Source of the DNA: Nitrosophilus kaiyonis
Lineage (GTDB): Bacteria; Campylobacterota; Campylobacteria; Campylobacterales; Nitratiruptoraceae
Direction: 5' to 3'
Assembly (NCBI RefSeq): GCF_027943725.1
Contig: NZ_AP025696.1
Location: forward strand, 1,093,501 to 1,157,500
DNA: 64,000 nt
Under the pieces are notes generated by a model. The model saw only the letters and a list, made by a program, of their open reading frames with translations, ran no database searches and had not been told where the DNA came from. Shown here piece by piece: positions 1 to 64,000 of this stretch. Numbering within the stretch: the stretch's first letter is position 1; the number at the start of each line of letters is the position of its first letter. The translations under genes and the position numbers were made by a program.

Positions 1-30
1 TTAGAGGTCTATTATAAACCAATAAAATTT

Positions 31-67
31 GGTGAGTAATATACTTACCATACTCAACTTACTCACC
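31..67 (+). repeat. Hairpin in the argC leader
   Basis: A perfect 9-bp inverted repeat (GGTGAGTAA at 31-39, TTACTCACC at 59-67) with further related short motifs between the arms lies just before argC. The arms resemble those of the repeat element before ileS. It could be a terminator of the upstream gene outside the window or part of the argC leader. No T-run follows, so termination is not supported. Confidence 0.5.
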
Positions 68-95
68 TGACTTAACTAAATAAAAAGGATATATT

Positions 96-1103
96 TTGAA
101 AATTAAATGTGGAGTTATAGGGGCAAGTGGATATACGGGACTTGAACTTATAAAGATACTTTTAAATCATCCAAATTTTGAATTATCATATTTAGCAAGT
201 AGTGAAGGTGGAGAAAAGATAGATGAACTTTTTCCATCTTTGAAAAATGTATTGGATATGGAAGTTAAAAAGGCCAATATTAAAGATATAGAAGAGCTTG
301 ATTTAGTTTTTTTAGCCCTTCCACACAAAAGTGCAATGGGTTTTGCGAAAGATATTTTAGATTTAGGGATAAAAGTTGTTGATTTATCAGCAGATTATAG
401 ATTGGATTTAAAAAATTATGAAAAATATTATTGTGAACATGAGGATAAAGAGCATTTAAAATATGCAGTTTATGGTCTTCCCGAAATCTATAGAAAAGAT
501 ATAGAAAATTGCTTTCTTGTTGCAAATCCAGGATGCTATCCAACAGCCACGCTTTTATCAATAATTCCATTTTTACCTTTTATAGATGAAAATTTCCCAA
601 TATTTATAGATGCAAAAAGTGGTGTGAGTGGGGCTGGCAAAAAATGTTCAAATAAAACACATTTTGTATCAATTAATGAAAATATACATGCATACAATCC
701 AATAAAGCATAGACACTCAATTGAGATAAAAGAGAAATTATCAAAATTATCAAATAAAGAGTTTGATATAAATTTTGTTCCTCATCTTTTGCCTATAACA
801 AGAGGAATGCTTGTTAGCTCTTTTTTAAGATTAAAAGATGATATAGATCCATATGAGGTATTAAATGATTTTTATGCAGATGAGCAATTTGTGCGTATAA
901 AAAAAGAGCCAGTTGATATTAAAAATGTTAGCGGAACAAATTTTTGTGATATATTTGTATATAAAAATCAAAAAAATCTTTTTATATCAAGTGCAATTGA
1001 CAATCTTTTAAGAGGAGCAAGCTCCCAAGCTGTTGTCAATGCAAATATAATGTTTGGATTAGAAGAAAATATAGCAATACCAAGGATAGCATATGTACCG
1101 TAA
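96..1103 (+). CDS. argC: N-acetyl-gamma-glutamyl-phosphate reductase
   Basis: This enzyme reduces N-acetyl-glutamyl phosphate to the semialdehyde with NADPH, the third step of arginine synthesis in the cytoplasm. The N-terminus has the Rossmann motif GASGYTG (residues 9-15). The catalytic cysteine lies in NPGCYPT (Cys147). A length of 335 residues is normal for the family. Translation starts at TTG, which is preceded by an AAGGA ribosome-binding site at 85-89. The only Met upstream of the conserved glycine motif is this initiator. The gene overlaps the next one by 11 bases, so the two are probably co-transcribed, though no functional link is obvious. The identification is secure. Confidence 0.95.
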   Translation: MKIKCGVIGASGYTGLELIKILLNHPNFELSYLASSEGGEKIDELFPSLKNVLDMEVKKANIKDIEELDLVFLALPHKSAMGFAKDILDLGIKVVDLSADYRLDLKNYEKYYCEHEDKEHLKYAVYGLPEIYRKDIENCFLVANPGCYPTATLLSIIPFLPFIDENFPIFIDAKSGVSGAGKKCSNKTHFVSINENIHAYNPIKHRHSIEIKEKLSKLSNKEFDINFVPHLLPITRGMLVSSFLRLKDDIDPYEVLNDFYADEQFVRIKKEPVDIKNVSGTNFCDIFVYKNQKNLFISSAIDNLLRGASSQAVVNANIMFGLEENIAIPRIAYVP

Positions 1104-1812
1104 AATAAGAGAAGAAGCAATTTTTGTAAGTGATGTTCATTATCAAAAAGGATTAAGAGAGAAGTTTTTAGATTTTCTTGAAAAAATAGAGTCTCATGAA
1201 ATTATACCATCTCAAATATTTTTTATGGGAGATATATTTGATCTTTTAGTTGGAGGAATTAAAGAGAGTATTGTTGAAAATATTGATGTAATAGATAGGT
1301 TAGAAAAGATTTCAAAAAAGTATGAATGTTACTATTTTGAAGGAAATCATGATTTTAATTTGAAAGATATTTTTCCTTATATGGAAGTTTTCCCAAGAGA
1401 ATCTCAACCACAAATTTTTATGGCTAAAGATGAAAAAATTGCTCTTTCACATGGAGATTTATGGCTAAATAATGAATATGAAGTATATATAAAAACTATA
1501 AAAGAGGAAAATGTTATTAAGGTTTTGGAATTTTTAAATAAAATTACAAAAAATTATCTTTATAAAAAGATTCAAGAGTATAATGCTTCAAAAAATCTTT
1601 GTAAAGAGATAGAAAATTTCTCTCAAACTATAAAAAATAAGATAAAAAAATATAAAGAGTATGATGTAAAAATTGTTCTAGAAGGGCATTTTCATCAAAA
1701 TGTTATGGAAGTAGTAGATGAGGTTTTATATATAAATCTCCCATCACTTGAATGTAATGGAGAGATTTTTGAATACGCAGAAGAGAGATTTTATTTAAGG
1801 AAGATTATCTAA
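1093..1812 (+). CDS. lpxH: Metallophosphoesterase, probable UDP-2,3-diacylglucosamine hydrolase
   Basis: A 239-residue calcineurin-like phosphoesterase. The metal ligands are visible in order: SDVH (13-16), GDIFD (46-50), GNHD (84-87), HGD (120-122) and GHFH (198-201). This set and length match LpxH, which cleaves UDP-2,3-diacylglucosamine to lipid X on the inner face of the membrane during lipid A synthesis. A generic phosphoesterase of another substrate cannot be excluded, because the membrane-insertion lid is not diagnostic by eye. The start overlaps argC by 11 bases, and the stop overlaps the convergent metF stop by 4 bases. Confidence 0.75.
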   Translation: MYRKIREEAIFVSDVHYQKGLREKFLDFLEKIESHEIIPSQIFFMGDIFDLLVGGIKESIVENIDVIDRLEKISKKYECYYFEGNHDFNLKDIFPYMEVFPRESQPQIFMAKDEKIALSHGDLWLNNEYEVYIKTIKEENVIKVLEFLNKITKNYLYKKIQEYNASKNLCKEIENFSQTIKNKIKKYKEYDVKIVLEGHFHQNVMEVVDEVLYINLPSLECNGEIFEYAEERFYLRKII

Positions 1813-2726
1813 ATATTATTTAAAATCTCATCTGCAAGTTCAAATTTGTTTGCAGTCATTATATGTATTTTTGGATGAATTTTTAAAAGCTCTTTAAAAA
1901 GATTTTTACTAAATTCTATTCCAACTTTAAACTCTTCTTCTTCTGATATTTTGTTAGCTTTATATAAAATATCAACAAGATTTGATGGTACATTTATGCC
2001 TGGCACATGCGAAGCTAAAAATTGTGCAGTTCTTAGTTTAGTAATAGGGAAAAATCCAAAGATTAATTCACTTTTTGCTTTTTCATTTGAAAAGTTTTTT
2101 CTAGTTTGTTCAAAAATATTTAAAAGATTTTTTGCATTTTCTACATCGAAAACCGGTTGAGTTATAATGCCTACTGCACCATGTTCAATCTTTTTAGCAA
2201 ATTTCTTTGCTAAAGTTGTATCTTTTTTAGCATAGGCGTTACTTACAGCAAAAGGATAAATTTTTTTAGGTCTTATTTTAAAAGGTTTTCCTGCATAATC
2301 AATTCCGGCGTTGAAACATTTTATGATATCAAGTAAAAGAGTACTGTCTCCTTCAAAAACTCCTTTTGTATTTGGTTGATCACTTATTTTAGCTGGATCA
2401 CCTGTTAATGCTAAAATTGCTCTAATATCAAAGTCATTAGCTCCAAGAAGATCAGATTGCAGAGCTATTTTATTTCTATCTCTCATGGAAATAGTAGCAA
2501 TTACAGGTTTTTTAAAACGGTTTTGAAGCTTTATTGAGGCTAAAATAGAGTTATATTTTAGTCTAGCCAATGGGTTGTCCGTTGTAGTAAATCCACATAG
2601 TTTTTCAATGTTTTTTAAATTTTCTAACTTTTTTATTATTGGTTCAATTGTAGGCTCATGTCCAGGAGTTGTCTCAAGTGTTATAAATCTATCTTCTCTT
2701 AATTTATTGATTAAATTTTCAAACAT
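1809..2726 (-). CDS. metF: Methylenetetrahydrofolate reductase family protein
   Basis: A 305-residue TIM-barrel flavoprotein of the MetF family, which reduces 5,10-methylene-THF to 5-methyl-THF for methionine synthesis. Supporting features are the N-terminal E-T-T-P-G-H motif (around residues 18-23), the core LALTGDP segment (about 105-111), and GIITQPVFD (about 185-193). The C-terminal part is typical, with GFFPI and a glycine/proline-rich loop. The family includes paralogues of less certain role, so the exact reaction is inferred. It is a single gene transcribed toward lpxH, and its upstream region holds a leader repeat that belongs to serB on the opposite strand. Confidence 0.8.
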   Translation of the reverse strand: MFENLINKLREDRFITLETTPGHEPTIEPIIKKLENLKNIEKLCGFTTTDNPLARLKYNSILASIKLQNRFKKPVIATISMRDRNKIALQSDLLGANDFDIRAILALTGDPAKISDQPNTKGVFEGDSTLLLDIIKCFNAGIDYAGKPFKIRPKKIYPFAVSNAYAKKDTTLAKKFAKKIEHGAVGIITQPVFDVENAKNLLNIFEQTRKNFSNEKAKSELIFGFFPITKLRTAQFLASHVPGINVPSNLVDILYKANKISEEEEFKVGIEFSKNLFKELLKIHPKIHIMTANKFELADEILNNI

Positions 2727-2770
2727 TTTATCCTCATGTTATCAATTTTGGGGTATTATAGCATATAAAA

Positions 2771-2877
2771 TGTTGAGTTAAGTAAGGTGAATGAGAAAGT
2801 TAGAAAGTAGTGAAGTGGAATAGCAGATAAGCTGTGAAGAAGCTAATTCCAAATTCCCAATTCCTAACTACTAATTA
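2771..2877 (+). repeat. Degenerate heptad-repeat leader element (copy A)
   Basis: Between metF and serB lies a purine-rich stretch (about 2771-2840) followed by a CTAATTC/CCAATTC-type stretch (2842-2877). The second part reads as 7-base units. A 15-base run ATTCCCAATTCCTAA (2853-2867) is identical to 10108-10122 in copy B. AAGTTAGAAAGTAG (starting near 2797) recurs in copy D on the other strand. It ends a few bases before the serB ribosome-binding site. Confidence 0.75.
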
Positions 2878-2891
2878 TAAAAAGGAGTTAA

Positions 2892-3512
2892 ATGAAACTT
2901 TGTGTATTTGATTTTGATTCTACTTTAATGGATGGAGAGACGATAGATTTTTTAGCAGGAGAGCTTGGTTTAAAAGAAAAGGTTGCTGAAATTACTGAGA
3001 TGGCAATGAGGGGGGAGCTTGATTTTTTTGAGAGTTTAATAACAAGAGTAAAGCTTCTTGAAGGCCTTGAGGTAGAAAAAGTTGATAAAATTTGTAAAAA
3101 TCTCCCTTTTATGCCAGGAGCAAAAGAGACAATTGATGAGCTTAAAAAAATGGGATATAAAGTTGTTGTTTTTAGTGGAGGTTTTAGAAATGCAACAACT
3201 CATGCAAAAAAAGTATTGGGATTAGATGCAGATTTTTCAAATATCCTTCACTCTAAAAATGGAAAACTTACTGGACTTGTTGGTGGAGATATGATGTTTG
3301 ATTTTTCCAAAGGTGATATGTTACGGAGGCTTCAAGAACTCTTGGGTATAAAAAAAGATGATACAATAGCTGTTGGTGATGGAGCAAATGATAGAAGTAT
3401 GTTTGCTTTTGCAAAAACAAAAATAGCATTTTGTGCAAAAGATATACTAAAAAAAGAGGCAAATGTTATAATAGAAAAGAAAGATTTAAAAGAGGTATTA
3501 AATTACATTTAA
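2892..3512 (+). CDS. serB: Phosphoserine phosphatase
   Basis: A HAD-superfamily phosphatase of 206 residues that makes serine from phosphoserine, the last step of serine synthesis. Motif I is DFDST with nucleophile Asp7 and acid Asp9. Motif II is SGG (95-97), the lysine of motif III is Lys140, and motif IV is GDGAND (162-167). A helical cap lies between residues 15 and 75. The start is preceded by AAAAGGAG at 2880-2887. The gene stands alone behind repeat element A, so any regulation through that leader would act on serine supply. Confidence 0.92.
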   Translation: MKLCVFDFDSTLMDGETIDFLAGELGLKEKVAEITEMAMRGELDFFESLITRVKLLEGLEVEKVDKICKNLPFMPGAKETIDELKKMGYKVVVFSGGFRNATTHAKKVLGLDADFSNILHSKNGKLTGLVGGDMMFDFSKGDMLRRLQELLGIKKDDTIAVGDGANDRSMFAFAKTKIAFCAKDILKKEANVIIEKKDLKEVLNYI

Positions 3513-3545
3513 AATAAATTGCATCATAATACTTAAAGGTTACAA

Positions 3546-4055
3546 ATGAAAAGAGTAATAATTGCTTTAACTCTTTTATTAATAACAATAAAAGGATTTA
3601 CAATGGAGATAAAAAGTCCAGCATTTGAAAATGAAGGTTTTATTCCTGCAAAATATACATGTGATGGTGAGGATATATCAATTCCTTTAATATTTGAAGA
3701 TATACCAAAAGAGGCAAAGACTCTTGCAATAATAATGGATGATCCAGATGCTCCAGTTGGAGTTTTTGTTCACTGGGTAATTTATGATATTCCAGCTGAA
3801 ATTAACTCTTTGCCAGAAGGTATACCAAATGCTCCTGTTCTTGAATATAATATAAAACAGGGTGTTAATGATTTTGGTAAAATTGGATATGGCGGTCCTT
3901 GCCCACCAAATGGAGCACATAGATATTTTATTAAAGTATATGCATTAGATAAGGCATTAAATGCTGAACCTGGAATAAGTAAATCCAATCTTTTAAACTT
4001 AATAAGTGGTCATGTTGTTGATGAAGCTGTATTGATGGGAATATATGAAAGGTAG
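3546..4055 (+). CDS. YbhB/YbcL-type PEBP family protein, exported
   Basis: A 169-residue phosphatidylethanolamine-binding-protein fold protein (bacterial YbhB/YbcL group). It has a hydrophobic signal peptide (about residues 1-20), unlike cytoplasmic YbhB, so it probably works in the periplasm. The family signature is visible: a DDPDAP motif with HWVIYDIP after it, and GPCPP followed by HRYFIKVYALD in the second half. The ligand is unknown in bacteria. It starts 34 bases after serB and overlaps the DUF72 gene by 11 bases, so both are likely translated from one message. Confidence 0.85.
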   Translation: MKRVIIALTLLLITIKGFTMEIKSPAFENEGFIPAKYTCDGEDISIPLIFEDIPKEAKTLAIIMDDPDAPVGVFVHWVIYDIPAEINSLPEGIPNAPVLEYNIKQGVNDFGKIGYGGPCPPNGAHRYFIKVYALDKALNAEPGISKSNLLNLISGHVVDEAVLMGIYER

Positions 4056-4773
4056 AGTATATATAGGAACATCGGGATTTTATTATGCTCATTGGAAGGG
4101 GGTTTTTTATCCCCAAGATTTACCAAAAACAAAATATTTTGATTATTATGTAAAAAATTTTGATACAGTGGAGTTAAATTCAACCTTTTATCATCTTCCA
4201 AAAGAAAAAACAGTTGAGCACTGGAATGAAAAAACTCCAGAAGATTTTATATTTTCATTAAAGGCATATAGAGGAATAACACATTATAAAAGATTAAAAG
4301 ATGTAAAAGATGATATTTATTTATATTTGCATCTTTTAAAACCTTTAAAGAGAAAAATAGGAATTATTCTTTTTCAACTTCCTCCATCTTTAAAAAAAGA
4401 TTTAGATCTTTTAGCATCTTTTTTACATATATTACCTACAGGTTATCATTATGCAGTTGAGTTTAGAAATGATAGCTGGTATTTTGAGGATACTTATGAA
4501 TTGTTAAGACATTATAATGTTTCTTTTTGTATCCACGATTTTGAAAGAAAAAAAAGTCCAATAGTAGAAACTTCAGATAATATTTATATAAGATTTCATG
4601 GACCAAGTGGTAGATATACCGGATCTTATAGTGATAAATATTTAAAAGAATGGGCATTAAAGATTAAAGATTTTACTAAAAGAAACAAAAAGGTATTTTG
4701 CTATTTTAATAATGATTTTGAAGGGTATGCTGTTTTAAATGCAAAAAAACTTTTGTCATTTATAATAGATTAA
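4045..4773 (+). CDS. DUF72 (YecE-like) protein
   Basis: A 242-residue DUF72 family protein, a TIM-barrel group of unknown activity. Typical features are the N-terminal GTSGFYYAHWKG and a later F-x-T-VELNSTFY segment, then FSLKAYRGITH, ILFQLPPSLK, YAVEFR and IYIRFHGP. No signal peptide is present. The gene overlaps the PEBP gene by 11 bases and the convergent methyltransferase gene by 4 bases. The function is not known, and family membership is the only firm statement. Confidence 0.85.
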   Translation: MKGRVYIGTSGFYYAHWKGVFYPQDLPKTKYFDYYVKNFDTVELNSTFYHLPKEKTVEHWNEKTPEDFIFSLKAYRGITHYKRLKDVKDDIYLYLHLLKPLKRKIGIILFQLPPSLKKDLDLLASFLHILPTGYHYAVEFRNDSWYFEDTYELLRHYNVSFCIHDFERKKSPIVETSDNIYIRFHGPSGRYTGSYSDKYLKEWALKIKDFTKRNKKVFCYFNNDFEGYAVLNAKKLLSFIID

Positions 4774-5363
4774 TTTTCTATTTTTTGAACACATAGTAAA
4801 AATATATAAAAATCTTTATGTTTTTTAATAGTATATACTCTATTTTTATTTATTAATTTAAAACCAATTTTTGAAAAGATTTTACTTAAATTTTCTATAT
4901 CAAATCCAAAATGGTAAACTCCTTCATTTCCTTTATCATGAAAAGTTCCATCTTCACTTTCAAGATCAGCTATACATAAATATCCATCTTTATTTAATCT
5001 ATCTTTTAAAATTTTTCCAATTTTTTCAATATCTTTAATATGATGAAAAGTCATAGAACTAATTATAAGATCAAATTTTTCATCTAAATTTTCAATATCT
5101 TTGCAATATGCTTTAATTTTTTTGCTTTTACTTTTTTTATTAAACTCTTCAACCATTTTAGAAGATAGGTCAATTCCTACAATCTCTTTCACATCATTTT
5201 CAAAATTGTATGATAATAGTCCAGTCCCACATCCAAAATCTAGTATTTTAAAATCTTTTTTAATAGGAACAATTTTTTTAATATTATCTGCAACAGTTTT
5301 TGCTAAATCAACTCTTCTTTTATTTTTATCCCACTCTTTTGCAACATTGTCAAATCTACTCAC
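4770..5363 (-). CDS. Class I SAM-dependent methyltransferase
   Basis: A 197-residue Rossmann-fold methyltransferase. The SAM-binding motif I is ILDFGCGTG (residues 40-48), followed by an acidic residue at the end of strand 2 (VGIDLS) and a DLIISSMTFHHI motif IV/post-motif region. This resembles the UbiE/Methyltransf_11 group, but the substrate cannot be read from the sequence. It overlaps the small upstream gene by 8 bases, so both form a two-gene operon driven by the promoter near 5618-5645. Confidence 0.85.
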   Translation of the reverse strand: MSRFDNVAKEWDKNKRRVDLAKTVADNIKKIVPIKKDFKILDFGCGTGLLSYNFENDVKEIVGIDLSSKMVEEFNKKSKSKKIKAYCKDIENLDEKFDLIISSMTFHHIKDIEKIGKILKDRLNKDGYLCIADLESEDGTFHDKGNEGVYHFGFDIENLSKIFSKIGFKLINKNRVYTIKKHKDFYIFLLCVQKIEN

Positions 5364-5586
5364 CTTTGAGCCCTAAACAATTTATTGCTATGCCTCTTAT
5401 TTTTCTAGCTTGATAGTCAAGTTTAAACCATCTATCAAATATCTCTTTAGCATCAATTTTTTTTGCATTTTTAAAATCAAGCTCACCATTTTTATCTTTT
5501 GGGATATATTTTTCCAAAAATTCATACATATCCATTCTCATTTTTTCATATTTTTTAAATTCATTCATAGCCTTATCTTTATCCAT
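5356..5586 (-). CDS. Small conserved-looking protein of unknown function
   Basis: A 76-residue, highly charged, predicted helical protein with no signal peptide, no cysteine cluster and only one Cys near the end. It is first in an operon with the methyltransferase and overlaps it by 8 bases, which suggests translational coupling. The ribosome-binding site TAGGAG lies upstream of the ATG. I do not recognise a family. The tight coupling and good promoter argue that it is real. Confidence 0.7.
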   Translation of the reverse strand: MDKDKAMNEFKKYEKMRMDMYEFLEKYIPKDKNGELDFKNAKKIDAKEIFDRWFKLDYQARKIRGIAINCLGLKGE

Positions 5587-5617
5587 AAAAAACTCCTATA
5601 AAATTTTATTGTGTGAA

Positions 5618-5645
5618 ATTGTATAAAAAAAGATATTTTTGTCAA
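5618..5645 (-). promoter_or_regulatory. Sigma-70 promoter for the small-protein/methyltransferase operon
   Basis: On the minus strand TTGACA (5645-5640) is separated by 16 bases from TACAAT (5623-5618). Transcription would start near 5611, about 25 bases before the ATG at 5586. An alternative -10, TATACA at 5625-5620, would give a spacing of only 14. Confidence 0.6.
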
Positions 5646-5722
5646 TAATATATAAAATAAAAAGATATTATAAGCAAAAATGGCATAAAATATGACTTAG
5701 ATTTTGTTTTTTGGAGTAGGAT

Positions 5723-5935
5723 ATGATTTTAGAATCAATTAAATATATGATTCTTGGTATGGGTATCGTTTTTATATTTTTATATGTTATGGTGCTTGTG
5801 CTTGATATGCAGCATAAGCTTGTTGAAAAATATTTTCCTCAAAAAGAGGAACCTCCTCAAGCCCCTTCTAGAAAAGATAAACTAAAAAAAGTTGCTGCAA
5901 CTATTGCTGCAATTCACCATATGAAAAACTCATAA
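5723..5935 (+). CDS. oadG: Oxaloacetate decarboxylase gamma subunit (OadG family)
   Basis: A 70-residue protein with one N-terminal membrane helix (about residues 5-28) and a charged, proline-containing cytoplasmic tail, as in OadG. In the sodium-pumping decarboxylases the gamma subunit anchors the carboxyltransferase alpha subunit to the beta subunit. The Zn-binding histidine/aspartate tail of enterobacterial OadG is not obvious, although HH occurs near the C-terminus. It is first in the oadG-oadA-oadB operon and lies 12 bases upstream of the oadA ATG. The ribosome-binding site GGAG precedes the ATG. Confidence 0.85.
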   Translation: MILESIKYMILGMGIVFIFLYVMVLVLDMQHKLVEKYFPQKEEPPQAPSRKDKLKKVAATIAAIHHMKNS

Positions 5936-5947
5936 AAAGAGGTGAAA

Positions 5948-7744
5948 ATGAAGAAAAAATATATAGATATTATGGATACAACTTTCCGTGATGGTTTTCA
6001 ATCTGTATTTGGCGGAAGAGTTTTGATGAAGGACTTTTTGCCAGCCCTTGATGCTGCAAAAGAGGTTGGAATAAACCATTTTGAATTTGGTGGTGGCGCA
6101 AGGTTTCAGAGCCTTTTTTTCTATCTAAGAGAAAATGCTTTTGAAATGATGGATACTTTTAGGGAAAAAGTTGGTCCTGATGCTAATCTTCAAGTTTTAG
6201 CAAGAGGTATCAATACGGTTATGCTAGATACCGGAAGCAGGGAGATGATTGATCTTTTTGCAAAAATGTTTGCAAAACATGGTACAACTACTGTTAGAAA
6301 TTTTGATGCATTAAATGATGTTGATAATCTTGAATATTCTGCAAAATGTATTAAAAAATATGGTATGAAACATGAAGCTGTTATTACTATTATGGATCTT
6401 CCTCCAGGATGCACAGGAGCTCATACGCCAGAATTTTATGAGAAAATATTAAGAGAGATTTTAGATAGAGGAATAGAGTTTGATTCATTAGCTTTTAAAG
6501 ATGCAAGTGGGACAAGTTCTCCTCAAAAAGTTTATGATACGATAAAAATGGCAAGAAAAATTTTAGGTAAAGATGTTCATATAAGACTTCATACTCATGA
6601 AACTGCAGGTGTAAGTGTTGCTTGTTATTTAGCAGCTCTTGAAGCTGGTATTGATGGAATTGATTTAGCTGCTGCTCCAGTTAGTGGTGGAACAAGTCAG
6701 CCAGATATCATAACAATGCTTCATGCAACAAAAGGAAAGCCTTATGATTTAGGCGGGCTTGATATGGAAAAAGTACTTGAGTATGAAGAGGTTTTAAAAG
6801 ATTGTTTAAAAGAGTATTTTATTCCACCTGAAGCAACACAAGTTAGTCCTATGATTCCTTTTTCTCCTATGCCAGGAGGAGCTCTTACAGCAAATACTCA
6901 AATGATGAGAGATAATAAGATTTTACATAAATATCCAGATGTGATAAAAGCTATGAGAGAAGTTGTTGAAAAAGGTGGATTTGGAACAAGTGTTACACCA
7001 GTTAGCCAATTTTATTGGCAACAGGCTTTTAATAATGTTATGTTTGGTCCTTGGAAAAAGATTGCTCCTGGATATGGAAGAATGGTTCTTGGTTATTTTG
7101 GGAAAACTCCAGTTGAGCCAGATCCTGCAATTGTTGAACTTGCAAGTGAACAGCTTAATCTTCCTCCAACAAAAGAGAATCCTCTTGATATTGCTGATAG
7201 AGATGAGACAAAATCTATTGCATATTGGAAGAAAAAACTTGAAGATGAAAATATAGAAACTTCTGAAGAAAATATCTTTATTGCTGCTGCATGTGGTGAT
7301 AAAGGTATAGCATTTTTAAAGGGTGAGAGTCCATTGATGATAAGAAAAAAAGAAGATGAGGAGAAAAAAAGCATGGGTAAAACAAGTGGAATCTATACTG
7401 TAATTGTTGATGGAGAAAAATTTGTTGTAGAAGTTGCTGAGGGTGAAGTTGAAGTTAAACCTCAAGCAGAAGCAAAAAAAGAGGCTGAGATAGTTGAAGA
7501 ACAAGAGAGCAAAGGCGAAGCAGCTGGTGGAATGACTGAAATTAAATCAGCAGTGCCAGGTACTGTTTGGAAAATTTTGGTAAATCCTGGTGATAAGGTA
7601 AAAGCTGGTGATAAAATAATGATTCTTGAATCTATGAAAATGGAGATTGATATTCCTGCTCCAAAAGATGGAGTTATCGCTCATATAGCTGTAAAAGTTA
7701 ATGATAGTGTCCAAGAGGGACAAGTTTTAGCCACAATGGAGTAA
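5948..7744 (+). CDS. oadA: Biotin-dependent oxaloacetate decarboxylase/pyruvate carboxylase B subunit
   Basis: A 598-residue biotin carboxyltransferase. The HMGL-like TIM barrel covers about residues 5-270 with [10 protein letters not shown] near the start, KDASGT and HTHETAG. The conserved carboxylase domain follows (about 290-460), then an Ala/Glu-rich linker and a biotinyl domain whose ESMKME motif carries the biotin lysine (near residue 564). A GTG at 5942 is also in frame, but it sits inside the ribosome-binding site GAGGT, so ATG at 5948 is the better start. With OadG and OadB it should decarboxylate oxaloacetate and pump sodium. In epsilonproteobacteria relatives also act as pyruvate carboxylase PycB. 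GGGARF replaces the usual GGATFD segment, so the lineage is divergent. Confidence 0.9.
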
Positions 7745-7748
7745 GCCA

Positions 7749-9074
7749 ATGAAAAAAAGAGTTTTAACATTTTTTCTTGCACTCTCAATATTTATATTGC
7801 CATTAACTGCTTTAGCAACAGTTGAGCATATATCTAAAGAGAGTGTAAAAGTTGAGAAAAAAGAGGAAGTTCAAAGTAAAGGTATGGGTGAACTGTTTGT
7901 AAATTTTTATAAACAGACAGGAATCTATGCTTTTTTCAACCCAAAAGAGGGTGTAAAAAATGCCAAAGGTGATGAGATAACAAAATTTCAACAAAGTTTT
8001 GGGCGAATCATAATGATAGGTATCTCCTTTTTGCTTTTTTATTTAGCTATTGCAAAAGGGTTTGAGCCGCTTCTTTTGATACCTATTGGTTTTGGTGGGC
8101 TTTTGGCAAATATTCCTCTTGCAAATATTATTGGTGATGGTGGTTTTATAGGAGAGCTTTTTAAAGCTGGTATTGCAAATGAGCTCTTTCCGATATTAAT
8201 ATTTATGGGTGTGGGTGCTATGACTGATTTTGGCCCACTTTTAGCAAATCCAAAAACTGCACTTCTTGGAGCAGCAGCTCAATTTGGTATTTTTGGAACT
8301 CTCGTTGGTGCTGTAGTATTAAGCCAAATTGGAATATTTGATTTTAGTTTGCAAGATGCGGCTGCCATTTCTATCATTGGTGGAGCCGATGGACCAACAA
8401 CTATTTTTATAGCTAGTAAATTAGCTCCAGATCTATTAGGTGCTATGGCTGTTGCTGCATATAGCTATATGGCGTTGGTTCCAGTTATTCAGCCTCCAAT
8501 AATGAAAGCTTTAACTACAGAAGAAGAGAGAAAAATTAAAATGACTACAAGAAGGCAGGTAAGAAAAATTGAGAAGATTTTATTTCCATTAACTGTTTTG
8601 GTTCTTGCAATTTTAATTTTACCTGAATCTTCACCTCTTATTGGAGCTTTAACGTTTGGAAACTTTGTCAGAGAATCTGGAGTAGTTGAGAGACTTTCAA
8701 AAACACTTCAAAATGAGCTTATAAATATTGTTACTATATTTTTAGGATTATCTGTTGGTTCAAAACTTGCTGCAGAATATTTTTTAGTTTTAGAATCTTT
8801 GGGAATATTACTTTTAGGTCTTGTTGCATTTTCAATTGGAACTGCAGCAGGAGTTATAATGGGTAAAATAATGAATAAATTCTCAAAAGAGCCTATTAAT
8901 CCTCTAATTGGAGCAGCTGGTGTTAGTGCGGTTCCTATGGCAGCAAGAGTTGCAAATAGAGTAGGAATGGAAGCTGACCCTACAAATGTATTATTGATGC
9001 ATGCGATGGGACCAAATGTTGCAGGTGTTATTGGATCAGCAGTTGCGGCTGGTGTTCTTCTTTCTATCTTTTAG
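7749..9074 (+). CDS. oadB: Sodium-translocating decarboxylase beta subunit
   Basis: A 441-residue polytopic membrane protein of the OadB family, which couples decarboxylation of carboxybiotin on OadA to sodium export. The diagnostic [17 protein letters not shown] motif is present in the first third of the membrane domain, and the C-terminal [14 protein letters not shown] and [15 protein letters not shown] motifs match. The N-terminus has a signal-like helix ending in ALA (about residue 23) and a roughly 60-residue hydrophilic stretch before the first conserved helix, which seems longer than in typical OadB. It starts 4 bases after oadA and ends at a hairpin terminator. Confidence 0.92.
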
Positions 9075-9090
9075 TAGTTAATTTAAGATA

Positions 9091-9127
9091 TCAGTGGTAG
9101 GGGGTTTATCCTATCACTGAATATTTT
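9091..9127 (+). terminator. Rho-independent terminator after oadB
   Basis: TCAGTGGTAGG (9091-9101) pairs with CCTATCACTGA (9110-9120) through 11 bp with one G-U pair. ATATTTT follows. It lies between two convergent genes. Confidence 0.7.
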
Positions 9128-9485
9128 ACTCATTGTCAATTGCTCTTTTTTTATGTTTTTCTTTTTGATAGCTTTTAACTCTTTTTAGTTTTCTGAGTCT
9201 ATTTGCTTCATAAGTTATTTCTTCTTTTATTTCATTTATGTTTTTTGATGAGTTTGGAAGATTTGCGCTTTTTTCTACAAATTTTTCAAGGGAAGTTAAA
9301 TATTCGCTTTTTAAGATTACTTTTTTTATATTTTCAAGATTTTTAAAAATTTTATCAACATACTCTTTAAAATCTTTTTTTGTAATATTTTCTTGATTTA
9401 AAAAGTTATAGATTCTATTTGTAAACTTTTCAAGTTCTCTTATATATTTTAATCTTTCATATTTCTCTTTTTTTTTATCAATCAC
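9126..9485 (-). CDS. Hypothetical helical protein
   Basis: A 119-residue lysine- and glutamate-rich protein, predicted to be almost entirely helical and probably coiled coil. It has no signal peptide, cysteine or recognisable motif. It is transcribed divergently from the NifU-like gene across a 59-base gap and ends against the oadB terminator. I do not recognise a family. Its length and isolated promoter region support a real gene, but only moderately. Confidence 0.6.
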   Translation of the reverse strand: MIDKKKEKYERLKYIRELEKFTNRIYNFLNQENITKKDFKEYVDKIFKNLENIKKVILKSEYLTSLEKFVEKSANLPNSSKNINEIKEEITYEANRLRKLKRVKSYQKEKHKKRAIDNE

Positions 9486-9510
9486 ATTTTTCCTTATAAA
9501 ACTACTTTGG

Positions 9511-9516
9511 TATAAT
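9511..9516 (+). promoter_or_regulatory. -10 box upstream of the NifU-like gene
   Basis: TATAAT at 9511-9516 lies 28 bases before the ATG at 9545, behind a T-rich stretch. No good -35 is seen, as is usual for Campylobacterota promoters. An AAAAGGAG ribosome-binding site follows. Confidence 0.5.
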
Positions 9517-9544
9517 CATATATTATTTTATCAAAAGGAGATTT

Positions 9545-9994
9545 ATGGAGCAAATTCCAGATATAAATCCAGCATATTTAGAGCATATGATAGAACCTAA
9601 AAATTATGGGAAAATGGAAGAAGATGATGCAAAAGGTATAGGAAAAAACAAAGATAGTGGCGAAATGGTAATAATGCAGCTAAAAATTGATCCAAAAACA
9701 AAAAAAATTTTAGATATTAAATGGCAAACCAATGGATGTGGAACAACATTAGTTAGTGGAAGCCTTTTTAGTATAGAGTATAAAAGAGGTACAATTCAAG
9801 ATGGAATAGATTTTACAAACAAAGTTTTAGATAAAATAAAAGATAATCCCCCTGCAGATGCAGCTTGTGGAGAAGTTGTTGCAAGAGCATTTTTGGCAGC
9901 AATAAAAGATTATGAAGATAGAAAAAAGGGTATTAAAAAAGAGCATATTGAGTATGTCACACTTGCTTGTCCAGTTCCTGAAGAAAGCGAATAA
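9545..9994 (+). CDS. Stand-alone NifU/IscU-type scaffold-like protein
   Basis: A 149-residue protein aligned with the N-terminal scaffold domain of NifU/IscU, which assembles iron-sulfur clusters. Conserved parts are H-M-x-x-P-K-N-Y-G near residue 15-23, TNGCGTTLVSGS (second ligand Cys) and the ACGEVVARAFLAAI segment (third ligand Cys). By alignment, the position of the first ligand cysteine (normally A-C-G-D) reads DSGE, so a serine replaces it. An extra Cys sits near the C-terminus (LACP). It may be a modified scaffold or a regulatory relative. No partner iscS is next to it. Confidence 0.75.
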   Translation: MEQIPDINPAYLEHMIEPKNYGKMEEDDAKGIGKNKDSGEMVIMQLKIDPKTKKILDIKWQTNGCGTTLVSGSLFSIEYKRGTIQDGIDFTNKVLDKIKDNPPADAACGEVVARAFLAAIKDYEDRKKGIKKEHIEYVTLACPVPEESE

Positions 9995-10164
9995 GTTAGG
10001 AGACAAGGTGATAAGGTGGCAAGCAGTGAAGCTGAGAAGAGGAATAGGGCATAGCGGGATAGTGGAAAAGGTGTTCAGGAAGAAGGTTGAAAATAGAAGG
10101 AAAGCCAATTCCCAATTCCTAATTACCAATATCCAATGTCCAATGACTAATGACTAATTATTAA
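9995..10164 (+). repeat. Heptad-repeat leader element (copy B), longest copy
   Basis: A purine-rich arm (9995-10103) with AGG recurring in a loose 7-base rhythm is followed by eight successive 7-base units of CCAATTC/CTAATGA type (10105-10160). The next gene's ribosome-binding site AAAAGGA follows directly. GGAATAGGGCATAGCGGGAT (10041-10060) recurs with one inserted G at 62018-62038. GCCAATTCCCAATT (10104-10117) is identical to 62091-62104. The element has no coding pattern consistent with its neighbours. Confidence 0.85.
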
Positions 10165-10176
10165 AAGGATATCAAA

Positions 10177-10986
10177 ATGAGAGAAATTTTTAAAAAAAAG
10201 CATGAATTATGGTTGAAGGTTTTATTTTCTGCATTTGCGCTTCCAAAAGGTGAAATAAGTGATGTTTTACTAGATTTTGCAGATATTGAATTTAGACATA
10301 TGAAATGGATTGCAAAAGATATAGTTAAAAACAGAGGTGATTTTAATTTTGATAGAGATAAAATAGATATTAAAGCAAACAATTTTTATGAGTTAATAGA
10401 TAAACTTATTGATTCGCTTTTAGCTATAGAGATTTCTTACAAAGATAGCGCTTTATTTTATAGAATAAAAAATGATGAGAGATATATGATAGAAAAATTA
10501 AGAGAATTTAAAAAATTTGAAGATTTTGAAATAACTGCATTTAATAAAAATATGAAATATAAAAATTTAGATAAAAAATCTCTTGATGCTTTGATTTTGT
10601 TTTTATTTGAGGAGATATATAAAGAGTATGAATTAATTTTAGTCTATTTTTACTCATCAATTCATACAGATAATGTATCTCTTTACTCTATATATGAAGA
10701 TTTAATTTATGAGTCAAAATTTCATTTAAAAAGTTTTGCTTTTCTGCAAGCAAAACTTGGACTTTTGTCTCTTCCAAGAGAGGTAATGGAAGAGGTGTAT
10801 AAATTTGAAGATTTGAAAAAGTTTTTATTGGATGGTATTGAGGAAGAAAAGGGTGCTAAAGAACAGTGCAGGGCATTAGCTGCTGCAGTTAAAGACAAAG
10901 ATTTATCAAGTTTTTTTGAATTTATAAATAATCAAGAAGATTATCATATAAAATTAATGGAAGAGGCTTTAAAAATTATAGATTAA
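10177..10986 (+). CDS. Probable double ferritin-like (di-iron) protein
   Basis: A 269-residue helical protein with no signal peptide. It carries three carboxylate-histidine pairs typical of ferritin-like or rubrerythrin-like helices: E38-x-x-H41, E179-x-x-x-H183 and E254-x-x-H257. Further helix glutamates lie at about 85 and 222-224. The first half (about 1-110) and second half (about 135-269) look like two related helical units. Role is inferred: iron or oxygen/peroxide handling in the cytoplasm. The exact family is not recognised. The gene sits behind repeat element B, and its terminator lies within the convergent neighbour's 3' end. Confidence 0.6.
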   Translation: MREIFKKKHELWLKVLFSAFALPKGEISDVLLDFADIEFRHMKWIAKDIVKNRGDFNFDRDKIDIKANNFYELIDKLIDSLLAIEISYKDSALFYRIKNDERYMIEKLREFKKFEDFEITAFNKNMKYKNLDKKSLDALILFLFEEIYKEYELILVYFYSSIHTDNVSLYSIYEDLIYESKFHLKSFAFLQAKLGLLSLPREVMEEVYKFEDLKKFLLDGIEEEKGAKEQCRALAAAVKDKDLSSFFEFINNQEDYHIKLMEEALKIID

Positions 10987-11291
10987 GCTGCAGGTATAGA
11001 TCTATATATTTGCAGCTTTTTTATAATATTTTTTAAATCTATTATTTCCTTATCAGAAAGTATTTTTTTGTTTTTATTTATTAAAATAATTTTATTGATA
11101 TCTTTTTTTACCCTATTAATATCTGCATATCCACCTTTTAAAAAAGTTTTTAAAGAATCAATATTTTTAAAATTATCAAGTTTTTTTATTAATTTAGAAG
11201 ATTTTTCATATATTTCGATTCTTAAATCAGAATATATTTCAGATGCAAAAATTGATAAAGATATAATAGATATAATTATTAAACTTTTCAA
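10983..11291 (-). CDS. Small exported protein of unknown function
   Basis: A 102-residue protein with a short signal peptide (about residues 1-16, ending near FASE) and a lysine-rich helical body. It has no cysteines and no recognised domain. It overlaps the upstream hydrolase gene by 4 bases, so it is the last gene of the polyamine/hydrolase operon. It overlaps the convergent ferritin-like gene by 4 bases. The likely location is the periplasm. I do not assign a function. Confidence 0.65.
   Translation of the reverse strand: MKSLIIISIISLSIFASEIYSDLRIEIYEKSSKLIKKLDNFKNIDSLKTFLKGGYADINRVKKDINKIILINKNKKILSDKEIIDLKNIIKKLQIYRSIPAA
10985..11022 (+). terminator. Terminator of the ferritin-like gene, nested in the opposing gene
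   Basis: AAGCTGCA (10985-10992) pairs with TGCAGCTT (11011-11018), followed by TTTT. It starts within the stop codon of the ferritin-like gene. The same bases encode the C-terminal residues of the opposite-strand small protein. Confidence 0.6.
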
Positions 11292-12079
11292 TTGAGTCTC
11301 CTTAAAACATCTAAAGCATTTTTCAATGTTTTGACAAAATCTGGATGAGTAAAAACAGCCATATGAGTAGTATCTTTTAAAATCGCTTTAAAAGCAAGAT
11401 TTTTAATATATCTTTCAAGATTTAAATAGTGTTTAAATGGTATCACCTCATCATTTTCAACATTGATTATAGCTACTGGTGTTCTTACATACTCCATATA
11501 TTTATATGTTTCAAATGGGTGTTTAAGTAAAAATTTCATTGGAAGATAAGGGTATTTATCTTTGGCTAGATTTAAAATAGAATCAAAAGGGGTAATTAGC
11601 ACTAATCCTTTTACATCTCTTTTACTGGCAAGATATGTTGCAACTGAGCTTCCAAGACTTCTTCCAATGAGATATACATCTTTTCCTTTAGCAAAATTAT
11701 CATATATTTCAATGGAGTCAGAAAATATTTTATCCTGTGAAGGTTCCCCTCTAGAATTTGCATATCCTCTATAGTTAAAAACTAAAAAATTAAAATCATT
11801 TATATCTTTTACTACATTTAAAAATGCTAATGCATTATTAGAATTTCCACCAAAATATATTATTAAAGGATTGTGTTTGCTATTTTCAACAAAAGCTCCT
11901 TCTAAAATAATATTGTCAGATGTTTTAAACTCTATTTTTTTTAAATTTTTTACTTCTAAAACTATATTTTTTGGTGCTTTTTCAGGATGAAATATCTCAT
12001 TTTCTTGTTTTAGATAAACTCTTATTGCAGCTATAAAATATAAAACTACTACAGCTATTGCTAAATATTTCAAATACAT
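11288..12079 (-). CDS. Alpha/beta hydrolase with N-terminal membrane anchor
   Basis: A 263-residue alpha/beta hydrolase. An N-terminal helix (about residues 4-20) anchors or exports it. The oxyanion region NYRGYANSRGEPS, the nucleophile elbow GRSLGSSVA with catalytic serine, an aspartate in NVENDEVIPF and a C-terminal histidine (THMAVF) are all visible. This pattern matches the YfhR/Bem46-like group of membrane-linked serine hydrolases. The substrate is unknown. It starts 3 bases after nspC and overlaps the next gene by 4 bases, so it is co-transcribed with the polyamine genes. A functional link is not shown. Confidence 0.82.
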   Translation of the reverse strand: MYLKYLAIAVVVLYFIAAIRVYLKQENEIFHPEKAPKNIVLEVKNLKKIEFKTSDNIILEGAFVENSKHNPLIIYFGGNSNNALAFLNVVKDINDFNFLVFNYRGYANSRGEPSQDKIFSDSIEIYDNFAKGKDVYLIGRSLGSSVATYLASKRDVKGLVLITPFDSILNLAKDKYPYLPMKFLLKHPFETYKYMEYVRTPVAIINVENDEVIPFKHYLNLERYIKNLAFKAILKDTTHMAVFTHPDFVKTLKNALDVLRRLN

Positions 12080-12082
12080 TCC

Positions 12083-13246
12083 TTATGACAATCTATTTTT
12101 AAAATCTTCATATTTGAATTCTTTTACAATTTTTAAAGAGCCATCTTTTTTCAAAATTGCCAATGATGGAAGTTTTATTCCATTAAATGTTGTATTTTTT
12201 ACAAAAGTATAATGAATCATATCCTCAAATATTATTTTTTGTCCAATCTTTAATGGCTTATCAAAACTATAATCTCCTATAATATCTCCTGCTAAACAAC
12301 TATTTCCACCAAGTCTATATGTATATTTTTTTTCTAATGGTTTAGCTGCTCCTCTTACATCTGGCCGATATGGCATTGCGAGGACATCAGGCATGTGAGC
12401 TTCTGCTGATGTATCTAAAATTGCTATATCCATTCCATTATGAATAATATCAACTACAGTTGCTATTAAAGGTCCTGTTTGCCATCCTACTGCTTCACCT
12501 GGTTCTAAATAGACCTCAATATTATTATATCTTTTTTTGAAATCTTTAATTATATTAATAAGTTTTTCAACTTCATAATCTTCTCTTGTTATATGGTGTC
12601 CTCCACCAAAATTTACCCATTTGCACCTTTTTATAATTTTTTTAAATTTTTCCTCAAAAGCTTTTAAAACATTTTCTAAAGCCTCAGCACTCTCTTCACA
12701 AAGGGCGTGAAAATGAAGTCCATCTAAAGAGTTAATTTCACTTTCATCAAACTCTTTTTTAATAACTCCAAGTCTACTAAAAGCTCCACAAGGATTATAT
12801 AGATCAACTGGGGCTGCTGAATATTCTGGATTTACTCTTATTCCAATAGAGATATTAGGATTTATTTTTTTAACAATATCTTTATACTTTTTTAATTGAT
12901 TAAAAGAGTTAAAGATTATATGGTTAGATATTTTTGCTATCTCTTCAATTTCATCATCTTTAAAGGCAGGAGAATATGTATGAGTTTCTTTTTTAAGCTC
13001 TTCATTTGACAGTTTTGCCTCCCAAAGGCCGCTTGCTGTAGCACCATCAAGATATTTTGCAACTAAATCAAAGGTGCTCCACATAGCAAAACCTTTGAGG
13101 GCTAAAAGAATTTTCGCTCCACTTTTTTCTTTTACATAATGTAAAAGTTTTAAATTCTCTTCTAAAAGCTCCTCTTCACATACATAACATGGAGTGGGTA
13201 TCTTATCTAAAACAGACTCTATTTTACTTTTTCTATGAATCTTCAA
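12083..13246 (-). CDS. nspC: Carboxynorspermidine/carboxyspermidine decarboxylase
   Basis: A 387-residue PLP enzyme of the alanine-racemase-fold decarboxylases. ALKGF near residue 50 holds the PLP lysine. The HFHALCE segment, the glycine-rich NFGGGHH phosphate loop, EPGEA and a C-terminal active-site region with CLAGD follow in the family order. It removes the carboxyl group from carboxyspermidine or carboxynorspermidine to give spermidine or norspermidine. Its gene follows the dehydrogenase gene by 9 bases, so both steps are encoded together. In C. jejuni this pathway makes spermidine from putrescine. Confidence 0.93.
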   Translation of the reverse strand: MKIHRKSKIESVLDKIPTPCYVCEEELLEENLKLLHYVKEKSGAKILLALKGFAMWSTFDLVAKYLDGATASGLWEAKLSNEELKKETHTYSPAFKDDEIEEIAKISNHIIFNSFNQLKKYKDIVKKINPNISIGIRVNPEYSAAPVDLYNPCGAFSRLGVIKKEFDESEINSLDGLHFHALCEESAEALENVLKAFEEKFKKIIKRCKWVNFGGGHHITREDYEVEKLINIIKDFKKRYNNIEVYLEPGEAVGWQTGPLIATVVDIIHNGMDIAILDTSAEAHMPDVLAMPYRPDVRGAAKPLEKKYTYRLGGNSCLAGDIIGDYSFDKPLKIGQKIIFEDMIHYTFVKNTTFNGIKLPSLAILKKDGSLKIVKEFKYEDFKNRLS

Positions 13247-13255
13247 AATATACCT

Positions 13256-14473
13256 TTAAACTTTTACTTCTCTTGTCTCATCTGGATCCATCTCTAAAAC
13301 CGTCCAAGGAAGACCCTGTTTCATTAACTCTTCCATAAATGGATCTGGATCAAACTGCTCCATATTATAAACACCGCTTTTTCTCCACTCATTTGTAAGC
13401 ATCATCTTTGCTCCAATCATTGCAGGAACTCCAGTTGTATAGCTTACACATTGGCTATAAACCTCTTTAAAAGCCTCTTGATGGTCACAAATATTATAGA
13501 TATATATTTTTCTTCTTTTTCCATCTTTTATACCTTCACATACAACACCAATATTTGTTTTTCCTTTTGTTCTAGGGCCCAAACTTGCAGGATCTGGAAG
13601 TAAAGCTTTTAAAACATGCAAAGGAACAACTTTGCATCCATCAACTTCAATTGGATCAATCCTTGTCATTCCAACATTATCTAAAACTTTTAAATGAGTT
13701 AAATAACTCTCACTAAATGTCATCCAAAATCTAATTCTTTTTAATCCTTTTATATGTTTTACTAAAGACTCTTCCTCTTCATGATATAAAAGATAACTAT
13801 CTTTTGGGCCAATTTCTGGATAGTTCCATATCATTTTATATTCCATTGGCTCAGTCTCTATCCATTTTCCATTTTCCCAATATTTTCCTTTTGAATTAAC
13901 CTCTCTTATATTGATTTCTGGATTAAAGTTTGTAGCAAAAGGGTATCCATGATCACCCGCATTACAATCAAGAATATCTATATAATGAATCTCATCAAAA
14001 TAGTGTTTTTGTGCATATGCAACGAATACATTTGTAACACCCGGATCAAATCCGCTTCCAAGAAGAGCCATAATACCTCTTTCTTTAAATGTCTCATGCA
14101 AAGCCCACTGCTCTTTGTATTCAAATTTTGCTGTATCTGGATGCTCATAATTTGCAGTATCTAGATAATCAACTTTTGTCTCCATACAAGCTTCCATAAT
14201 TGATAAATCTTGGTAAGGCAGGGCAACATTTATAACAAGATTAGGTTTTACTAAATTTATTAAATCAATTAGTTCATTTACATTATCTGCATCAACTTTT
14301 GCAACATTTATATCCACATTCCATTTGTTTTTTATCTCTTGTTTTATCTCTTCACATTTACTTAGGGTTCTGCTTGCAAGAGTAATTTCATTAAAAACAT
14401 CACTATTTAATGCGCATTTATGAGCTACAACTCTTCCAACACCACCTGCTCCGATAATTAATACTCTATTCAT
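13256..14473 (-). CDS. Carboxynorspermidine synthase (saccharopine dehydrogenase family)
   Basis: A 405-residue NAD(P)-dependent enzyme of the saccharopine-dehydrogenase fold. The nucleotide motif GAGGVG lies at residues 8-13. GSGFDPGVTNVF is the family's conserved central loop. It condenses aspartate semialdehyde with a diamine to form carboxynorspermidine or carboxyspermidine. It is the first gene of a four-gene operon with nspC, a hydrolase and a small exported protein. The -10 box at 14507-14502 lies within the 3' end of the upstream nuclease gene's gap. The assignment is secured by its neighbour nspC. Confidence 0.92.
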   Translation of the reverse strand: MNRVLIIGAGGVGRVVAHKCALNSDVFNEITLASRTLSKCEEIKQEIKNKWNVDINVAKVDADNVNELIDLINLVKPNLVINVALPYQDLSIMEACMETKVDYLDTANYEHPDTAKFEYKEQWALHETFKERGIMALLGSGFDPGVTNVFVAYAQKHYFDEIHYIDILDCNAGDHGYPFATNFNPEINIREVNSKGKYWENGKWIETEPMEYKMIWNYPEIGPKDSYLLYHEEEESLVKHIKGLKRIRFWMTFSESYLTHLKVLDNVGMTRIDPIEVDGCKVVPLHVLKALLPDPASLGPRTKGKTNIGVVCEGIKDGKRRKIYIYNICDHQEAFKEVYSQCVSYTTGVPAMIGAKMMLTNEWRKSGVYNMEQFDPDPFMEELMKQGLPWTVLEMDPDETREVKV

Positions 14474-14501
14474 TTTTATTCCTTTTATAAAGGTTTTTTA
14501 G

Positions 14502-14507
14502 ATTATA
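14502..14507 (-). promoter_or_regulatory. -10 box for the polyamine operon
   Basis: TATAAT on the minus strand sits about 29 bases before the ATG at 14473, followed by an AAAAGGA ribosome-binding site. No convincing -35 hexamer is present. Confidence 0.45.
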
Positions 14508-14511
14508 TCAA

Positions 14512-16041
14512 CTAAAGAATTAAAAAATCTTTTTTATAATATATAACTATTTGCGGTTTATAATAGTATGATATATGCCCCCTTTTTATAAGAATTTTGG
14601 AGTTATTTTTTGGTATTAAAGATCTGTCTTTAAAATATAACTTAATTTTACCTCTTTTATAAAATAGGTATCCATTTTTATAAGTTCCTTTTAAATCAGT
14701 AATAATCTCATTTTGATATATTTTTTTTGATAAAACTTGATCTTTATATTTTATGAAAAATTGGTCTACTTTTTTTAGAGTTTTTTTTAAAACAAAATCG
14801 CCAGTTTTTACAATCTCTAAATTGCCTTTATATCTTTTTGTTTTTAATATTTCAATATCATATACATTTTTTTCATTTAAATTATCAGGAGCATTATAAA
14901 TCATTATAGCTCTATCATTTCCTCTTTTTATTATTGCAATATTTTTATATCTCAATAAAACAGCAGCATTTTCAATAATTGCATCAAACTCTTTTGGTTT
15001 TTGTTCATATAGATTTTTTATTTTGATTTTTTTTAATGTAAACTCTTTTTTATCATAAAATGGCTTTGTATCAAAGATTGCATATATTGGCAGATGATCT
15101 GAGTATCCTTTACCTAAATGTCTATCTCTTTTTATTTTCCATCTATAAATATGTCTATTTTTATATAGATATTTTGGCCTAAATACATTAAAGGAGTTAT
15201 CTATATAGTTTACTCCATATTTATCAAACATCGATTTTGGAAGTAAAATGTTATCAAGGGTATTTTTTTTGCCTTTAAAAATATAGCTAAATCTATATAG
15301 TGAAGGAATCTCAAGCCAAAGATTATATAAATAGCCACAATGTTTTTTTACAAAATCTTCATTTACAAATCTATTTTTATAAATAGTAGGCAAGATATGA
15401 TTTATTCCAGTGATTCCTAATGTATCATTTAGTAGTGGCTCATAAAGAAGTGTTTGAAACTCATTATAGTTTGAGTTAAAATCACCCAAAACTATATAAT
15501 CACTTTTACAGTTTAGTTTTTTTATCTCTTTTAAAAGGGCTTTTGCATAAATAACTCTTATGCTTTCTGGCGCATGTTTTGATTTCCAATGATTAATAAA
15601 TATTATTAATGTATTATTTTCTATATCTATGGTTACTTTTAAAATATTTCTTGCTCTTTTTATATCTTTTATCTCAATCTCTTCTTTTTTAATAATTTTA
15701 TATTTAGAAAAAATGGCATTTTTTACTGGAGAGAATCTACTATGTGCAATGGCAAAATAGGGATAATGCAAATAAGAGTTTAAATCTTTTAAAACTTTTA
15801 ATGATTCAATCTCTTGTAAAGCAATAATATCTGGATTTAAATCTTTTATAACTTTTGCAATATTTTTAAGTTTTATTTTATATGTTTTTTCATTCCAGTT
15901 ATGCGTGTATGGAATATAATCTTCATATTCAAGTCCACTTTTTTGAAGATCAAATAGATTTTGAACATTATATGAAGCTATTTTAAAAGGTTTTGAATAG
16001 CAAAAAACTGTTATTAAAAATAGAATAAATATCTTATGCAT
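14512..16041 (-). CDS. Secreted endonuclease/exonuclease/phosphatase family protein
   Basis: A 509-residue protein with a signal peptide (about 1-16). The EEP catalytic domain covers about residues 19-330. Its motifs in order are SYNVQNLFD, ALQEIE (metal Glu), NHWKSK, LGDFNSN and SDHLP. After it come two beta-rich stretches (about 350-430 and 440-509) that resemble OB-fold modules found in extracellular nucleases. It should cleave DNA, RNA or a phosphodiester outside the cytoplasm. It is divergent from the pgaABCD operon and lies behind a 55-residue gene that overlaps its start by 8 bases. Confidence 0.78.
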   Translation of the reverse strand: MHKIFILFLITVFCYSKPFKIASYNVQNLFDLQKSGLEYEDYIPYTHNWNEKTYKIKLKNIAKVIKDLNPDIIALQEIESLKVLKDLNSYLHYPYFAIAHSRFSPVKNAIFSKYKIIKKEEIEIKDIKRARNILKVTIDIENNTLIIFINHWKSKHAPESIRVIYAKALLKEIKKLNCKSDYIVLGDFNSNYNEFQTLLYEPLLNDTLGITGINHILPTIYKNRFVNEDFVKKHCGYLYNLWLEIPSLYRFSYIFKGKKNTLDNILLPKSMFDKYGVNYIDNSFNVFRPKYLYKNRHIYRWKIKRDRHLGKGYSDHLPIYAIFDTKPFYDKKEFTLKKIKIKNLYEQKPKEFDAIIENAAVLLRYKNIAIIKRGNDRAIMIYNAPDNLNEKNVYDIEILKTKRYKGNLEIVKTGDFVLKKTLKKVDQFFIKYKDQVLSKKIYQNEIITDLKGTYKNGYLFYKRGKIKLYFKDRSLIPKNNSKILIKRGHISYYYKPQIVIYYKKDFLIL

Positions 16042-16201
16042 ATATATCTATATGTCCATCTTTTGGTCTTTTTTTATTTTCTTTCTTTTTATTTTTTTTA
16101 ACTATTTTTTTCTTTTTTTTCCTTAGCCAAGACCTAAAAGGTAATTTTTCATCAGTTATTTTAAATGCTTTATAAACTTCTTCAATATTAAAATCTGCCA
16201 T
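16034..16201 (-). CDS. Small basic protein (55 aa) overlapping the nuclease gene
   Basis: Read by hand: ATG at 16201 on the minus strand, preceded by AAAAAAGGA six bases earlier, and open for 55 codons to TAA at 16036-16034. The N-terminal 20 residues look like a short amphipathic helix (MADFNIEEVYKAFKITDEKL). Then come an S-W motif, a 20-residue lysine-rich tract and a tail ending in IDIYA. It overlaps the nuclease start by 8 bases, as in translational coupling. The basic tract suggests contact with nucleic acid or polyanions, which is inference. I do not recognise a family. Confidence 0.6.
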   Translation of the reverse strand: MADFNIEEVYKAFKITDEKLPFRSWLRKKKKKIVKKNKKKENKKRPKDGHIDIYA

Positions 16202-16292
16202 AATTTATCCTTTTTTATAAATTTTAGCAAAAAATAGACGATAATATAGGATAAATAAAGAATAGATATGTAAAATGTGTTAACAATCTTTT

Positions 16293-16298
16293 TATAAT
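16293..16298 (+). promoter_or_regulatory. -10 box for the pga operon
   Basis: TATAAT at 16293-16298 lies 22 bases before the pgaA ATG. The ribosome-binding site AAAAGGA follows at about 16309-16315. No -35 consensus is visible, and the upstream stretch is AT-rich. The implied leader is very short. Confidence 0.5.
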
Positions 16299-16319
16299 TT
16301 AGATGTTAAAAGGAATAAT

Positions 16320-18707
16320 ATGAAAAAATTATTTTTTTCTTTTTCTATTTTTTTTATTTTCTTAAATTTATCATATTCTAAAATATTAGATTATTCATAT
16401 GCAATAAAACATGCAAAAGAAGGAAAAATTGAAATAGCTTTAAAAGAATTAAAAAAATTATATAAAAAATATCCAAATAATAAAAAATTATATTTTGATT
16501 ATATAACTATATTAGGATGGGCAGGCAAATATGAAGAGGTTATTCGTTTATCAAAAGATAAGAATTTTTATAATATGCCCGATTATACTCTTGAAATTAT
16601 TGCAAAGTCATATAGAAATTTAAAAGATTATAAAAAAGCTAAAAAACTATATACTCTTTGCCTGAATAAAAATCCAAATAATAAAAATTGCAGATATGGT
16701 TTAATTCTAACTTATGCAGATGCAAAAGAGAGTGATAAAGCGCTAAAAACTCTCTCAGAAATAAAAATAAAAGATTATTACTACTATTTTTTAAAAGGTT
16801 ATATTTTAGAATCTAAAAGAAATTTTTTTGATGCTTTTATTAATTATCAAAAATCCTACGAATTAAACCCTAATGATAAAGATACTCTAATTGCAATTGT
16901 AAGAATTCTTGATATTTTAGGTCTTCCATATCTTGCTGAAAATTATATAAATAAAAATCCAAAAATTTTTGATAAAAATATAATTACTAGAATTAAAAAA
17001 GACCAAATTGCATTTAAAATTAGATGGGGGGAATTGATACATCCAAATATAAAAAATAGATTTAAAGAGACTGATGAAGCTTTAAAAAAACTAAATAAAT
17101 TAATTTCATCTTCTAAAGCAAAAACTTTAAAAGAAGAAAATCCAAATATTTTACAAGCAAGATTTGATAAATTGGTGGCATTAAGAGATAGATATTTTAT
17201 GGATGAGGTAATAAAAGAATATAAAATATTAAAAAAAGAGAAAATTAGTCTTCCATATTACTCTTTAAATGCAGTAGGAGATGCTTATTTATATAAGAGA
17301 AAACCAGAAATTGCAATAAAATTTTATGAAAAGGCTTTAGAAAAAAATCCAAAACATTTTGAAAGTAAAATAGGAAAATTTTATTGCTATGTAGAGATGT
17401 TTAAATTAAAAAAAGCTATTAAGTGGATAGATAGTGTCGATAAAAATGAGCCTATATGGATAAAAGGAAAATATGAAAATGATTATAAATTAGAAAGTAC
17501 TACTTCTGCAGCATTAGCAAGATATTTTGCAGATTATATGAATGAAGCGCAGAAAAGATTTGAAAGAATGAATTCAATTGCACCTGCAAATGTTGATATA
17601 AGATCTGATAAAGCAAGTGTTTATAAAGATAGAGGTTGGCCAAGGATGGCAATTGATGAGTGTGATATTGCTCTTGCTTATGAAAAAAAACATAAAAATG
17701 CAAATCTAATAAAAGGTTTATCTTTATTAGATGCAAATAGATTTAAAAGAAGTGAAAAAATTATAAATAATCTGTATAGAGTATATCCAGAAGACCTACA
17801 AGTTCAAAGGGCAAAAAAACTTTTTAATATATATAAAAATAAAAATCAATTAATTATTGATAGTGTAATAGGTTCAAGCAGTGGTGGAAATATTGGAAAT
17901 GACCATTTTTATATAGAATCTAAACTCTATTCAAAACCTATAGATTACTATTATAGAGTTTATCTAATAGGGTTTTATTCTAAATCCGATGTTGAGGAAG
18001 GAACAGAAAAATTTAAAAGAGTTGGATTGGCATTAGAGTATAAAAAGAGAGATAATATAGGAAATATTGGTTTTATAAAAAATAAAAATATAGATAAAAA
18101 TGGATGGTTTGTAGATATAAAACACTATTTTAATGATATATGGATTATTTTTGCTTCTTATGAATCTTATAGTAAAGAGACTCCACTTAGAGCATTAAAA
18201 AATGGTGTTTATGCAAACAGAAAAGATTTTATTCTAACATATAGAGCTAATGAATCAAGAGAAACAAATATAGAATTTGAAAGAATGGATTTTAATGATT
18301 CTAATAATAAAAATAGTTTCAATATTAGCCATTATGAAAGATTAATAACAGGACCATTTTACAAATTAAATACTACATTTTCATTTTCAACAGCAAAATA
18401 TTCAAAGCAGGATGTAATTTATTTTAGTCCAAAAAAAGATAGATATATTGGAGTAGATATTGAAAATATTTGGCATCTTTATAGAAGATATTCAAAAGCA
18501 TTTTCACATGTGTTAGGATTTAGTATAGGAAATTATTGGCAAAAAGATTTTGGTTCTTCTACAGTTTGGTCTATAAGGTATGAGCATAGATGGGAGGCTG
18601 ATGATAGATTTGATCTAATATATGGATTGTCACGATCAAAATCCTATTTTGACAATGATAAAGAGTATGATACATCTTTTTATTTAACCTTGGACTGGAG
18701 GTTTTAA
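16320..18707 (+). CDS. pgaA: Poly-beta-1,6-GlcNAc export porin
   Basis: A 795-residue protein close to E. coli PgaA in length. It has a signal peptide (about 1-20), a long TPR superhelix (about 25-500; helix pairs with NPN/NPK-type turns recur), and a C-terminal beta-barrel (about 510-795) with alternating aromatic strands ending in DWRF, a typical outer-membrane C-terminus. In E. coli, PgaA passes partly deacetylated poly-GlcNAc through the outer membrane while the TPR part binds PgaB. It is the first gene of pgaABCD, with 0-2 base spacing between all four genes. Confidence 0.9.
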   Translation: MKKLFFSFSIFFIFLNLSYSKILDYSYAIKHAKEGKIEIALKELKKLYKKYPNNKKLYFDYITILGWAGKYEEVIRLSKDKNFYNMPDYTLEIIAKSYRNLKDYKKAKKLYTLCLNKNPNNKNCRYGLILTYADAKESDKALKTLSEIKIKDYYYYFLKGYILESKRNFFDAFINYQKSYELNPNDKDTLIAIVRILDILGLPYLAENYINKNPKIFDKNIITRIKKDQIAFKIRWGELIHPNIKNRFKETDEALKKLNKLISSSKAKTLKEENPNILQARFDKLVALRDRYFMDEVIKEYKILKKEKISLPYYSLNAVGDAYLYKRKPEIAIKFYEKALEKNPKHFESKIGKFYCYVEMFKLKKAIKWIDSVDKNEPIWIKGKYENDYKLESTTSAALARYFADYMNEAQKRFERMNSIAPANVDIRSDKASVYKDRGWPRMAIDECDIALAYEKKHKNANLIKGLSLLDANRFKRSEKIINNLYRVYPEDLQVQRAKKLFNIYKNKNQLIIDSVIGSSSGGNIGNDHFYIESKLYSKPIDYYYRVYLIGFYSKSDVEEGTEKFKRVGLALEYKKRDNIGNIGFIKNKNIDKNGWFVDIKHYFNDIWIIFASYESYSKETPLRALKNGVYANRKDFILTYRANESRETNIEFERMDFNDSNNKNSFNISHYERLITGPFYKLNTTFSFSTAKYSKQDVIYFSPKKDRYIGVDIENIWHLYRRYSKAFSHVLGFSIGNYWQKDFGSSTVWSIRYEHRWEADDRFDLIYGLSRSKSYFDNDKEYDTSFYLTLDWRF

Positions 18708-20633
18708 ATGTTTAAAAAAATATTGCTTTTTATTTTTTTGATTTTTTCACTAAATGCTAACGATAAATTTATTGTTCTTTGTTATCACAATATCGAGGAC
18801 AATCCAAAAGACTCAGATATTATGAGTATTACAACAGATAAATTTATACAGCAACTTAACTGGCTTAGCAATCATGGATATACGCCTATTAGCATAGATG
18901 ATTTAATTGCTGCAAAAAATGGAGAAAAAAAACTTCCCCCAAAAGCTGTTTTATTAACTTTTGATGATGCATACAGAAAATTTTATTCAAGAGTATATCC
19001 TATATTAAAAGCTTTTAAATATCCAGCCGTTTTAGCAGTGGTGGGTAAATGGATGGAATCAAAAAGTAATGAAAAGTTTTTATATGGCGATAAGATGAAG
19101 AAAAGAGATTTACTTTTAAGTTGGGAAGAGATAAAAGAGATGAGTGATTCTGGATTAGTAGAGATTGCTTCACATAGCTATGATCTACATCATGGAGTTT
19201 TAGCAAATCCTCAAGGAAATATGGAACCAGCTGCTACCACAAGAATTTATAATCCAAAAACAAAAAAATATGAAGATGATGAAAGCTATTTTAAAAGAAT
19301 AGAAAAAGATTTGAAAAAAAGTAGTGATCTTATTTATCAAAAAATTGGAAAAAGACCAAGAGTTATCGTTTGGCCATATGGTGAATATAATAAATTTACT
19401 ATAAAAATAGCTAAAAGATTTGGAATGAAAATCACTTTTACATTAGATGATGGATCAAATAACTTAGATGATCTACCTGCAGTAAAAAGAATTCTTTTAT
19501 ATGGTAATGATTCATTAAATGATTTTATTTGGCAAGTGAAAAATCCAGATAAAAAAAGAATTCAAAGAGTAGTACATATTGATTTAGATTATATTTATGA
19601 TGATGATCCTATACAGCAAGAGAAAAATTTAGGAATTTTGCTTGATAGAATTAAAGAGTATAAAATTTCTACAGTCTATCTTCAAGCATTTGCTGATCCT
19701 GATGGTGATGGGGTAGCTGATGCACTATATTTTCCAAATAGACATTTACCTATGAGGGCTGATCTTTTCAATAGAGTTTCTTGGCAATTATATACAAGAT
19801 GTGGAGTTGAAAGAATATATGCATGGATGCCTGTTTTGGCTTTTGATATAAAAGAAAATAAAAAATTATTTGTAAAAGCCTATGATGAGAAAAAAAGAAG
19901 CAGTTATATTGATAAAAATGCATATAAAAGATTGTCTCCATTTAATGAAAAATCAAGAAAAATAATTAAAGAGATTTATGAGGATTTAGCAAAATTTACA
20001 CCAATTCAAGGAATTCTTTTTCATGATGATGCATATTTTAGTGATTTTGAAGATGCAAATGAAGAAGCCTTAAATGTTTATAAATCAAATGGATTTCCAA
20101 AATCTATAGAAAAGATTAAAGAAGATAAGTTTTTATTAAAAAAATGGACATCATTTAAAACAGATTTTTTGATAGATTTTACAAAAGAGATAGAAAATGT
20201 TGTAAGAGAATATAGACCAAATATTAAAACTGCAAGAAATATATATGCTCAAGTTGTTTTAAATCCAAAGAGTGAAGAGTGGTTTGCTCAAAATTTTGAA
20301 AAATTTCTTTATGCTTATGATTACACTGCCATAATGGCTATGCCTTATATGGAAAAAGCAAAAAATCCAAAAAAATGGTTTGAACTATTGATAGAAAAAG
20401 TTAAAAAATATCCGATAGGACTTAAAAAAAGTGTTTTTGAACTGCAAAGCGTAGATTGGAGAAGAAATAAAAAAATTGATTCAAAAATTTTAGCTAATCA
20501 AATGAAATTACTACAAAAAAATGGAGTTTTAAATTTTGGTTACTATCCTGACGATTTCATAAAAAATCATCCAGATAAAAAAATTATTCATTCAGTAATA
20601 TCTTTAAACAGATATCCATTTATTAGGAGATAA
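18708..20633 (+). CDS. pgaB: Poly-GlcNAc N-deacetylase/hydrolase
   Basis: A 641-residue two-domain protein. The N-terminal CE4 deacetylase (about 25-280) shows LTFDDAY, SHSYDLHHG and WPYGEYN. The C-terminal TIM-barrel (about 290-641) matches the PgaB glycoside-hydrolase domain, with RIYAWMPVL and LFHDDAYFSDFED. It deacetylates part of the polymer in the periplasm so that PgaA can export it. The signal peptide ends near LNAND and has no lipobox cysteine, whereas E. coli PgaB is a lipoprotein, so this copy is probably soluble or attached another way. It starts right after the pgaA stop. Confidence 0.92.
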   Translation: MFKKILLFIFLIFSLNANDKFIVLCYHNIEDNPKDSDIMSITTDKFIQQLNWLSNHGYTPISIDDLIAAKNGEKKLPPKAVLLTFDDAYRKFYSRVYPILKAFKYPAVLAVVGKWMESKSNEKFLYGDKMKKRDLLLSWEEIKEMSDSGLVEIASHSYDLHHGVLANPQGNMEPAATTRIYNPKTKKYEDDESYFKRIEKDLKKSSDLIYQKIGKRPRVIVWPYGEYNKFTIKIAKRFGMKITFTLDDGSNNLDDLPAVKRILLYGNDSLNDFIWQVKNPDKKRIQRVVHIDLDYIYDDDPIQQEKNLGILLDRIKEYKISTVYLQAFADPDGDGVADALYFPNRHLPMRADLFNRVSWQLYTRCGVERIYAWMPVLAFDIKENKKLFVKAYDEKKRSSYIDKNAYKRLSPFNEKSRKIIKEIYEDLAKFTPIQGILFHDDAYFSDFEDANEEALNVYKSNGFPKSIEKIKEDKFLLKKWTSFKTDFLIDFTKEIENVVREYRPNIKTARNIYAQVVLNPKSEEWFAQNFEKFLYAYDYTAIMAMPYMEKAKNPKKWFELLIEKVKKYPIGLKKSVFELQSVDWRRNKKIDSKILANQMKLLQKNGVLNFGYYPDDFIKNHPDKKIIHSVISLNRYPFIRR

Positions 20634-20634
20634 A

Positions 20635-21894
20635 ATGCTATATGAAAATTTGATAGCAAATACCATTGAACAACTAATAAATTACTCTTATTATTATCCA
20701 TTATTTATGGCATATATTTGGATGGTAGGATCAATTTACTACCTATTTCATTGGGAAAGAAAAAATAGTAATACTCCAGAATTAAAAGAGTATCCTTTAG
20801 TTAGTATTTTAGTTCCCTGTTACAATGAAGAAAAACATATAAAAGAGACTATCGAATATCTATTAGAGACAAATTATCCCAATTTTGAGATTATTGCAGT
20901 AAATGATGGAAGTAAAGATAAAACCGGAGAAATATTAAAAGATTTAGAAGAAAAATATAGTGAATTAAGAGTTATAGAATTTGAAACAAATCAGGGTAAA
21001 GCAATGGGTTTAAATTGTGCTGCAATGGTTTCAAAAGGAGAATATCTTGTTTGTATAGATGGAGATACAATTTTAGACCCTGATGCAATTCACTGGATGA
21101 TACATCATTTTCTAACAGGCCCTAGAGTAGGTGCTGTAACAGGAAATCCAAGAATTAGAAATAGATCAACTCTTCTTGGAAAGATTCAGATAGGCGAGTT
21201 TTCAGCAATAGTAGGAATGATTAAAAGAGCTCAAAGAATATATGGAAGAATTTTTACTGTTTCAGGTGTTATAGCTGCATTTAGAAAAACAGCAATCCAT
21301 CAAGTTGGGTATTGGCATACAGATATGGTAACTGAAGATATAGATATAAGCTGGAGATTAGAACTTAATCATTGGGATATTAGATTTGAGCCAAACGCAC
21401 TGTGCTGGATGTTGGTTCCTGAGACAATTAAGGGACTTTGGAAACAAAGATTAAGATGGGCTCAAGGTGGAGCTGAGGTTATAAAAAAATATTTTAAATA
21501 TATTTTTAATTATAAAAATAGAAGAATGTGGGGGATATATCTGGAGTATATTTTAAGTCTGATTTGGGCATATTCAGCAGTTATTACAATAATTTTATGG
21601 TTTTTAGGATATTTTATAACTTTACCTAAAAATATCCAAGTCCCAACACTAATACCTTCGGTTTATGGAACATTTTTAGGAATAACATTTTTATTACAAT
21701 TTGCTTTGAGTCTCATAATTGATTCAAAATATGAAAAAGGGATTGCAAGATATTATTATTGGATTATATGGTATCCATTTGTATTTTGGATAATAAATGT
21801 ATTTACAACATCAGTAGGCTTTATAAAAGCAATATTTAAGAAAAAAGGCAAAAGAGCAGTTTGGGAAAGTCCAGATAGAGGTATAGGAGTATAA
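20635..21894 (+). CDS. pgaC: Poly-beta-1,6-GlcNAc synthase
   Basis: A 419-residue processive family-2 glycosyltransferase in the inner membrane. One N-terminal helix (about 20-40) and about three C-terminal helices flank a cytosolic GT-A domain. Visible motifs are VPCYNEE, AVNDGSKD, CIDGD (metal D-x-D), TEDID (catalytic base) and QRLRWAQGG. It polymerises UDP-GlcNAc. In E. coli the PgaC/PgaD pair needs cyclic-di-GMP, which makes the FIST-GGDEF proteins of this window candidate regulators. Spacing to pgaB and pgaD is 1 base on each side. Confidence 0.94.
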   Translation: MLYENLIANTIEQLINYSYYYPLFMAYIWMVGSIYYLFHWERKNSNTPELKEYPLVSILVPCYNEEKHIKETIEYLLETNYPNFEIIAVNDGSKDKTGEILKDLEEKYSELRVIEFETNQGKAMGLNCAAMVSKGEYLVCIDGDTILDPDAIHWMIHHFLTGPRVGAVTGNPRIRNRSTLLGKIQIGEFSAIVGMIKRAQRIYGRIFTVSGVIAAFRKTAIHQVGYWHTDMVTEDIDISWRLELNHWDIRFEPNALCWMLVPETIKGLWKQRLRWAQGGAEVIKKYFKYIFNYKNRRMWGIYLEYILSLIWAYSAVITIILWFLGYFITLPKNIQVPTLIPSVYGTFLGITFLLQFALSLIIDSKYEKGIARYYYWIIWYPFVFWIINVFTTSVGFIKAIFKKKGKRAVWESPDRGIGV

Positions 21895-21895
21895 A

Positions 21896-22351
21896 ATGTT
21901 AGATTTAAAAAAAATTATTATAGAAAAGCCAGAAGCTATTGATAAAACGGTATCATTAAGAGATAAAATAATAACATTTATTTTCTGGGGGGCTTTAATT
22001 TATATTTTTAGACCTCTTTTTGCTTTAATATTATGGATTTTATTTGGAATGCATATTTTTAATCCAGAAGTTTTTAATATTGAGCTATATGATGAAATAA
22101 GCAGATTTTTAGTAAAAAATAGTTTTACTATTTTTGTATTTGCAGTAATTTTTATAACATGGGCAGTTTATAATAAGATTATGTATGGGAAATTACGCAG
22201 AAGAAAATTTGTACCAAAAGTAACAGATAAAGAGATTGCAGAGTTTTTTAAAGTAGATATTGAAAAATTAAAAAAATGGAAAGAATTAAAATATATAAAA
22301 TTTAAAATTATTGAAAAAAATAATAATTTTGAAATTAGTGATAGCCTTTAG
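21896..22351 (+). CDS. pgaD: Poly-GlcNAc synthase accessory subunit
   Basis: A 151-residue membrane protein with two hydrophobic helices (about 25-50 and 78-97) and a basic cytoplasmic tail. PgaD sequences are poorly conserved, so the name rests on the hairpin topology, size and the last position in pgaABCD. PgaD stabilises PgaC and helps form the cyclic-di-GMP-sensing site. Its 3' end overlaps the convergent cytochrome gene by 17 bases, so no separate terminator fits between them. Confidence 0.85.
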   Translation: MLDLKKIIIEKPEAIDKTVSLRDKIITFIFWGALIYIFRPLFALILWILFGMHIFNPEVFNIELYDEISRFLVKNSFTIFVFAVIFITWAVYNKIMYGKLRRRKFVPKVTDKEIAEFFKVDIEKLKKWKELKYIKFKIIEKNNNFEISDSL

Positions 22352-22793
22352 ATTTTTTTAACATTTCAATTCCTAAAAGAGGCTTTCTTGTAAGATCAGG
22401 AAAATATCCCTTTTTCCCTTTACCTCCTACTCCATGGCATCCTGTACAGTTTCCATTAAAAAGTGCAGCTCCTTCTTGTACCCATTCTGGATGAGATGGT
22501 TTTAGTCCTTGAAGAGTTGCCATATATGAAGCTATCTTTTCTGCTTCATTTTTTGATACATATCCGCCATCCATAGGTCCTGATGGATATTTGAAAATAT
22601 CTGAGCCATTAATCATAACATCTATCACATAATTTTCAAAAAATTTTGGTGAATTATAGTCTATTTTTGAAATCTTTTTTTCTATTTTTTGATTTTTTGA
22701 TTTAATTTCTATATGTTTATTTTTTTCCTGTTTAAAGATAATAGCCACTAATAAAAATATAAAAGGAATGATTAACAACAAAAGTTTTTTCAT
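22335..22793 (-). CDS. Membrane-anchored or exported monoheme cytochrome c
   Basis: A 152-residue protein with an N-terminal helix (about 3-20) and a charged linker (21-50). A class I cytochrome c domain follows, with heme motif CTGCH near residue 118. The sequence upstream of it (GAALFNGNCTGCH) is the standard cytochrome entry. The C-terminal part is short and has a candidate sixth ligand Met in GIEMLKKS. It carries electrons in the periplasm. The partner is unknown. It overlaps pgaD at its 3' end and is transcribed from the gap shared with trxC. Confidence 0.85.
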   Translation of the reverse strand: MKKLLLLIIPFIFLLVAIIFKQEKNKHIEIKSKNQKIEKKISKIDYNSPKFFENYVIDVMINGSDIFKYPSGPMDGGYVSKNEAEKIASYMATLQGLKPSHPEWVQEGAALFNGNCTGCHGVGGKGKKGYFPDLTRKPLLGIEMLKKSKGYH

Positions 22794-22933
22794 ATTTTCT
22801 TCTCCTATTGATTAAATATAGTTATAAAAATAATAAATGAATTTTATATTTATTTTCTTTTTTATGCAACTTTTGTATCAAATCTTTCTAAATCTTTTTG
22901 ATAAAATAATTAAAAATAGAATAAGGAGATTGT

Positions 22934-23365
22934 ATGGCTTATATTTATATAGTTTGTCCTAATTGTTTAAGTGTTAATAAATTGCCTAAAAAAGATCATT
23001 ATAATAAAGCAAAATGTGGCAAATGTGGGTTTAATCTATTAGATACACATCCTATTGAACTTGATCCTAACTCATTTGATATTCATATAAAAAGAAATGA
23101 TATACCTGTAGTTGTTGATTTCTGGGCGCCTTGGTGTGGGCCTTGTCAAATGATGGCTCCAGCTTTTGAAGAAGCAGCAAAAAATTTTCCATTAAAAGCT
23201 AGATTCGCAAAAGTAAACACTGAGCAATTTCCACAACTTGCAGCAACTTATGGAATTAGAGGAATTCCAACAATGATTATTTTTAAAGATGGAGTTGAAA
23301 TTGATAGAGTCTCTGGAGCATTAAATTCAGCTCAAATTACTCAATGGGTAGGGCAGTATATTTAG
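22934..23365 (+). CDS. trxC: Thioredoxin 2 with N-terminal zinc ribbon
   Basis: A 143-residue thioredoxin of the TrxC type. The N-terminal zinc ribbon has two CxxC pairs (CPNC at about 9-12 and CGKC at about 29-32). The thioredoxin domain follows with active site WCGPC near residue 71, a cis-proline in RGIPT and a normal C-terminus. It reduces protein disulfides in the cytoplasm, often under oxidative stress. It is a single gene; its stop codon is the first part of a terminator stem. The ribosome-binding site AAGGAG precedes the ATG. Confidence 0.93.
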   Translation: MAYIYIVCPNCLSVNKLPKKDHYNKAKCGKCGFNLLDTHPIELDPNSFDIHIKRNDIPVVVDFWAPWCGPCQMMAPAFEEAAKNFPLKARFAKVNTEQFPQLAATYGIRGIPTMIIFKDGVEIDRVSGALNSAQITQWVGQYI

Positions 23366-23398
23366 GTTCGAAGAGAAACTTCGAACCTATTTTATTTT
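23364..23398. terminator. Bidirectional terminator between trxC and a cytochrome gene (TTCGAAG family)
   Basis: AGGTTCGAAG (23364-23373) and CTTCGAACCT (23379-23388) form a perfect 10-bp stem with a 5-base loop. ATTTTATTTTTTATTT follows on the plus strand. The gene on the other side ends at 23399, so it can serve both. It shares the TTCGAAG core with three other hairpins of the window. Confidence 0.8.
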
Positions 23399-23701
23399 TT
23401 ATTTGAGTTTTGAAATATATTCAGCTACTGCATCAATATCTTCATCGCTATATGAAGCTACTTGGCCTTTCATAAGACCACCCATTCCATATACATTTCT
23501 TGAGCCAGCTTTATATCCTTTTAATGCTTCGACAACTTTTGCTTTATCCCATCCTCCAATTGGAGCTGATTTCCCAAGAGCTTTTTTCTCACCTTTTACG
23601 CCATGACATCCTGCACATTTTTTATATAAAGCTGCACCATCTGCCGCCATTAAACTAACTGCTGTTGCAGCTGCCAATCCTAATAATGCTAATTTTTTCA
23701 T
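23399..23701 (-). CDS. Small periplasmic cytochrome c (cytochrome c553-like)
   Basis: A 100-residue cytochrome: signal peptide (about 1-19, ending MAA), then GAALYKKCAGCHG with heme motif CAGCH and a distal Met in MGGLMKGQ. It is typical of the small soluble c553 electron carriers of epsilonproteobacteria. The open frame extends to 23809, but the extra 36 codons come from repeat element D. The true start is ATG at 23701, with AGGAGG a few bases upstream. It is a monocistronic gene between a terminator and element D. Confidence 0.9.
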   Translation of the reverse strand: MKKLALLGLAAATAVSLMAADGAALYKKCAGCHGVKGEKKALGKSAPIGGWDKAKVVEALKGYKAGSRNVYGMGGLMKGQVASYSDEDIDAVAEYISKLK

Positions 23702-23861
23702 AATTTCCTCCTTTATTCGTGATTCGTAATTCGTTATTCGTGAATGGCAAGTATTAAGTTCTAATTTTAATACTATTGGTAAATCCTTTACCGCTTCACT
23801 GTTTATCACCTATTTCACTATGTTCCTATTCTACTTTCTAACTTAATCTATTAACTAAACA
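23702..23861 (-). repeat. Heptad-repeat leader element (copy D)
   Basis: Read on the minus strand, a purine-rich arm begins with AAGTTAGAAAGTAG, identical to part of copy A. The arm runs through GTGAAATAGGTGATAAACAG-like sequence. The second arm ends in four successive 7-base units of the ACGAATA/ACGAATT type (23706-23735). The ribosome-binding site AGGAGG of the cytochrome gene follows. It thus has the same order and orientation toward its gene as copies A, B and C, but with a different heptad. Confidence 0.75.
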
Positions 23862-24185
23862 TTAACAGCTTGGAACATTTCCACTATCACTTGCATATTC
23901 GTAACAAAAATCAAATAGATGTTTAACCCATTTATCTTTAATAGATTCTGGTTTTACCTTAGGACAAATTTTATGAACCTCTTCTTTAAATTTACCAGAT
24001 TCATATATCTCTTCCCACTCATCTTGCGTATGTTTAGCAGCAAATTTTGCTCCAGTAAATCCACAAGCTTTCTTTAGCTTTTTTTGATAAAGCTTTTGTC
24101 CTTTTGCAACATCTGCAAATGCTGCTGTGCTAACAAAGCTAAGTCCTAACATTGTTGTAAATATTACTGCGATAACCTTTTTCAT
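23862..24185 (-). CDS. Exported cysteine-containing protein in the cytochrome cluster
   Basis: A 107-residue protein with a clear signal peptide (about 1-24, ending AFA). The N-terminus of the mature part (VAKGQKLYQKKLKKACG) looks like the entry of a cytochrome c, but no CxxCH motif is present. Four cysteines remain (ACGF, ICPK, FCYE, SC at the C-terminus). They could form disulfides or bind a metal. It lies between two cytochrome genes on the same strand. A degenerated cytochrome-like protein or a heme-free relative is the best guess. Function is unknown. Confidence 0.7.
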   Translation of the reverse strand: MKKVIAVIFTTMLGLSFVSTAAFADVAKGQKLYQKKLKKACGFTGAKFAAKHTQDEWEEIYESGKFKEEVHKICPKVKPESIKDKWVKHLFDFCYEYASDSGNVPSC

Positions 24186-24244
24186 ATCGTCCTCCTTATA
24201 TTTTGATAAGAAATTATAAAATTAAATTGTGGAAAAATTGTGAA

Positions 24245-24574
24245 TTATTTAATTCTTCCTATTACTTTATATTTATTCCAGTATATATCTATAGCTTTTT
24301 TTAATTCTTTATCTGAGAGTTTGCTTTTTTGTTTTATTCCAAATTTTTTCAAATACTCTTTATCCATTAAAGATTTATCTTTTGAAGGATTTCTTAAAAA
24401 ATCAAAAATCGCTTTTTTTACTCTTTTTTCACTGCTGTAATGTAAAAGATAATCAAAAAAGAGTTTTTTTAAAGAAGGTCCATAAATTTTATGACAATTA
24501 ACACAATTTTTTTCATATATATTAGAAAATGCAAAAGAAAATATAAATATTAATAAAAAAATTTTTTTTACCAT
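24245..24574 (-). CDS. Mini cytochrome c encoded with the two-component system
   Basis: A 109-residue exported protein: signal peptide (about 1-17), then NCVNCHKIYGPSL with heme motif CVNCH at about residues 24-28. The rest is lysine-rich and helical. Met occurs in SLMDKEY and could be a distal ligand. Its start overlaps the 3' end of the histidine kinase gene by 7 bases, so it is the third gene of an RR-HK-cytochrome operon. It may be an accessory heme sensor or an output of the system, which is inference. Confidence 0.82.
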   Translation of the reverse strand: MVKKIFLLIFIFSFAFSNIYEKNCVNCHKIYGPSLKKLFFDYLLHYSSEKRVKKAIFDFLRNPSKDKSLMDKEYLKKFGIKQKSKLSDKELKKAIDIYWNKYKVIGRIK

Positions 24575-25734
24575 TTTATTATTACCTCTGTTCCTTTGTT
24601 TATCTCAGAGTCTATTTCAATTTTTAAATGAAACTCATTTGCTATCATATATACAATATTTAAGCCTATTCCAAAGCCACCCTCGCTACTATTGAATCTT
24701 TGATATCTTTTGAATATATCTTTTATTTTTTCTTTAGGGATTCCGATGCCAGTATCTAAAATGGATATATAATTTTTTCTAAGAGCTATCTTTATCTTTC
24801 CACCAACTCTATTATATTTTATTGCATTTGATATGATATTGTCTATCATTTTTGATATCTTTTTCTTATCAGCCTCTAAAAAGCTATCTTGCAAATCCAA
24901 AATAAAATCAATTTTTTTTGATTGAGCTAAAATCTTAAAATATGATACTCTTTGTAAAATAAGATCTTTTAGATTGATTTTTTCAATCTTTGATTTTATT
25001 TTTTTATGCATTATAAGATATGTTAAATCTTGATATATATTTGAAATGGTTCTAGCAGCTATCTCAATACGATTTATCTTTTTTTTGAGTTTTTTATCTA
25101 AATTTTGTTTATCAATAGTTTCAATATTGGCTAAAATTGCGCTTATTGGGGTATTTAATTCATGAGTAGTATCTTTTATAAAATTATCAAGCAAAATCAA
25201 GGAGTTATGCATCGGTTTTAAAAAAAGTTTTGTAAGAAAATAGCCAATGAATCCCATAAAAACAATGAAAAAAAGACCAAAAATGAAAATGTTTTTATAA
25301 ACTTTCTTTAGCCACAGTTCATTATCATCTACTTCAATTATTACATATTTTGTTCCTAAATAATATGCATCTGGCTCTTTTATAAAATGAATCTTTCTGC
25401 CAGTTTTATATATTACTTTATTTAAATTTACATTTTCATTTTCTAAAAGTGAAAATATTTTTATATAGTCTGCATCATAAATGGCAGATTTAAATCTAGA
25501 ATATCTTGGATAATGAAGGTCTTCTCCCAAGCTTTGATGCATCTCTTTTAGTCTATGAATAACATCTTTTGCATATTCTGTAAGTTTTGGTCTTATTTGA
25601 GAAAACATAAGATTTTTTTGAAAATCATAATACATAAATGAGACAAGAGATAAAATTATAAGCGTTAAAAATATATATAAAGATAAAAAGTTTATCAATG
25701 TTTTTTTTTCACTTGGTAACAAATTTGTATCCAT
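24568..25734 (-). CDS. Sensor histidine kinase
   Basis: A 388-residue membrane histidine kinase. Transmembrane helices at about 13-32 and 150-170 flank a periplasmic sensor of about 110 residues that contains no cysteine. The HisKA domain has THELNTP with the phosphorylated histidine near residue 192. The HATPase domain shows DNIISNAIKYN (N box), DTGIGIP (G1) and GFGIGL (G2). The start overlaps the response-regulator gene by 26 bases. The signal is unknown; the downstream mini-cytochrome and exported proteins suggest a redox or heme-related input. Confidence 0.92.
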   Translation of the reverse strand: MDTNLLPSEKKTLINFLSLYIFLTLIILSLVSFMYYDFQKNLMFSQIRPKLTEYAKDVIHRLKEMHQSLGEDLHYPRYSRFKSAIYDADYIKIFSLLENENVNLNKVIYKTGRKIHFIKEPDAYYLGTKYVIIEVDDNELWLKKVYKNIFIFGLFFIVFMGFIGYFLTKLFLKPMHNSLILLDNFIKDTTHELNTPISAILANIETIDKQNLDKKLKKKINRIEIAARTISNIYQDLTYLIMHKKIKSKIEKINLKDLILQRVSYFKILAQSKKIDFILDLQDSFLEADKKKISKMIDNIISNAIKYNRVGGKIKIALRKNYISILDTGIGIPKEKIKDIFKRYQRFNSSEGGFGIGLNIVYMIANEFHLKIEIDSEINKGTEVIIKW

Positions 25735-26377
25735 GCTTTTTTATACTAACTATTTTTTCTTTTCCAAGAATTTTTCTAAGATTTTTTATATATGTTCTTA
25801 AGGAACTATCACTTGGAGTCTCATCATAATCCCATAAATTTTCATATATGCTTTCATGAGTAAGGATTTGATTTTTATTTTTTAAAAAAAGTTTTAGAAG
25901 CTTTTTCTCTTTATTATTTAATGGGATTGTTTTGTTATCTTTTAAAAGCTCATCATTTTCAAGGTCATATTCAAAATTTTCATCAATTTTGATTTTTCTA
26001 TTTTTTGTATCAAATTCTCTTTTTAATAGAGTCTCAATTCTTAATTTTAACTCTTTTAAAACAAATGGTTTTCTTATATAATCATCACATCCACTATTAT
26101 ATCCCTTTTCTAAATCATCAACAGAGTTTAATGAAGTTATAAAAATTGCAGGAGTTTTACTTTTTTGCCTAATTTTTTTCAAAATTTCAAAACCATTTTC
26201 GCCAGGTACCATCACATCAAGAAGTAAAATATCAAAATTTTTTTCATAAATTTTTTCGTATGCCTCATCTGAATTGTAAGCAACTTCAACAATATAGCCT
26301 TCATCTTCTAGATACTCTTTTATAGTATCGCTTAAATTTACATCATCCTCTAAAAGTAGAATATTTGCTTTTTGCAT
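25709..26377 (-). CDS. OmpR-family response regulator
   Basis: A 222-residue DNA-binding regulator. The receiver domain (about 1-120) has EDD acidic pocket residues near 10-12, phospho-acceptor Asp in LLLDVMVPG (about 54), Thr/Ser in FITS and Lys in RKPF (about 105). The C-terminal winged helix (about 130-222) ends with SLRTYIKNLRKIL and GYKF. It is the first gene of the operon with its kinase. The 59-base gap to the divergent small gene is the only space for its operator. Confidence 0.93.
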   Translation of the reverse strand: MQKANILLLEDDVNLSDTIKEYLEDEGYIVEVAYNSDEAYEKIYEKNFDILLLDVMVPGENGFEILKKIRQKSKTPAIFITSLNSVDDLEKGYNSGCDDYIRKPFVLKELKLRIETLLKREFDTKNRKIKIDENFEYDLENDELLKDNKTIPLNNKEKKLLKLFLKNKNQILTHESIYENLWDYDETPSDSSLRTYIKNLRKILGKEKIVSIKKHGYKFVTK

Positions 26378-26407
26378 ATATTACCTAACAAATAAAATTT
26401 TTGCTAA

Positions 26408-26413
26408 TATAAT
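26408..26413 (+). promoter_or_regulatory. -10 box before the small CxxC membrane protein gene
   Basis: TATAAT at 26408-26413 lies 23 bases before the ATG at 26437. A -35 hexamer is not recognisable. It is in the gap shared with the divergent response-regulator operon, so both may be linked in regulation. Confidence 0.4.
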
Positions 26414-26436
26414 ATCAAAAAAGTATAGGATTTTTA

Positions 26437-26619
26437 ATGAAATGTAAAAAGTGTAAAAGAGGTGAATTTGTATATCTTTTAGGTTTTGCTATGATGGTTA
26501 TTGCATTTAATCAATTAAGTGTTGGGTGTATTGAAGTAGAAAAAAGCTCATCATATATGCTTTTTGGAGCAGGATTTTTAATAATGGCTTTGGGTGCATA
26601 TTTAAAATCAAATGGATAA
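26437..26619 (+). CDS. Small membrane protein with N-terminal CxxC
   Basis: A 60-residue protein. MKCKKCKRGEF gives a CxxC pair, and two hydrophobic segments (about 13-27 and 40-55) form a membrane hairpin separated by a short loop with a third Cys. It could bind a metal at the cytoplasmic face. It is preceded by a -10 box and an AGGA-type ribosome-binding site. It stands divergent from the two-component operon. I do not recognise a family. Confidence 0.6.
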   Translation: MKCKKCKRGEFVYLLGFAMMVIAFNQLSVGCIEVEKSSSYMLFGAGFLIMALGAYLKSNG

Positions 26620-26683
26620 CTATTTATCTATTTTTAATATAGATAGTACTAAAATTAAAAAAACATATTAAATGGAGGGTTTT

Positions 26684-27433
26684 ATGATCAATAGAAATTT
26701 CAGGGGAATAATTTTATCTGCATTTATAGGCATTTTTGGGCTATTTATGTTAGGGGGATGTGCAACTGCTGGTACTACTACAACAGTTCAAACTTCAAAT
26801 CAAAATGTTAACGAAATTGCAGCTTATAATGGGCCAAAAGCAAGAATAGCAGTAGCAACATTTAAGTGTAAAGCTGCAAAATGTGGCGGTCAGATTGGCT
26901 CAGGTATAAAAGATATGCTTGTTGATGCTCTTTTTAGATCAAATAGATTTATTGTTTTAGAAAGAGGAGAGGGCTTTAGTGAAGTTCAAAAAGAGCTTGA
27001 AATGGTAAGAGGAAAAGATTTCAAACAGTCTCAAGTTCCTAAAGGTGGAAATCTTGAAGGTGCTGATATTTTAGTAGTTGGTGCAATTACTGCATTTGAG
27101 CCAAATGCTGAAGGTATTGGTGGAGGAATTGGTGGTTTAGTTGGTGGTTTTTTTGGTGTTAAAGCAAAATCAAAAGAGGCTTATATAGCTGCCAATATTA
27201 GACTTATTGATGTTAGAACAGGAAGAATAATTAACTCAACAAGGGTAGAAGGAAAAGCTTCAAGCTTTAGTATAGGCGGAATTGGTGGTGGACTTATAGG
27301 TCATGTTCCATTAGCTGGTGGACTTAGTATATATAAAAATACACCAATGGAAAAAGCTGTAATGGTTATGATTGATAATGCTGTTAAAGAGATTTCAAGA
27401 TTAATTCCTGAAAGCTATTATAGAGTAAAATAA
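26684..27433 (+). CDS. CsgG-family lipoprotein
   Basis: A 249-residue lipoprotein. The lipobox FMLGGC (Cys near residue 26) follows a signal helix. The mature part resembles CsgG/curli-type periplasmic domains: RIAVATF, a helix then RFIVLERG, GADILVVGAI and VDVRTGRI-like segments. Two glycine-rich stretches (GGGIGGLVGGFFG and GGIGGGLIGH) are unusual insertions that may be hairpin loops. The frame is open from 26672, but GGAGG at 26674-26678 is the ribosome-binding site, so ATG at 26684 is the start. No csgE/csgF genes are nearby, so a curli role is not claimed. Confidence 0.78.
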   Translation: MINRNFRGIILSAFIGIFGLFMLGGCATAGTTTTVQTSNQNVNEIAAYNGPKARIAVATFKCKAAKCGGQIGSGIKDMLVDALFRSNRFIVLERGEGFSEVQKELEMVRGKDFKQSQVPKGGNLEGADILVVGAITAFEPNAEGIGGGIGGLVGGFFGVKAKSKEAYIAANIRLIDVRTGRIINSTRVEGKASSFSIGGIGGGLIGHVPLAGGLSIYKNTPMEKAVMVMIDNAVKEISRLIPESYYRVK

Positions 27434-27437
27434 TCTA

Positions 27438-27466
27438 AGGGGCTTTGCCCCTATCTTCTTTAATAT
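27438..27466 (+). terminator. Terminator after the CsgG-like gene
   Basis: AGGGGC (27438-27443), loop TTT and GCCCCT (27447-27452) form a 6-bp GC-rich stem followed by ATCTTCTTTAATATTT. The T-run is interrupted but the stem is strong for this AT-rich DNA. Confidence 0.6.
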
Positions 27467-27504
27467 TTCTTTATTTATACTTTCATACCCTCAAAGGATA
27501 AAAA

Positions 27505-29223
27505 ATGGCTATAACAAATGCTGATATTGCCGCAATTTTTAATAAAGTCGCTGATCTACTTGAGATTAAAGGTGAAAATCCATTTAAAGTTAGAGCATAT
27601 AGAAATGCTGCAAGAACTGTTGAAAATATTGGAAAATCTTTAGTAGATCTTGTAAATGAGGGTTATGATTTAACAAAGCTACCTGGAATTGGTCACGATT
27701 TGAGTGAATATATTAAAGAGATTGTTACTACTGGAAAATTTAGTAAACTTCAAAAACTTGAAAAAGAGATACCTTCCCATTTAGTTGATATGTTATCTAT
27801 TGAGGGTCTTGGACCTAAAAGAATAAAAGTACTTTATGAAACTTTACATGTAGAATCAATGGAAGATTTAAGAAGGGCAGCTGAGAGTGGAGAGATATTA
27901 AAGCTTCCAGGTTTTGGTCCAACATTAGTAGAAAAAATTTTAAAAGGTATTAGACTTGCAAAAAAAGCTGGACACAGATTTAGAATAGATGTAGCAAAAA
28001 ATTATGCCCAAGATTTAGTAAATTATATAAAACAGATTGATGGAATCATTCACATAGATGTTGCTGGAAGTTATAGAAGAAGAAAGGAAACTGTTGGTGA
28101 TCTTGATATTTTAGTAACTGCAAAAGATTGGGATAAGGTTACTGAGCATTTTGTTAAATATAGCGGTATTAAAGAGATTGTATCAAAAGGTCCAACAAGA
28201 AGTACAGTAATATTAAAATCTGATTTACAAGTTGATTTAAGAAGCGTACCAAATGAGAGTTATGGTGCGGCACTGCACTATTTTACAGGTTCGAAAGCTC
28301 ATAATATTGCTATTAGAACAAGAGGTGTAAAGCTTGGATTGAAGATTAATGAATATGGAGTTTTTAAAGGTGAAAAAAGAGTAGGTGGTGAAAAAGAAGA
28401 GGATGTTTTTAAAAGTGTGGGTTTGCCTTATATTGAACCAGAACTTAGAGAAAATAGAGGCGAAATAGAAGCAGCTGAGGCTGGAAAACTTCCAAAACTT
28501 GTGAAATTGGATGATATTGTAGGTGATCTTCATATGCATACAAGATATACAGATGGTAAAAATTCTATTGAAGAGATGGCTGAAGCTGCGATGAAAAAAG
28601 GTTATAAATATATTGCAATAACAGATCATTCAAAAAGAGTAACAGTTGCTAAAGGTTTAGATGAAAAAAGGTTATTAGAACAGATTGAAGAGATAGATAA
28701 AATAAATGAGAAACTTAAAAATTTTACTATTTTAAAAGGAATAGAAGTTGATATTTTAGAAGATGGAAGTTTAGATTTAAGCAATGATGTATTAAAAGAG
28801 TTAGATGTTGTAGTTGGTGCAGTTCATTCAAAATTTAAACTTTCAAGAGAAAAACAGACTACAAGAGTATTAAAAGCAATGGATAATCCATATTTTAATA
28901 TTTTAGCTCATCCCACAGGTAGACTTATAGGAAGTAGAGAAGGGTATGATATAGATATTGAAAAAATTTTAAATCATGCAAAAGAGAATGGTTGTTATTT
29001 AGAGATTAATGCACAGCCAGAAAGACTTGATTTAAATGATATAAATGCAAAGCTAGCAAAAGAGATGGGAATAAAAATGGCAATTTCAACAGATGCTCAC
29101 AATATCTTTTCACTTGATTATATGCAGTATGGAGTATATCAAGCTAGACGTGGATGGTGCGAAAAAGAAGATATTTTAAATACACATTCACTTAAAGAGT
29201 TAAAAAAACTTCTTAAACGCTAA
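27505..29223 (+). CDS. polX: DNA polymerase X with PHP exonuclease domain
   Basis: A 572-residue bacterial family X polymerase. Order: helix-hairpin-helix region (about 1-150, with KLPGIG and KLPGFGP motifs), nucleotidyltransferase palm (about 150-320; GSYRRRKETVGDLDILV holds two catalytic Asp and LQVDLR the third), then the PHP domain (about 338-572; DLHMHTRYTDG, ITDHSK, GIEVDIL, AVHSKF, LAHPTGR and STDAH). It fills gaps in base-excision repair and the PHP part removes 3' nucleotides. All metal ligands are intact. The 3' end overlaps the convergent GGDEF gene by 11 bases. Confidence 0.93.
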   Translation: MAITNADIAAIFNKVADLLEIKGENPFKVRAYRNAARTVENIGKSLVDLVNEGYDLTKLPGIGHDLSEYIKEIVTTGKFSKLQKLEKEIPSHLVDMLSIEGLGPKRIKVLYETLHVESMEDLRRAAESGEILKLPGFGPTLVEKILKGIRLAKKAGHRFRIDVAKNYAQDLVNYIKQIDGIIHIDVAGSYRRRKETVGDLDILVTAKDWDKVTEHFVKYSGIKEIVSKGPTRSTVILKSDLQVDLRSVPNESYGAALHYFTGSKAHNIAIRTRGVKLGLKINEYGVFKGEKRVGGEKEEDVFKSVGLPYIEPELRENRGEIEAAEAGKLPKLVKLDDIVGDLHMHTRYTDGKNSIEEMAEAAMKKGYKYIAITDHSKRVTVAKGLDEKRLLEQIEEIDKINEKLKNFTILKGIEVDILEDGSLDLSNDVLKELDVVVGAVHSKFKLSREKQTTRVLKAMDNPYFNILAHPTGRLIGSREGYDIDIEKILNHAKENGCYLEINAQPERLDLNDINAKLAKEMGIKMAISTDAHNIFSLDYMQYGVYQARRGWCEKEDILNTHSLKELKKLLKR

Positions 29224-30934
29224 TAACACAATTTCTACCACTTTTTTTTGCTTTATAAAGAGCGGTGTCTGCTTTTTTTATGAAATTTTCTAAACTCATA
29301 TCTTTATTATATTCTGTTATTCCAAAACTTGCTGTTAATTTTTTTATTTTTGGAAAAGAGTGATTTTCAATAATTTTTTTGATTTTATTTGCAAAAATTT
29401 TTGCATCCTCTTTTTTATCTCCAACTGCGATAATTAAAAACTCTTCGCCACCCCATCTTCCAAGATGATCTATTTTTCTTATACTCTTTTTTAAAACAGA
29501 TGAAAACTCTATTAATATTTTATCTCCAACAAGATGGCCATAAGTATCATTTATATTTTTAAAAAAATCTATATCAATCATTATTAAAGATAAAGGTGAT
29601 GAAAATCTTTTACTTTTTTCACACTCCTCTTCAAGAATTTCTATAATTTTTCTTCTATTATATATTTTTGTTAATTGATCAGTTTCTGATAAAAGTTTTA
29701 ATTTTTCATTTGTACTTTTTAATTCATCAGTCATTGCATCAATAAAATTTGCTAAAATTTTAAATATTGTAATTTGATCATATCTTTTCCCGTCAAATTT
29801 TTTTAATTTTGATTTTTTTGGTGATATGCTCTTTTTTTCAGATAATGAAAGAAGTGTTAATGTTTGATTGAGAAGCTCGTTTTCTTTAACATCTTTAAAA
29901 TGAAAAAACTCACCATATGTAAAAAATCCAGATGTAGGAGCTATACTATTTAAATATTTTGTCTCTTCTTCAATAAGTTTTCCCATTAAGGCTTTTCGCG
30001 CTACACAGGAATATATAAAAATTGCTTCACTATTAAACTGTGAAACTTTTTCATAAATATCTTTTGATGATGAAAAGATGAGATTTGTATCACCAAATCC
30101 AAATTTAAAGATATCATTTTCTTTAATATCTCCAGCAAAAATCAAAGATTTTGCATTTTCATCAATACCTATGCAAGCTATTGCAATATAATTATCATGT
30201 TTTTTTATCATTATAGGAATTTCCATAGTTGCTAATGGAAAATTTAAGATCTCTTTTCCAAAATAGTGAAAATATAGATCTAAAGCAGGTTGATTATCTA
30301 TTTCATATAATACATTTTTATTAGCTTTTGTTATTTTAAAACTTTTTCCAATTGGTTGCCAATTAAAACTATAATGGTTTTCTGCTTTTAATTTATCAGA
30401 ATTTAAAGCACAGGCAACTGCTCCTTTTGAAGTAATATATTCATTATCAAATACATAAGTTTCTTTAAATTCTCCATTATCGCCTGCCATTCCGCCAGCT
30501 ATGAGAAAATCTTTGTTTTTATTTTTAAGTTTTTTAATATATCTCTCTCCATCATGGTTTGTACCATCTAAAAAAGTTAAAATAACTTTTGTATCATCAG
30601 ATACTAATCTATTTCCAATTTCTTTTCCTAGTTTTTCACTATTTTCCTCTTCTATTAGGAGTGAATTTAGTGAAACATTTTCAAATTGTGTAAAAGAGAT
30701 AACTGTATGAGAATCATATACTTTTCCATTAAATATTTCACCAGCAGTAGTTGTTCCAATAACATGAGAGTTTGGAAAAAGAGTATTGAGGTTTTTTTGA
30801 AGATTTTTTATATATGCTTTATCTCTTTTTCCACAAAATACTTGAATCAATATCTTTTCAAAATTTTTATTAAATGTTTTTTGAACATTTTTAAGGTCTT
30901 TTATATTTTTATAATTAATATTAAAAACTTGCAT
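29213..30934 (-). CDS. FIST-domain diguanylate cyclase
   Basis: A 573-residue protein. The FIST N-terminal domain (about 20-200) and FIST_C domain (about 215-360) are small-ligand sensors. The GGDEF domain (about 410-573) has active-site GGEEF at residues 495-499. Inhibitory RKID (an RxxD I-site) lies five residues upstream. All this predicts an active cyclic-di-GMP synthase with product inhibition. No membrane helix is present, so it is cytosolic. It is a paralogue of the gene at 34435. The start lacks a Shine-Dalgarno site. It lies 40 bases after the lon-like stop, and both read the same way. Confidence 0.88.
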   Translation of the reverse strand: MQVFNINYKNIKDLKNVQKTFNKNFEKILIQVFCGKRDKAYIKNLQKNLNTLFPNSHVIGTTTAGEIFNGKVYDSHTVISFTQFENVSLNSLLIEEENSEKLGKEIGNRLVSDDTKVILTFLDGTNHDGERYIKKLKNKNKDFLIAGGMAGDNGEFKETYVFDNEYITSKGAVACALNSDKLKAENHYSFNWQPIGKSFKITKANKNVLYEIDNQPALDLYFHYFGKEILNFPLATMEIPIMIKKHDNYIAIACIGIDENAKSLIFAGDIKENDIFKFGFGDTNLIFSSSKDIYEKVSQFNSEAIFIYSCVARKALMGKLIEEETKYLNSIAPTSGFFTYGEFFHFKDVKENELLNQTLTLLSLSEKKSISPKKSKLKKFDGKRYDQITIFKILANFIDAMTDELKSTNEKLKLLSETDQLTKIYNRRKIIEILEEECEKSKRFSSPLSLIMIDIDFFKNINDTYGHLVGDKILIEFSSVLKKSIRKIDHLGRWGGEEFLIIAVGDKKEDAKIFANKIKKIIENHSFPKIKKLTASFGITEYNKDMSLENFIKKADTALYKAKKSGRNCVISV

Positions 30935-30939
30935 TATTT

Positions 30940-30945
30940 ATTATA
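30940..30945 (-). promoter_or_regulatory. Possible leaderless -10 box for the FIST-GGDEF gene
   Basis: On the minus strand TATAAT (30945-30940) ends 5 bases before the ATG at 30934. Transcription would start about at the ATG, and no ribosome-binding site lies upstream. In this AT-rich DNA a chance match is possible. Confidence 0.3.
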
Positions 30946-30974
30946 TAATAAAAATTATTAATTTAAATTTATTT

Positions 30975-33371
30975 CTATTTCTCTTTAAAAAACTCTTTTG
31001 CTTTTTTTGCAAAATTTTCTAGTTTTTCTTCAACTATTGCGTTAAAGCTATCTTTTGTGAACTTTCCATCCTTTTCCCTTACTCCTGCATTTAAACCTGT
31101 TAAAATCTCTATAGCTTCATCTATATTTTCTACTGAATATATGAAAAACTCTTTTTTTTCAATTTTTTCATATATTTCATCTTTTAATATTAAATGTTCA
31201 ATATTTGATTTTGGAATAATAACTCCTTGGTCTTTGGTAAATCCTTTTATTTTGCATATCTCATAAAACCCTTCAATTTTTTCATTAACTCCACCAATTG
31301 CTTGGACTTCTCCTTTTTGACTAATTGAGCCTGTAATTGCAATATTTTGTTTTAATGGGATTTGAGATATAGCAGAAAGAAGAGCACAAGTTTCGGCTAA
31401 AGACGCACTATCTCCCTCTACAAATGAGTAACTTTGCTCAAAAACCAATGATGCTGAAAGAGTAAGAGGTATATCTGGAAGATACCTTCCCTTTAAAAAT
31501 CCAGCAATAATCATTGTGCTTTTTGTATATATTTTTCCACCAAGTTCAGCCTCTTTTTCAATATCTATAAGTTCACCTTTGCCCATTCTTACAGTAGCTG
31601 TTATTTTTGTAGGTTTTGCAAAACTTATATCACCAAGATCTATTACACTAAGACCATTAATCTGTCCTATTTTTTCACCACTTATATCAATTTTTAATAT
31701 ATCTCTTCCAAACTCTTCATTTATTAACTCTTTTATTCTTGAGCTTCTATACTCTTTTTCATCTACAGCTTTTTTAATATCTATATCATCTATTATTTTT
31801 GCTTCTCTTTTTTTTGCCCAATAGTTTGCCTCTTGTATTATCTCTTGAAGTTTTTTGATTTTTAAAGAGAGTTTTTTAGAATCTTGTGCAAATCTTGAAC
31901 TAACATCGATAATTTTTGCAATAGCTTTGTTTGATAAAGGCATAAGATTTTCATGTTTTGCAAAAGATGCTATATAATTTGCATAAATATTTAAAGTGTT
32001 TTTATCTTTTTCATATATCTCGTTAAAATCTGCTACTACTTTAAAAAGCTCTTTAAAATCGTTATCCAGATTATAAAGAAGATAATATATTATTCTATTT
32101 CCAATTAATATAATTTTTGTATCAAGATCAATTGGTTCTGGCTCTAATGTAAGAGTACTTATAAGACCAATCATTCTCTCTTTTGGTACAATTTTTATCT
32201 TTTTTGATAGAAGTGCTCTTTTTAATGATTCCCAAGCAAAAGGCTCAATCAATACTTTTCTTGCGTCAATTATTAAATATCCTCCATTTGCTTTATGTAA
32301 AGCTCCAGGTCTAATGAGAGTAAAATCGGTTATTAATGTTCCCATTTGAGCAATATGCTCTATTCTTCCTATAAGATTTTCATAAGTTGGATTATCTTCA
32401 TAAATTACAGGAGCATTTTGTGTATTTTCATGTGAAATAAGAACGTTTACTTCATATCTTTTAAATGATGGTCTAACAAGAGTATAAAAAACAAAAGGCA
32501 TAGAAACGCCGCTCTCTTCTTTAAAAAGAAAATCTTGAAGATGCTCTACAACATCTTTTTCTACATCATCAAGATATTTTTCAATCTTTTTATTATCTTT
32601 ATATTTATTTTTAAGCTCTTCTATTAAATGCCCAGCAATTAAATGGGTTGTCTCTTCATTAAGTTTTTTTAATTTATTAACTGACTCTTTTCTAAAAAGA
32701 GCAAGCTCTCTTGTTATATCATTTAATCTATCATTTAAAATATCTAACTTTTTTTCAAACTCCTCTTTTATTTGAGGATCTAATGCTTGAAACTCTTCAG
32801 GTTTCATAAGTTGGCCATCACTTTTTAAAGGTACAAACATTATTCCAACAGGAGTTTTTACAACAGCTATACCCATACTTCTTGCTTCATTTTCAAGATT
32901 TTTATATAGAAATTCACTTCTGTTTTTATATTCTTCTTCTATCATCTTTTTTCTTGCATTATACTCTTCACTTTCAAATGCAGCAGGAATAGCACTTTTT
33001 AAAGTCTCAATAAGATTTTTCATATCTTTTTTAAACTCTATTCCTCGCCCTGGAGGAAGTAAAATAGATATAGGCTTATTTATTTGGGAAAAGTTATTGA
33101 CGTAACATATATCATTTGGAGGATTTTTTGTTTTTGCTTTTTCATTTAGGAGCGTTTTAACAATTTCATGTTTTCCTAGGCCTCCTGGCCCCATTACAAA
33201 AATGTTATATTTATTATTATCTATTTCAGTAGCAAAATCGATTGATTTTATAGCTCTATCTTGTCCAAAAATTTCAAATTTTTTCTCTATTTCTTCAGTT
33301 GTTTTAAAATCAAAAATTTCAGGTTTGCATCTATTATCAATATCTTTTAATTCTAAAGGATTGATAGGCAT
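30975..33371 (-). CDS. Lon-like ATP-dependent protease
   Basis: A 798-residue AAA protease of the Lon-related group that lacks the large Lon N-terminal domain. A Walker A-like GPGGLGKHE lies near residue 60. A long helical insertion (about 110-280) follows. The S16 protease domain is C-terminal (about 540-760): GDSASLAETCALLSAIS carries the catalytic Ser and GGVNEKIEGF the catalytic Lys. It degrades proteins with ATP, with unknown targets. It stands immediately upstream of the FIST-GGDEF gene on the same strand. The start is supported by AAAAGGAG. Confidence 0.88.
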   Translation of the reverse strand: MPINPLELKDIDNRCKPEIFDFKTTEEIEKKFEIFGQDRAIKSIDFATEIDNNKYNIFVMGPGGLGKHEIVKTLLNEKAKTKNPPNDICYVNNFSQINKPISILLPPGRGIEFKKDMKNLIETLKSAIPAAFESEEYNARKKMIEEEYKNRSEFLYKNLENEARSMGIAVVKTPVGIMFVPLKSDGQLMKPEEFQALDPQIKEEFEKKLDILNDRLNDITRELALFRKESVNKLKKLNEETTHLIAGHLIEELKNKYKDNKKIEKYLDDVEKDVVEHLQDFLFKEESGVSMPFVFYTLVRPSFKRYEVNVLISHENTQNAPVIYEDNPTYENLIGRIEHIAQMGTLITDFTLIRPGALHKANGGYLIIDARKVLIEPFAWESLKRALLSKKIKIVPKERMIGLISTLTLEPEPIDLDTKIILIGNRIIYYLLYNLDNDFKELFKVVADFNEIYEKDKNTLNIYANYIASFAKHENLMPLSNKAIAKIIDVSSRFAQDSKKLSLKIKKLQEIIQEANYWAKKREAKIIDDIDIKKAVDEKEYRSSRIKELINEEFGRDILKIDISGEKIGQINGLSVIDLGDISFAKPTKITATVRMGKGELIDIEKEAELGGKIYTKSTMIIAGFLKGRYLPDIPLTLSASLVFEQSYSFVEGDSASLAETCALLSAISQIPLKQNIAITGSISQKGEVQAIGGVNEKIEGFYEICKIKGFTKDQGVIIPKSNIEHLILKDEIYEKIEKKEFFIYSVENIDEAIEILTGLNAGVREKDGKFTKDSFNAIVEEKLENFAKKAKEFFKEK

Positions 33372-33453
33372 ATTTTCTCCTTTTTATACTTTATATAGAT
33401 TTTATTACATTTAAACTAAAATTATTTGTAATTTAATCATTTTGGAGAAATTT

Positions 33454-33864
33454 ATGAATATAAAAACCCCTTTTTTAACAGTTGATGGAATTATTAAGAT
33501 TTTTGAGGAAGATAAATTTAAAGGAATTGTTCTTATAAAAAGGAAAAATCCTCCTATAGGCTTGGCTCTTCCAGGAGGCTTTGTAGAAGTTGGCGAAAGA
33601 GTAGAAGAGGCATTGATAAGAGAGATGAAAGAAGAAACCTCTTTAGATGTTACAATAGAAAGACTGTTAGGAGTATATAGTGATCCAAAAAGAGATCCGA
33701 GGTTTCATACAGCTTCATGTGTATTTATTTGCAATGCAAAAGGCATACCAAAAGGTGGAGATGATGCAAAAGAGGCCTATATTTATAAATTAGAAGAGAT
33801 TGAATATGATTTAATGGTTTTTGATCATGCAAAAATATTAAAAGATTTTCTGGAAAAATTATGA
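33454..33864 (+). CDS. Nudix hydrolase
   Basis: A 136-residue Nudix protein. The Nudix box reads [20 protein letters not shown] (about residues 44-63), matching GX5EX7REUXEEXGU except that SL replaces GU at its end. It hydrolyses nucleoside diphosphates linked to another moiety; ADP-ribose-type substrates are common but not proven here. The open frame begins at TTG 33442, inside the TTGGAG ribosome-binding site, so ATG at 33454 is chosen. It overlaps the next gene by 4 bases. Confidence 0.88.
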
Positions 33865-34430
33865 GAATATTATTAAAAGAAGCATCTGTAAAATATGAAG
33901 AGAAAAAATCAAAATTTATCTCTTATATTATTAATTTTGAAAAATTTGAGAAATTTTTAAACGAACTTCAAAAAGAGCATCCAAAAGCAAACCATATTGT
34001 TTGGGCTTATAGATATTTAGATAAAAATCAAATTATTGAAAATCAAAGTGATGATGGTGAGCCAAAGGGTAGTGCAGGAAAACCAACATTGCATATACTA
34101 AAAAAGCAAAATATTATAAATAGTGCAATCATAACAGTACGATATTTTGGTGGGATAAAACTTGGAGTAAATGGATTGGTTAAAGCTTATACAAAATCGG
34201 CAACTCTTGCTTTATCAAAAGCAGAGTTTGGTATATATAAAGAGTATAAAAATATATCATTTTCTATAAATTACAAAGATTTTTCAAAATTTGAGTATTT
34301 TTTAAAAAAATTTGATGCAAAATTTGTAAAAAAAGAGTTTTTATCCGATAATATTGAAGTTATAGTTCAAATAGAGAATAAAAAAGAACATCTGTTTGAA
34401 AAAAATATCAAAAATTTTATTCAAAAGTAG
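33861..34430 (+). CDS. YigZ/IMPACT family protein
   Basis: A 189-residue protein. The N-terminal UPF0029 domain has the family marks KSKFISYI (about 15), [25 protein letters not shown] and [18 protein letters not shown]. The C-terminal half has the ferredoxin-like DUF1949 fold. YigZ proteins are implicated in translation regulation, but the biochemical activity is not settled. It is the middle gene of a Nudix-YigZ-FIST operon, with a 4-base overlap upstream and 4-base gap downstream. Confidence 0.88.
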
Positions 34431-34434
34431 ATGA

Positions 34435-36939
34435 ATGAAAGTTAAAAATTTAGTAGTTAAAAGAAATGATAATATATCTATATTAGATTTTTATGAAATA
34501 GAAGAGTTTAAAAATTATAAATCAGTACTTGTGCAAGTATTTTCTGCAGTTGAAGATAAAGATTTTTTACAGCTTTATTTAAATAAATTAAAATCATTTA
34601 TACCAAAAGCGAAAATTATAGGGACTTCTTGTAGTGAATTTATTAATAATAAGATTGAAGATAATGGTATTTTGTTTTCTATAATAGGTTTTGAAAAAAG
34701 TGAAGTAAATATTTTTTTAGAAAATGATAAAAATCTAAACTCTTATGAAATAGGTAAGAGTATTGCAAAAAAATTATCTTCAAAAACAGAAATTCTCATA
34801 ACATTTTCAGAATCTAAGTCAATAAATGGTGACCTATATTTAGATGGGATAAAAGCTGTAAGAGATAATATTCATATCGCAGGCGGTATTGCATCAACAA
34901 AAAGTTTTAAAAATACCTTTGTTATTTATGATACGCAAATTTTATATAATGGAGTAGTCGCTGCAGAATTTTTTGGTGAAAATCTTAAATTTTATAATGA
35001 TTATCTTCTTGGCTGGGAGCATTTTGGAAAAGAGTTTACTGTTACTTCAGCAGATGGCAAAAATCTTATTGCAATTGATGGAAAATCGCCAAAAAAAATT
35101 TTTGAGCACTATTTGGGAAAAGAGGTTGCAGATCATATTCCAGGTGTTGGCTCTGCATTTAGTTTTATTATTAAAAGAGGTGAAGATTTTATACCAAGAG
35201 GAATTATTGATGTAAAAGATGAAAAGTTTGTTTTAGCTGGTGAGATAAAAGTTGGGGATAAAATATATCTAGCATATGCCAATCCATATTCAATCATTAA
35301 TCAAAAGAATTTTTCTAAAAATTTTTGTGAAAAAATAGGTAAACCAGAAGTAATATTTAATTATTACTGTTTAGGAAGAAAACTTTATCTACCACAAGAG
35401 GTTATAAATCATGAGATGCAAGCTATTAACAGATATGCTCCAGTTTCTGGTTTTTTAACTCTTGGTGAATTTTTTGCTACAGACTCTCAATGTATAAATC
35501 TAAATTTTAGCACCAGCATAATTGCATTAAGCGAAGGAGAGAAAAATGATTGCAAAGAGAAAAATTTTCATATAGAGATTCCAGATTTTAATATATTTAA
35601 TTTAATAACCCAGGGGCTATTTAGAATGATAGAGACAAGAAGCAAAGAATTAGAAGAACTTGCATATTATGATCAATTAACCAATCTTCCAAATAGAAGA
35701 TATCTAAATGAAAAGATAATAAAAGATATTAAATTTTGCAAAGAAAAAGGGAAAAAATTAGCAGTTCTTTATATAGATCTTGATAAATTTAAAAATATTA
35801 ATGATACATTAGGCCATTTTTATGGTGATGAAATTCTAAAAAAAGTAGGAAAAGAGTTAAAAGAGATTGCATTCAAAAATGAAGCTTTTATTGCAAGATT
35901 TGGTGGTGATGAATTTATTATGCTTATAAAAATAGATAATCACCATTTTGAAAAAGTTATAAAAACTATAAATAGTATTATTGATTTTTGTAAGAAACCA
36001 ATAAATATTAAAAATAAAACTTTTACTTTAGGTACAAGTGTTGGAGTGTCTCTTTATCCTAATGACGGGATTGATGTTCAAGATCTTATTAAAAATGCAG
36101 ATATAGCTATGTATCAGGCAAAACTTAAAGGTGGAAATAGGTTTAAATTTTATAATGAATATATGACAAAAAATAGAGTTGATATAATAAAGCTTGAAAA
36201 TGATTTAAGAGAAGCAATAAAAAATAATCAATTTGTTGTATATTATCAGCCAATTTATAATATTTTAAATAAAAAAATTATTGGTGCAGAAGCTCTTATT
36301 AGATGGAAACATCCTAAAAAAGGCATCATTTACCCAGAACAATTTATAGAGTTTGCAGAACAAGAGGGGTATATAGATAATATAACTGAAAAAGTGCTTG
36401 AAAAAGTTTTCAATGATTTAAATATTTTAAAAATGAAAAAGAAAAATCTTCCAAAAATAAATATCAATTTTTCTGTCAAAAATATTTTAAATGATCGATT
36501 TGTTAAAAAAATAGAGGAGTTTTCAAAAAAATATCAGATCTCTCCTAAATATATAAGTATAGAAGTTACAGAAACATCATTAGTAAAAAATATTGATAAA
36601 TGTGTAAAAACATTAAAAAAGCTAAAAGATTTAGGAATAGATATCTCTATTGATGATTTTGGGACAGGATACTCTTCTTTAAATTATTTAAAAACTTTAC
36701 CTATAACCTCGCTAAAAATTGATAAAAGTTTTATTTCTGAGATTCCTTATGAGAAAAACGATATAGTTATCGTAGAAACAATACTTGCTTTGGCAGATGC
36801 ATTAAATTTAAATGTTGTTGCAGAAGGGATTGAAACAAAAGAACAAGAAGAGTTTTTAATAAAAAGTAAAAGTTATTCTGGTCAAGGTTATCTATATAAA
36901 AGGCCAATGAGATTTAATGAGTTTGAAAAGATTTTATAA
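34435..36939 (+). CDS. FIST-GGDEF-EAL cyclic-di-GMP enzyme
   Basis: An 834-residue cytosolic protein. FIST_N (about 20-200), FIST_C (about 210-370), GGDEF (about 405-560; GGDEF at 490-494, intact) and EAL (about 585-834; EALIRW at 619, DDFGTGYSS, AEGIE and GQGYLYK) follow in order. Both catalytic motifs are intact, so it may make and break cyclic-di-GMP, with one activity dominant in vivo. No RxxD I-site precedes GGDEF (KNEA there), unlike its paralogue at 29213. A ligand for FIST is unknown. It closes the Nudix-YigZ operon. Confidence 0.9.
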   Translation: MKVKNLVVKRNDNISILDFYEIEEFKNYKSVLVQVFSAVEDKDFLQLYLNKLKSFIPKAKIIGTSCSEFINNKIEDNGILFSIIGFEKSEVNIFLENDKNLNSYEIGKSIAKKLSSKTEILITFSESKSINGDLYLDGIKAVRDNIHIAGGIASTKSFKNTFVIYDTQILYNGVVAAEFFGENLKFYNDYLLGWEHFGKEFTVTSADGKNLIAIDGKSPKKIFEHYLGKEVADHIPGVGSAFSFIIKRGEDFIPRGIIDVKDEKFVLAGEIKVGDKIYLAYANPYSIINQKNFSKNFCEKIGKPEVIFNYYCLGRKLYLPQEVINHEMQAINRYAPVSGFLTLGEFFATDSQCINLNFSTSIIALSEGEKNDCKEKNFHIEIPDFNIFNLITQGLFRMIETRSKELEELAYYDQLTNLPNRRYLNEKIIKDIKFCKEKGKKLAVLYIDLDKFKNINDTLGHFYGDEILKKVGKELKEIAFKNEAFIARFGGDEFIMLIKIDNHHFEKVIKTINSIIDFCKKPINIKNKTFTLGTSVGVSLYPNDGIDVQDLIKNADIAMYQAKLKGGNRFKFYNEYMTKNRVDIIKLENDLREAIKNNQFVVYYQPIYNILNKKIIGAEALIRWKHPKKGIIYPEQFIEFAEQEGYIDNITEKVLEKVFNDLNILKMKKKNLPKININFSVKNILNDRFVKKIEEFSKKYQISPKYISIEVTETSLVKNIDKCVKTLKKLKDLGIDISIDDFGTGYSSLNYLKTLPITSLKIDKSFISEIPYEKNDIVIVETILALADALNLNVVAEGIETKEQEEFLIKSKSYSGQGYLYKRPMRFNEFEKIL

Positions 36940-36953
36940 AAAAGATTGTTAAA

Positions 36954-37032
<79 letters not shown>

Positions 37033-37042
37033 AGGAGATTTA

Positions 37043-37118
37043 TGGTGGTCGCTAGTGGACTCGAACCACTGACCACTTGCTTGTAAGGCAAGCGCTCTAC
37101 CAACTGAGCTAAGCGACC
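37043..37118 (-). tRNA. tRNA-Val (UAC)
   Basis: Cloverleaf on the minus strand with anticodon loop CTTACAA (TAC), acceptor GGTCGCT/AGCGACC and encoded CCA (37045-37043). It lies 10 bases from tRNA-Asp. Confidence 0.96.
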
Positions 37119-37124
37119 TCAATG

Positions 37125-37200
37125 TGGCGACCCCTAGGGGATTTGAACCCCTGTGACCACCGTGAAAGGGTGGCATCCTTGGCCACTAGATGAAGGGGTC
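37125..37200 (-). tRNA. tRNA-Glu (UUC)
   Basis: Cloverleaf on the minus strand with anticodon loop CTTTCAC (TTC), acceptor GACCCCT/AGGGGTC and encoded CCA (37127-37125). It lies 6 bases upstream of tRNA-Val in transcription order. Confidence 0.96.
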
Positions 37201-37205
37201 ATAGT

Positions 37206-37249
37206 CTAAAAAAGCCTTTAGCTAAAATATTAATCTTAGCTAAAGGCTT
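37206..37249 (-). terminator. Terminator-like hairpin inside the tRNA operon
   Basis: A perfect 14-bp stem (AAGCCTTTAGCTAA at 37212-37225 and its complement at 37236-37249) with a 10-base loop. On the minus strand it is followed by TTTTTT (two Ts in the stem). It lies between tRNA-Lys and tRNA-Glu and could attenuate the distal three tRNAs or act in processing. Confidence 0.6.
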
Positions 37250-37252
37250 GAG

Positions 37253-37328
37253 TGGTGACCCGTGTTGGATTCGAACCAACGGCCCTCTCCTTAAAAGGGA
37301 GATGCTCTACCAGCTGAGCTAACGGGTC
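37253..37328 (-). tRNA. tRNA-Lys (UUU)
   Basis: Cloverleaf on the minus strand with anticodon loop CTTTTAA (TTT), acceptor GACCCGT/ACGGGTC and encoded CCA (37255-37253). It is the first tRNA of the operon after the promoter at 37371-37399. Confidence 0.97.
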
Positions 37329-37370
37329 AAAGGCGCTTTTTAGGCGCTTTCGTTTGCAAATGTGAGTGAA

Positions 37371-37399
37371 ATTATAAGCAAAAAAATTTCATTTGTCAA
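37371..37399 (-). promoter_or_regulatory. Consensus sigma-70 promoter of the tRNA operon
   Basis: On the minus strand, perfect TTGACA (37399-37394) and perfect TATAAT (37376-37371) are separated by exactly 17 bases. A start near 37364 gives a leader of about 35 bases before tRNA-Lys. It is the strongest promoter seen in the window. Confidence 0.9.
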
Positions 37400-37426
37400 T
37401 ACTTTTTTTAAAAAAAATCAAAAATT

Positions 37427-38515
37427 TTAAAAAAGCTCATTTTTTGCAATATCAAAAAGAAGTTTTACTGCATACATTGCAGCTTGATATTGGATATAGT
37501 TTCTATCTCCTTCAAAATGCATTGTTTTAATAATCTCTTTTTCATTACTTTTTGCTCCAATTACAACTGTCCCAACAGGTTTAGTAGGAGTAGCTCCACC
37601 AGGTCCAGCTATTCCGCTTATTGCCATAGCAAAATCACTTTCGCTAACCTTTAATGCACCTTTTAACATTCCAGTAACTGTCTCTTTGCTTACAGCACCA
37701 AATTCATTTAAAATTTCTGGCTTAACACCTAGCCAAGAGCTTTTTATTTCATTTGCATATGTAACAAGTGAGCCTTTGAAAATTGATGAGCTTCCAGGTA
37801 CTTTTGTAAGCATTGAAGCAAGAAGACCTCCAGTGCAACTTTCTGCAAAAGTTACTGTTTTATGAATAGCACTTAATCTCTCTATTAGGTATTCAAAAAT
37901 ATTTTCTGCTACTACAATATTTTCCGGGAGTAAAAGTTTTGCATTTTGAACAAACATAGCAAGATCACCAAATTTTGAATTTATTGCAACAACTTTTATC
38001 CACTCTTTTGTAAGATATGTAAAAGTAAGATTTATATCATAAGTATTTGCTAGATTTGAAAGTTTATCTTTTGCTTCATTTATGTCTATATTAAAAATGT
38101 TTAACACTGCATATTCAAATTTGGTTTCTAAAAAAATTGAAGGTAACTTATCAATCTCTTTTATTTTTATAACATTTACATTTTTTTCATTTTCACTAAT
38201 TAAAAAGCTATTTTTTTCATATTTAGAAGATTTTGAAGGAACTAAAATATCATCCTTTGCAATTAATATATCATCAAACAGAGTTGCAACTATTTTACTA
38301 ACAGTTGCAAAAGAGGTTTGAGATGTTGCAATTAATAAATTATCATATTTTTTAAAATTTTCGCTTATTTCTAAAAAAAGATTTTTATCATTTTCGCTTA
38401 TATTTATATGAGCATCAATTTTTCCAACTTTTTTACAAGCCTCTCTTTTTAAATACTCTATAAAAGGTTCATTTATTTTTATATCTTTTCCTACTATTAT
38501 CAATATGTTTTTCAT
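37427..38515 (-). CDS. CinA-type protein with C-terminal nicotinamide-nucleotide amidase domain
   Basis: A 362-residue protein. The C-terminal CinA/PncC domain (about 205-362) is well preserved: FAESCTGGLLASML, PGSS-x-FKG, VTYAN, GIAGPGGATPTKPVGTV. It hydrolyses nicotinamide mononucleotide in pyridine salvage. The N-terminal half (about 1-190) is distant from the CinA molybdopterin-like domain, without a clear GDELL-type motif, so its activity is unclear. Single gene, tail to head with the tRNA operon promoter region and without a visible terminator. Confidence 0.82.
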   Translation of the reverse strand: MKNILIIVGKDIKINEPFIEYLKREACKKVGKIDAHINISENDKNLFLEISENFKKYDNLLIATSQTSFATVSKIVATLFDDILIAKDDILVPSKSSKYEKNSFLISENEKNVNVIKIKEIDKLPSIFLETKFEYAVLNIFNIDINEAKDKLSNLANTYDINLTFTYLTKEWIKVVAINSKFGDLAMFVQNAKLLLPENIVVAENIFEYLIERLSAIHKTVTFAESCTGGLLASMLTKVPGSSSIFKGSLVTYANEIKSSWLGVKPEILNEFGAVSKETVTGMLKGALKVSESDFAMAISGIAGPGGATPTKPVGTVVIGAKSNEKEIIKTMHFEGDRNYIQYQAAMYAVKLLFDIAKNELF

Positions 38516-38610
38516 AGCTATCCTTTAAATCTTTTAGCATTTTTAATTATATCCAAATCTCAGCACTTCTTAATTACATTTTTTGTAAAATAAAGTTGCT
38601 TTTTATAGTT

Positions 38611-38740
38611 AAAAAGGTTGGGTAGTTGAGTTGATGAGTGGGTAAGTGGGTAAAAAACTTAATAATTTTAACCACTCAACAATTCAATTTTTTTAACCAC
38701 TCAACCACTCAACTTTTTTAACCACTCAACTTTTTTAAAA
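38611..38740 (+). repeat. Hairpin-forming leader element before ileS (copy F)
   Basis: The left arm (38626-38645) and right arm (38668-38687) are 20-base near-perfect complements (17 Watson-Crick pairs). ACCACTCAAC occurs four times (starting at 38671, 38696, 38704 and 38721), partly as a tandem in T-rich spacers. The stretch ends right before the ileS ribosome-binding site AAAAGGA. It has the same order (purine arm, then pyrimidine arm) as other leader elements but a different core. Confidence 0.75.
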
Positions 38741-38748
38741 GGAAATAT

Positions 38749-41499
38749 ATGGATTATAAAGATACTCTTCTTTTGCCAAAAACTACTTTTCCTATGAGAG
38801 GAAATCTACCACAAAATGAGCCAAAAAGATATAAAAACTGGTTTGAAAAAGATGTTTATAAAAAAATGATAAAAAATAGAGAAGGAAGAGCTTTATTTAC
38901 TCTTCATGATGGCCCTCCATATGCAAATGGTCATATTCATATAGGTCATGCGCTCAATAAAATTTTAAAAGATATGATTGTAAAATTTAACTATTTTAGT
39001 GGATATGCTATAAGATTTACTCCTGGATGGGATTGCCATGGTCTTCCTATTGAGCAACAAATTGAAAAAAAACTTGGAACCAAAAAGAAAGAGACTCTTC
39101 CAAAAACAAAAATAAGAGAATTGTGTCGTGAGCATGCAAAAAAATTTGTTGATATTCAAAAAGATGAGTTTAAATCTTTAGGTGTAGTTGCAGATTGGGA
39201 TAAGCCATATTTGACTATGGATTTTGTATTTGAGGCAAATATTTATAGAACTTTATGTAATATTGCAAAAAAAGGGCTTTTGGTAGAGAGAAATAAGCCA
39301 GTTTATTGGAGTTGGGCAGCTAAAACAGCTTTAGCTGAAGCAGAAGTAGAGTATGAGGATAAAGTATCTCCATCAATTTATGTAGCATTTAAGTTAAAAG
39401 ATGATGCTTTAGAAAAAATAGGTGAGAATGAGGCTTATATAGTCATATGGACAACTACTCCATGGACTCTGCCTGCAAATGTTGCTGTTGCCATAAATCC
39501 AGAAGAGAAATATGTTTTAACATCTGATAAAAAAATTGTTGCGAAAAAGCTTTATGAAACATTAAAAGACAAGGGTGTTGTAAAAGGTGAAATTAAAAAA
39601 GAGATCGATCCAAAAATTTTAGAAAATACCCATGCAATTAATCCTTTAAATAACAGAGATTCAAAAATTATTCTAGGCGAGCATGTAACTATGGATACAG
39701 GATCTGGTGCTGTGCATACAGCTCCTGGGCATGGTGAGGATGACTATAAGATAGGATTAAAATATAATCTTCCAATTATTATGCCTGTAGATGATGAGGG
39801 AAGATTTGATGAGACTGTTGTAAGAGAAAAACTTCTTCCAAATCCTAAAGAGTTTGTTGGGGTTAATGTATTTGATGCAAATGATAAAATAATAGAGCTT
39901 TTAGGAGATGCCCTTTTATTAAAAGAGGATATTAAGCACTCTTATCCTCACTGCTGGAGAACACATAAGCCAGTTATTTTTAGAGCAACTAAGCAGTGGT
40001 TTATAGCAGTTGATAAAAATCCAGATGGTGAAGAGAAGAGTTTAAGAGAGATTGCTTTAAGTGAGATTGAAAAGACAAATTTTTATCCAGAGTGGGGAAG
40101 AAATAGATTAAAAAGTATGGTAGAAAACAGACCAGATTGGTGTATTTCAAGACAAAGAGATTGGGGAGTTCCAATAGCATTTTTTAGAAATAAAAAAACT
40201 GGTGAAGTTATCTTAGATGAAAAAGTTTTAAACTATATTGCTATGATTTTTGAAAAGTTTGGTGCAGATGCCTGGTATAGTATGGATATAAAAGATCTTT
40301 TATATCCAGGAAGTGGTTTAAACCCAGATGATTTAAAAAAAGTAAATGATATCTTAGATGTTTGGTTTGATAGTGGATCAACTTGGTATGCAGTTTTAAA
40401 AAGCAAAAGATATGATGCTGGAAATTATCCAGCTGATCTTTATCTTGAAGGAAGCGATCAGCATAGAGGTTGGTTTCAAAGTTCCCTTCTTGTTAGCTCA
40501 GCAATAGAACATAAAGCTCCATTTAAATCAATTCTCACTCATGGATTTACAGTTGATGAAAAGGGTGAGAAGATGAGCAAATCCAAAGGAAATGTTGTTG
40601 CTCCTCAAGATGTTGCTAAAAAGTTTGGTGTTGAGATACTTAGACTTTGGGTTGCAATGAGTGAATATAAGAGTGATTTAAAAATAAGCGAAAATATTTT
40701 AAAACAGATTGCTGAACAGTATAGAAAACTTAGAAATACTTTTAGATTTATGCTTGCAAATATAAATGATTTAGAAGAGATTAATACTCAATTTAAAATT
40801 TTAGATAGATGGATTTTACAAAAAGCAAAAAAAATTTTAGATGAGGTAGAAGAGAATTTTAAAAATTATGAATTTTCAAAAGGCTTTAATATTTTAAACC
40901 ATTTTATTGTAAATGAATTTAGTGGAATATATCTTGATGTTTGTAAAGATAGACTCTATTGTGATGCTTTAAATGATCCTCATAGACGTGCTAGCCAAAG
41001 TGCTATGGCATTAATAGCAAGATCGCTTCTTACATTAATTGCACCAGTTTTAACATATACAGCAGATGAGATAGTTGAACATGCTCCAGAAATTTTAAAA
41101 GGTGAAAATGAAGATATTTTTGATTTTGAGCATAAAAAACTTGAAAGTATTGAGAGTGATTTTAATGAAGAGTATATGTTAGAAGCAAGAAGAAAATTTA
41201 ATGAGATTGTTGATAACTTAAAAAAAGAAAAAGTAATAAAAAGCTCACTAGAGCTTGTTTTAGAAACAGATTCAAATATTGTTTTAGATATAGATGAGAC
41301 TGAGAGAGAGGATTGGTTTATTGTAAGTGGGGTATTTGAAAAGATAGATACCCAAGAGCTTGGTGAGTTTGAAGTTGAAAAAGATAAATTTATTATAAAA
41401 AGAGCAAAACTTTATAAATGTCCAAGATGTTGGAAATATAAAGCTAAAGAAGAAGGTGCACTTTGTGAGAGATGCCAAAAGGTTTTAAATGGATCTTAG
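38749..41499 (+). CDS. ileS: Isoleucyl-tRNA synthetase
   Basis: A 916-residue class Ia synthetase that charges tRNA-Ile. HIGH lies in PPYANGHIHIGHAL (about 55-68). The editing domain has the WTTTPWTLPAN and GAVHTAPGHG motifs. KMSKS is in GEKMSKSKGN (about residues 603-612). The C-terminus ends with a zinc finger CPRCWKYK..CERC, typical of bacterial IleS. The 3' end overlaps the start of a 37-residue gene by 11 bases. Its leader is repeat element F, in a position where T-box or attenuator control might be expected, but no T-box motif is seen. Confidence 0.97.
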   Translation: MDYKDTLLLPKTTFPMRGNLPQNEPKRYKNWFEKDVYKKMIKNREGRALFTLHDGPPYANGHIHIGHALNKILKDMIVKFNYFSGYAIRFTPGWDCHGLPIEQQIEKKLGTKKKETLPKTKIRELCREHAKKFVDIQKDEFKSLGVVADWDKPYLTMDFVFEANIYRTLCNIAKKGLLVERNKPVYWSWAAKTALAEAEVEYEDKVSPSIYVAFKLKDDALEKIGENEAYIVIWTTTPWTLPANVAVAINPEEKYVLTSDKKIVAKKLYETLKDKGVVKGEIKKEIDPKILENTHAINPLNNRDSKIILGEHVTMDTGSGAVHTAPGHGEDDYKIGLKYNLPIIMPVDDEGRFDETVVREKLLPNPKEFVGVNVFDANDKIIELLGDALLLKEDIKHSYPHCWRTHKPVIFRATKQWFIAVDKNPDGEEKSLREIALSEIEKTNFYPEWGRNRLKSMVENRPDWCISRQRDWGVPIAFFRNKKTGEVILDEKVLNYIAMIFEKFGADAWYSMDIKDLLYPGSGLNPDDLKKVNDILDVWFDSGSTWYAVLKSKRYDAGNYPADLYLEGSDQHRGWFQSSLLVSSAIEHKAPFKSILTHGFTVDEKGEKMSKSKGNVVAPQDVAKKFGVEILRLWVAMSEYKSDLKISENILKQIAEQYRKLRNTFRFMLANINDLEEINTQFKILDRWILQKAKKILDEVEENFKNYEFSKGFNILNHFIVNEFSGIYLDVCKDRLYCDALNDPHRRASQSAMALIARSLLTLIAPVLTYTADEIVEHAPEILKGENEDIFDFEHKKLESIESDFNEEYMLEARRKFNEIVDNLKKEKVIKSSLELVLETDSNIVLDIDETEREDWFIVSGVFEKIDTQELGEFEVEKDKFIIKRAKLYKCPRCWKYKAKEEGALCERCQKVLNGS

Positions 41500-41602
41500 T
41501 AAACCTGTACCAATTGAAGCAATTTTTTATGCGATAGCTTTTTTTGTTATTATAACAGTAATTGGTATTTTTTTTGTTAATAATTTGAGGAGGAAAAATT
41601 GA
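41489..41602 (+). CDS. Tiny membrane protein between ileS and gatA
   Basis: Thirty-seven codons read by hand: ATG at 41489, stop TGA at 41600-41602. A hydrophilic N-terminus ([11 protein letters not shown]) is followed by one membrane helix (about residues 12-30) and the tail NNLRRKN. It overlaps ileS by 11 bases and the gatA TTG start by 4 (TTGA). Its own last codons contain the AGGAGG that serves gatA. C. jejuni has a tiny membrane gene (Cj1060c, from memory) at the same place, which supports a real conserved gene. Function is unknown. Confidence 0.7.
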
Positions 41603-42933
41603 TTACCCTAAAAGAGGCTTTAAAATTAAAAAATGAAGAGATAGAGGATTTTAAAAAAGATCTTTTAAAAAAAATAGATGAAAAAAAAGAGTTAAATGCT
41701 TATATTGATGTTAAAGATTATGGTAAGGGAATTCCTATAGCTATAAAAGATAATATTCAAGTAGACGGCTGGGAGATAACATGTGCGAGCAAAATTTTAA
41801 AAGGTTATATTGCTCCATATAATGCTACAGTAATTAATAAAATTCTAAATGCAGGTCTTAGTCCATTTGGTAGAACAAATATGGATGAATTTGCTATGGG
41901 AAGTTCTACTGAGAGTAGCTGTTATGGTAAGACTATTAATCCAAAAGATTTTACTAGAGTTCCTGGTGGAAGCAGTGGTGGAAGTGCAGCAGTTGTTGCA
42001 GCTGGTATTGCAATTGCTGCTCTTGGTAGCGATACGGGAGGAAGTATCAGACAGCCAGCAGCATTTTGTGGATGTGTTGGTATGAAGCCGACATATGGAA
42101 GAGTAAGCAGATATGGTCTTGCTGCATATGGAAGTAGTTTAGACCAAATTGGTCCAATAACACAAAATGTTGAAGATGCGGCAATTTTATATGATATTAT
42201 TTCTGGATATGATGAAAAAGATAGTACAAGTGCAAATATAGAATATAAAAAAGTATCAACAAACTTAAATCCAGACAGAAAACTTAAAATAGGTGTTGTT
42301 CCAAATTACATAAAAGATGCAAGTAACTCTATTCAAAAAGCTTATGAAAAGGCAATTGAAGCATTAAAAAAAGAGGGTCATGAGATAGTTGAAGTTAATT
42401 TAATGGATGCAAAATATGATATTGCCGCTTATTATATTACTGCAATGGCTGAAGCAAGTACAAATTTAAGCAGATATGATGGTGTTAGATATGGATATAG
42501 AGCAGAGGCTAAAAATTTAAAAGAGATGTATTCTAAAACTAGAAGTGAGGGTTTTGGCGAAGAGGTTAAAAGAAGAATTTTACTTGGAACATTTGTTTTA
42601 AGTAGCGGATATTATGATGCTTACTATATTAAAGCCCAAAAAGTTAGACATTTAATAAAAGATGAATACAAAAAAGTTTTTGAAGATGTTGATTTGATTT
42701 TGAGTCCTGTGGCTCCAGATATTGCCTTTAAATTTGGAAGTAAAAAGACACCTCTTGAGATGTATTTAAGTGATGTTTATACAATTGGTGTAAATCTTGC
42801 AGGGCTTCCAGCAATTAGTTTACCAGTTGATGAGAGTGAAGGGTTGCCAGTAGGGCTTCAGTTAATAGGAAAGCATTTTGATGAGCAGACAGTTTTTGAC
42901 GGAGCTTTGAGTCTGGAAAGAGCATTGAAGTAA
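41599..42933 (+). CDS. gatA: Glutamyl-tRNA(Gln)/aspartyl-tRNA(Asn) amidotransferase subunit A
   Basis: A 444-residue amidase-signature enzyme. It releases ammonia from glutamine so that GatB can convert Glu-tRNA(Gln) and Asp-tRNA(Asn). The amidase core shows AIKDN (catalytic Lys), GGSSGGSAA with cis-Ser, and [16 protein letters not shown] with nucleophile Ser. It begins at TTG at 41599, with AGGAGG at 41587-41592 six bases upstream. That start is shared with the stop of the small upstream gene. It is followed by guaB after a 41-base purine-rich gap. Confidence 0.96.
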
Positions 42934-44444
<1,511 letters not shown>

Positions 44445-44540
44445 TAATTATCTCTTCTTAAAATTTAATACTCCTATAAATAATAATTTGTTATATTTAA
44501 CCTCCATTGATTTATAAAAAAAATTAATAAAAGAAAAATT

Positions 44541-45770
44541 ATGAAAAAACTATTTGAAGAGTTTCAAACTTTTATAGTACAACAAAGTGCCGATAAAGAT
44601 GGTCCATTATCTCCACCTATAATAAACTCTGCTGCTTTTTCATATGGTAATCCAGAAAGTGCAGAAAAGATATTTTCGGGAGAGATAAACAGGCCTTTAT
44701 ATTCTAGAATAGCAAATCCAACAAACTCAAAACTTGAAAATTTGATAAGTTATATAGATAAAGGTGCAGGAAGTGTTGTCACTTCAAGTGGTATGGGTGC
44801 AATATCACTAGCTATTATGAGTTTTTTAAAAAGTGGAGATGAAATTATAAGTATTGGCGGGCTTTTTGGAGGAACATACTCTTTTTTTAGTGAAACAATT
44901 AAAAGATTTGGAATAGATGTAAAATTTATAGATGCAGATGAAGATATAGAAAAATTTATTACAGAAAATACAAAAATTATATTTACTGAAAGTGTTTCAA
45001 ATCCAAATTTAGATATTGCAGATTTTTTAAAAATTGAAAAAATTTGCAAAAAAAATAAAATTTTATTTATTGTAGATAACACATTAACACCACTTTTATT
45101 TAATCCTTTTGATTTTGGAGCAGATTTAATAATCTATTCAACTACAAAAATAATAAGTGGGCATTCTCAGGCCCTTGGCGGTGCTGTTGTTTATAGAGAA
45201 ATTGATAGCAATGATAAACTTTTTGAAAGATTTGATTTTTTAAAAAATATTTATGAGAAAAAAGGAAAAAATGCTTTATTGTATGCTTTGAAAAAAAGAG
45301 CAATGAGAGATTTTGGTATGAGTGAAAGTGCATTTAATAGCTATTTAACAATTTTAGGATTGCAAACATTGCCTCTTAGAATTCAAAGAGTAAATGAGAG
45401 TACTAAATATTTAGTAGAAACTCTTTATGAAAATGGTTTTAAAATTTCACATCCTCAATTAAAAAATAGTAATTATCATCAAAGATATGAAAAATATTTT
45501 CCAAATGGTGTAGGAGGAGTATTTTCTATAGATTTTGAAACAAAAGATAAAGCTTTTAATTTTTTAAAAAACTCAAAACTACTTTTTCTTACAGCAAATC
45601 TTGGAGATAGTAGAACATTAGCTCTTCATATGAATAGTACCATTTATAGAGATTTTTCAAAAAATGATAAAAAGTTTTTGAAAATAACTGAGGGACTTGT
45701 TAGAATATCTGTTGGACTTGAAGATCCACAAATTTTAATTGAAGATTTTTTAAAAGCAGCAAAAGGATAA
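44541..45770 (+). CDS. Cys/Met-metabolism PLP enzyme, O-acetylhomoserine sulfhydrylase-like
   Basis: A 409-residue fold-type I PLP enzyme. Key residues: SRIANPTN, SSGMGAIS, the FTESVSNPN loop, DNTLTPLL and the PLP lysine in STTKIISGHSQALGG. It is related to the next gene but diverged (for example, FLTANLGDSRTL instead of RVVNIGDSKSI). Possible reactions are O-acetylhomoserine sulfhydrylation or gamma-elimination. The sequence does not decide. The gene is separated from the next by 3 bases, so both are expressed together. Confidence 0.82.
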   Translation: MKKLFEEFQTFIVQQSADKDGPLSPPIINSAAFSYGNPESAEKIFSGEINRPLYSRIANPTNSKLENLISYIDKGAGSVVTSSGMGAISLAIMSFLKSGDEIISIGGLFGGTYSFFSETIKRFGIDVKFIDADEDIEKFITENTKIIFTESVSNPNLDIADFLKIEKICKKNKILFIVDNTLTPLLFNPFDFGADLIIYSTTKIISGHSQALGGAVVYREIDSNDKLFERFDFLKNIYEKKGKNALLYALKKRAMRDFGMSESAFNSYLTILGLQTLPLRIQRVNESTKYLVETLYENGFKISHPQLKNSNYHQRYEKYFPNGVGGVFSIDFETKDKAFNFLKNSKLLFLTANLGDSRTLALHMNSTIYRDFSKNDKKFLKITEGLVRISVGLEDPQILIEDFLKAAKG

Positions 45771-45773
45771 ACA

Positions 45774-47039
45774 ATGAAAAAAGAGACGATTGCACTTCAT
45801 GCAGGTTATACAAAAGATGAACAAAAAACAATGGCAGTACCAATCTATATGACAACTGCATACGCTTTTGATAGTGTTGAACATGCCGCTAATCTATTTG
45901 CCTTGAAAGAGATAGGAAATATTTATACTAGAATAGGAAACCCAACAACAGATGTTTTTGAAAAAAGATTTGCAGCTTTAGAGGGTGGTGTGGCTGCGCT
46001 TGCCACATCAAGTGGAATGGCAGCAATTAATTATTCTGTTTTAAATGTTTGTGAAAGCGGTGATAATATTATTGCAGCAAATCAGTTATATGGTGGGACT
46101 GTAACGCTTTTTACTCATACATTAAAAAGGCTTGGTATTGAAGCAAGAATGTTTGATGTTCACAGTCCTGAAAAAATTGAAGAACTTATTGATAAAAATA
46201 CAAAATTGATATTTTTTGAAAGCATTACAAATCCAAGCATAGATGTGCCGGATTTTGAAAAAATAGTAAAAATTGCAAATAAACATAATATATTAACAGT
46301 TGTTGATAATACTGTTGCAACTCCAATTTTATGCAATCCTATAGAGTATGGTGTTGATATAGTTGTTCATAGTACAAGTAAATATACTACTGGTCAAGGT
46401 CTTGCTCTTGGTGGAATTATTGTTGAGGCTGAATTTGCAAAAGAGAAGATAAAAGAAAATCCAAGATATAAAATGTTTAATGAACCAGATGCAAGCTATC
46501 ATGGTCTAATTTATATTGATACACCTTTTCCGCCATTTGTTTTGAGAGCAAGATTGTCTCTTCTAAGAGATATGGGAAGTGCTCCAAGTCCTTTTAATAG
46601 TTGGCTATTTATTCAAGGATTGGAGCATTTAAGCCTTAGAATAAAACAGCATAGTCAAAGTGCTTTGACTATTGCTAAATGGCTAAAAAATCATCCAAAA
46701 GTAAAAAAAGTTAATTATCCACTATTAGAAGGTGATAAAAATTATGAAAATGCAAAAAAATATCTAAAAGGTGGTGCAAGTGGGCTTTTGAGCTTTGAAG
46801 TAGAAAGTTTTGAAGAGGCTAAAAAAATTGCAGATAGTGTAAAAATTTTTAGTAGAGTTGTAAATATAGGAGATAGCAAATCAATTATAACCCACCCAGC
46901 TTCAACAACTCATCAACAATTAAGCCATGAAGAGTTAATTGCAGCTGGTGTTAGTGAAGGATTGATAAGGCTTAGTATTGGACTTGAAGCTGTAGAAGAT
47001 TTGATAGAGGATTTAAAATCTGCTTTGGGTAAATGTTAA
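45774..47039 (+). CDS. metY: O-acetylhomoserine sulfhydrylase
   Basis: A 421-residue PLP enzyme of the MetY group that forms homocysteine from O-acetylhomoserine and sulfide. Motifs: YTRIGNPTTD, LATSSGMAAI, FFESITNPS, DNTVATP and the PLP lysine in STSKYTTGQGLALGG. The C-terminal RVVNIGDSKSIITHPASTTH is the family's typical sulfhydrylase motif. metX, which supplies O-acetylhomoserine, starts 194 bases downstream, so the pathway is clustered. Length is normal. Confidence 0.92.
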   Translation: MKKETIALHAGYTKDEQKTMAVPIYMTTAYAFDSVEHAANLFALKEIGNIYTRIGNPTTDVFEKRFAALEGGVAALATSSGMAAINYSVLNVCESGDNIIAANQLYGGTVTLFTHTLKRLGIEARMFDVHSPEKIEELIDKNTKLIFFESITNPSIDVPDFEKIVKIANKHNILTVVDNTVATPILCNPIEYGVDIVVHSTSKYTTGQGLALGGIIVEAEFAKEKIKENPRYKMFNEPDASYHGLIYIDTPFPPFVLRARLSLLRDMGSAPSPFNSWLFIQGLEHLSLRIKQHSQSALTIAKWLKNHPKVKKVNYPLLEGDKNYENAKKYLKGGASGLLSFEVESFEEAKKIADSVKIFSRVVNIGDSKSIITHPASTTHQQLSHEELIAAGVSEGLIRLSIGLEAVEDLIEDLKSALGKC

Positions 47040-47080
47040 AAAAGCAGCTTGAATTAGAAAGTAAAAAAATAGTTATTGGT

Positions 47081-47160
47081 ATATTGGTTATTAGTTATTG
47101 GTAAAAATTAAATATATGGTGTCTATATATACCAATTACCAATACACCAATAACCAATAT
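47081..47160 (+). repeat. Long hairpin of TTATTGG/CCAATAA repeats upstream of metX (copy E)
   Basis: ATATTGGTTATT (47081-47092) is a perfect 12-bp match with AATAACCAATAT (47149-47160). A further TATTGGTAA/TTACCAATA pairing lies inside. The arms are made of approximately 7-base units. A small internal palindrome (TATATA-rich) sits in the loop. It lies between metY and the metX promoter and may end the metY message. Confidence 0.8.
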
Positions 47161-47192
47161 GCCATTTTATCTCTTTATTACTACCTCTAAGG

Positions 47193-47198
47193 TATAAT
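47193..47198 (+). promoter_or_regulatory. -10 box of metX
   Basis: TATAAT at 47193-47198 with preceding GG, 35 bases before the TTG start. No -35 consensus. The start is expected near 47205, downstream of repeat element E, so that element would not be part of the metX leader if this promoter is used. Confidence 0.5.
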
Positions 47199-47232
47199 TA
47201 GTCCAAATTTATAATATTTATAGAGGTTATCA

Positions 47233-48342
47233 TTGGAAATAACTACAAAAAAAGCAAAATTTACAAATCCATTATATCTTGAAAGTGGTAGAATTTTAGA
47301 GCCTTATGAGATTGTTTATGAGACTTATGGTGAACTTAATGAAGATAAAAGCAATGTAGTTTTAATTTGTCATGCATTAAGTGGGTCTCATCATGCAGCT
47401 GGTAGATATGAGGGAGATAGAAAGCCTGGATGGTGGGATAATTTAATAGGGGATGGAAAAGCTGTTGATACTACAAAATATTTTGTTATTTGTACAAATG
47501 TTATAGGTAGCTGTTTTGGATCAACTGGTCCTATGAGCAAAATGTATCCAGATGATAGACCTTATCGATTTAAATTTCCTGTTGTAACAATAAAAGATAT
47601 GGTAAAAGCTCAAAGAATCCTTCTTTCAAAACTTGGCTTTGATAAAATCAAAGCTGTTATTGGTGGCAGTATGGGTGGTATGCAAGCACTTCGTTTTGCT
47701 ATAGATTATCCTGGTTTTGCAGAAAAAATAGTATCTTTAGCAGCCACTCATGCAACAAGACCTTGGGTAATTGCTTTTAATAAGATTGCTCAAGAAGCAA
47801 TACTTAAAGATCCTAATTTTAAAAATGGTAAATATGATCCAAAAGATTTACAAGAAAATGGTTTAAGTGGTCTTGCTATTGGAAGGATGGCCGGACATAT
47901 AAGTTTTTTGAGTCACTACTCTATGGATAGGAAATTTGGTAGAGCTTATGTTGCAAATGAAGGGTTGTATGAGCTTTTTGGAAGATTTGAGGTTGAAAGG
48001 TATCTTGAATATAATGGATACAATTTTTCTAAATGGTTTGATCCTTTAAGTTATCTATATATAACAAAAGCTATAAATATTTTTGATTTAAGCAGAGGAT
48101 ATGATTCGTTAAATGAGGCCTTGGAGATTGTAAAATCTAAACTTTATCTAATAGGTTTTGAAAAGGATATACTATTTTTGCCTGATGAGATGAAAGAGAT
48201 TAAAGATGCTATGGATAGTATAGGAAAAGGCGAACTTGCAGAGTATTATGAAGTTAAAAGCGATTATGGTCATGATGCTTTTTTAGTTGAGGTTGATAAA
48301 TTTAGCAACTATATCAATGATATTTTAGAAGGAAATAGATGA
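47233..48342 (+). CDS. metX: Homoserine O-acetyltransferase
   Basis: A 369-residue alpha/beta hydrolase-fold enzyme that transfers acetyl (or succinyl in some relatives) to homoserine for methionine synthesis. It shows CHALSGSHHA, the nucleophile elbow GGSMGGMQAL (catalytic Ser), and the C-terminal GHDAF with the catalytic His. It starts at TTG at 47233, supported by AGAGGTT about 8 bases upstream. No upstream ATG is in frame. It overlaps xseB by 4 bases (ATGA), so translation is coupled. Confidence 0.94.
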   Translation: MEITTKKAKFTNPLYLESGRILEPYEIVYETYGELNEDKSNVVLICHALSGSHHAAGRYEGDRKPGWWDNLIGDGKAVDTTKYFVICTNVIGSCFGSTGPMSKMYPDDRPYRFKFPVVTIKDMVKAQRILLSKLGFDKIKAVIGGSMGGMQALRFAIDYPGFAEKIVSLAATHATRPWVIAFNKIAQEAILKDPNFKNGKYDPKDLQENGLSGLAIGRMAGHISFLSHYSMDRKFGRAYVANEGLYELFGRFEVERYLEYNGYNFSKWFDPLSYLYITKAINIFDLSRGYDSLNEALEIVKSKLYLIGFEKDILFLPDEMKEIKDAMDSIGKGELAEYYEVKSDYGHDAFLVEVDKFSNYINDILEGNR

Positions 48343-48557
48343 AAAGTAGTGATTTTGAAAAAAAGATTGAAGATGCAAAAAAGGTTTTAGAAAAGTTAAT
48401 GAATCCAGAAATAACATTAAGCGATAGTGTTAAACTTTATAAAGAGGGTCTAAAAGCTTTGAAAGAGGCTCAAGAGATGCTTGAAAAAGCAAAAGTGGAG
48501 ATTGAAGAGATTGAAAAAAATACACAAAATAGCGATATATCTGATATGGAAAAGTAA
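48339..48557 (+). CDS. xseB: Exodeoxyribonuclease VII small subunit
   Basis: A 72-residue helical protein. FEKKIEDAKKVLEKLMNPEI followed by LSDSVKLYKEGLKAL is the XseB signature. It forms the small subunit of exonuclease VII with XseA, which is elsewhere. It overlaps metX by 4 bases. In C. jejuni a similar short gene lies at a comparable place between guaB and the nitrilase-like gene. Confidence 0.85.
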   Translation: MKSSDFEKKIEDAKKVLEKLMNPEITLSDSVKLYKEGLKALKEAQEMLEKAKVEIEEIEKNTQNSDISDMEK

Positions 48558-48568
48558 GTGAGAAGATT

Positions 48569-49366
48569 ATGAAAATTGCAGTTTTACAGTGTGCTTATCT
48601 TGGGATGAGTCCAAATAAACTTGATTATTATTTGAGAATTTGCAGACAAAAAGATGTAAAATTACTTTTATTAGGAGAATATGTTTTAAATAGATTTTTC
48701 AAGGAGATAGAAAATACTCCTTTAAATATGTTAAAAGAGCAAACAAATCATCAAATAAATACATTAAAAGAGTTAAGCTCAAAATATGATATTACAATAG
48801 TTGCTCCAATTATTCAGATACAAAAAAACAATATTTTTAAAAAAATTGTAGTTTCTTCTTCTAATAAGATCCAATATTACACTCAACAGATGCTTATAAA
48901 TTTTAAACATTGGAATGAGGAAAAATTTTTTTCAAATGATCAAGAGAGTTTAAATCCTCCTTTAACTTTTAAAATTGATAATATAAAATTTGGGGTAATT
49001 GGAGGGTATGAGCTTCATTTTAACTATTTTTTTGATGAATTTTCTAAAAAAAATGTAGATGTAGTACTTTTGCCAACTGTATCAACATTTGATTCAAATA
49101 TAAGGTGGCAAGAGATTATAAAAACAAGAGCATTTTTAGGAAATTTTTATATATTAAGAGCCAATAGAATTGGAGAATATATAGATAAAGAGATAAAATG
49201 GATATTTTATGGTGAAAGTCTGCTTGCAAGCCCAGAAGGAAAAATTGAAAATATGCTTTCAAACAAAGAGGAGCTTTTGATTTGCGATATTGATAAAAAC
49301 TTTATAAAAGAGAATAAAAAAGCCTGGGGATTTAAAAGGATTTTTAATAAAAAGGCAAAAAAATGA
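48569..49366 (+). CDS. Nitrilase-superfamily protein lacking the catalytic cysteine
   Basis: A 265-residue carbon-nitrogen hydrolase fold. The segment LLLLGEY holds the general-base glutamate and NEEKFFS the likely lysine. At the nucleophile position the usual I-C-Y-D reads GVIGGYELHF, so a glycine stands where the cysteine should be. The downstream FYGESLLASPEGKI is normal. Known members hydrolyse amides; this one is probably inactive as a hydrolase or works otherwise. It overlaps the ThiF-like gene by 4 bases and follows xseB by 11. A similar gene order is known in H. pylori and C. jejuni (from memory). Confidence 0.82.
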   Translation: MKIAVLQCAYLGMSPNKLDYYLRICRQKDVKLLLLGEYVLNRFFKEIENTPLNMLKEQTNHQINTLKELSSKYDITIVAPIIQIQKNNIFKKIVVSSSNKIQYYTQQMLINFKHWNEEKFFSNDQESLNPPLTFKIDNIKFGVIGGYELHFNYFFDEFSKKNVDVVLLPTVSTFDSNIRWQEIIKTRAFLGNFYILRANRIGEYIDKEIKWIFYGESLLASPEGKIENMLSNKEELLICDIDKNFIKENKKAWGFKRIFNKKAKK

Positions 49367-50028
49367 AAGACTATTTTAAAAGACAGATTGAGCTTTGGGG
49401 AGAGGAGATTCAAAACTCTTTGATAGATAAAAAAATTGCGATTATAGGATGTGGTGGTCTTGGAAGTTCTGTTGCTATAGCTCTTGGAGCAAGTGGTATA
49501 GGCGAAATATATTTAGTAGATTTTGATAAGGTAAGTCTTCATAATATACATAGACAAATCGCTTTTAAAATGGATGATGAGGGAAAATATAAAGCTGAAG
49601 TTTTAGCAAAACTTATAGAAAATAGATGCCCTTATGTAAAAGCTTTGGCATTTAATGAGAGTTTTGATGAGTTTAAAAAAAGAGCTTTAAATTATGATCT
49701 TATAATAGATTGTACTGATAATCTAAAATCAAGAGAAAAGATTGATGAATTTTCAAAAGAGATAAAAATTCCATGGATTTATGGAAGTGTTGAAGAGTTT
49801 AATGCACAAGTCTGTTTTTTTGACAAAAGCAGTTTTAAAGCTTTTAAGATAACAGATAGAAAACCAGCTGGAATAGCAGCTCCTATTGTTATGATGGCAG
49901 CCTCATTTGAGGCAAATTTGGCAATTAGATATTTAACAGGTTTGCCTATTAAAAAAGACTATTTATATTATCTATATTTTGAAGAAGATGGAGATTTAAT
50001 CATAAATAAATTTCATATGCCTTTATAA
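49363..50028 (+). CDS. ThiF/MoeB/HesA-type adenylyltransferase
   Basis: A 221-residue E1-like enzyme that adenylates the C-terminus of a ubiquitin-like sulfur carrier or a tRNA. The ATP-binding GCGGLGS, the VDFDKVSLHNIHRQ segment (Asp, Asn and Arg finger) and DCTDN are present. The two zinc-binding CxxC pairs of MoeB/ThiF are absent, and no cysteine occupies the thiol position, so it is a short zinc-free form. Its substrate cannot be told; no ThiS or MoaD gene is in the window. It overlaps the preceding nitrilase-like gene by 4 bases. Confidence 0.82.
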   Translation: MKDYFKRQIELWGEEIQNSLIDKKIAIIGCGGLGSSVAIALGASGIGEIYLVDFDKVSLHNIHRQIAFKMDDEGKYKAEVLAKLIENRCPYVKALAFNESFDEFKKRALNYDLIIDCTDNLKSREKIDEFSKEIKIPWIYGSVEEFNAQVCFFDKSSFKAFKITDRKPAGIAAPIVMMAASFEANLAIRYLTGLPIKKDYLYYLYFEEDGDLIINKFHMPL

Positions 50029-50040
50029 ACAGGTAAGAAA

Positions 50041-52830
50041 ATGTATAAAATAAAATTTTTATTATTATTAATTCCTATTTTTCTTTTTGCAAATATCTGT
50101 TCATATGATATTGATATAAAGCTGCAAGATAAAAAAGTTAGCGGTAAAGCCCTTCTTGATTTTAACTCCTCTATAGTTTTAGATCCAACAAAAGCTGAGA
50201 TTTTTTATATAAAAAATGGCACATTAGAGTTAAGTGACTATCCAAAATATAAAAAAATTACAAAAAAACCTATTGAGATTGGATTTTTTTATAAATTTAA
50301 ACCTTTTAAAAATAGAATAACTCTTTTTGAGCCTTGGTATCCAAGAGTTGAAAAAAGATGCACTTATAAAATAAAAATAGATTCAAAATATTATATTGCG
50401 ATTCTTCAATATACAAAAAAAGAAAAAAATATTTTTTATTTTGATAAACCTTTGAAAAATCTATATCTAATAGCATCAAAAGATTTTATTGTTAAAAGTA
50501 AAAAAGAAAAAAATTTAGAAATTTCTACCTTTTTTTATAAAAAAGATTCAAATCTAAGTAAAAGTTATTTTGATAAAAGTTTTGAATATTTTAATCTTTA
50601 TAAAAATATTTTTGGGTTTTTGCCATATAAAATTTTCAATATTGTAGAGATTCCTTATCCTGTTGCTTATTCAATGGCAACAATGAGTGTTATTGGAGAG
50701 CAAATAATAGATAAAGATTATATTTTAAATGAGTCTCTAGCTCACGAAATTGTTCATCAATGGTTTGGAAACTATGTTTTTAGTCCAAATTTTGGAAATT
50801 GGTGTGAAGGTTTAACAACATTTTATAGTGATCATTTTTTAGCAAAAGATAAAAAAGAATTTAGAAAAGAGCAATTGTTAAAATATATCTCATATGTAAA
50901 TGAAGATAATGAAATACCTTTAATTGAATTTGGATTTAAAGAGTATGAGGATAAAAATGCAATCGGATATGGAAAAGGATTTTTCTTTTTTTATATGTTG
51001 AAAAATTTAATTGGTAATGAAAATTTTCAAAAAGGTATAAAAGAGTTATTAAAAAATTATAAATTTAAAGAGGCAAACTTTAGCGATTTGCAAAAGCTCT
51101 TTGAAAAAGTTTCAAAAAAAGATTTAAAAGATTTCTTTTTAGAGTGGGTTTATAGAAAAGGAGCATTTGATTTTGATATTAAAAATATAGATGTGATATA
51201 TGATAAAGATAGATATATTGTTGATTTTGATTTTATCTCAAATGAGTATGATATAAAAGTTCCTGTTAAAATTTGTAGTGATAAAAAGTGTAAAAAATTT
51301 TATATTGATTCAAACAAAACAAAGCAGAGCTTAAAAGTCAACTTTGAGCCAAGAAAAATAGTAGTTGATGATGAGTATGAGATATTTAGAAAATTAAAAC
51401 CAAGCGAGACTCCACCAATCATTTCAAAAGTTTTAGGGAGTCAAAAACTGTTGGTTATATGTGATGAGCAAAATAGATATAAAAATATTTTGAAAAATTT
51501 TAAAAATGTAAAAAAGTCAGATGATATTAAATTTAAAGATATAAAAAATTTTGATATTTTAATTTTAGGAAAAACCAAGTTTTTAAAAAGATTTTCTATT
51601 CCTTTTAAAATGGAAGGAAATTTGAAAATTGAAGCTTTTAAAAATCCTTTAAATGATTCAAAAACACTCCTTGTAATAGAAAATAATAGTGAAGATTTGA
51701 AAAAAAGTTTTAGACTTTTAAGACATTTAGGAAAATACTCAATTGCCATTTTTGATAAAAAAGGTATAAAAAAATATAAAAAAATAGCAGATGATGGTGC
51801 AGTTTATAACTTAGATATAAAAACAGATATTGTAAAAGTAAAAAGTGATGATTTTGAAAAAATGGTTGATGAGATAAAAAATGCAAAAGTTGTTTTTGTT
51901 GGAGAAAATCATCCAATCTATTCAAACCATTTAAATCAGTTAAAAATTATAAAAGCTCTATATAAAAAAGATAAAAATTTAGCAATTGGTCTTGAGATGT
52001 TTCAAAAGCCATACCAAAAATATCTTGATATGTTTATTGAGGGAAAAATTGGCGAAAAAGAGATGCTTAAAAGAAGCGAATATTCAAAAAGATGGGGGTA
52101 TGATTATAATCTATATAGACCAATAATTTTGTATGCTAAAAAACATAAAATTAGATTAATTGCATTAAATATACCAAAAGAGATAAGCCAAAAGGTTGCA
52201 AGAAAAGGAATAGATTCTTTAAGTAAAAAAGAGAAAAAGTTTTTGCCAAAATCATTAGATTTTAAAAATTTAAAATATAAAAAATATATAAAAGAGATTT
52301 TTGAAGGCCATATGAAGAAAAAATTTAAAGATTTTGAAAATTTTTATTATGCTCAGATTCTTTGGGATGAGAGTATGGCTGAAGGAATTTATCAATTTTT
52401 AAAAAAAAATAGAAATTATAAAATGGTTGTGTTAGCTGGAAATGGGCATTTAAGATATGGGTATGGGATTCCTGATAGATTAAAAAGAAGAGGGATAAAA
52501 GATTATAAAATTATTTTGCAAGATGACAAAACAAAGCCAGATATTGCTGATTTTGTTCTTTATCCAACTCATATAGACCTTCCATCAAAAAAGCTAGGAG
52601 TTTATCTAAAAGATAGTAAAAATTTAATTGTGGAAAAGGTTATAAAAGATTCTGCTGCTTTTAGGGCTGGCCTTAAAAAAGGTGATAAAATTATAAAAAT
52701 AGATAATGAAAATGTAAAAAATTTAAAAGAGTTAAAACTTGAGCTTGTTTTTGTAAAAGATTGTGCTAATTTAGAGATAATAAGAGATAAAAAAATAATC
52801 AAAAAAAGAGTCTGTTTCAAAAAATATTAA
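50041..52830 (+). CDS. Exported M1-type metallopeptidase fused to a ChaN-like domain and PDZ
   Basis: A 929-residue exported protein with signal peptide (about 1-17). The M1 peptidase-like part (about 60-470) has HEIVHQWFGNYV with zinc ligands, then CEGLTTF with the third-ligand Glu. The usual GAMEN exopeptidase motif is not conserved (MATMSVIGE here). The middle (about 600-830) resembles ChaN/DUF399, a heme-binding fold: VFVGENHPIYSNH, LAIGLEMFQ and LAGNGHLRYGYGIP. A C-terminal PDZ domain (about 850-925; GVYL, AAFRAGLKKGDKI) ends the protein. The three-part order is unusual. It follows the ThiF gene by 12 bases. Confidence 0.82.
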   Translation: MYKIKFLLLLIPIFLFANICSYDIDIKLQDKKVSGKALLDFNSSIVLDPTKAEIFYIKNGTLELSDYPKYKKITKKPIEIGFFYKFKPFKNRITLFEPWYPRVEKRCTYKIKIDSKYYIAILQYTKKEKNIFYFDKPLKNLYLIASKDFIVKSKKEKNLEISTFFYKKDSNLSKSYFDKSFEYFNLYKNIFGFLPYKIFNIVEIPYPVAYSMATMSVIGEQIIDKDYILNESLAHEIVHQWFGNYVFSPNFGNWCEGLTTFYSDHFLAKDKKEFRKEQLLKYISYVNEDNEIPLIEFGFKEYEDKNAIGYGKGFFFFYMLKNLIGNENFQKGIKELLKNYKFKEANFSDLQKLFEKVSKKDLKDFFLEWVYRKGAFDFDIKNIDVIYDKDRYIVDFDFISNEYDIKVPVKICSDKKCKKFYIDSNKTKQSLKVNFEPRKIVVDDEYEIFRKLKPSETPPIISKVLGSQKLLVICDEQNRYKNILKNFKNVKKSDDIKFKDIKNFDILILGKTKFLKRFSIPFKMEGNLKIEAFKNPLNDSKTLLVIENNSEDLKKSFRLLRHLGKYSIAIFDKKGIKKYKKIADDGAVYNLDIKTDIVKVKSDDFEKMVDEIKNAKVVFVGENHPIYSNHLNQLKIIKALYKKDKNLAIGLEMFQKPYQKYLDMFIEGKIGEKEMLKRSEYSKRWGYDYNLYRPIILYAKKHKIRLIALNIPKEISQKVARKGIDSLSKKEKKFLPKSLDFKNLKYKKYIKEIFEGHMKKKFKDFENFYYAQILWDESMAEGIYQFLKKNRNYKMVVLAGNGHLRYGYGIPDRLKRRGIKDYKIILQDDKTKPDIADFVLYPTHIDLPSKKLGVYLKDSKNLIVEKVIKDSAAFRAGLKKGDKIIKIDNENVKNLKELKLELVFVKDCANLEIIRDKKIIKKRVCFKKY

Positions 52831-52855
52831 AACTTCGAAGTCGGACTTCGAAGTT
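52831..52855. repeat. TTCGAAG-family hairpin between the peptidase and aminotransferase genes
   Basis: A 25-base palindrome with two 12-base complementary arms around one central G. It is identical over 22 bases with 60539-60560 inside the helicase gene. The stem begins at the base after the stop codon. No T-run follows, so it may be a repeat rather than a terminator, or a folded 3' end. Confidence 0.85.
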
Positions 52856-52868
52856 AAAAAGGAAAGAG

Positions 52869-53993
52869 ATGCAGTTTGAAAAATACCCTTTTGAAAAATT
52901 AAATGAGTTATTAAAAGATATTGAGCCAAATGAGAATTTTTATCCTATAACTTTAACAATTGGAGAGCCTCAGTTTGAAACACCAAAGTTTATTCAAAAA
53001 GAGCTTTGTAAAAATGCAAATCTATTAAAAAAATATCCAAAAAGTAGTGGAGAAGAGATTTTAAAAGAGTCAATTTTGGAGTTTTTGAAAAATAGATATA
53101 GATTGGATTTAAAAAATTCTCAAATAATTCCAACATTTGGAACAAGAGAGGTTTTATTTAATTTTCCTCAATTTCTGTTAAGCTCTAAAAAAAATCCTGT
53201 TATTGCTTTTACAAACCCTTTTTATCAGATATATGAGGGATCTGCAATTGCTTCAAAAGCAGATATTAAATATCTTAATTTAACAAAAGAGAATAATTTT
53301 AAACCAGTTTTAGATGAAGAGATTTTAAAAGATTGCGATTTAGTCATAATTAATTCTCCAAACAATCCAACAGCTTCGGTTATGAGCAAAGATGAGCTTA
53401 AGAAATGGGTTGAGGCAGCTTTAAAGTATGATTTTGTTTTATTAAATGATGAGTGTTATAGTGAGATTTATGATTTAACTCCTCCTGCATCTTTGCTTGA
53501 AGCAAGTGTTGAGGTTGGAAATAGTGATTTTAAAAATATTTTAGTAGTTAATTCTATATCAAAAAGAAGCTCCGCCCCTGGTCTTAGAAGTGGTTTTATA
53601 GCTGGTGATGAAGAGATTTTAAAAGATTATATGAGATATAGAACCTATGTAGGATGTGCATCTCCTCTTCCACTTCAAATGGCTGCGGCAAAAGCTTGGA
53701 GTGATGAGTCTCATGTTGTAGAATTTAGAAAAAAGTATGCGAAAAATTTTAAAATTGCAAAAGAGATTTTAAATATAACTCCTCCTCTTGCAACATTTTA
53801 TATATGGCTTGAAGTAGAAGATGATATAGAGTTTACTAAAAAGCTTTATAAAAATTATAATGTAAAAGTTTTGCCAGGAAGTTTTCTTGGAAGAGTTGGT
53901 ATAGGTAAAGGATATGTTAGAATTGCACTTGTATATGATGAAAAAGAGACTAAAGAGGCTTTGGAGAGGATAAAAGAGGCTTTAAAAGGATGA
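52869..53993 (+). CDS. dapC: Succinyldiaminopimelate aminotransferase-type enzyme
   Basis: A 374-residue fold-type I PLP aminotransferase. Key points: KYPKSSGEEIL, NSPNNPTAS, the YSEIYD segment and the PLP lysine in SISKRSSAPGLRSGF, with a final Arg in the C-terminal RIALVY. The SKRSSAPGLRSGF loop and length match the DapC group of epsilonproteobacteria, which makes N-succinyl-diaminopimelate for lysine and peptidoglycan. Its proximity to murC fits cell-wall synthesis. A broad aminotransferase remains possible. It overlaps the next gene by 4 bases. Confidence 0.8.
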   Translation: MQFEKYPFEKLNELLKDIEPNENFYPITLTIGEPQFETPKFIQKELCKNANLLKKYPKSSGEEILKESILEFLKNRYRLDLKNSQIIPTFGTREVLFNFPQFLLSSKKNPVIAFTNPFYQIYEGSAIASKADIKYLNLTKENNFKPVLDEEILKDCDLVIINSPNNPTASVMSKDELKKWVEAALKYDFVLLNDECYSEIYDLTPPASLLEASVEVGNSDFKNILVVNSISKRSSAPGLRSGFIAGDEEILKDYMRYRTYVGCASPLPLQMAAAKAWSDESHVVEFRKKYAKNFKIAKEILNITPPLATFYIWLEVEDDIEFTKKLYKNYNVKVLPGSFLGRVGIGKGYVRIALVYDEKETKEALERIKEALKG

Positions 53994-54574
53994 AAATGGA
54001 AGCAAATTTGACAAGACTTAAGATGGATAAAGAGTTTTTAGAAAATTTAGAAAAAGACAAAAATGAAGCAATCAAAAATGAAGATATTGTAAAACTTTAT
54101 GATGTTTTAGATACTTATTTGGCTTTGGATAAAGAGGATAAAGATATTGATATCTTATATCAAAAAATAGTCGATATTGCTTTTGATACATTAGCTCAGA
54201 TGCTTAGCAAAGGAGAGATTTTTGATCTTTCAAAAGATAAAGATTTATATACCGCAAGGGCTATTTTTGAACATGCAATAGAGAGATGGGATAGAAAAGA
54301 TTTTATAGGCTCAAAAGAGCTGTTTTTGCTTTTATCATATTTGATACAAGATGAAGATATACAAAAAGGTATGTTTTTAGCTCTTGGAGCAACGGCTAAA
54401 AAGATAAGTTTAGATGAGTTTATTGATAGATTTATAGATAAAGCTAAACTTGATGAGAGTAGTTTCTTTTTTAATAAATTAACTAATGAGGGTGAGAGAT
54501 TTTTAAAAGAGGAATCTTCACTTATAAATAAAGAGCTTAAAAAAATAGAAAAGTTATCTCAAGGTGGAAAATGA
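53990..54574 (+). CDS. Conserved-looking helical protein between dapC and murC
   Basis: A 194-residue acidic protein, predicted entirely helical, without signal peptide, membrane helix or cysteine. Its overlap with dapC (4 bases) and murC (4 bases) shows one operon, so it may act in envelope or peptidoglycan metabolism. A second in-frame ATG two codons later is possible as start. I do not recognise a domain. Confidence 0.75.
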   Translation: MKMEANLTRLKMDKEFLENLEKDKNEAIKNEDIVKLYDVLDTYLALDKEDKDIDILYQKIVDIAFDTLAQMLSKGEIFDLSKDKDLYTARAIFEHAIERWDRKDFIGSKELFLLLSYLIQDEDIQKGMFLALGATAKKISLDEFIDRFIDKAKLDESSFFFNKLTNEGERFLKEESSLINKELKKIEKLSQGGK

Positions 54575-55881
54575 AAATCCATTTTATAGGAATTGGCGGG
54601 ATTGGCTTAAGTGGACTTGCAAGATTTTTACATTTTGAAGGATATGAGATATCAGGCTCAGATGTAAACAATACTCCTATTACAAAATCATTAGAAAATC
54701 TTGGTATAAAAGTTTATACTCCACAAAAAAAGGAAAATATAAAAGATATAGATTTAGTCATCTATTCTGCTGCTATAAAAAAAGATAATCCAGAACTCAT
54801 TGAAGCAAAAAGAAAAGGGATAAAAACAATCTCAAGAAGAGAGGCTCTTCCTTTAATCTTAAGAGGGAAAAAGGTTTATGCAGTTGCAGGAGCTCATGGA
54901 AAAAGTACAACAAGTGCAATTTTAGCTTCAATTTTAAAAGATGCAAATGCAATTATTGGAGCTGAAAGCAAAGATTTTAAATCAAATGTAAGATTTAATC
55001 CAAAAAGTGATATTTTAGTATTTGAAGCTGATGAGAGTGATGCAAGCTTTCTAAACTCAAATCCATATTGTGCTATTGTAACAAATGCTGAGCCTGAACA
55101 TATGGAGTTTTATAACCATGATTTAGATCTTTTTTATCAAACATATAAAGATTTCTTGAAATTAGCAAAAATAAGAATTTTAAACGAAGATGATCCTTTT
55201 TTAAAAAATGTGGATTTAGAATCAATTAAATTAAATCCAAAAAAAGATATAAAAATAAAAGAGTATTTTTTAAAAGATGATGAGCCCCATATTAGATTTG
55301 AGCTAAGAGATTTCGGAGAGTTTGAAGTTTGGGGTTTTGGGCCTCATATAGCACTTGATGCATCTTTAGCAATTTTGGCTGCTATGAATGAGATAGGCCT
55401 TGATGAGATAAAAGAGAATATTAAAAATTATAGAGGAATAAAAAAGAGATTTGATATTGTTAAAAAAGAGAAAAATTTAATAGTTATTGATGATTACGGG
55501 CACCATCCAACTGAGATTGAAGCAACTATGAAATCATTAAAAGAGTATGCAAAGTTAAAAGGGATAGATGAGATAACCATTATTTGGCAGCCTCATAAAT
55601 ACTCAAGAACAATAGATAATCTTGATAGGTTTATAGAGTGTTTTGGGGAAAATATAAATTTGGTAATTTTGCCTGTATGGAGTGCAGGAGAAGATAAAAT
55701 AGATATAGATTTTGAAAAGCATTTTAAAAGATATAGCCCAATATTTGCTGACTTTTTAAAAATGAAAGAGAACAAAATAATACTTTTTAAAAATGAAAAA
55801 GATTTAAAAAGCATAGAAAAGGGGTTGATTGTAGGCTTTGGTGCAGGCGATATTACATATCAGTTAAGAGGTATGAAATAG
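54571..55881 (+). CDS. murC: UDP-N-acetylmuramate-L-alanine ligase
   Basis: A 436-residue Mur ligase that adds the first amino acid of the peptidoglycan stem with ATP. The N-terminal GIGGIGLSGLA binds the UDP substrate. The P-loop GAHGKSTTSA (about residues 109-118) binds ATP. YGHHPTEI and DDYGHHP are the central signature, and GAGDI is near the C-terminus. It overlaps the small helical gene and the next membrane gene (1 base). The murC-membrane gene-mutS2 order is also that of C. jejuni (from memory). Confidence 0.93.
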   Translation: MKIHFIGIGGIGLSGLARFLHFEGYEISGSDVNNTPITKSLENLGIKVYTPQKKENIKDIDLVIYSAAIKKDNPELIEAKRKGIKTISRREALPLILRGKKVYAVAGAHGKSTTSAILASILKDANAIIGAESKDFKSNVRFNPKSDILVFEADESDASFLNSNPYCAIVTNAEPEHMEFYNHDLDLFYQTYKDFLKLAKIRILNEDDPFLKNVDLESIKLNPKKDIKIKEYFLKDDEPHIRFELRDFGEFEVWGFGPHIALDASLAILAAMNEIGLDEIKENIKNYRGIKKRFDIVKKEKNLIVIDDYGHHPTEIEATMKSLKEYAKLKGIDEITIIWQPHKYSRTIDNLDRFIECFGENINLVILPVWSAGEDKIDIDFEKHFKRYSPIFADFLKMKENKIILFKNEKDLKSIEKGLIVGFGAGDITYQLRGMK

Positions 55882-56231
55882 TGGCATTTTTATATCTTTT
55901 AATATTTTTACTTTTAATTTTTGGGATAATTGGTGTAGTTGTATATTTTTTTACTGAACTTACAAAAAGAGTGAAATTTTTAATAATATTATCTCTTATA
56001 ATCGGTTGGCTTTTAATTTTTACTTATAGTATGTATCAAGATAAAAAAAGAAAATATCATGAATATCTTCTTTTTAATTTCAGTCATGGGAAAACTCTCA
56101 TTTGTAAAGATATAAATGTTACAAAAGAAAAGTTTAATTTTGTAAGCGGGACTTTGGTTTTTGTTGGAAAAGAAAAAACAGAGTTTGAAGGATTGGTAGT
56201 ACCAATAGACAGCTGTAAAATAGGAGAATAA
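55881..56231 (+). CDS. Small membrane protein between murC and mutS2
   Basis: A 116-residue protein starting at GTG (55881), which shares its first base with the murC stop. Two membrane helices (about 3-25 and 32-48) are followed by a charged loop and a soluble tail with ICKDINV. No family is recognised. A similar membrane gene at this position in C. jejuni supports a conserved partner of the murC operon. It overlaps mutS2 by 1 base. Confidence 0.8.
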   Translation: MAFLYLLIFLLLIFGIIGVVVYFFTELTKRVKFLIILSLIIGWLLIFTYSMYQDKKRKYHEYLLFNFSHGKTLICKDINVTKEKFNFVSGTLVFVGKEKTEFEGLVVPIDSCKIGE

Positions 56232-58423
56232 TGGATCTTATTAAATTACTTGATCTTGATAATTTTATCAATGAATTTTACTCATTTTTAGCAAGGACTA
56301 AGCCTCTTTTTATAGAGGGAGATATTAATCTACATTTTAAATTTATAAATGAGCTTAAAAAGTATGAGTTTAAAGCTCCAAATAGAGTAAAAAATCTAGA
56401 TAGTGAGATTATTCATATACAAAAGCAAGGAATTTTAAGACTTGAAGATATATATGAGTTTGTAAAGATATTTAGATATTTTTTATATCTAAAAAGATTA
56501 AATTTTGAAGGAAATTTAAAAAAGTGGCTTGATGAGATTGATTTTCCTCAAGATATTTTAGAGATTGTAAAATATTTTGATGAAAAAGGAAATCTATTAT
56601 CTTCAATAGATGATAGACTTTTATCACTAGAGAGTTCTTTAAAAGAGACAAAAGAGTCGATTAAACATAAGCTTCAAGGTCTATTAAATTCAAATAAACT
56701 TCAAGGATATCTTGTAGATAGACAGATACACTATATAAATGAAGAAGAGGCTCTGCTTGTTAGAGGTGGATTTAATCATGTATTAAAAGGAACTATTGTT
56801 GGAAGAAGTAGCAGTGGATTTTTTTATGTTGTTCCTGAGGCTTTAAGAAAAGTAAAAGAGAAAGAGGCAGCAATTTTAAGTCAAATAGAAGAGGTTAAGT
56901 TAGAGTGGGCAAAAAAGATAAGTAATATTTTTTTAAAATGGATAAAATTTATAAAATATATAAATAAGCAATTTGATAGATTTGATCATTATCAAGCAAG
57001 AGTAAATTTTTCTAAAAGCAAAAATCTTTTTTTTATATTGCCAAAAAGTGATGATAAAATTGTTCTAAAAGATTTTATTCATCCAGCAATTCACAATCCA
57101 AAGCCAATAAACGTTGATTTTAGTAAAAAAATTTTAATCATTACTGGTGTAAATGCTGGTGGTAAAACGATGCTTTTAAAATCGATATTGAGTGCTGCTT
57201 TTCTATCAAAATATTTAATTCCAATGAAACTTGACGCACAAAAATCTCATATTGGAAGATTTAAAGAGATAATACCTATAATTGAAGATCCACAGAATGT
57301 AAAAAATGATATTTCCACATTTGCTGGAAGAATGCTTTCATTTAGTCATCTTTTTCAAAAAAGAGATGTTTTAGTTGGTGTAGATGAGATTGAGCTTGGA
57401 ACAGATAGTGATGAGGCAGCTTCTCTTTTTAAAGTAATTTTGGAAGATCTTTTAAAAAGAGGTATAAAAGTTGCAATAACTACTCACCATAAAAGACTTG
57501 CTGCTTTAATGGCAAATTATGATGAGGTAGAGCTTGTAGCTGCAATATATGATGAAGAAAAAGGCGCTCCTACATATGAGTTTTTACAAGGAATTATTGG
57601 AAAAAGTTATGCATTTGAGACAGCAAAAAGATATGGAATACCTTTATATATAGTAAAAAAGGCAATAAAAGAGTATGGAGAAGACCAAGCAAAACTTAGT
57701 GAATTAATCGAAAGAGGAAGCGAGTTAGAAAGAGAATTAAGAGCAAAAAATGAAAAATTAAATAAAGAGCTTGAAAGGGTAGAGTTTTTAAGAAAAGCAT
57801 TAGAAGAGGAGAGGCACTCTTTGTTTGGTGAATTAAAAATGGAAAAAGAGAAACTCTCAAAAATTTTTCAAGAGGCTATAAACGAGGCAAAAGCAGCAAT
57901 TAAAGCAAAAGAAGTTAAAGAAGCTCATAGACTTTTAACAAAAGCTCATAAAATAGCAAAAGAGGCAAAAATAAAAGAGAAAAAAGTTACAGAAAAGATT
58001 AATGTTGGAGATAGTGTAAAATATAGAAAAAATAGAGGAGTTGTAATATCACTGAAAGATAAAGAAGCATATGTTGATTTTGAAGGTATAAAAATGAGAG
58101 TTCCTTTAAATGAACTAAAAAAGGTAACTCCAATAAAAAAGAAAAAAGAGGCTCCAAAAATAAAAGTTTCAAAACCTTCAAAACTCTCTGTAAAACTTGA
58201 TCTACATGGATTAAGAGTTGATGAGGCATTAGAAAAGGTTGATAAATTTATATCAGACTCTTTAATAGCAGGATTTGATGAGGTTTTAATATATCATGGT
58301 GTTGGAAGCGGGAAACTAGCAAGTGCTGTTAGAGAGTTTTTAAAAAAGCATCCAAAAGTTAAATCATTTCATGATGCTCCTCCTAATATGGGTGGATTTG
58401 GGGCAACAGTCGTTGAACTTTAA
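56231..58423 (+). CDS. mutS2: Endonuclease MutS2
   Basis: A 730-residue MutS2 protein. A helical N-terminal region precedes the ATPase: GVNAGGKTMLL is Walker A (about residues 306-316), and VGVDEIELGTDSDEAA is Walker B and the MutS signature. A long coiled coil follows, and the C-terminal Smr nuclease domain ends the protein (LDLHGLRVDEAL and HGVGSGKLA). It suppresses recombination or rescues collided ribosomes in other bacteria. It lacks the mismatch-recognition domain of MutS. It ends the operon from dapC. Confidence 0.93.
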   Translation: MDLIKLLDLDNFINEFYSFLARTKPLFIEGDINLHFKFINELKKYEFKAPNRVKNLDSEIIHIQKQGILRLEDIYEFVKIFRYFLYLKRLNFEGNLKKWLDEIDFPQDILEIVKYFDEKGNLLSSIDDRLLSLESSLKETKESIKHKLQGLLNSNKLQGYLVDRQIHYINEEEALLVRGGFNHVLKGTIVGRSSSGFFYVVPEALRKVKEKEAAILSQIEEVKLEWAKKISNIFLKWIKFIKYINKQFDRFDHYQARVNFSKSKNLFFILPKSDDKIVLKDFIHPAIHNPKPINVDFSKKILIITGVNAGGKTMLLKSILSAAFLSKYLIPMKLDAQKSHIGRFKEIIPIIEDPQNVKNDISTFAGRMLSFSHLFQKRDVLVGVDEIELGTDSDEAASLFKVILEDLLKRGIKVAITTHHKRLAALMANYDEVELVAAIYDEEKGAPTYEFLQGIIGKSYAFETAKRYGIPLYIVKKAIKEYGEDQAKLSELIERGSELERELRAKNEKLNKELERVEFLRKALEEERHSLFGELKMEKEKLSKIFQEAINEAKAAIKAKEVKEAHRLLTKAHKIAKEAKIKEKKVTEKINVGDSVKYRKNRGVVISLKDKEAYVDFEGIKMRVPLNELKKVTPIKKKKEAPKIKVSKPSKLSVKLDLHGLRVDEALEKVDKFISDSLIAGFDEVLIYHGVGSGKLASAVREFLKKHPKVKSFHDAPPNMGGFGATVVEL

Positions 58424-58439
58424 TAAATAAGGATAATTC

Positions 58440-59051
58440 ATGAGAAAAATTTTTATATTTATAATCTTGCTTACATATATATTTGGAAATGAAAAAAATA
58501 TGAAAGAGAATTTTGAATCCACAAAAGTTGGTAATATTCCTTTTGGATGGATAATGAGTGGATATAATCAAAAAAGTTTTGGAATATGGGAAGTTATTGA
58601 TGGAAAATATTTAAAAATGAAATATCCAAGAGGGTCATATAAAAATCAATTTAATATATTTTTTACAAAAGATCTCTATTTTAAAAATGGAGAGGTAGAA
58701 GTTAAAATAAAAACGGACCAAAATTTTAAAAATGGTGGAATAATTTGGAGATTTAGAGATAAGAAAAATTTTTATATGGCTCTATTGAAGAGAGATTTTT
58801 TAAATATTTTTGTTATAAAAAATAGTAAATCGAAAAATATTTTTACTAAAAAGATTGATATAAAAAATTATTGGAACAACATAAAAGTTAGGTATTTAAA
58901 TAATAAAATAGAGATCTTTTTAAATAATAAAAAACTTATTTCAATATCTGATGAAACACTTCTTATACCAGGAGGAGTAGGTTTAGTTACAGAAGCTGAT
59001 GCAAAAACTATTTTTGATGATATTCAAATAATTAATTTTGATAAAAAATAA
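58440..59051 (+). CDS. Exported lectin-like (concanavalin fold) protein
   Basis: A 203-residue protein with a signal peptide (about 1-16) and a beta-rich domain of the DUF1080/3-keto-disaccharide hydrolase or laminin-G type. Signs are the GNIPFGWIMSG start, GEVEVKIKT, GIIWRFRDKKNFYMALL, VRYLNNKIEIFLNNKKLI and GGVGLVTEADA. Such domains bind sugars in the periplasm or outside. The gene has a separate ribosome-binding site, AAGGA, and lies against the convergent EI24 gene. Substrate unknown. Confidence 0.75.
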   Translation: MRKIFIFIILLTYIFGNEKNMKENFESTKVGNIPFGWIMSGYNQKSFGIWEVIDGKYLKMKYPRGSYKNQFNIFFTKDLYFKNGEVEVKIKTDQNFKNGGIIWRFRDKKNFYMALLKRDFLNIFVIKNSKSKNIFTKKIDIKNYWNNIKVRYLNNKIEIFLNNKKLISISDETLLIPGGVGLVTEADAKTIFDDIQIINFDKK

Positions 59052-59053
59052 TT

Positions 59054-59803
59054 TTACTTAAATTGCCCTTTCATTCTAAAAAATTGGTGGGCTAAAACTG
59101 AAACAAAATATACCTGCAATAGCATACCAGCAAATGGAATAAGTGATATTAGATAAAGAATAAAAGTTGAGCCAAAAATCTCTTTTCTCTTCTCTTGTAA
59201 AATTTTTTCTAGCTCTTCTTTATTAAAAATCTCTCCGCCAACATCTAAAGTTAAAAGTGAAGCAAATAGATAATAAAAGGGGATATTGATTGCAATTAGG
59301 TTAATAAGAGGAATAAAATATAAAATTATTGATACTATAAAAATGGCAATAAATTTTAAAATTGTTTTTATAGTCAAAATTATATATGAGATTATATCAA
59401 CGCTTCCTTCTTTTGGAATATGAGAATAATGCCTTTTATGTATTTCATTAACAATTATTGGAGTAAAAAATCCAACTATTATAACGGCAACTGATGTTGA
59501 AGCCAATATTGCAAGCCCAGTTCCAAGTATTCCAAAAAGAATTCCAGCAAATGCTTGGAATATAAAACTTCCAGCAATTGTAGAAATTATAGGATACTCT
59601 TTAACAAACTCTTTTATTTGAGGGTCATTCAAAGACTCTGGATTTTGTCCAATCTGATTTAATATATCAAAAAATTCACTTCCCGCTCCAAATATTAAAA
59701 AAGAAAAAATGATTAATGTAATAAAAAATGGTGCAAGTGTTAAAGTTAGAAATTTAGATGTTAAAAAATCTTCAAATGCAGCTATAAAAATATTTTTTTG
59801 CAT
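59054..59803 (-). CDS. EI24-domain (CysZ-like) membrane protein
   Basis: A 249-residue polytopic protein with about four to six hydrophobic helices. The arrangement and motifs (an N-terminal amphipathic region, IPLINLIAINIPFYYLFASLL and a C-terminal FAGMLLQVY helix) match the EI24/CysZ family; CysZ imports sulfate in other bacteria. With the methionine genes nearby, sulfate uptake is tempting but not shown; no cys gene adjoins it. It shares its promoter gap with the divergent helicase gene. Confidence 0.72.
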   Translation of the reverse strand: MQKNIFIAAFEDFLTSKFLTLTLAPFFITLIIFSFLIFGAGSEFFDILNQIGQNPESLNDPQIKEFVKEYPIISTIAGSFIFQAFAGILFGILGTGLAILASTSVAVIIVGFFTPIIVNEIHKRHYSHIPKEGSVDIISYIILTIKTILKFIAIFIVSIILYFIPLINLIAINIPFYYLFASLLTLDVGGEIFNKEELEKILQEKRKEIFGSTFILYLISLIPFAGMLLQVYFVSVLAHQFFRMKGQFK

Positions 59804-59849
59804 AAAGTTTCCCTTTGTTATAAAATATCAAAAAACAAAAAGGAGTTCT

Positions 59850-62012
59850 TTGAGTATTCCAATAATTTTACCAAAAGTTTTAGAAGAAAAAGAGATAAAT
59901 AAAGAGTTAAGAAAATTAAAACTAAAAAAGAGTGATATTAAAAATATTTATCAAGCAAACAGTTCCACTTTAATTGTTTTAAAAAAGAGAGTGAAAATAA
60001 AGCCTACTAAATCTTTTATCCCATCTATAGAAGAAGAGGAAGAGATAAAATATATACATAAATTTGTAGAGGAGTATAAATATTTAATTGAACTTGAAAG
60101 AGTTGCTGAAATATCTGCTCAAATCAGTGAGATAAAAGGCTTTAGCGGGATTGAAAGAGAGATATTTGGAAGAGCCATATTAGATCTAAAGGGACAAAAA
60201 CAGCCAAAACAGTTTAATCTCTATTTTGTAAAATTTGGAAGAAACAAAATTATTGATACTGAAATTGCATCTGGAGATATTGTTTTAATAAGTAGAGGTG
60301 AGCCTTTAAAAAGTGATATAACAGGAACGGTTAGCGAAGTTAAAAAACATTTTATTACAGTAGCATTTGAAAATATGCCGCCTAAATGGGTCTATTCATA
60401 TGGGATTAGAGTAGATCTATATATAAATGATATAACTTTTAAAAGAATGGAAGAGAATCTTGAAATTTTAAGAAATGCTACTGGGAAAAAAAGATACATA
60501 AGAAATATTGCACTTGGATTAAAAGAGCCAGAGCCTTGTTCGAAGTCGGACTTCGAAGTTTTTAATGAAAGATTAAATGATTCACAAAAAGAAGCAGCAA
60601 AGTTTGCTTTAGGAAGCAAAGATGTTTTTTTAATACATGGACCTCCGGGAACTGGAAAAACAAGTACACTAATAGAGATAATTTTACAAGAAGTAAAAAG
60701 AGGAAACAAAGTCTTAGCAGTTGCAGATTCAAATATAGCAGTAGATAATATGTTACTTCGTTTATCAGATAAGGATATATCACTTGTTAGAATAGGACAT
60801 CCAGCAAGAATTATTGAAAAACTTCATGAATTTAGTATTCATGCTAAATATGAAAAAAGTTTTGAAGCTGAGGCTATTAAAAAGGGGTGGGAAGAGGTTG
60901 GTTTGTTGGTTAAAAAAAGAGAAGAGTTTAGCAAACCAACAGCTTCAAGAAGTAGAGGAATGAGCTTTGAGAGGATTTTAACATTAGCTGCAAGAGGAAA
61001 AAGCCAAAGAGGTGTTAGTGTAAAAACACTGCAATCTATGGCTAAATGGATAAAATATAATAGAAAAATTGAAGATCTTATAAATAGGCTTAGAATGGAA
61101 GAGGAAGAAGCATATAAAAATATTATAAAAACAAGTGATGTTGTTTTATCAACAAACTCTATGATAATGAGTGAGATTTTAAAAGATTTTGATTTTGATG
61201 TAGCTATTATAGATGAGGGAAGTCAGCAAATTGTTCCATCAACCTTTATTCCTATTATGCATGCAAAACGATTTATAATTGCAGGTGATCATAAACAGCT
61301 TCCACCAACTGTTGTTAGTGATGAAGCGCAAAAGCTTAAAAAATCTCTGTTTGAAGAGTTAATAGAGAATTTCCCTAAAAATTCAAAAATGTTGAAAGTC
61401 CAATATAGAATGAATGAAAAGATTATGAATTTTTCAAATCAAATGTTTTATGATGGAGAGTTAATAGCAGATGAGAGTGTGAAAGAGCATACATTAAATG
61501 ATTTTGATTTAAAAAAGCCTAAAAATTATGAAGATATTTTAGATAATACACCTATTGTATTTGTAAATACAAAAGGAATTGAAGCAAGAGAGAGCCTTCC
61601 AGATAGAAGTACAAGTTATGAAAATGTAAAAGAGGCCGAAATTGCGATAAATTTAGTTAAAGAGCTTTTAAATATGGGAATGAAAGAGGATGATATTGGA
61701 GTAATATCACCTTATTTATCTCAAGTTAAAAGGATAAAATCATCTTTACATAATGAAGAGATTTTAGTGGAAGTAAAAAGTGTAGATGGATTTCAAGGAA
61801 GAGAAAAAGAGGTTATTATAATTAGTTTTGTAAGAAGCAATGAGGAAGGAAACATAGGATTTTTAAAGGATCTTAGAAGATTAAATGTTGCTATTACAAG
61901 GGCAAAAAGAAAACTTATCTGTATAGGAGATGAAAATACATTAAATAAAGATGAAACATATAAAAAGTTTATAGAGTATATTGAAAAAGAGGGAAAAATA
62001 GTCAATTTGTAA
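59850..62012 (+). CDS. SF1B helicase, IGHMBP2/Upf1-like
   Basis: A 720-residue superfamily 1B helicase. Motif I is GPPGTGKTS (about residues 267-275), motif II is IIDEGSQQ, motif III is AGDHKQLPPTV, motif V/VI is VDGFQGREKE and LNVAITRAKRKL. It unwinds nucleic acid with ATP. The frame is open from 59709, but those codons overlap the divergent EI24 gene; TTG at 59850 with AAGGAG at 59840-59845 is the start. An insertion that encodes SKSDFEV just before motif I (60539-60560) is a copy of a hairpin repeat. Confidence 0.88.
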   Translation: MSIPIILPKVLEEKEINKELRKLKLKKSDIKNIYQANSSTLIVLKKRVKIKPTKSFIPSIEEEEEIKYIHKFVEEYKYLIELERVAEISAQISEIKGFSGIEREIFGRAILDLKGQKQPKQFNLYFVKFGRNKIIDTEIASGDIVLISRGEPLKSDITGTVSEVKKHFITVAFENMPPKWVYSYGIRVDLYINDITFKRMEENLEILRNATGKKRYIRNIALGLKEPEPCSKSDFEVFNERLNDSQKEAAKFALGSKDVFLIHGPPGTGKTSTLIEIILQEVKRGNKVLAVADSNIAVDNMLLRLSDKDISLVRIGHPARIIEKLHEFSIHAKYEKSFEAEAIKKGWEEVGLLVKKREEFSKPTASRSRGMSFERILTLAARGKSQRGVSVKTLQSMAKWIKYNRKIEDLINRLRMEEEEAYKNIIKTSDVVLSTNSMIMSEILKDFDFDVAIIDEGSQQIVPSTFIPIMHAKRFIIAGDHKQLPPTVVSDEAQKLKKSLFEELIENFPKNSKMLKVQYRMNEKIMNFSNQMFYDGELIADESVKEHTLNDFDLKKPKNYEDILDNTPIVFVNTKGIEARESLPDRSTSYENVKEAEIAINLVKELLNMGMKEDDIGVISPYLSQVKRIKSSLHNEEILVEVKSVDGFQGREKEVIIISFVRSNEEGNIGFLKDLRRLNVAITRAKRKLICIGDENTLNKDETYKKFIEYIEKEGKIVNL
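60539..60560. repeat. TTCGAAG-family hairpin inside the helicase gene
   Basis: Twenty-two bases identical to 52834-52855. The codons TCG AAG TCG GAC TTC GAA GTT read SKSDFEV, in frame, about 25 residues upstream of the helicase P-loop. No stop or frameshift results. It encodes a solvent-exposed stretch by guess. Confidence 0.85.
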
Positions 62013-62119
62013 TTAGTGGAATAGGGGCATAGCGGGATAGCAGGATGGTTGAATAGGTGGTAAGGGGATAAGAAGGTAAAGTGTAAAGTGGCCAATTCCC
62101 AATTACTAATTCCTAATTT
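62013..62119 (+). repeat. Heptad-repeat leader element (copy C)
   Basis: A purine-rich arm (62013-62090) is followed by four 7-base units of CCAATTC/CTAATTC type (62092-62119). The arm has GTAAAGT twice in tandem near 62076-62089. A 23-base segment (62018-62040) differs from 10041-10062 only by one inserted G. The ribosome-binding site of the thioredoxin-like gene (AAAGGAAG) follows. It begins directly after the helicase stop. Confidence 0.85.
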
Positions 62120-62133
62120 GAGAAAGGAAGCAA

Positions 62134-62463
62134 ATGAAAAAACTTAAAAATTTAAATGATATAGAAAATGAGATAACACAAAATGATGCTCTCTTACTTT
62201 ATATAACTTCGCCAAATTGTAATGTTTGTGAAGTATTAAAACCAAAAATAGAAGAGCTTTTTTCAAAAGAGTTTCCAAAAATTAAATTGATTGAGTCTGA
62301 TATCTCAGAGACTCCAGAGCTTGGAGGAAAATTTAATATATTTAGTGCTCCTACAATTTTAATATTTTTTGATAAAAAGGAGTTTTTAAGGGAAGGTAGA
62401 AATGTGAGTTTATCGCTTTTAAAAGAAAAAATTCAAAAAATCTATAAGCTTTATTTTGGATAA
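62134..62463 (+). CDS. Thioredoxin-like protein
   Basis: A 109-residue cytosolic thioredoxin-fold protein. The active site reads CNVC (about 26-29) instead of CGPC, and the cis-proline is in FSAPTILIF. The pattern after it (FFDKKEFLREGRNVSL) is normal. It is likely a disulfide oxidoreductase with changed redox potential. It is preceded by repeat element C and followed after 3 bases by a membrane protein gene, so both likely form an operon. Confidence 0.82.
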   Translation: MKKLKNLNDIENEITQNDALLLYITSPNCNVCEVLKPKIEELFSKEFPKIKLIESDISETPELGGKFNIFSAPTILIFFDKKEFLREGRNVSLSLLKEKIQKIYKLYFG

Positions 62464-62466
62464 GTT

Positions 62467-63072
62467 ATGCTGAAAAAATATTTCCCATATATCCTTTTAG
62501 GAATATATATAATTTTATTTGTTATTTGTGCAATAAATCCTGTAGATAAAACTGTTTGGATAACAGAAAATATTACTGTTTTGATTGTTGTTATACCATT
62601 AGTTTTAACATATAAAAAGTTTAGATTTTCAAATATGGCTTATTTTTTAATGAGCATTTGGATATATATGCATACAATTGGAGGGCATTATACCTTTAAA
62701 AATGTCCCTTTTGATTTTATCAATCATCTATTTGGATGGGAGAGAAACAATTATGATAGATTTGCACATTTTGCAGTTGGATTTTATGCTTATGCTATTG
62801 CAGAACTTTTAGATAGAAAAAAACTTGTAAATTCAAAAGTAATTCTATTTTTGTTTCCAATATTTTCAATTTTCACAGTTGCATCAGTTTATGAGATATT
62901 TGAGTGGATTGCAACAATTTTTATGAATCCAGAAGCTGGACTTGATTATGTAAGTGCTCAAGGTGATATTTGGGATGCGCAAAAAGATATGTGCTGCGAT
63001 GGTCTAGGTGCAATTTTAGCAACTATTTTTTATTTTTTAAAGAATTTTCGAAGCAAAGCTTCGAAAATTTAG
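62467..63072 (+). CDS. DUF2238 (YjdF-like) membrane protein
   Basis: A 201-residue polytopic protein with about five to six helices. The family signature is clear: NYDRFAHFAVGFYAYAIAEL, then YEIFEWI and QGDIWDAQKDMCCDGLGA. Function is unknown in the family. The final residues NFRSKASKI are encoded by a perfect TTCGAAG hairpin, so the C-terminus seems to be extended by the hairpin. It follows the thioredoxin-like gene by 3 bases and overlaps the convergent cytochrome gene by 4. Confidence 0.88.
   Translation: MLKKYFPYILLGIYIILFVICAINPVDKTVWITENITVLIVVIPLVLTYKKFRFSNMAYFLMSIWIYMHTIGGHYTFKNVPFDFINHLFGWERNNYDRFAHFAVGFYAYAIAELLDRKKLVNSKVILFLFPIFSIFTVASVYEIFEWIATIFMNPEAGLDYVSAQGDIWDAQKDMCCDGLGAILATIFYFLKNFRSKASKI
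63043..63069. terminator. TTCGAAG-family hairpin at a convergent junction
   Basis: AATTTTCGAAGC (63043-63054), loop AAA and GCTTCGAAAATT (63058-63069) form a perfect 12-bp stem with AAAATT/AATTTT bases at its foot. It lies at the end of two facing genes and may serve as a bidirectional terminator, although the T-run is inside the stem. It lies in the coding end of the DUF2238 gene. Confidence 0.55.
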
Positions 63073-64000
63073 TAGGAAAAAATCTCTTTTTTAAAAATAA
63101 AAGGTTTATTTGCTATTTCTATTTTTTGTAGTCCAAGTTTTTTTGATAATGGTGGTTTAACAAGTTTGTAACCTAAAACTACAACTACTTTATCACCTTT
63201 TTTTAGCTCAAAATTGTATTTGAATACTCTTTTTTCATTTGCTTTAAGCATACTATCTTTTACAACCTCTTTTGCAAGCCATGGAGGGGTTGGTTTGCCA
63301 TTTGCTCCAATTACTCTTACAAGAATCTCTTTTTTTTCAAAAATTTTTTTCTTATCTCTAATAACCATTATTTTTGCAAAGGCTACACGTGCTGGATGAA
63401 GTAAAAAATCGTGAGGGATTTTAGAATTAATCGCAATCTCAAAACCTTTTAAATGTGCTAAAAACTCAATATCTACATATTTTTTTAAAAGATTTTGATG
63501 AACATGAGCCCCTGGAAATCCATGAAAGGTATGTGTTTTTGTTTGACGCAAAGTAGAAACACTTCCCTTTACTTTTGGCATGTGACAACTAACACAATTT
63601 GCATTTTCGATTTCTCTATTTTCATTTGTTGAACAAACATTTAGACCAAATTTGTTTCTTTTATGAGAGTGGCATCCCATACATACATTTCCCTTTAAAA
63701 AGTTTGGGTTTGTTGTTTCGATTTTATGATATGGAGATTTTATATGTTCTTTAAGGGTTCCAAAATATTTTTTTGGCTCTTTTGAGATAATATTGTGATT
63801 TGTTTTTAAATCCTCTTTTATAGCTTTTATTCTATGGCAATATGCACACGCAACTGCATCTGATTGTGTTTTATTGTTTGGATCTGGCAAAACACCATTA
63901 TTTGGTTTTATTAACTCTTTTAAATTATCTGCTGCTGGAGTATGACATTTTGCACAATTGTATGATTCTTTTTTCTTAGCTGGATTTTTATCCCAAACAG
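63069..64000 (-). CDS. Multiheme cytochrome c, N-terminus outside the window
   Basis: The frame is open to the right edge of the window, so the start is missing. Heme motifs CAKCH (63956-63942), CAYCH, CMGCH and CVSCH are seen in the visible 310 residues, at least four hemes. The middle is rich in lysine and contains further histidines (HQNLL, HSHK). The C-terminal part (about the last 120 residues) lacks hemes and looks beta-rich, ending with FIFKKEIFSY. It is likely a periplasmic electron-transfer protein. The TTG at 63888-63890 is only an internal codon. Confidence 0.85.
   Translation of the reverse strand, partial: VWDKNPAKKKESYNCAKCHTPAADNLKELIKPNNGVLPDPNNKTQSDAVACAYCHRIKAIKEDLKTNHNIISKEPKKYFGTLKEHIKSPYHKIETTNPNFLKGNVCMGCHSHKRNKFGLNVCSTNENREIENANCVSCHMPKVKGSVSTLRQTKTHTFHGFPGAHVHQNLLKKYVDIEFLAHLKGFEIAINSKIPHDFLLHPARVAFAKIMVIRDKKKIFEKKEILVRVIGANGKPTPPWLAKEVVKDSMLKANEKRVFKYNFELKKGDKVVVVLGYKLVKPPLSKKLGLQKIEIANKPFIFKKEIFSY

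Follow-up and report, generated by a model that had tools for sequence, protein, structure and literature searches.

Why should the ferritin-like gene of Nitrosophilus kaiyonis (G000) begin 182 bp beyond the stop codon of the NifU-like gene before it, when the two genes abut or overlap in seven other members of the family (G006-G012)? The gap lies in a 64,000-nucleotide stretch (the window; G000:C1:1093501-1157500) of a 1.77-Mb chromosome that is a single contig. From immediately 3' of the NifU-like stop codon (gene 9545-9994) it is occupied by a G-rich arm and then by a row of degenerate heptamers, CCAATTC CCAATTC CTAATTA CCAATAT CCAATGT CCAATGA CTAATGA CTAATTA, after which comes the ferritin-like gene's own Shine-Dalgarno site. 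The initial annotation had described this arrangement of purine-rich arm and 7-base units in the leaders of four genes, with related hairpins before ileS and metX, and all six sites hold the content described:

9995..10104, + strand: ferritin-like element, G-half (8-mer arm), G-rich and C-poor; lag-8 score 24.1
10105..10164, + strand: ferritin-like element, C-half (YYAATNN heptamer row); lag-7 score 34.3
10163..10169, + strand: Shine-Dalgarno-like AAAAGGA of the ferritin-like gene, read directly, directly 3' of the heptamer row
2771..2841, + strand: serB element, G-half; lag-8 score 9.2
2842..2877, + strand: serB element, C-half heptamers; lag-7 score 15.8
23742..23861, - strand: cytochrome c element, G-half and centre, adjoining the stop codon of the preceding gene
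23711..23741, - strand: cytochrome c element, C-half heptamers of the ACGAATN type; lag-7 score 17.6
38611..38740, + strand: ileS 8-mer hairpin element (GGTTGAGT / ACTCAACC words); lag-8 score 21.6, fold z = -5.16
47081..47160, + strand: metX heptamer hairpin element (TTATTGG / CCAATAA words); lag-7 score 9.0, fold z = -4.60
62013..62091, + strand: thioredoxin-like element, G-half (8-mer arm), directly 3' of the stop codon of a helicase-like gene; lag-8 score 25.9
62092..62119, + strand: thioredoxin-like element, C-half CCAATTC CCAATTA CTAATTC CTAATTT; lag-7 score 17.0 for the enclosing segment

The ferritin-like protein itself (window 10177-10983) has no Pfam match and matches a PDB entry named bacterioferritin (9viw, E 4e-12); its closest named relatives come from Campylobacterota genomes, several of them metagenomic.

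Local scores within the window peak at 10105, 23705 and 62054 for a lag of 7, and at 62012, 9998 and 38618 for a lag of 8, the first two of these being the highest at that lag. The arm described as purine-rich is thus itself a row of degenerate 8-mers, a feature to be added to the architecture as first drawn. The earlier reading was to stand only if copies recurred outside the window, if they were related to leaders in the rest of the genome and if their 7-base periodicity exceeded that of shuffled leaders. In 464 kb of G000 (the window plus 20 evenly spaced 20-kb stretches, with genes predicted by a home-made caller), the lag-7 threshold was passed by 36 of the 186 intergenic gaps of at least 40 bp and the lag-8 threshold by 13, while no gap passed either in ten dinucleotide shuffles; the control lags of 4-6 and 9-13 gave 0-3 passing gaps. 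Copies therefore recur throughout the genome, and none of the outcomes that would have overturned the earlier reading was obtained. Forty-three elements were found in the sample, which extrapolates to about 160 per genome, and the gaps that bear them account for 9.3 kb of the sampled 38 kb between genes. The CCAATTC word in the form CCAATTCCYAATT, with up to one mismatch, has 134 matches in the whole genome against 3 for the reversed pattern, and 25 of the 26 matches in the sample are intergenic. A shorter core, TTTAAAAACTTA, was rejected as a countable mark, its count being no better than that of its reversed control in this AT-rich genome. Figures given for relatives come from G001 (about 600 kb covered) and G003 (about 460 kb), two of the four congeners (G001-G004) in a comparison set that also held same-family genomes (G005-G012, G005 being of another genus) and more distant relatives.

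The unit types first listed are present but were an incomplete sample of the vocabulary. In the C direction G000 uses YYAATNN, CTTAANN, ACGAATN and CCTTCNN, together with the 8-mers ACTCAACC, TATCCCGC and TTATCACC; in the G direction the main families are GTCATTA/GGAATTG, TTAAGNN, CGTGAAT and AGGNNGA, with GGTTGAGT, ATAGCGGG, GGTGATAA and GTGAAGCG as 8-mers. G005 adds 6-mers such as GTGTTA alongside 7-mers such as CACGAAT. The elements are thus not made from a single family of 7-nt units; several families and mixed unit lengths of 6, 7 and 8 nt are found. C is scarce in the G-words and G in the C-words. The G-rich half precedes the C-rich half in 42 of 43 elements of G000 (54 of 100 other gaps) and in 32 of 35 of G001 (101 of 176 other gaps), and it does so on both strands, since the reverse complement of G-then-C is again G-then-C. 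The polarity is also aligned with the genes: in G000, 35 of the 60-nt stretches 3' of a stop codon are rich in G and 1 in C, and of those 5' of the Shine-Dalgarno site and start 27 are rich in C and 5 in G. In the 33 co-directional gaps the first periodic stretch starts no more than 4 nt from the stop codon in 14, and the last stops 9-18 nt 5' of the start in 15. The term leader is nevertheless too narrow, for some elements sit between convergent genes or upstream of a -10-like box. Two simple proposals were rejected. Stop codons in all frames do not account for the G-words: they number only 0.121 versus 0.105 per position in G000 and 0.092 versus 0.087 in G001, and the first stop is not reached consistently sooner. 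The other proposal, that the arms of every element match, has clear support in G001 (about 4.9 sd) and lacks it in G000 (about 1.3 sd).

The words also tend to follow one another in a set order. In the YYAATNN rows of G000, units ending in TC lie 5' of units ending in GA or GT in all 102 such pairs, drawn from 21 rows, where permuting the units within rows gives 0.50 +/- 0.07; the endings trend, 5' to 3', through TC, TA, GA and GT. The relatives show the same bias (22:3 in G001, 3:0 in G003). Order across fourteen word classes is looser in G000 although above chance (0.69 versus a null of 0.58, maximum 0.63), and in G001 it is not above the null maximum. Elements at unrelated loci are about 80% identical in alignments that span 70-110 nt and include the G/C junction, and by eye about a dozen have a common centre and flanking order.

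These regularities bear on the usual explanation for such arrays, the independent local growth of each by polymerase slippage on a chance seed. According to work cited by PMC4692102 and PMC4679880, no long simple repeat is more frequent in many bacteria than the heptamer, and slippage is proposed as the source. Slippage also agrees with the differences between the sister species G001 and G003, in which most elements are retained with point changes and with indels of 7, 14 and 12 nt, that is, of whole units. Independent growth would not be expected, however, to give 21 loci one word order, to leave different loci alignable over about 100 nt, or to combine several 7-mer and 8-mer word families within one element. 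Nor do the empty sites help it. Of the 84 gene pairs that are conserved in G000 and G001 (75% protein identity), 9 carry an element in G000 only, 4 in both genomes and 2 in G001 only, with orthologous gap lengths such as 378 versus 22, 167 versus 9, 147 versus 1 and 15 versus 256 bp; at the empty sites of 1-22 bp no seed word was seen. Pure local slippage is insufficient because it leaves the shared word order unexplained, and as a full account of these arrays we consider it unlikely. The word order over 21 loci and the empty sites in relatives together imply that copying between loci is part of the story, here at least.

The reading that we favour as probable makes each leader one copy of a repeat family that is dispersed, modular and non-coding, its copies inserted in gaps and reshaped by unit slippage. 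Many dispersed copies and empty orthologous sites, the marks of a mobile non-autonomous (MITE-like) repeat, are both found, and the earlier suggestion of a mobile or self-expanding leader is supported by the empty sites, the cross-locus alignments and the whole-unit indels. The patchy distribution among Campylobacterota and the like placement of the arrays in Xanthomonas and Nostoc, both described below, also speak for this reading. A copy is roughly 80-250 bp long and has two halves, C-poor G-words and then G-poor C-words; the words are 6-, 7- and 8-mers in which a core is fixed and about two positions are free, and one order is preferred. On this reading copies were put into intergenic gaps, where in co-directional gaps they often reach from the upstream stop codon to the Shine-Dalgarno site of the next gene, or were put upstream of a promoter. 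They may derive from one composite ancestor, multiplied by transposition or by copying from a template, and would afterwards have been edited by the gain and loss of single units through slippage. Most are perhaps tolerated passengers at places where no gene is harmed, rather than regulators, and their placement may be set by selection against damage and not by target preference.

Several observations weigh against the repeat-family reading. No transposase or reverse transcriptase candidate was found: the Y1_Tnp (RAYT) domain PF01797 is absent in G000-G008, and RVT_1 proteins number none in G000 or G003 and one in G001; a reverse transcriptase or a RAYT as the mobiliser was rejected on the absence of both from G000. 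The sites compared offered no clean insertion between near-identical genomes and showed no target duplication, the ends are G- and C-words of varying type, and no element has been caught moving. The order of all word classes is, as noted, only moderately strict. At some sites, moreover, the elements of relatives use different words at the same position. The serB gap carries words in G000 that differ from those in G001 and G003, and no element in G002, G004 or G005; upstream of gene 9 of L073, three different elements in G000, G003 and G005 precede the same -10-like box. Different words at the same place are also to be expected from local growth or replacement. Both arms are likewise built from other words at gene 15 of L082 in the comparison of G001 with G003.

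Templated repair of breaks would be another way to write such elements. If both 3' ends at a break received G-words by telomerase-like template copying and were then joined, the product would read G-words then C-words on both strands, which explains the polarity without arm complementarity in G000 and fits the nearly C-free words of 6-8 nt and their preferred order. A precedent is DRT10, described in PMC12632851 as a bacterial reverse transcriptase that makes tandem-repeat DNA. Against it stand the absence of an RVT_1 protein from G000 and G003, with no enzyme candidate, and a polarity of the same sense in Xanthomonas and Nostoc, where selection on gene-friendly placement may suffice. We regard templated repair as very improbable.

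The position of many elements, stopping 9-18 nt 5' of a start codon with a C-rich, G-poor half adjoining the Shine-Dalgarno site, would suit a regulatory RNA leader: a hairpin, a Rho-loading C-rich stretch or a site for a translation regulator, as suggested for the TAACTGA repeats discussed below. The ileS and metX hairpins do fold far better than shuffles (z = -5.2 and -4.6). The four main leaders, however, fold like shuffles (z of 0.08 for ferritin, -0.64 for serB, -0.22 for cytochrome c and +1.18 for thioredoxin), which rules out RNA structure as a general explanation; the proposal of an RNA structure thus holds for two of the six sites. It follows that the family has hairpin and non-hairpin members, ileS and metX being true hairpins of the same system. 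The only Rfam families in the window at gathering score are four tRNAs, and no leader matches. Further evidence against a leader function is that elements are gained and lost at orthologous genes within a genus (among the congeners read, the ileS hairpin is present in G000 only; it is absent at ileS in G001-G005), that a -10-like box lies downstream of some elements and convergent genes flank others, and that serB, ferritin-like, cytochrome c, thioredoxin, ileS and metX genes have no common theme. Pure RNA regulation is insufficient because it leaves the turnover and the sites upstream of promoters unexplained; we think it improbable as the general role.

Two longer repeats are often located inside the element-bearing gaps. 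The first, of about 175 nt, is dispersed (L061:12586-12765 (-), L011:1226-1405 (+), L144:4396-4569 (+), L202:8514-8860 (+)), with 29 matches in G000, where it lies within the G-half of elements in one orientation; in G001 and G003 it is found 5' of a dnaK-like gene. Searched for with a covariance model, it turns up in 30 of 200 Campylobacterales genomes, frequently as tandem copies. Fourteen copies give 52 consensus pairs, 29 of them with compensatory double changes, one copy folds at z = -3.5, and there is no Rfam match up to E = 1; the repeat looks like an undescribed structured RNA family. The second is a MITE-like palindromic repeat of about 150-200 nt, nested in heptamer rows, as at L061:5887-6085 (-) and in the serB leader of G001 (L123). 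G000 has seven long copies at 91-100% identity, G001 and G003 have about 25 matches each, and none was found in G002, G004 or G005; the serB leader of G003 holds an internally deleted version.

Beyond the genus the distribution is patchy. In a search of 397 Campylobacterota genomes, high counts of the row YAATGACYAATGACYAATG are confined to G000 (129), G015 (145), G069 (48), G247 (39) and G353 (15), which span three families, and congeners of G015 and G069 are without it. The same YAATGAC heptamer row is thus plentiful in individual genomes (G015, G069, G247, G353) of two families besides that of G000, and their congeners have none. Within the genus the CCAATTCC word is frequent in G000, G001 and G003 and not in G002 or G004. 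A Nostoc plasmid has the same CCAATGA row, between two ABC-permease genes; in searches of plasmids for composite elements this was the one match of the YYAATNN row, and four other queries gave none. A plasmid search with CCTTCAT rows gave matches. G001 retains, with different numbers of units, the AGAAGGT/CCTTCAT hairpins of L068:15717-16104 and L068:17541-17649, which seem older than the other elements. The first of these gaps also contains a small uncalled reading frame resembling ribosomal protein L36, which places the hairpins in a probable ribosomal-protein region. A wider formulation, which we advance as doubtful, is that of a putative mobile DNA family whose body is neither a gene nor a fixed palindrome but a row of 6- to 8-nt words in set order, with polarity on both strands. 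An as yet unrecognised activity, templated or of transposition, would write it into the gaps that separate a stop codon from a Shine-Dalgarno site, and would be at work patchily in other Campylobacterota families and in cyanobacteria too.

One consequence is the opening up of operons, 100-400 bp having been inserted between genes which in relatives touch or overlap. Another is that the origin of such arrays becomes testable within one genus, by setting the array-rich G000, G001 and G003 against G002 and G004, in which the probed word is nearly absent. Bacterial heptamer arrays have so far been reported piecemeal and are usually ascribed to slippage. Small dispersed repeats of cyanobacteria were reportedly treated by Elhai et al. 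in 2008. Like these and the STRR sequences, with which comparison was made via one Nostoc plasmid, the present elements are heptamers in gaps with longer repeats nested among them, here the MITE-like and 175-nt repeats. REP and REPIN sequences are short, dispersed, intergenic and partly palindromic DNA mobilised by RAYT; the elements resemble them in the first four respects but are tandem 6-8-mers without a fixed palindrome, in genomes (G000-G008) that have no Y1_Tnp gene.

The initial annotation knew of no description of this group. None was found for the exact group, or for Campylobacterota, in a literature search that missed most subscription papers, but close kin have been published (PMC4692102, PMC4679880). 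The STRR sequences of Calothrix and Nostoc, as cited in PMC4692102, are tandem heptamers in gaps. Rehm et al. (2015; PMC4692102) described GGGAATC / GGGGA(T/C)T (GGGNATN) arrays in Xanthomonas and Nostoc sp. PCC 7120, a unit very near GGGAATT, the commonest word of G001. Those arrays are likewise high-copy, degenerate, intergenic heptamers with inverted pairs, and their G-rich strand is coding after stops and non-coding before starts, as is also found in G000. They differ in having one word family per genome, where here many families of 6, 7 and 8 nt occur in one element and in a preferred order, and in that 90% of the repeats lie between the same genes in two species, whereas here many sites are empty in a congener. 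The TAACTGA direct repeats of marine Beggiatoaceae, Cyanobacteria and Bacteroidetes (MacGregor 2015; PMC4679880) are also intergenic heptamers just 5' of start codons, patchy over distant lineages, with 7-nt indels between close strains and no theme among the downstream genes. They consist, however, of a single exact word, with related heptamers rare, instead of many words, and they overlap the expected ribosome-binding site, which here comes after the array. Thus, the G000 family, with its 7-nt periodicity above chance, is a kind of STRR/GGGNATN/TAACTGA intergenic heptamer array, and what is new in it relative to this known kin is the many words, the mixture of 6-, 7- and 8-nt units, their preferred order and their frequent gain and loss.

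Follow-up and report, generated by a model that had tools for sequence, protein, structure and literature searches.

The gap upstream of a cytochrome c gene of Nitrosophilus kaiyonis raises the question of whether a repeat element that appears to face the next gene on either strand is in fact oriented with respect to that gene. This gap (copy D) lies in the window, that is, the whole 64,000-nucleotide stretch that was analysed (positions 1,093,501–1,157,500, with 28% G+C, of a genome of 1.77 Mb in one contig). The closest relatives by protein comparison are mainly MAGs of Campylobacterales. Read on the minus strand, copy D runs from a purine-rich stretch through CACGAATAACGAATTACGAATCACGAAT and AAGGAGGA to the ATG, as the earlier note had described it. 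Its four heptads read CGAATNA on that strand, its purine arm is not complementary to its heptad arm (fold z −0.32), and orthologue comparison showed that the SD at this junction is also present in relatives. The plus-strand copies A, B and C share the layout of copy D (Table 1), and copy A is flanked by an MTHFR gene (−) and a HAD phosphatase gene (+). As in the earlier note, no regulon was seen, here among the domains of ten neighbouring genes; the description of the gene at 10177–10986 as ferritin-like was not confirmed, the gene having no Pfam match.

Table 1. Repeat elements of the window and their parts (positions in the window; SD, ribosome-binding site).
Feature	Position	Strand	Description
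Copy D	23702–23861	−	whole 160-bp gap between two minus-strand genes
Copy D, flanking genes	23862–24185; 23399–23701	− (both)	upstream gene; downstream cytochrome c gene
Copy D, heptad arm	23715–23743	−	4 units, CACGAATAACGAATTACGAATCACGAAT type
Copy D, SD	23707–23714	−	AAGGAGGA, precedes ATG at 23701
Copy D, purine arm	23784–23845	−	octad-like, stop-codon side
Copy A, gap	2727–2891	.	divergent; gene 1809–2726 on −, gene 2892–3512 on +
Copy A, parts	~2776–2842; 2843–2876; 2882–2887		purine arm; heptad arm; SD
Copy B, gap	9995–10176	+	tandem; purine octad arm to ~10104; heptad arm 10105–10160
Copy C, gap	62013–62133	+	tandem; purine octad arm ~62016–62091; heptad arm 62092–62118
Relative of other subtype	47040–47232	+	long hairpin 47070–47170, ATTGGTTATTAG heptads and their complement
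Relative of other subtype	38516–38748	+	divergent gap; AACCACTC octads with complementary arm

The order of purines followed by pyrimidines is unchanged by reverse complementation, and it therefore holds no strand information. Since the order is its own reverse complement, a copy on the minus strand is bound to read alike, and copy A, located between divergent genes, thus runs from purine to pyrimidine toward both of them. The appearance of a common direction is mostly a mirror layout that looks alike on both strands, and one subtype truly points with the genes. What looks like one orientation on both strands, however striking, can accordingly be an artefact of symmetry, and telling the two arms apart is the test for real polarity.

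The heptad repeat elements themselves are real and far exceed chance. The pattern CBAATNNCBAATNNCBAAT matched 195 and 167 times on the two strands of the genome (362 matches), whereas the reversed control pattern matched 0 and 3 times; array starts numbered 49 and 53 per strand, as against 0 and 1 in the control. We took 65 stretches around array starts and called genes with a simple purpose-made codon-score caller rather than a published one. The 129 arrays of at least three units tabulated in this way account for 282 of the 362 three-unit matches in the genome. Only one of them was inside a predicted ORF, and after removal of this array and of four without a flanking gene, 124 could be classified. 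Array starts are unevenly distributed along the chromosome, being dense at ~0.3–1.07 Mb and sparser elsewhere. Within the phylum the array-start pattern is patchy: it matched in 42 of 397 genomes, with no match in the genus mate G386.

When the 124 arrays were placed relative to the flanking genes, the C-rich strand was found to read toward the nearer gap edge in 114 (p = 1.7e-23). This held in tandem (99/108), divergent (10/11) and convergent (5/5) gaps. The tandem-gap arrays comprised 64 sense on the start side, 35 antisense on the stop side, 7 sense on the stop side and 2 antisense on the start side, indicating that the type of edge, start or stop codon, is irrelevant to placement and that layout decides. 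The earlier note had proposed that every copy has one orientation to its downstream gene, and had named copies in either orientation and copies between convergent genes as outcomes that would speak against it; both were found. Tandem gaps hold 71 sense and 37 antisense arrays, and a further 11 arrays are divergent and 5 convergent, copy A itself being in a divergent gap. What stands of the proposal is the layout seen in copies A–D and the polarity of certain arms described below.

The placement rule was also found outside this genome. By the same analysis, outward arrays made up 21 of 26 in the sister species G053 (after 4 arrays inside an ORF and 4 at an edge had been dropped), 19 of 22 among the plus-strand matches listed for G074, a member of another family with 56% G+C (2 at an edge dropped), and 9 of 10 among the matches listed for G058, from a third family. 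Orientation in tandem gaps was 9 sense and 11 antisense in G053, where AATTCC-type arrays were 5 sense and 8 antisense; among the matches listed it was 7 sense and 8 antisense in G074 and 0 sense and 6 antisense in G058. Orientation relative to the gene is therefore not general. For the most part, a consistent orientation gives no support to selection: gaps between divergent or convergent genes have the same order, and so do three other genomes.

A polar subtype emerged where the arms could be distinguished. The purine arm of octads, with units such as GATAAGGT, GTGAAGCG and GGATAGCG, was sense in 30 of the 32 tandem gaps having one and antisense in 2 (p = 2.5e-7). It is found toward the stop codon (median relative position, 0.32), with the heptad arm toward the start codon, and in 28 of the 29 gaps in which both were called the octad and AATTCC heptad arms were on one strand. 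AATTCC/AATTTC-type arrays in tandem gaps were likewise mainly sense (38, with 5 antisense), and four further octad gaps were divergent or convergent. The polarity of the octad–heptad composite with transcription is thus real in this genome and is seen only where the arms are distinguishable. The identical motif list found octad runs in only 2 of 27 stretches of G053. Two candidate causes of the polarity were considered. In the 31 sense octad gaps, compared as found and with the element inverted, the 60 nt past the upstream stop codon closed all three frames in 25 and still did so in 22 after inversion, and frame closing was rejected. Content of SD-like sequence was also left without support; 4-mers of this kind 15–60 nt upstream of starts numbered 7 as found and 0 inverted.

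Many octad arms contain an embedded structured repeat of ~180 nt, R (for example, L166:2080–2260 on the minus strand and G000:C1:1577723–1577903), which ran in the sense direction in 15 of 16 tandem gaps. An alignment of 17 copies showed compensatory changes in 16 of 40 predicted pairs, and 94.7% of its cells were paired, versus 32–48% when it was slid. A check against Rfam covering five R-holding loci gave no match. A covariance model of R found it in 13 of 397 genomes of the phylum, most strongly in the host's own family. In the relatives G013, G029, G031 and G374 (L317–L320, L330, L331), neighbouring copies are ~172 nt apart; ORFs near R in three of these relatives are Cas1- and/or Cas2-like by eye, and in G029 the copies are downstream of a tsf-like gene. 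A second repeat, P (~205 nt), contains inverted repeats, has ends resembling CTCTGAAAAATTA and sits inside heptad arms, at L187:2626–2838 and five other loci; further copies in the genome are 85–98% identical. In G074 (L293, L298, L299, L300), near-perfect runs of the heptads GTAGTGG, GTGAGCA, CCAATGA and CCAATGC flank a recurring core of ~100 bp. This core holds GAGAATCATTCTC or a close variant, which we take to resemble a Fur box.

The gaps that carry arrays are predominantly tandem (84/98, compared with 59/89 of the other gaps of at least 40 bp; Fisher p = 0.002) and depleted among divergent ones (9/98 compared with 22/89; p = 0.0055), the array-free baseline being local, from the same 65 stretches chosen around arrays. 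Sense arrays end at a median of 29 nt ahead of the start codon, and an SD-like 4-mer follows 45 of the 48 that lie within 40 nt of it. Orthologous junctions in relatives were mostly short: in 8 of 11 gaps, which span 121–362 nt here, at least one relative had a near-empty junction, with no more than 40 nt between the matched gene ends. The distance was 11 nt for copy B and 10 nt for copy C in G013; for copy D it was 35 nt in G386, 39 nt in G013 and 77 nt in G057. Elsewhere it was 12–23 nt in four genomes (L166g), 7 nt in G013 (L187b), 10–17 nt in three genomes (L187c) and 29 nt in G013 (L187d), and the genes overlapped in two relatives at L166e; at L187a, L166f and the 47-kb gap the orthologous gaps were longer in the relatives examined. 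As orthologous gaps are mostly 7–40 nt, the elements enlarge compact operon junctions. In G053, a repeat element of other sequence, as judged from the sequences, occupied 5 of 8 comparable gaps (L187b, L187c, L187d and those of copies C and D, 211 nt at copy C), and a sixth case, L166e, is arguable. Repeat elements of different sequence in the same gaps may reflect a requirement for a spacer there. The suggestion that the element is part of the message is plausible in view of the tandem preference, the SD-like 4-mers and the short gaps in relatives.

Folding was computed for 77 of the 84 tandem gaps (60–420 bp). A z below −2 was obtained in 46 of these, with 34/48 in the non-octad and 12/29 in the octad class. 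Strong folds included the elements at 47 kb (z −6.15) and 38 kb (z −3.51). Copies A, B and C folded no better than chance (z −0.74, −0.82 and +1.58), nor did copy D, and a hairpin for these four copies is unsupported. Matches at Rfam gathering thresholds in the window were confined to tRNAs, and a low-threshold search yielded a single chance-level snoRNA match. A canonical G3+ quadruplex motif was found on neither strand of any of the 98 gaps, and 53 of them had a two-tetrad motif alone. That these are G-quadruplex elements, as proposed for the GGGAATC and GGGGA(C/T)T repeats, is accordingly very improbable, even though the placement rule and the preference for tandem genes correspond to those given in the portions of Rehm et al. 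2015 (PMC4692102) consulted. The rule here extends to heptad units incapable of forming a canonical quadruplex, an argument against quadruplex formation as its cause.

As a whole, these data led us to favor the view, with a probability of about two in three, that the elements were inserted at operon junctions as repeat-borne spacers and are transcribed, and that they are not a shared regulatory leader. Each is a degenerate block of short tandem repeats whose units measure 7 and 8 nt; on either strand its first half is rich in G and its second in C, and it fills the space between the upstream stop codon and the next ribosome-binding site. The constant purine-to-pyrimidine order is built into the element, so that gene direction is not recorded in it. 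Such blocks may arise and change through repeat expansion, loss and insertion, and would survive where no ORF, SD or promoter is broken, that is, mainly between co-directional genes in a compact genome. In more than half of the folded tandem gaps, chiefly those of the complementary heptad subtype, a strong intercistronic hairpin can form. The data show how abundant the elements are, their placement rule and bias of gene context, the near-empty orthologous gaps, the hairpin-forming subset and the polarity of the composite; we infer that the elements are transcribed, that they are neutral or nearly so, and how they expand.

An mRNA leader maintained by selection on translation, in which the heptad arm ahead of the SD, rich in C and A and poor in G, would keep the start region unstructured or bind a translation factor, is quite unlikely. 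It would fit the distance of sense arrays from start codons, the SD-like 4-mers that follow them and the 30:2 ratio of the octad composite with the genes. The same arrays, however, adjoin stop codons on the opposite strand (35 antisense stop-side as against 64 sense start-side), convergent gaps also carry them, neither the arrays as a whole nor those of AATTCC type favor sense in G053, and where these genes adjoin in relatives, the junctions mostly lack a copy. These near-empty sites would equally be expected of an oriented mobile element in which octad arm, optional R core, octads and heptad arm move as a unit with transcription-biased insertion. The fixed relative strand of the octad and AATTCC-heptad arms, the 15:1 ratio of R and the repeats flanking a recurring core in G074 also point to it. 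Its standing is reduced to that of an unlikely explanation by ends that vary with the gap, by heptad arms that reach the SD at any gap length and by a non-systematic inspection that identified neither target duplication nor transposase. The choice between selection and oriented insertion offered by the earlier note keeps some room through the composite, though not through the purine–pyrimidine order, which is itself palindromic. The 30:2 ratio, together with R being sense in nearly all tandem gaps, is unlike the prediction of purely neutral, non-oriented insertion. We regard it as doubtful, if conceivable, that the composite is an oriented module spreading through operon junctions in a transcription-dependent orientation, often carrying the structured R, and hence a mobile or regulatory element of Campylobacterota that is linked to RNA and so far unnamed. 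Spacer insertion at operon junctions remains the preferred reading for the elements as a class.

Several known repeat families resemble these elements in part. The REP/BIME sequences of enterobacteria are transcribed intercistronic palindromes that could act as mRNA hairpins; of the tandem gaps folded here, 46 of 77 may form a comparable stem-loop, but copies A–D show no hairpin, and the units are degenerate heptads with no conserved palindromic unit. Cyanobacterial STRR heptanucleotide repeats, reportedly described by Mazel and colleagues in 1990, are likewise tandem heptads dispersed in intergenic DNA; going by that description, they are set apart by unit sequence and host group. Judged by title and abstract, in mostly non-subscription literature, we met no treatment of the present elements in Nitratiruptor or in Epsilonproteobacteria/Campylobacterota, and likewise no earlier description of the polar octad–heptad composite in the Campylobacterota literature.

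According to the parts of MacGregor 2015 (PMC4679880) used here, TAACTGA direct repeats are found in marine Beggiatoaceae, Cyanobacteria and Bacteroidetes, and S1, Csp or CsrA were suggested to bind them. They share with our elements an intergenic heptad unit near start codons, no functional pattern among the genes and a patchy, strain-specific spread; they commonly stand in place of the SD and lie mostly in forward orientation, whereas here an SD normally follows and both orientations are present. The closest parallel is with the G-rich heptads GGGAATC and GGGGA(C/T)T, which, in the portions of Rehm et al. 2015 (PMC4692102) considered, are abundant in the intergenic DNA of Xanthomonas and Nostoc, prefer aligned ORFs and are rare between divergent ones. 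Their G-rich strand is antisense in the 50 bp preceding an ORF and sense in the first 50 bp past a stop codon, convergent pairs make inverted repeats, and most copies are reported to be transcribed. The 7-nt tandem intergenic unit is thus common to both systems, and the placement rule had already been described there; the arrays of N. kaiyonis are C-rich sense near starts and G-rich sense near stops in 99 of 108 tandem cases and show the same tandem preference and divergent depletion. Unlike those heptads, as far as that source describes them, the units here are of a highly degenerate CYAATNN type in a 28% G+C Campylobacterota host and are coupled to an 8-nt purine arm that is itself polar. 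The present elements are placed like the quadruplex heptad class and stand outside it, as none of their 98 gaps holds a G3+ motif.
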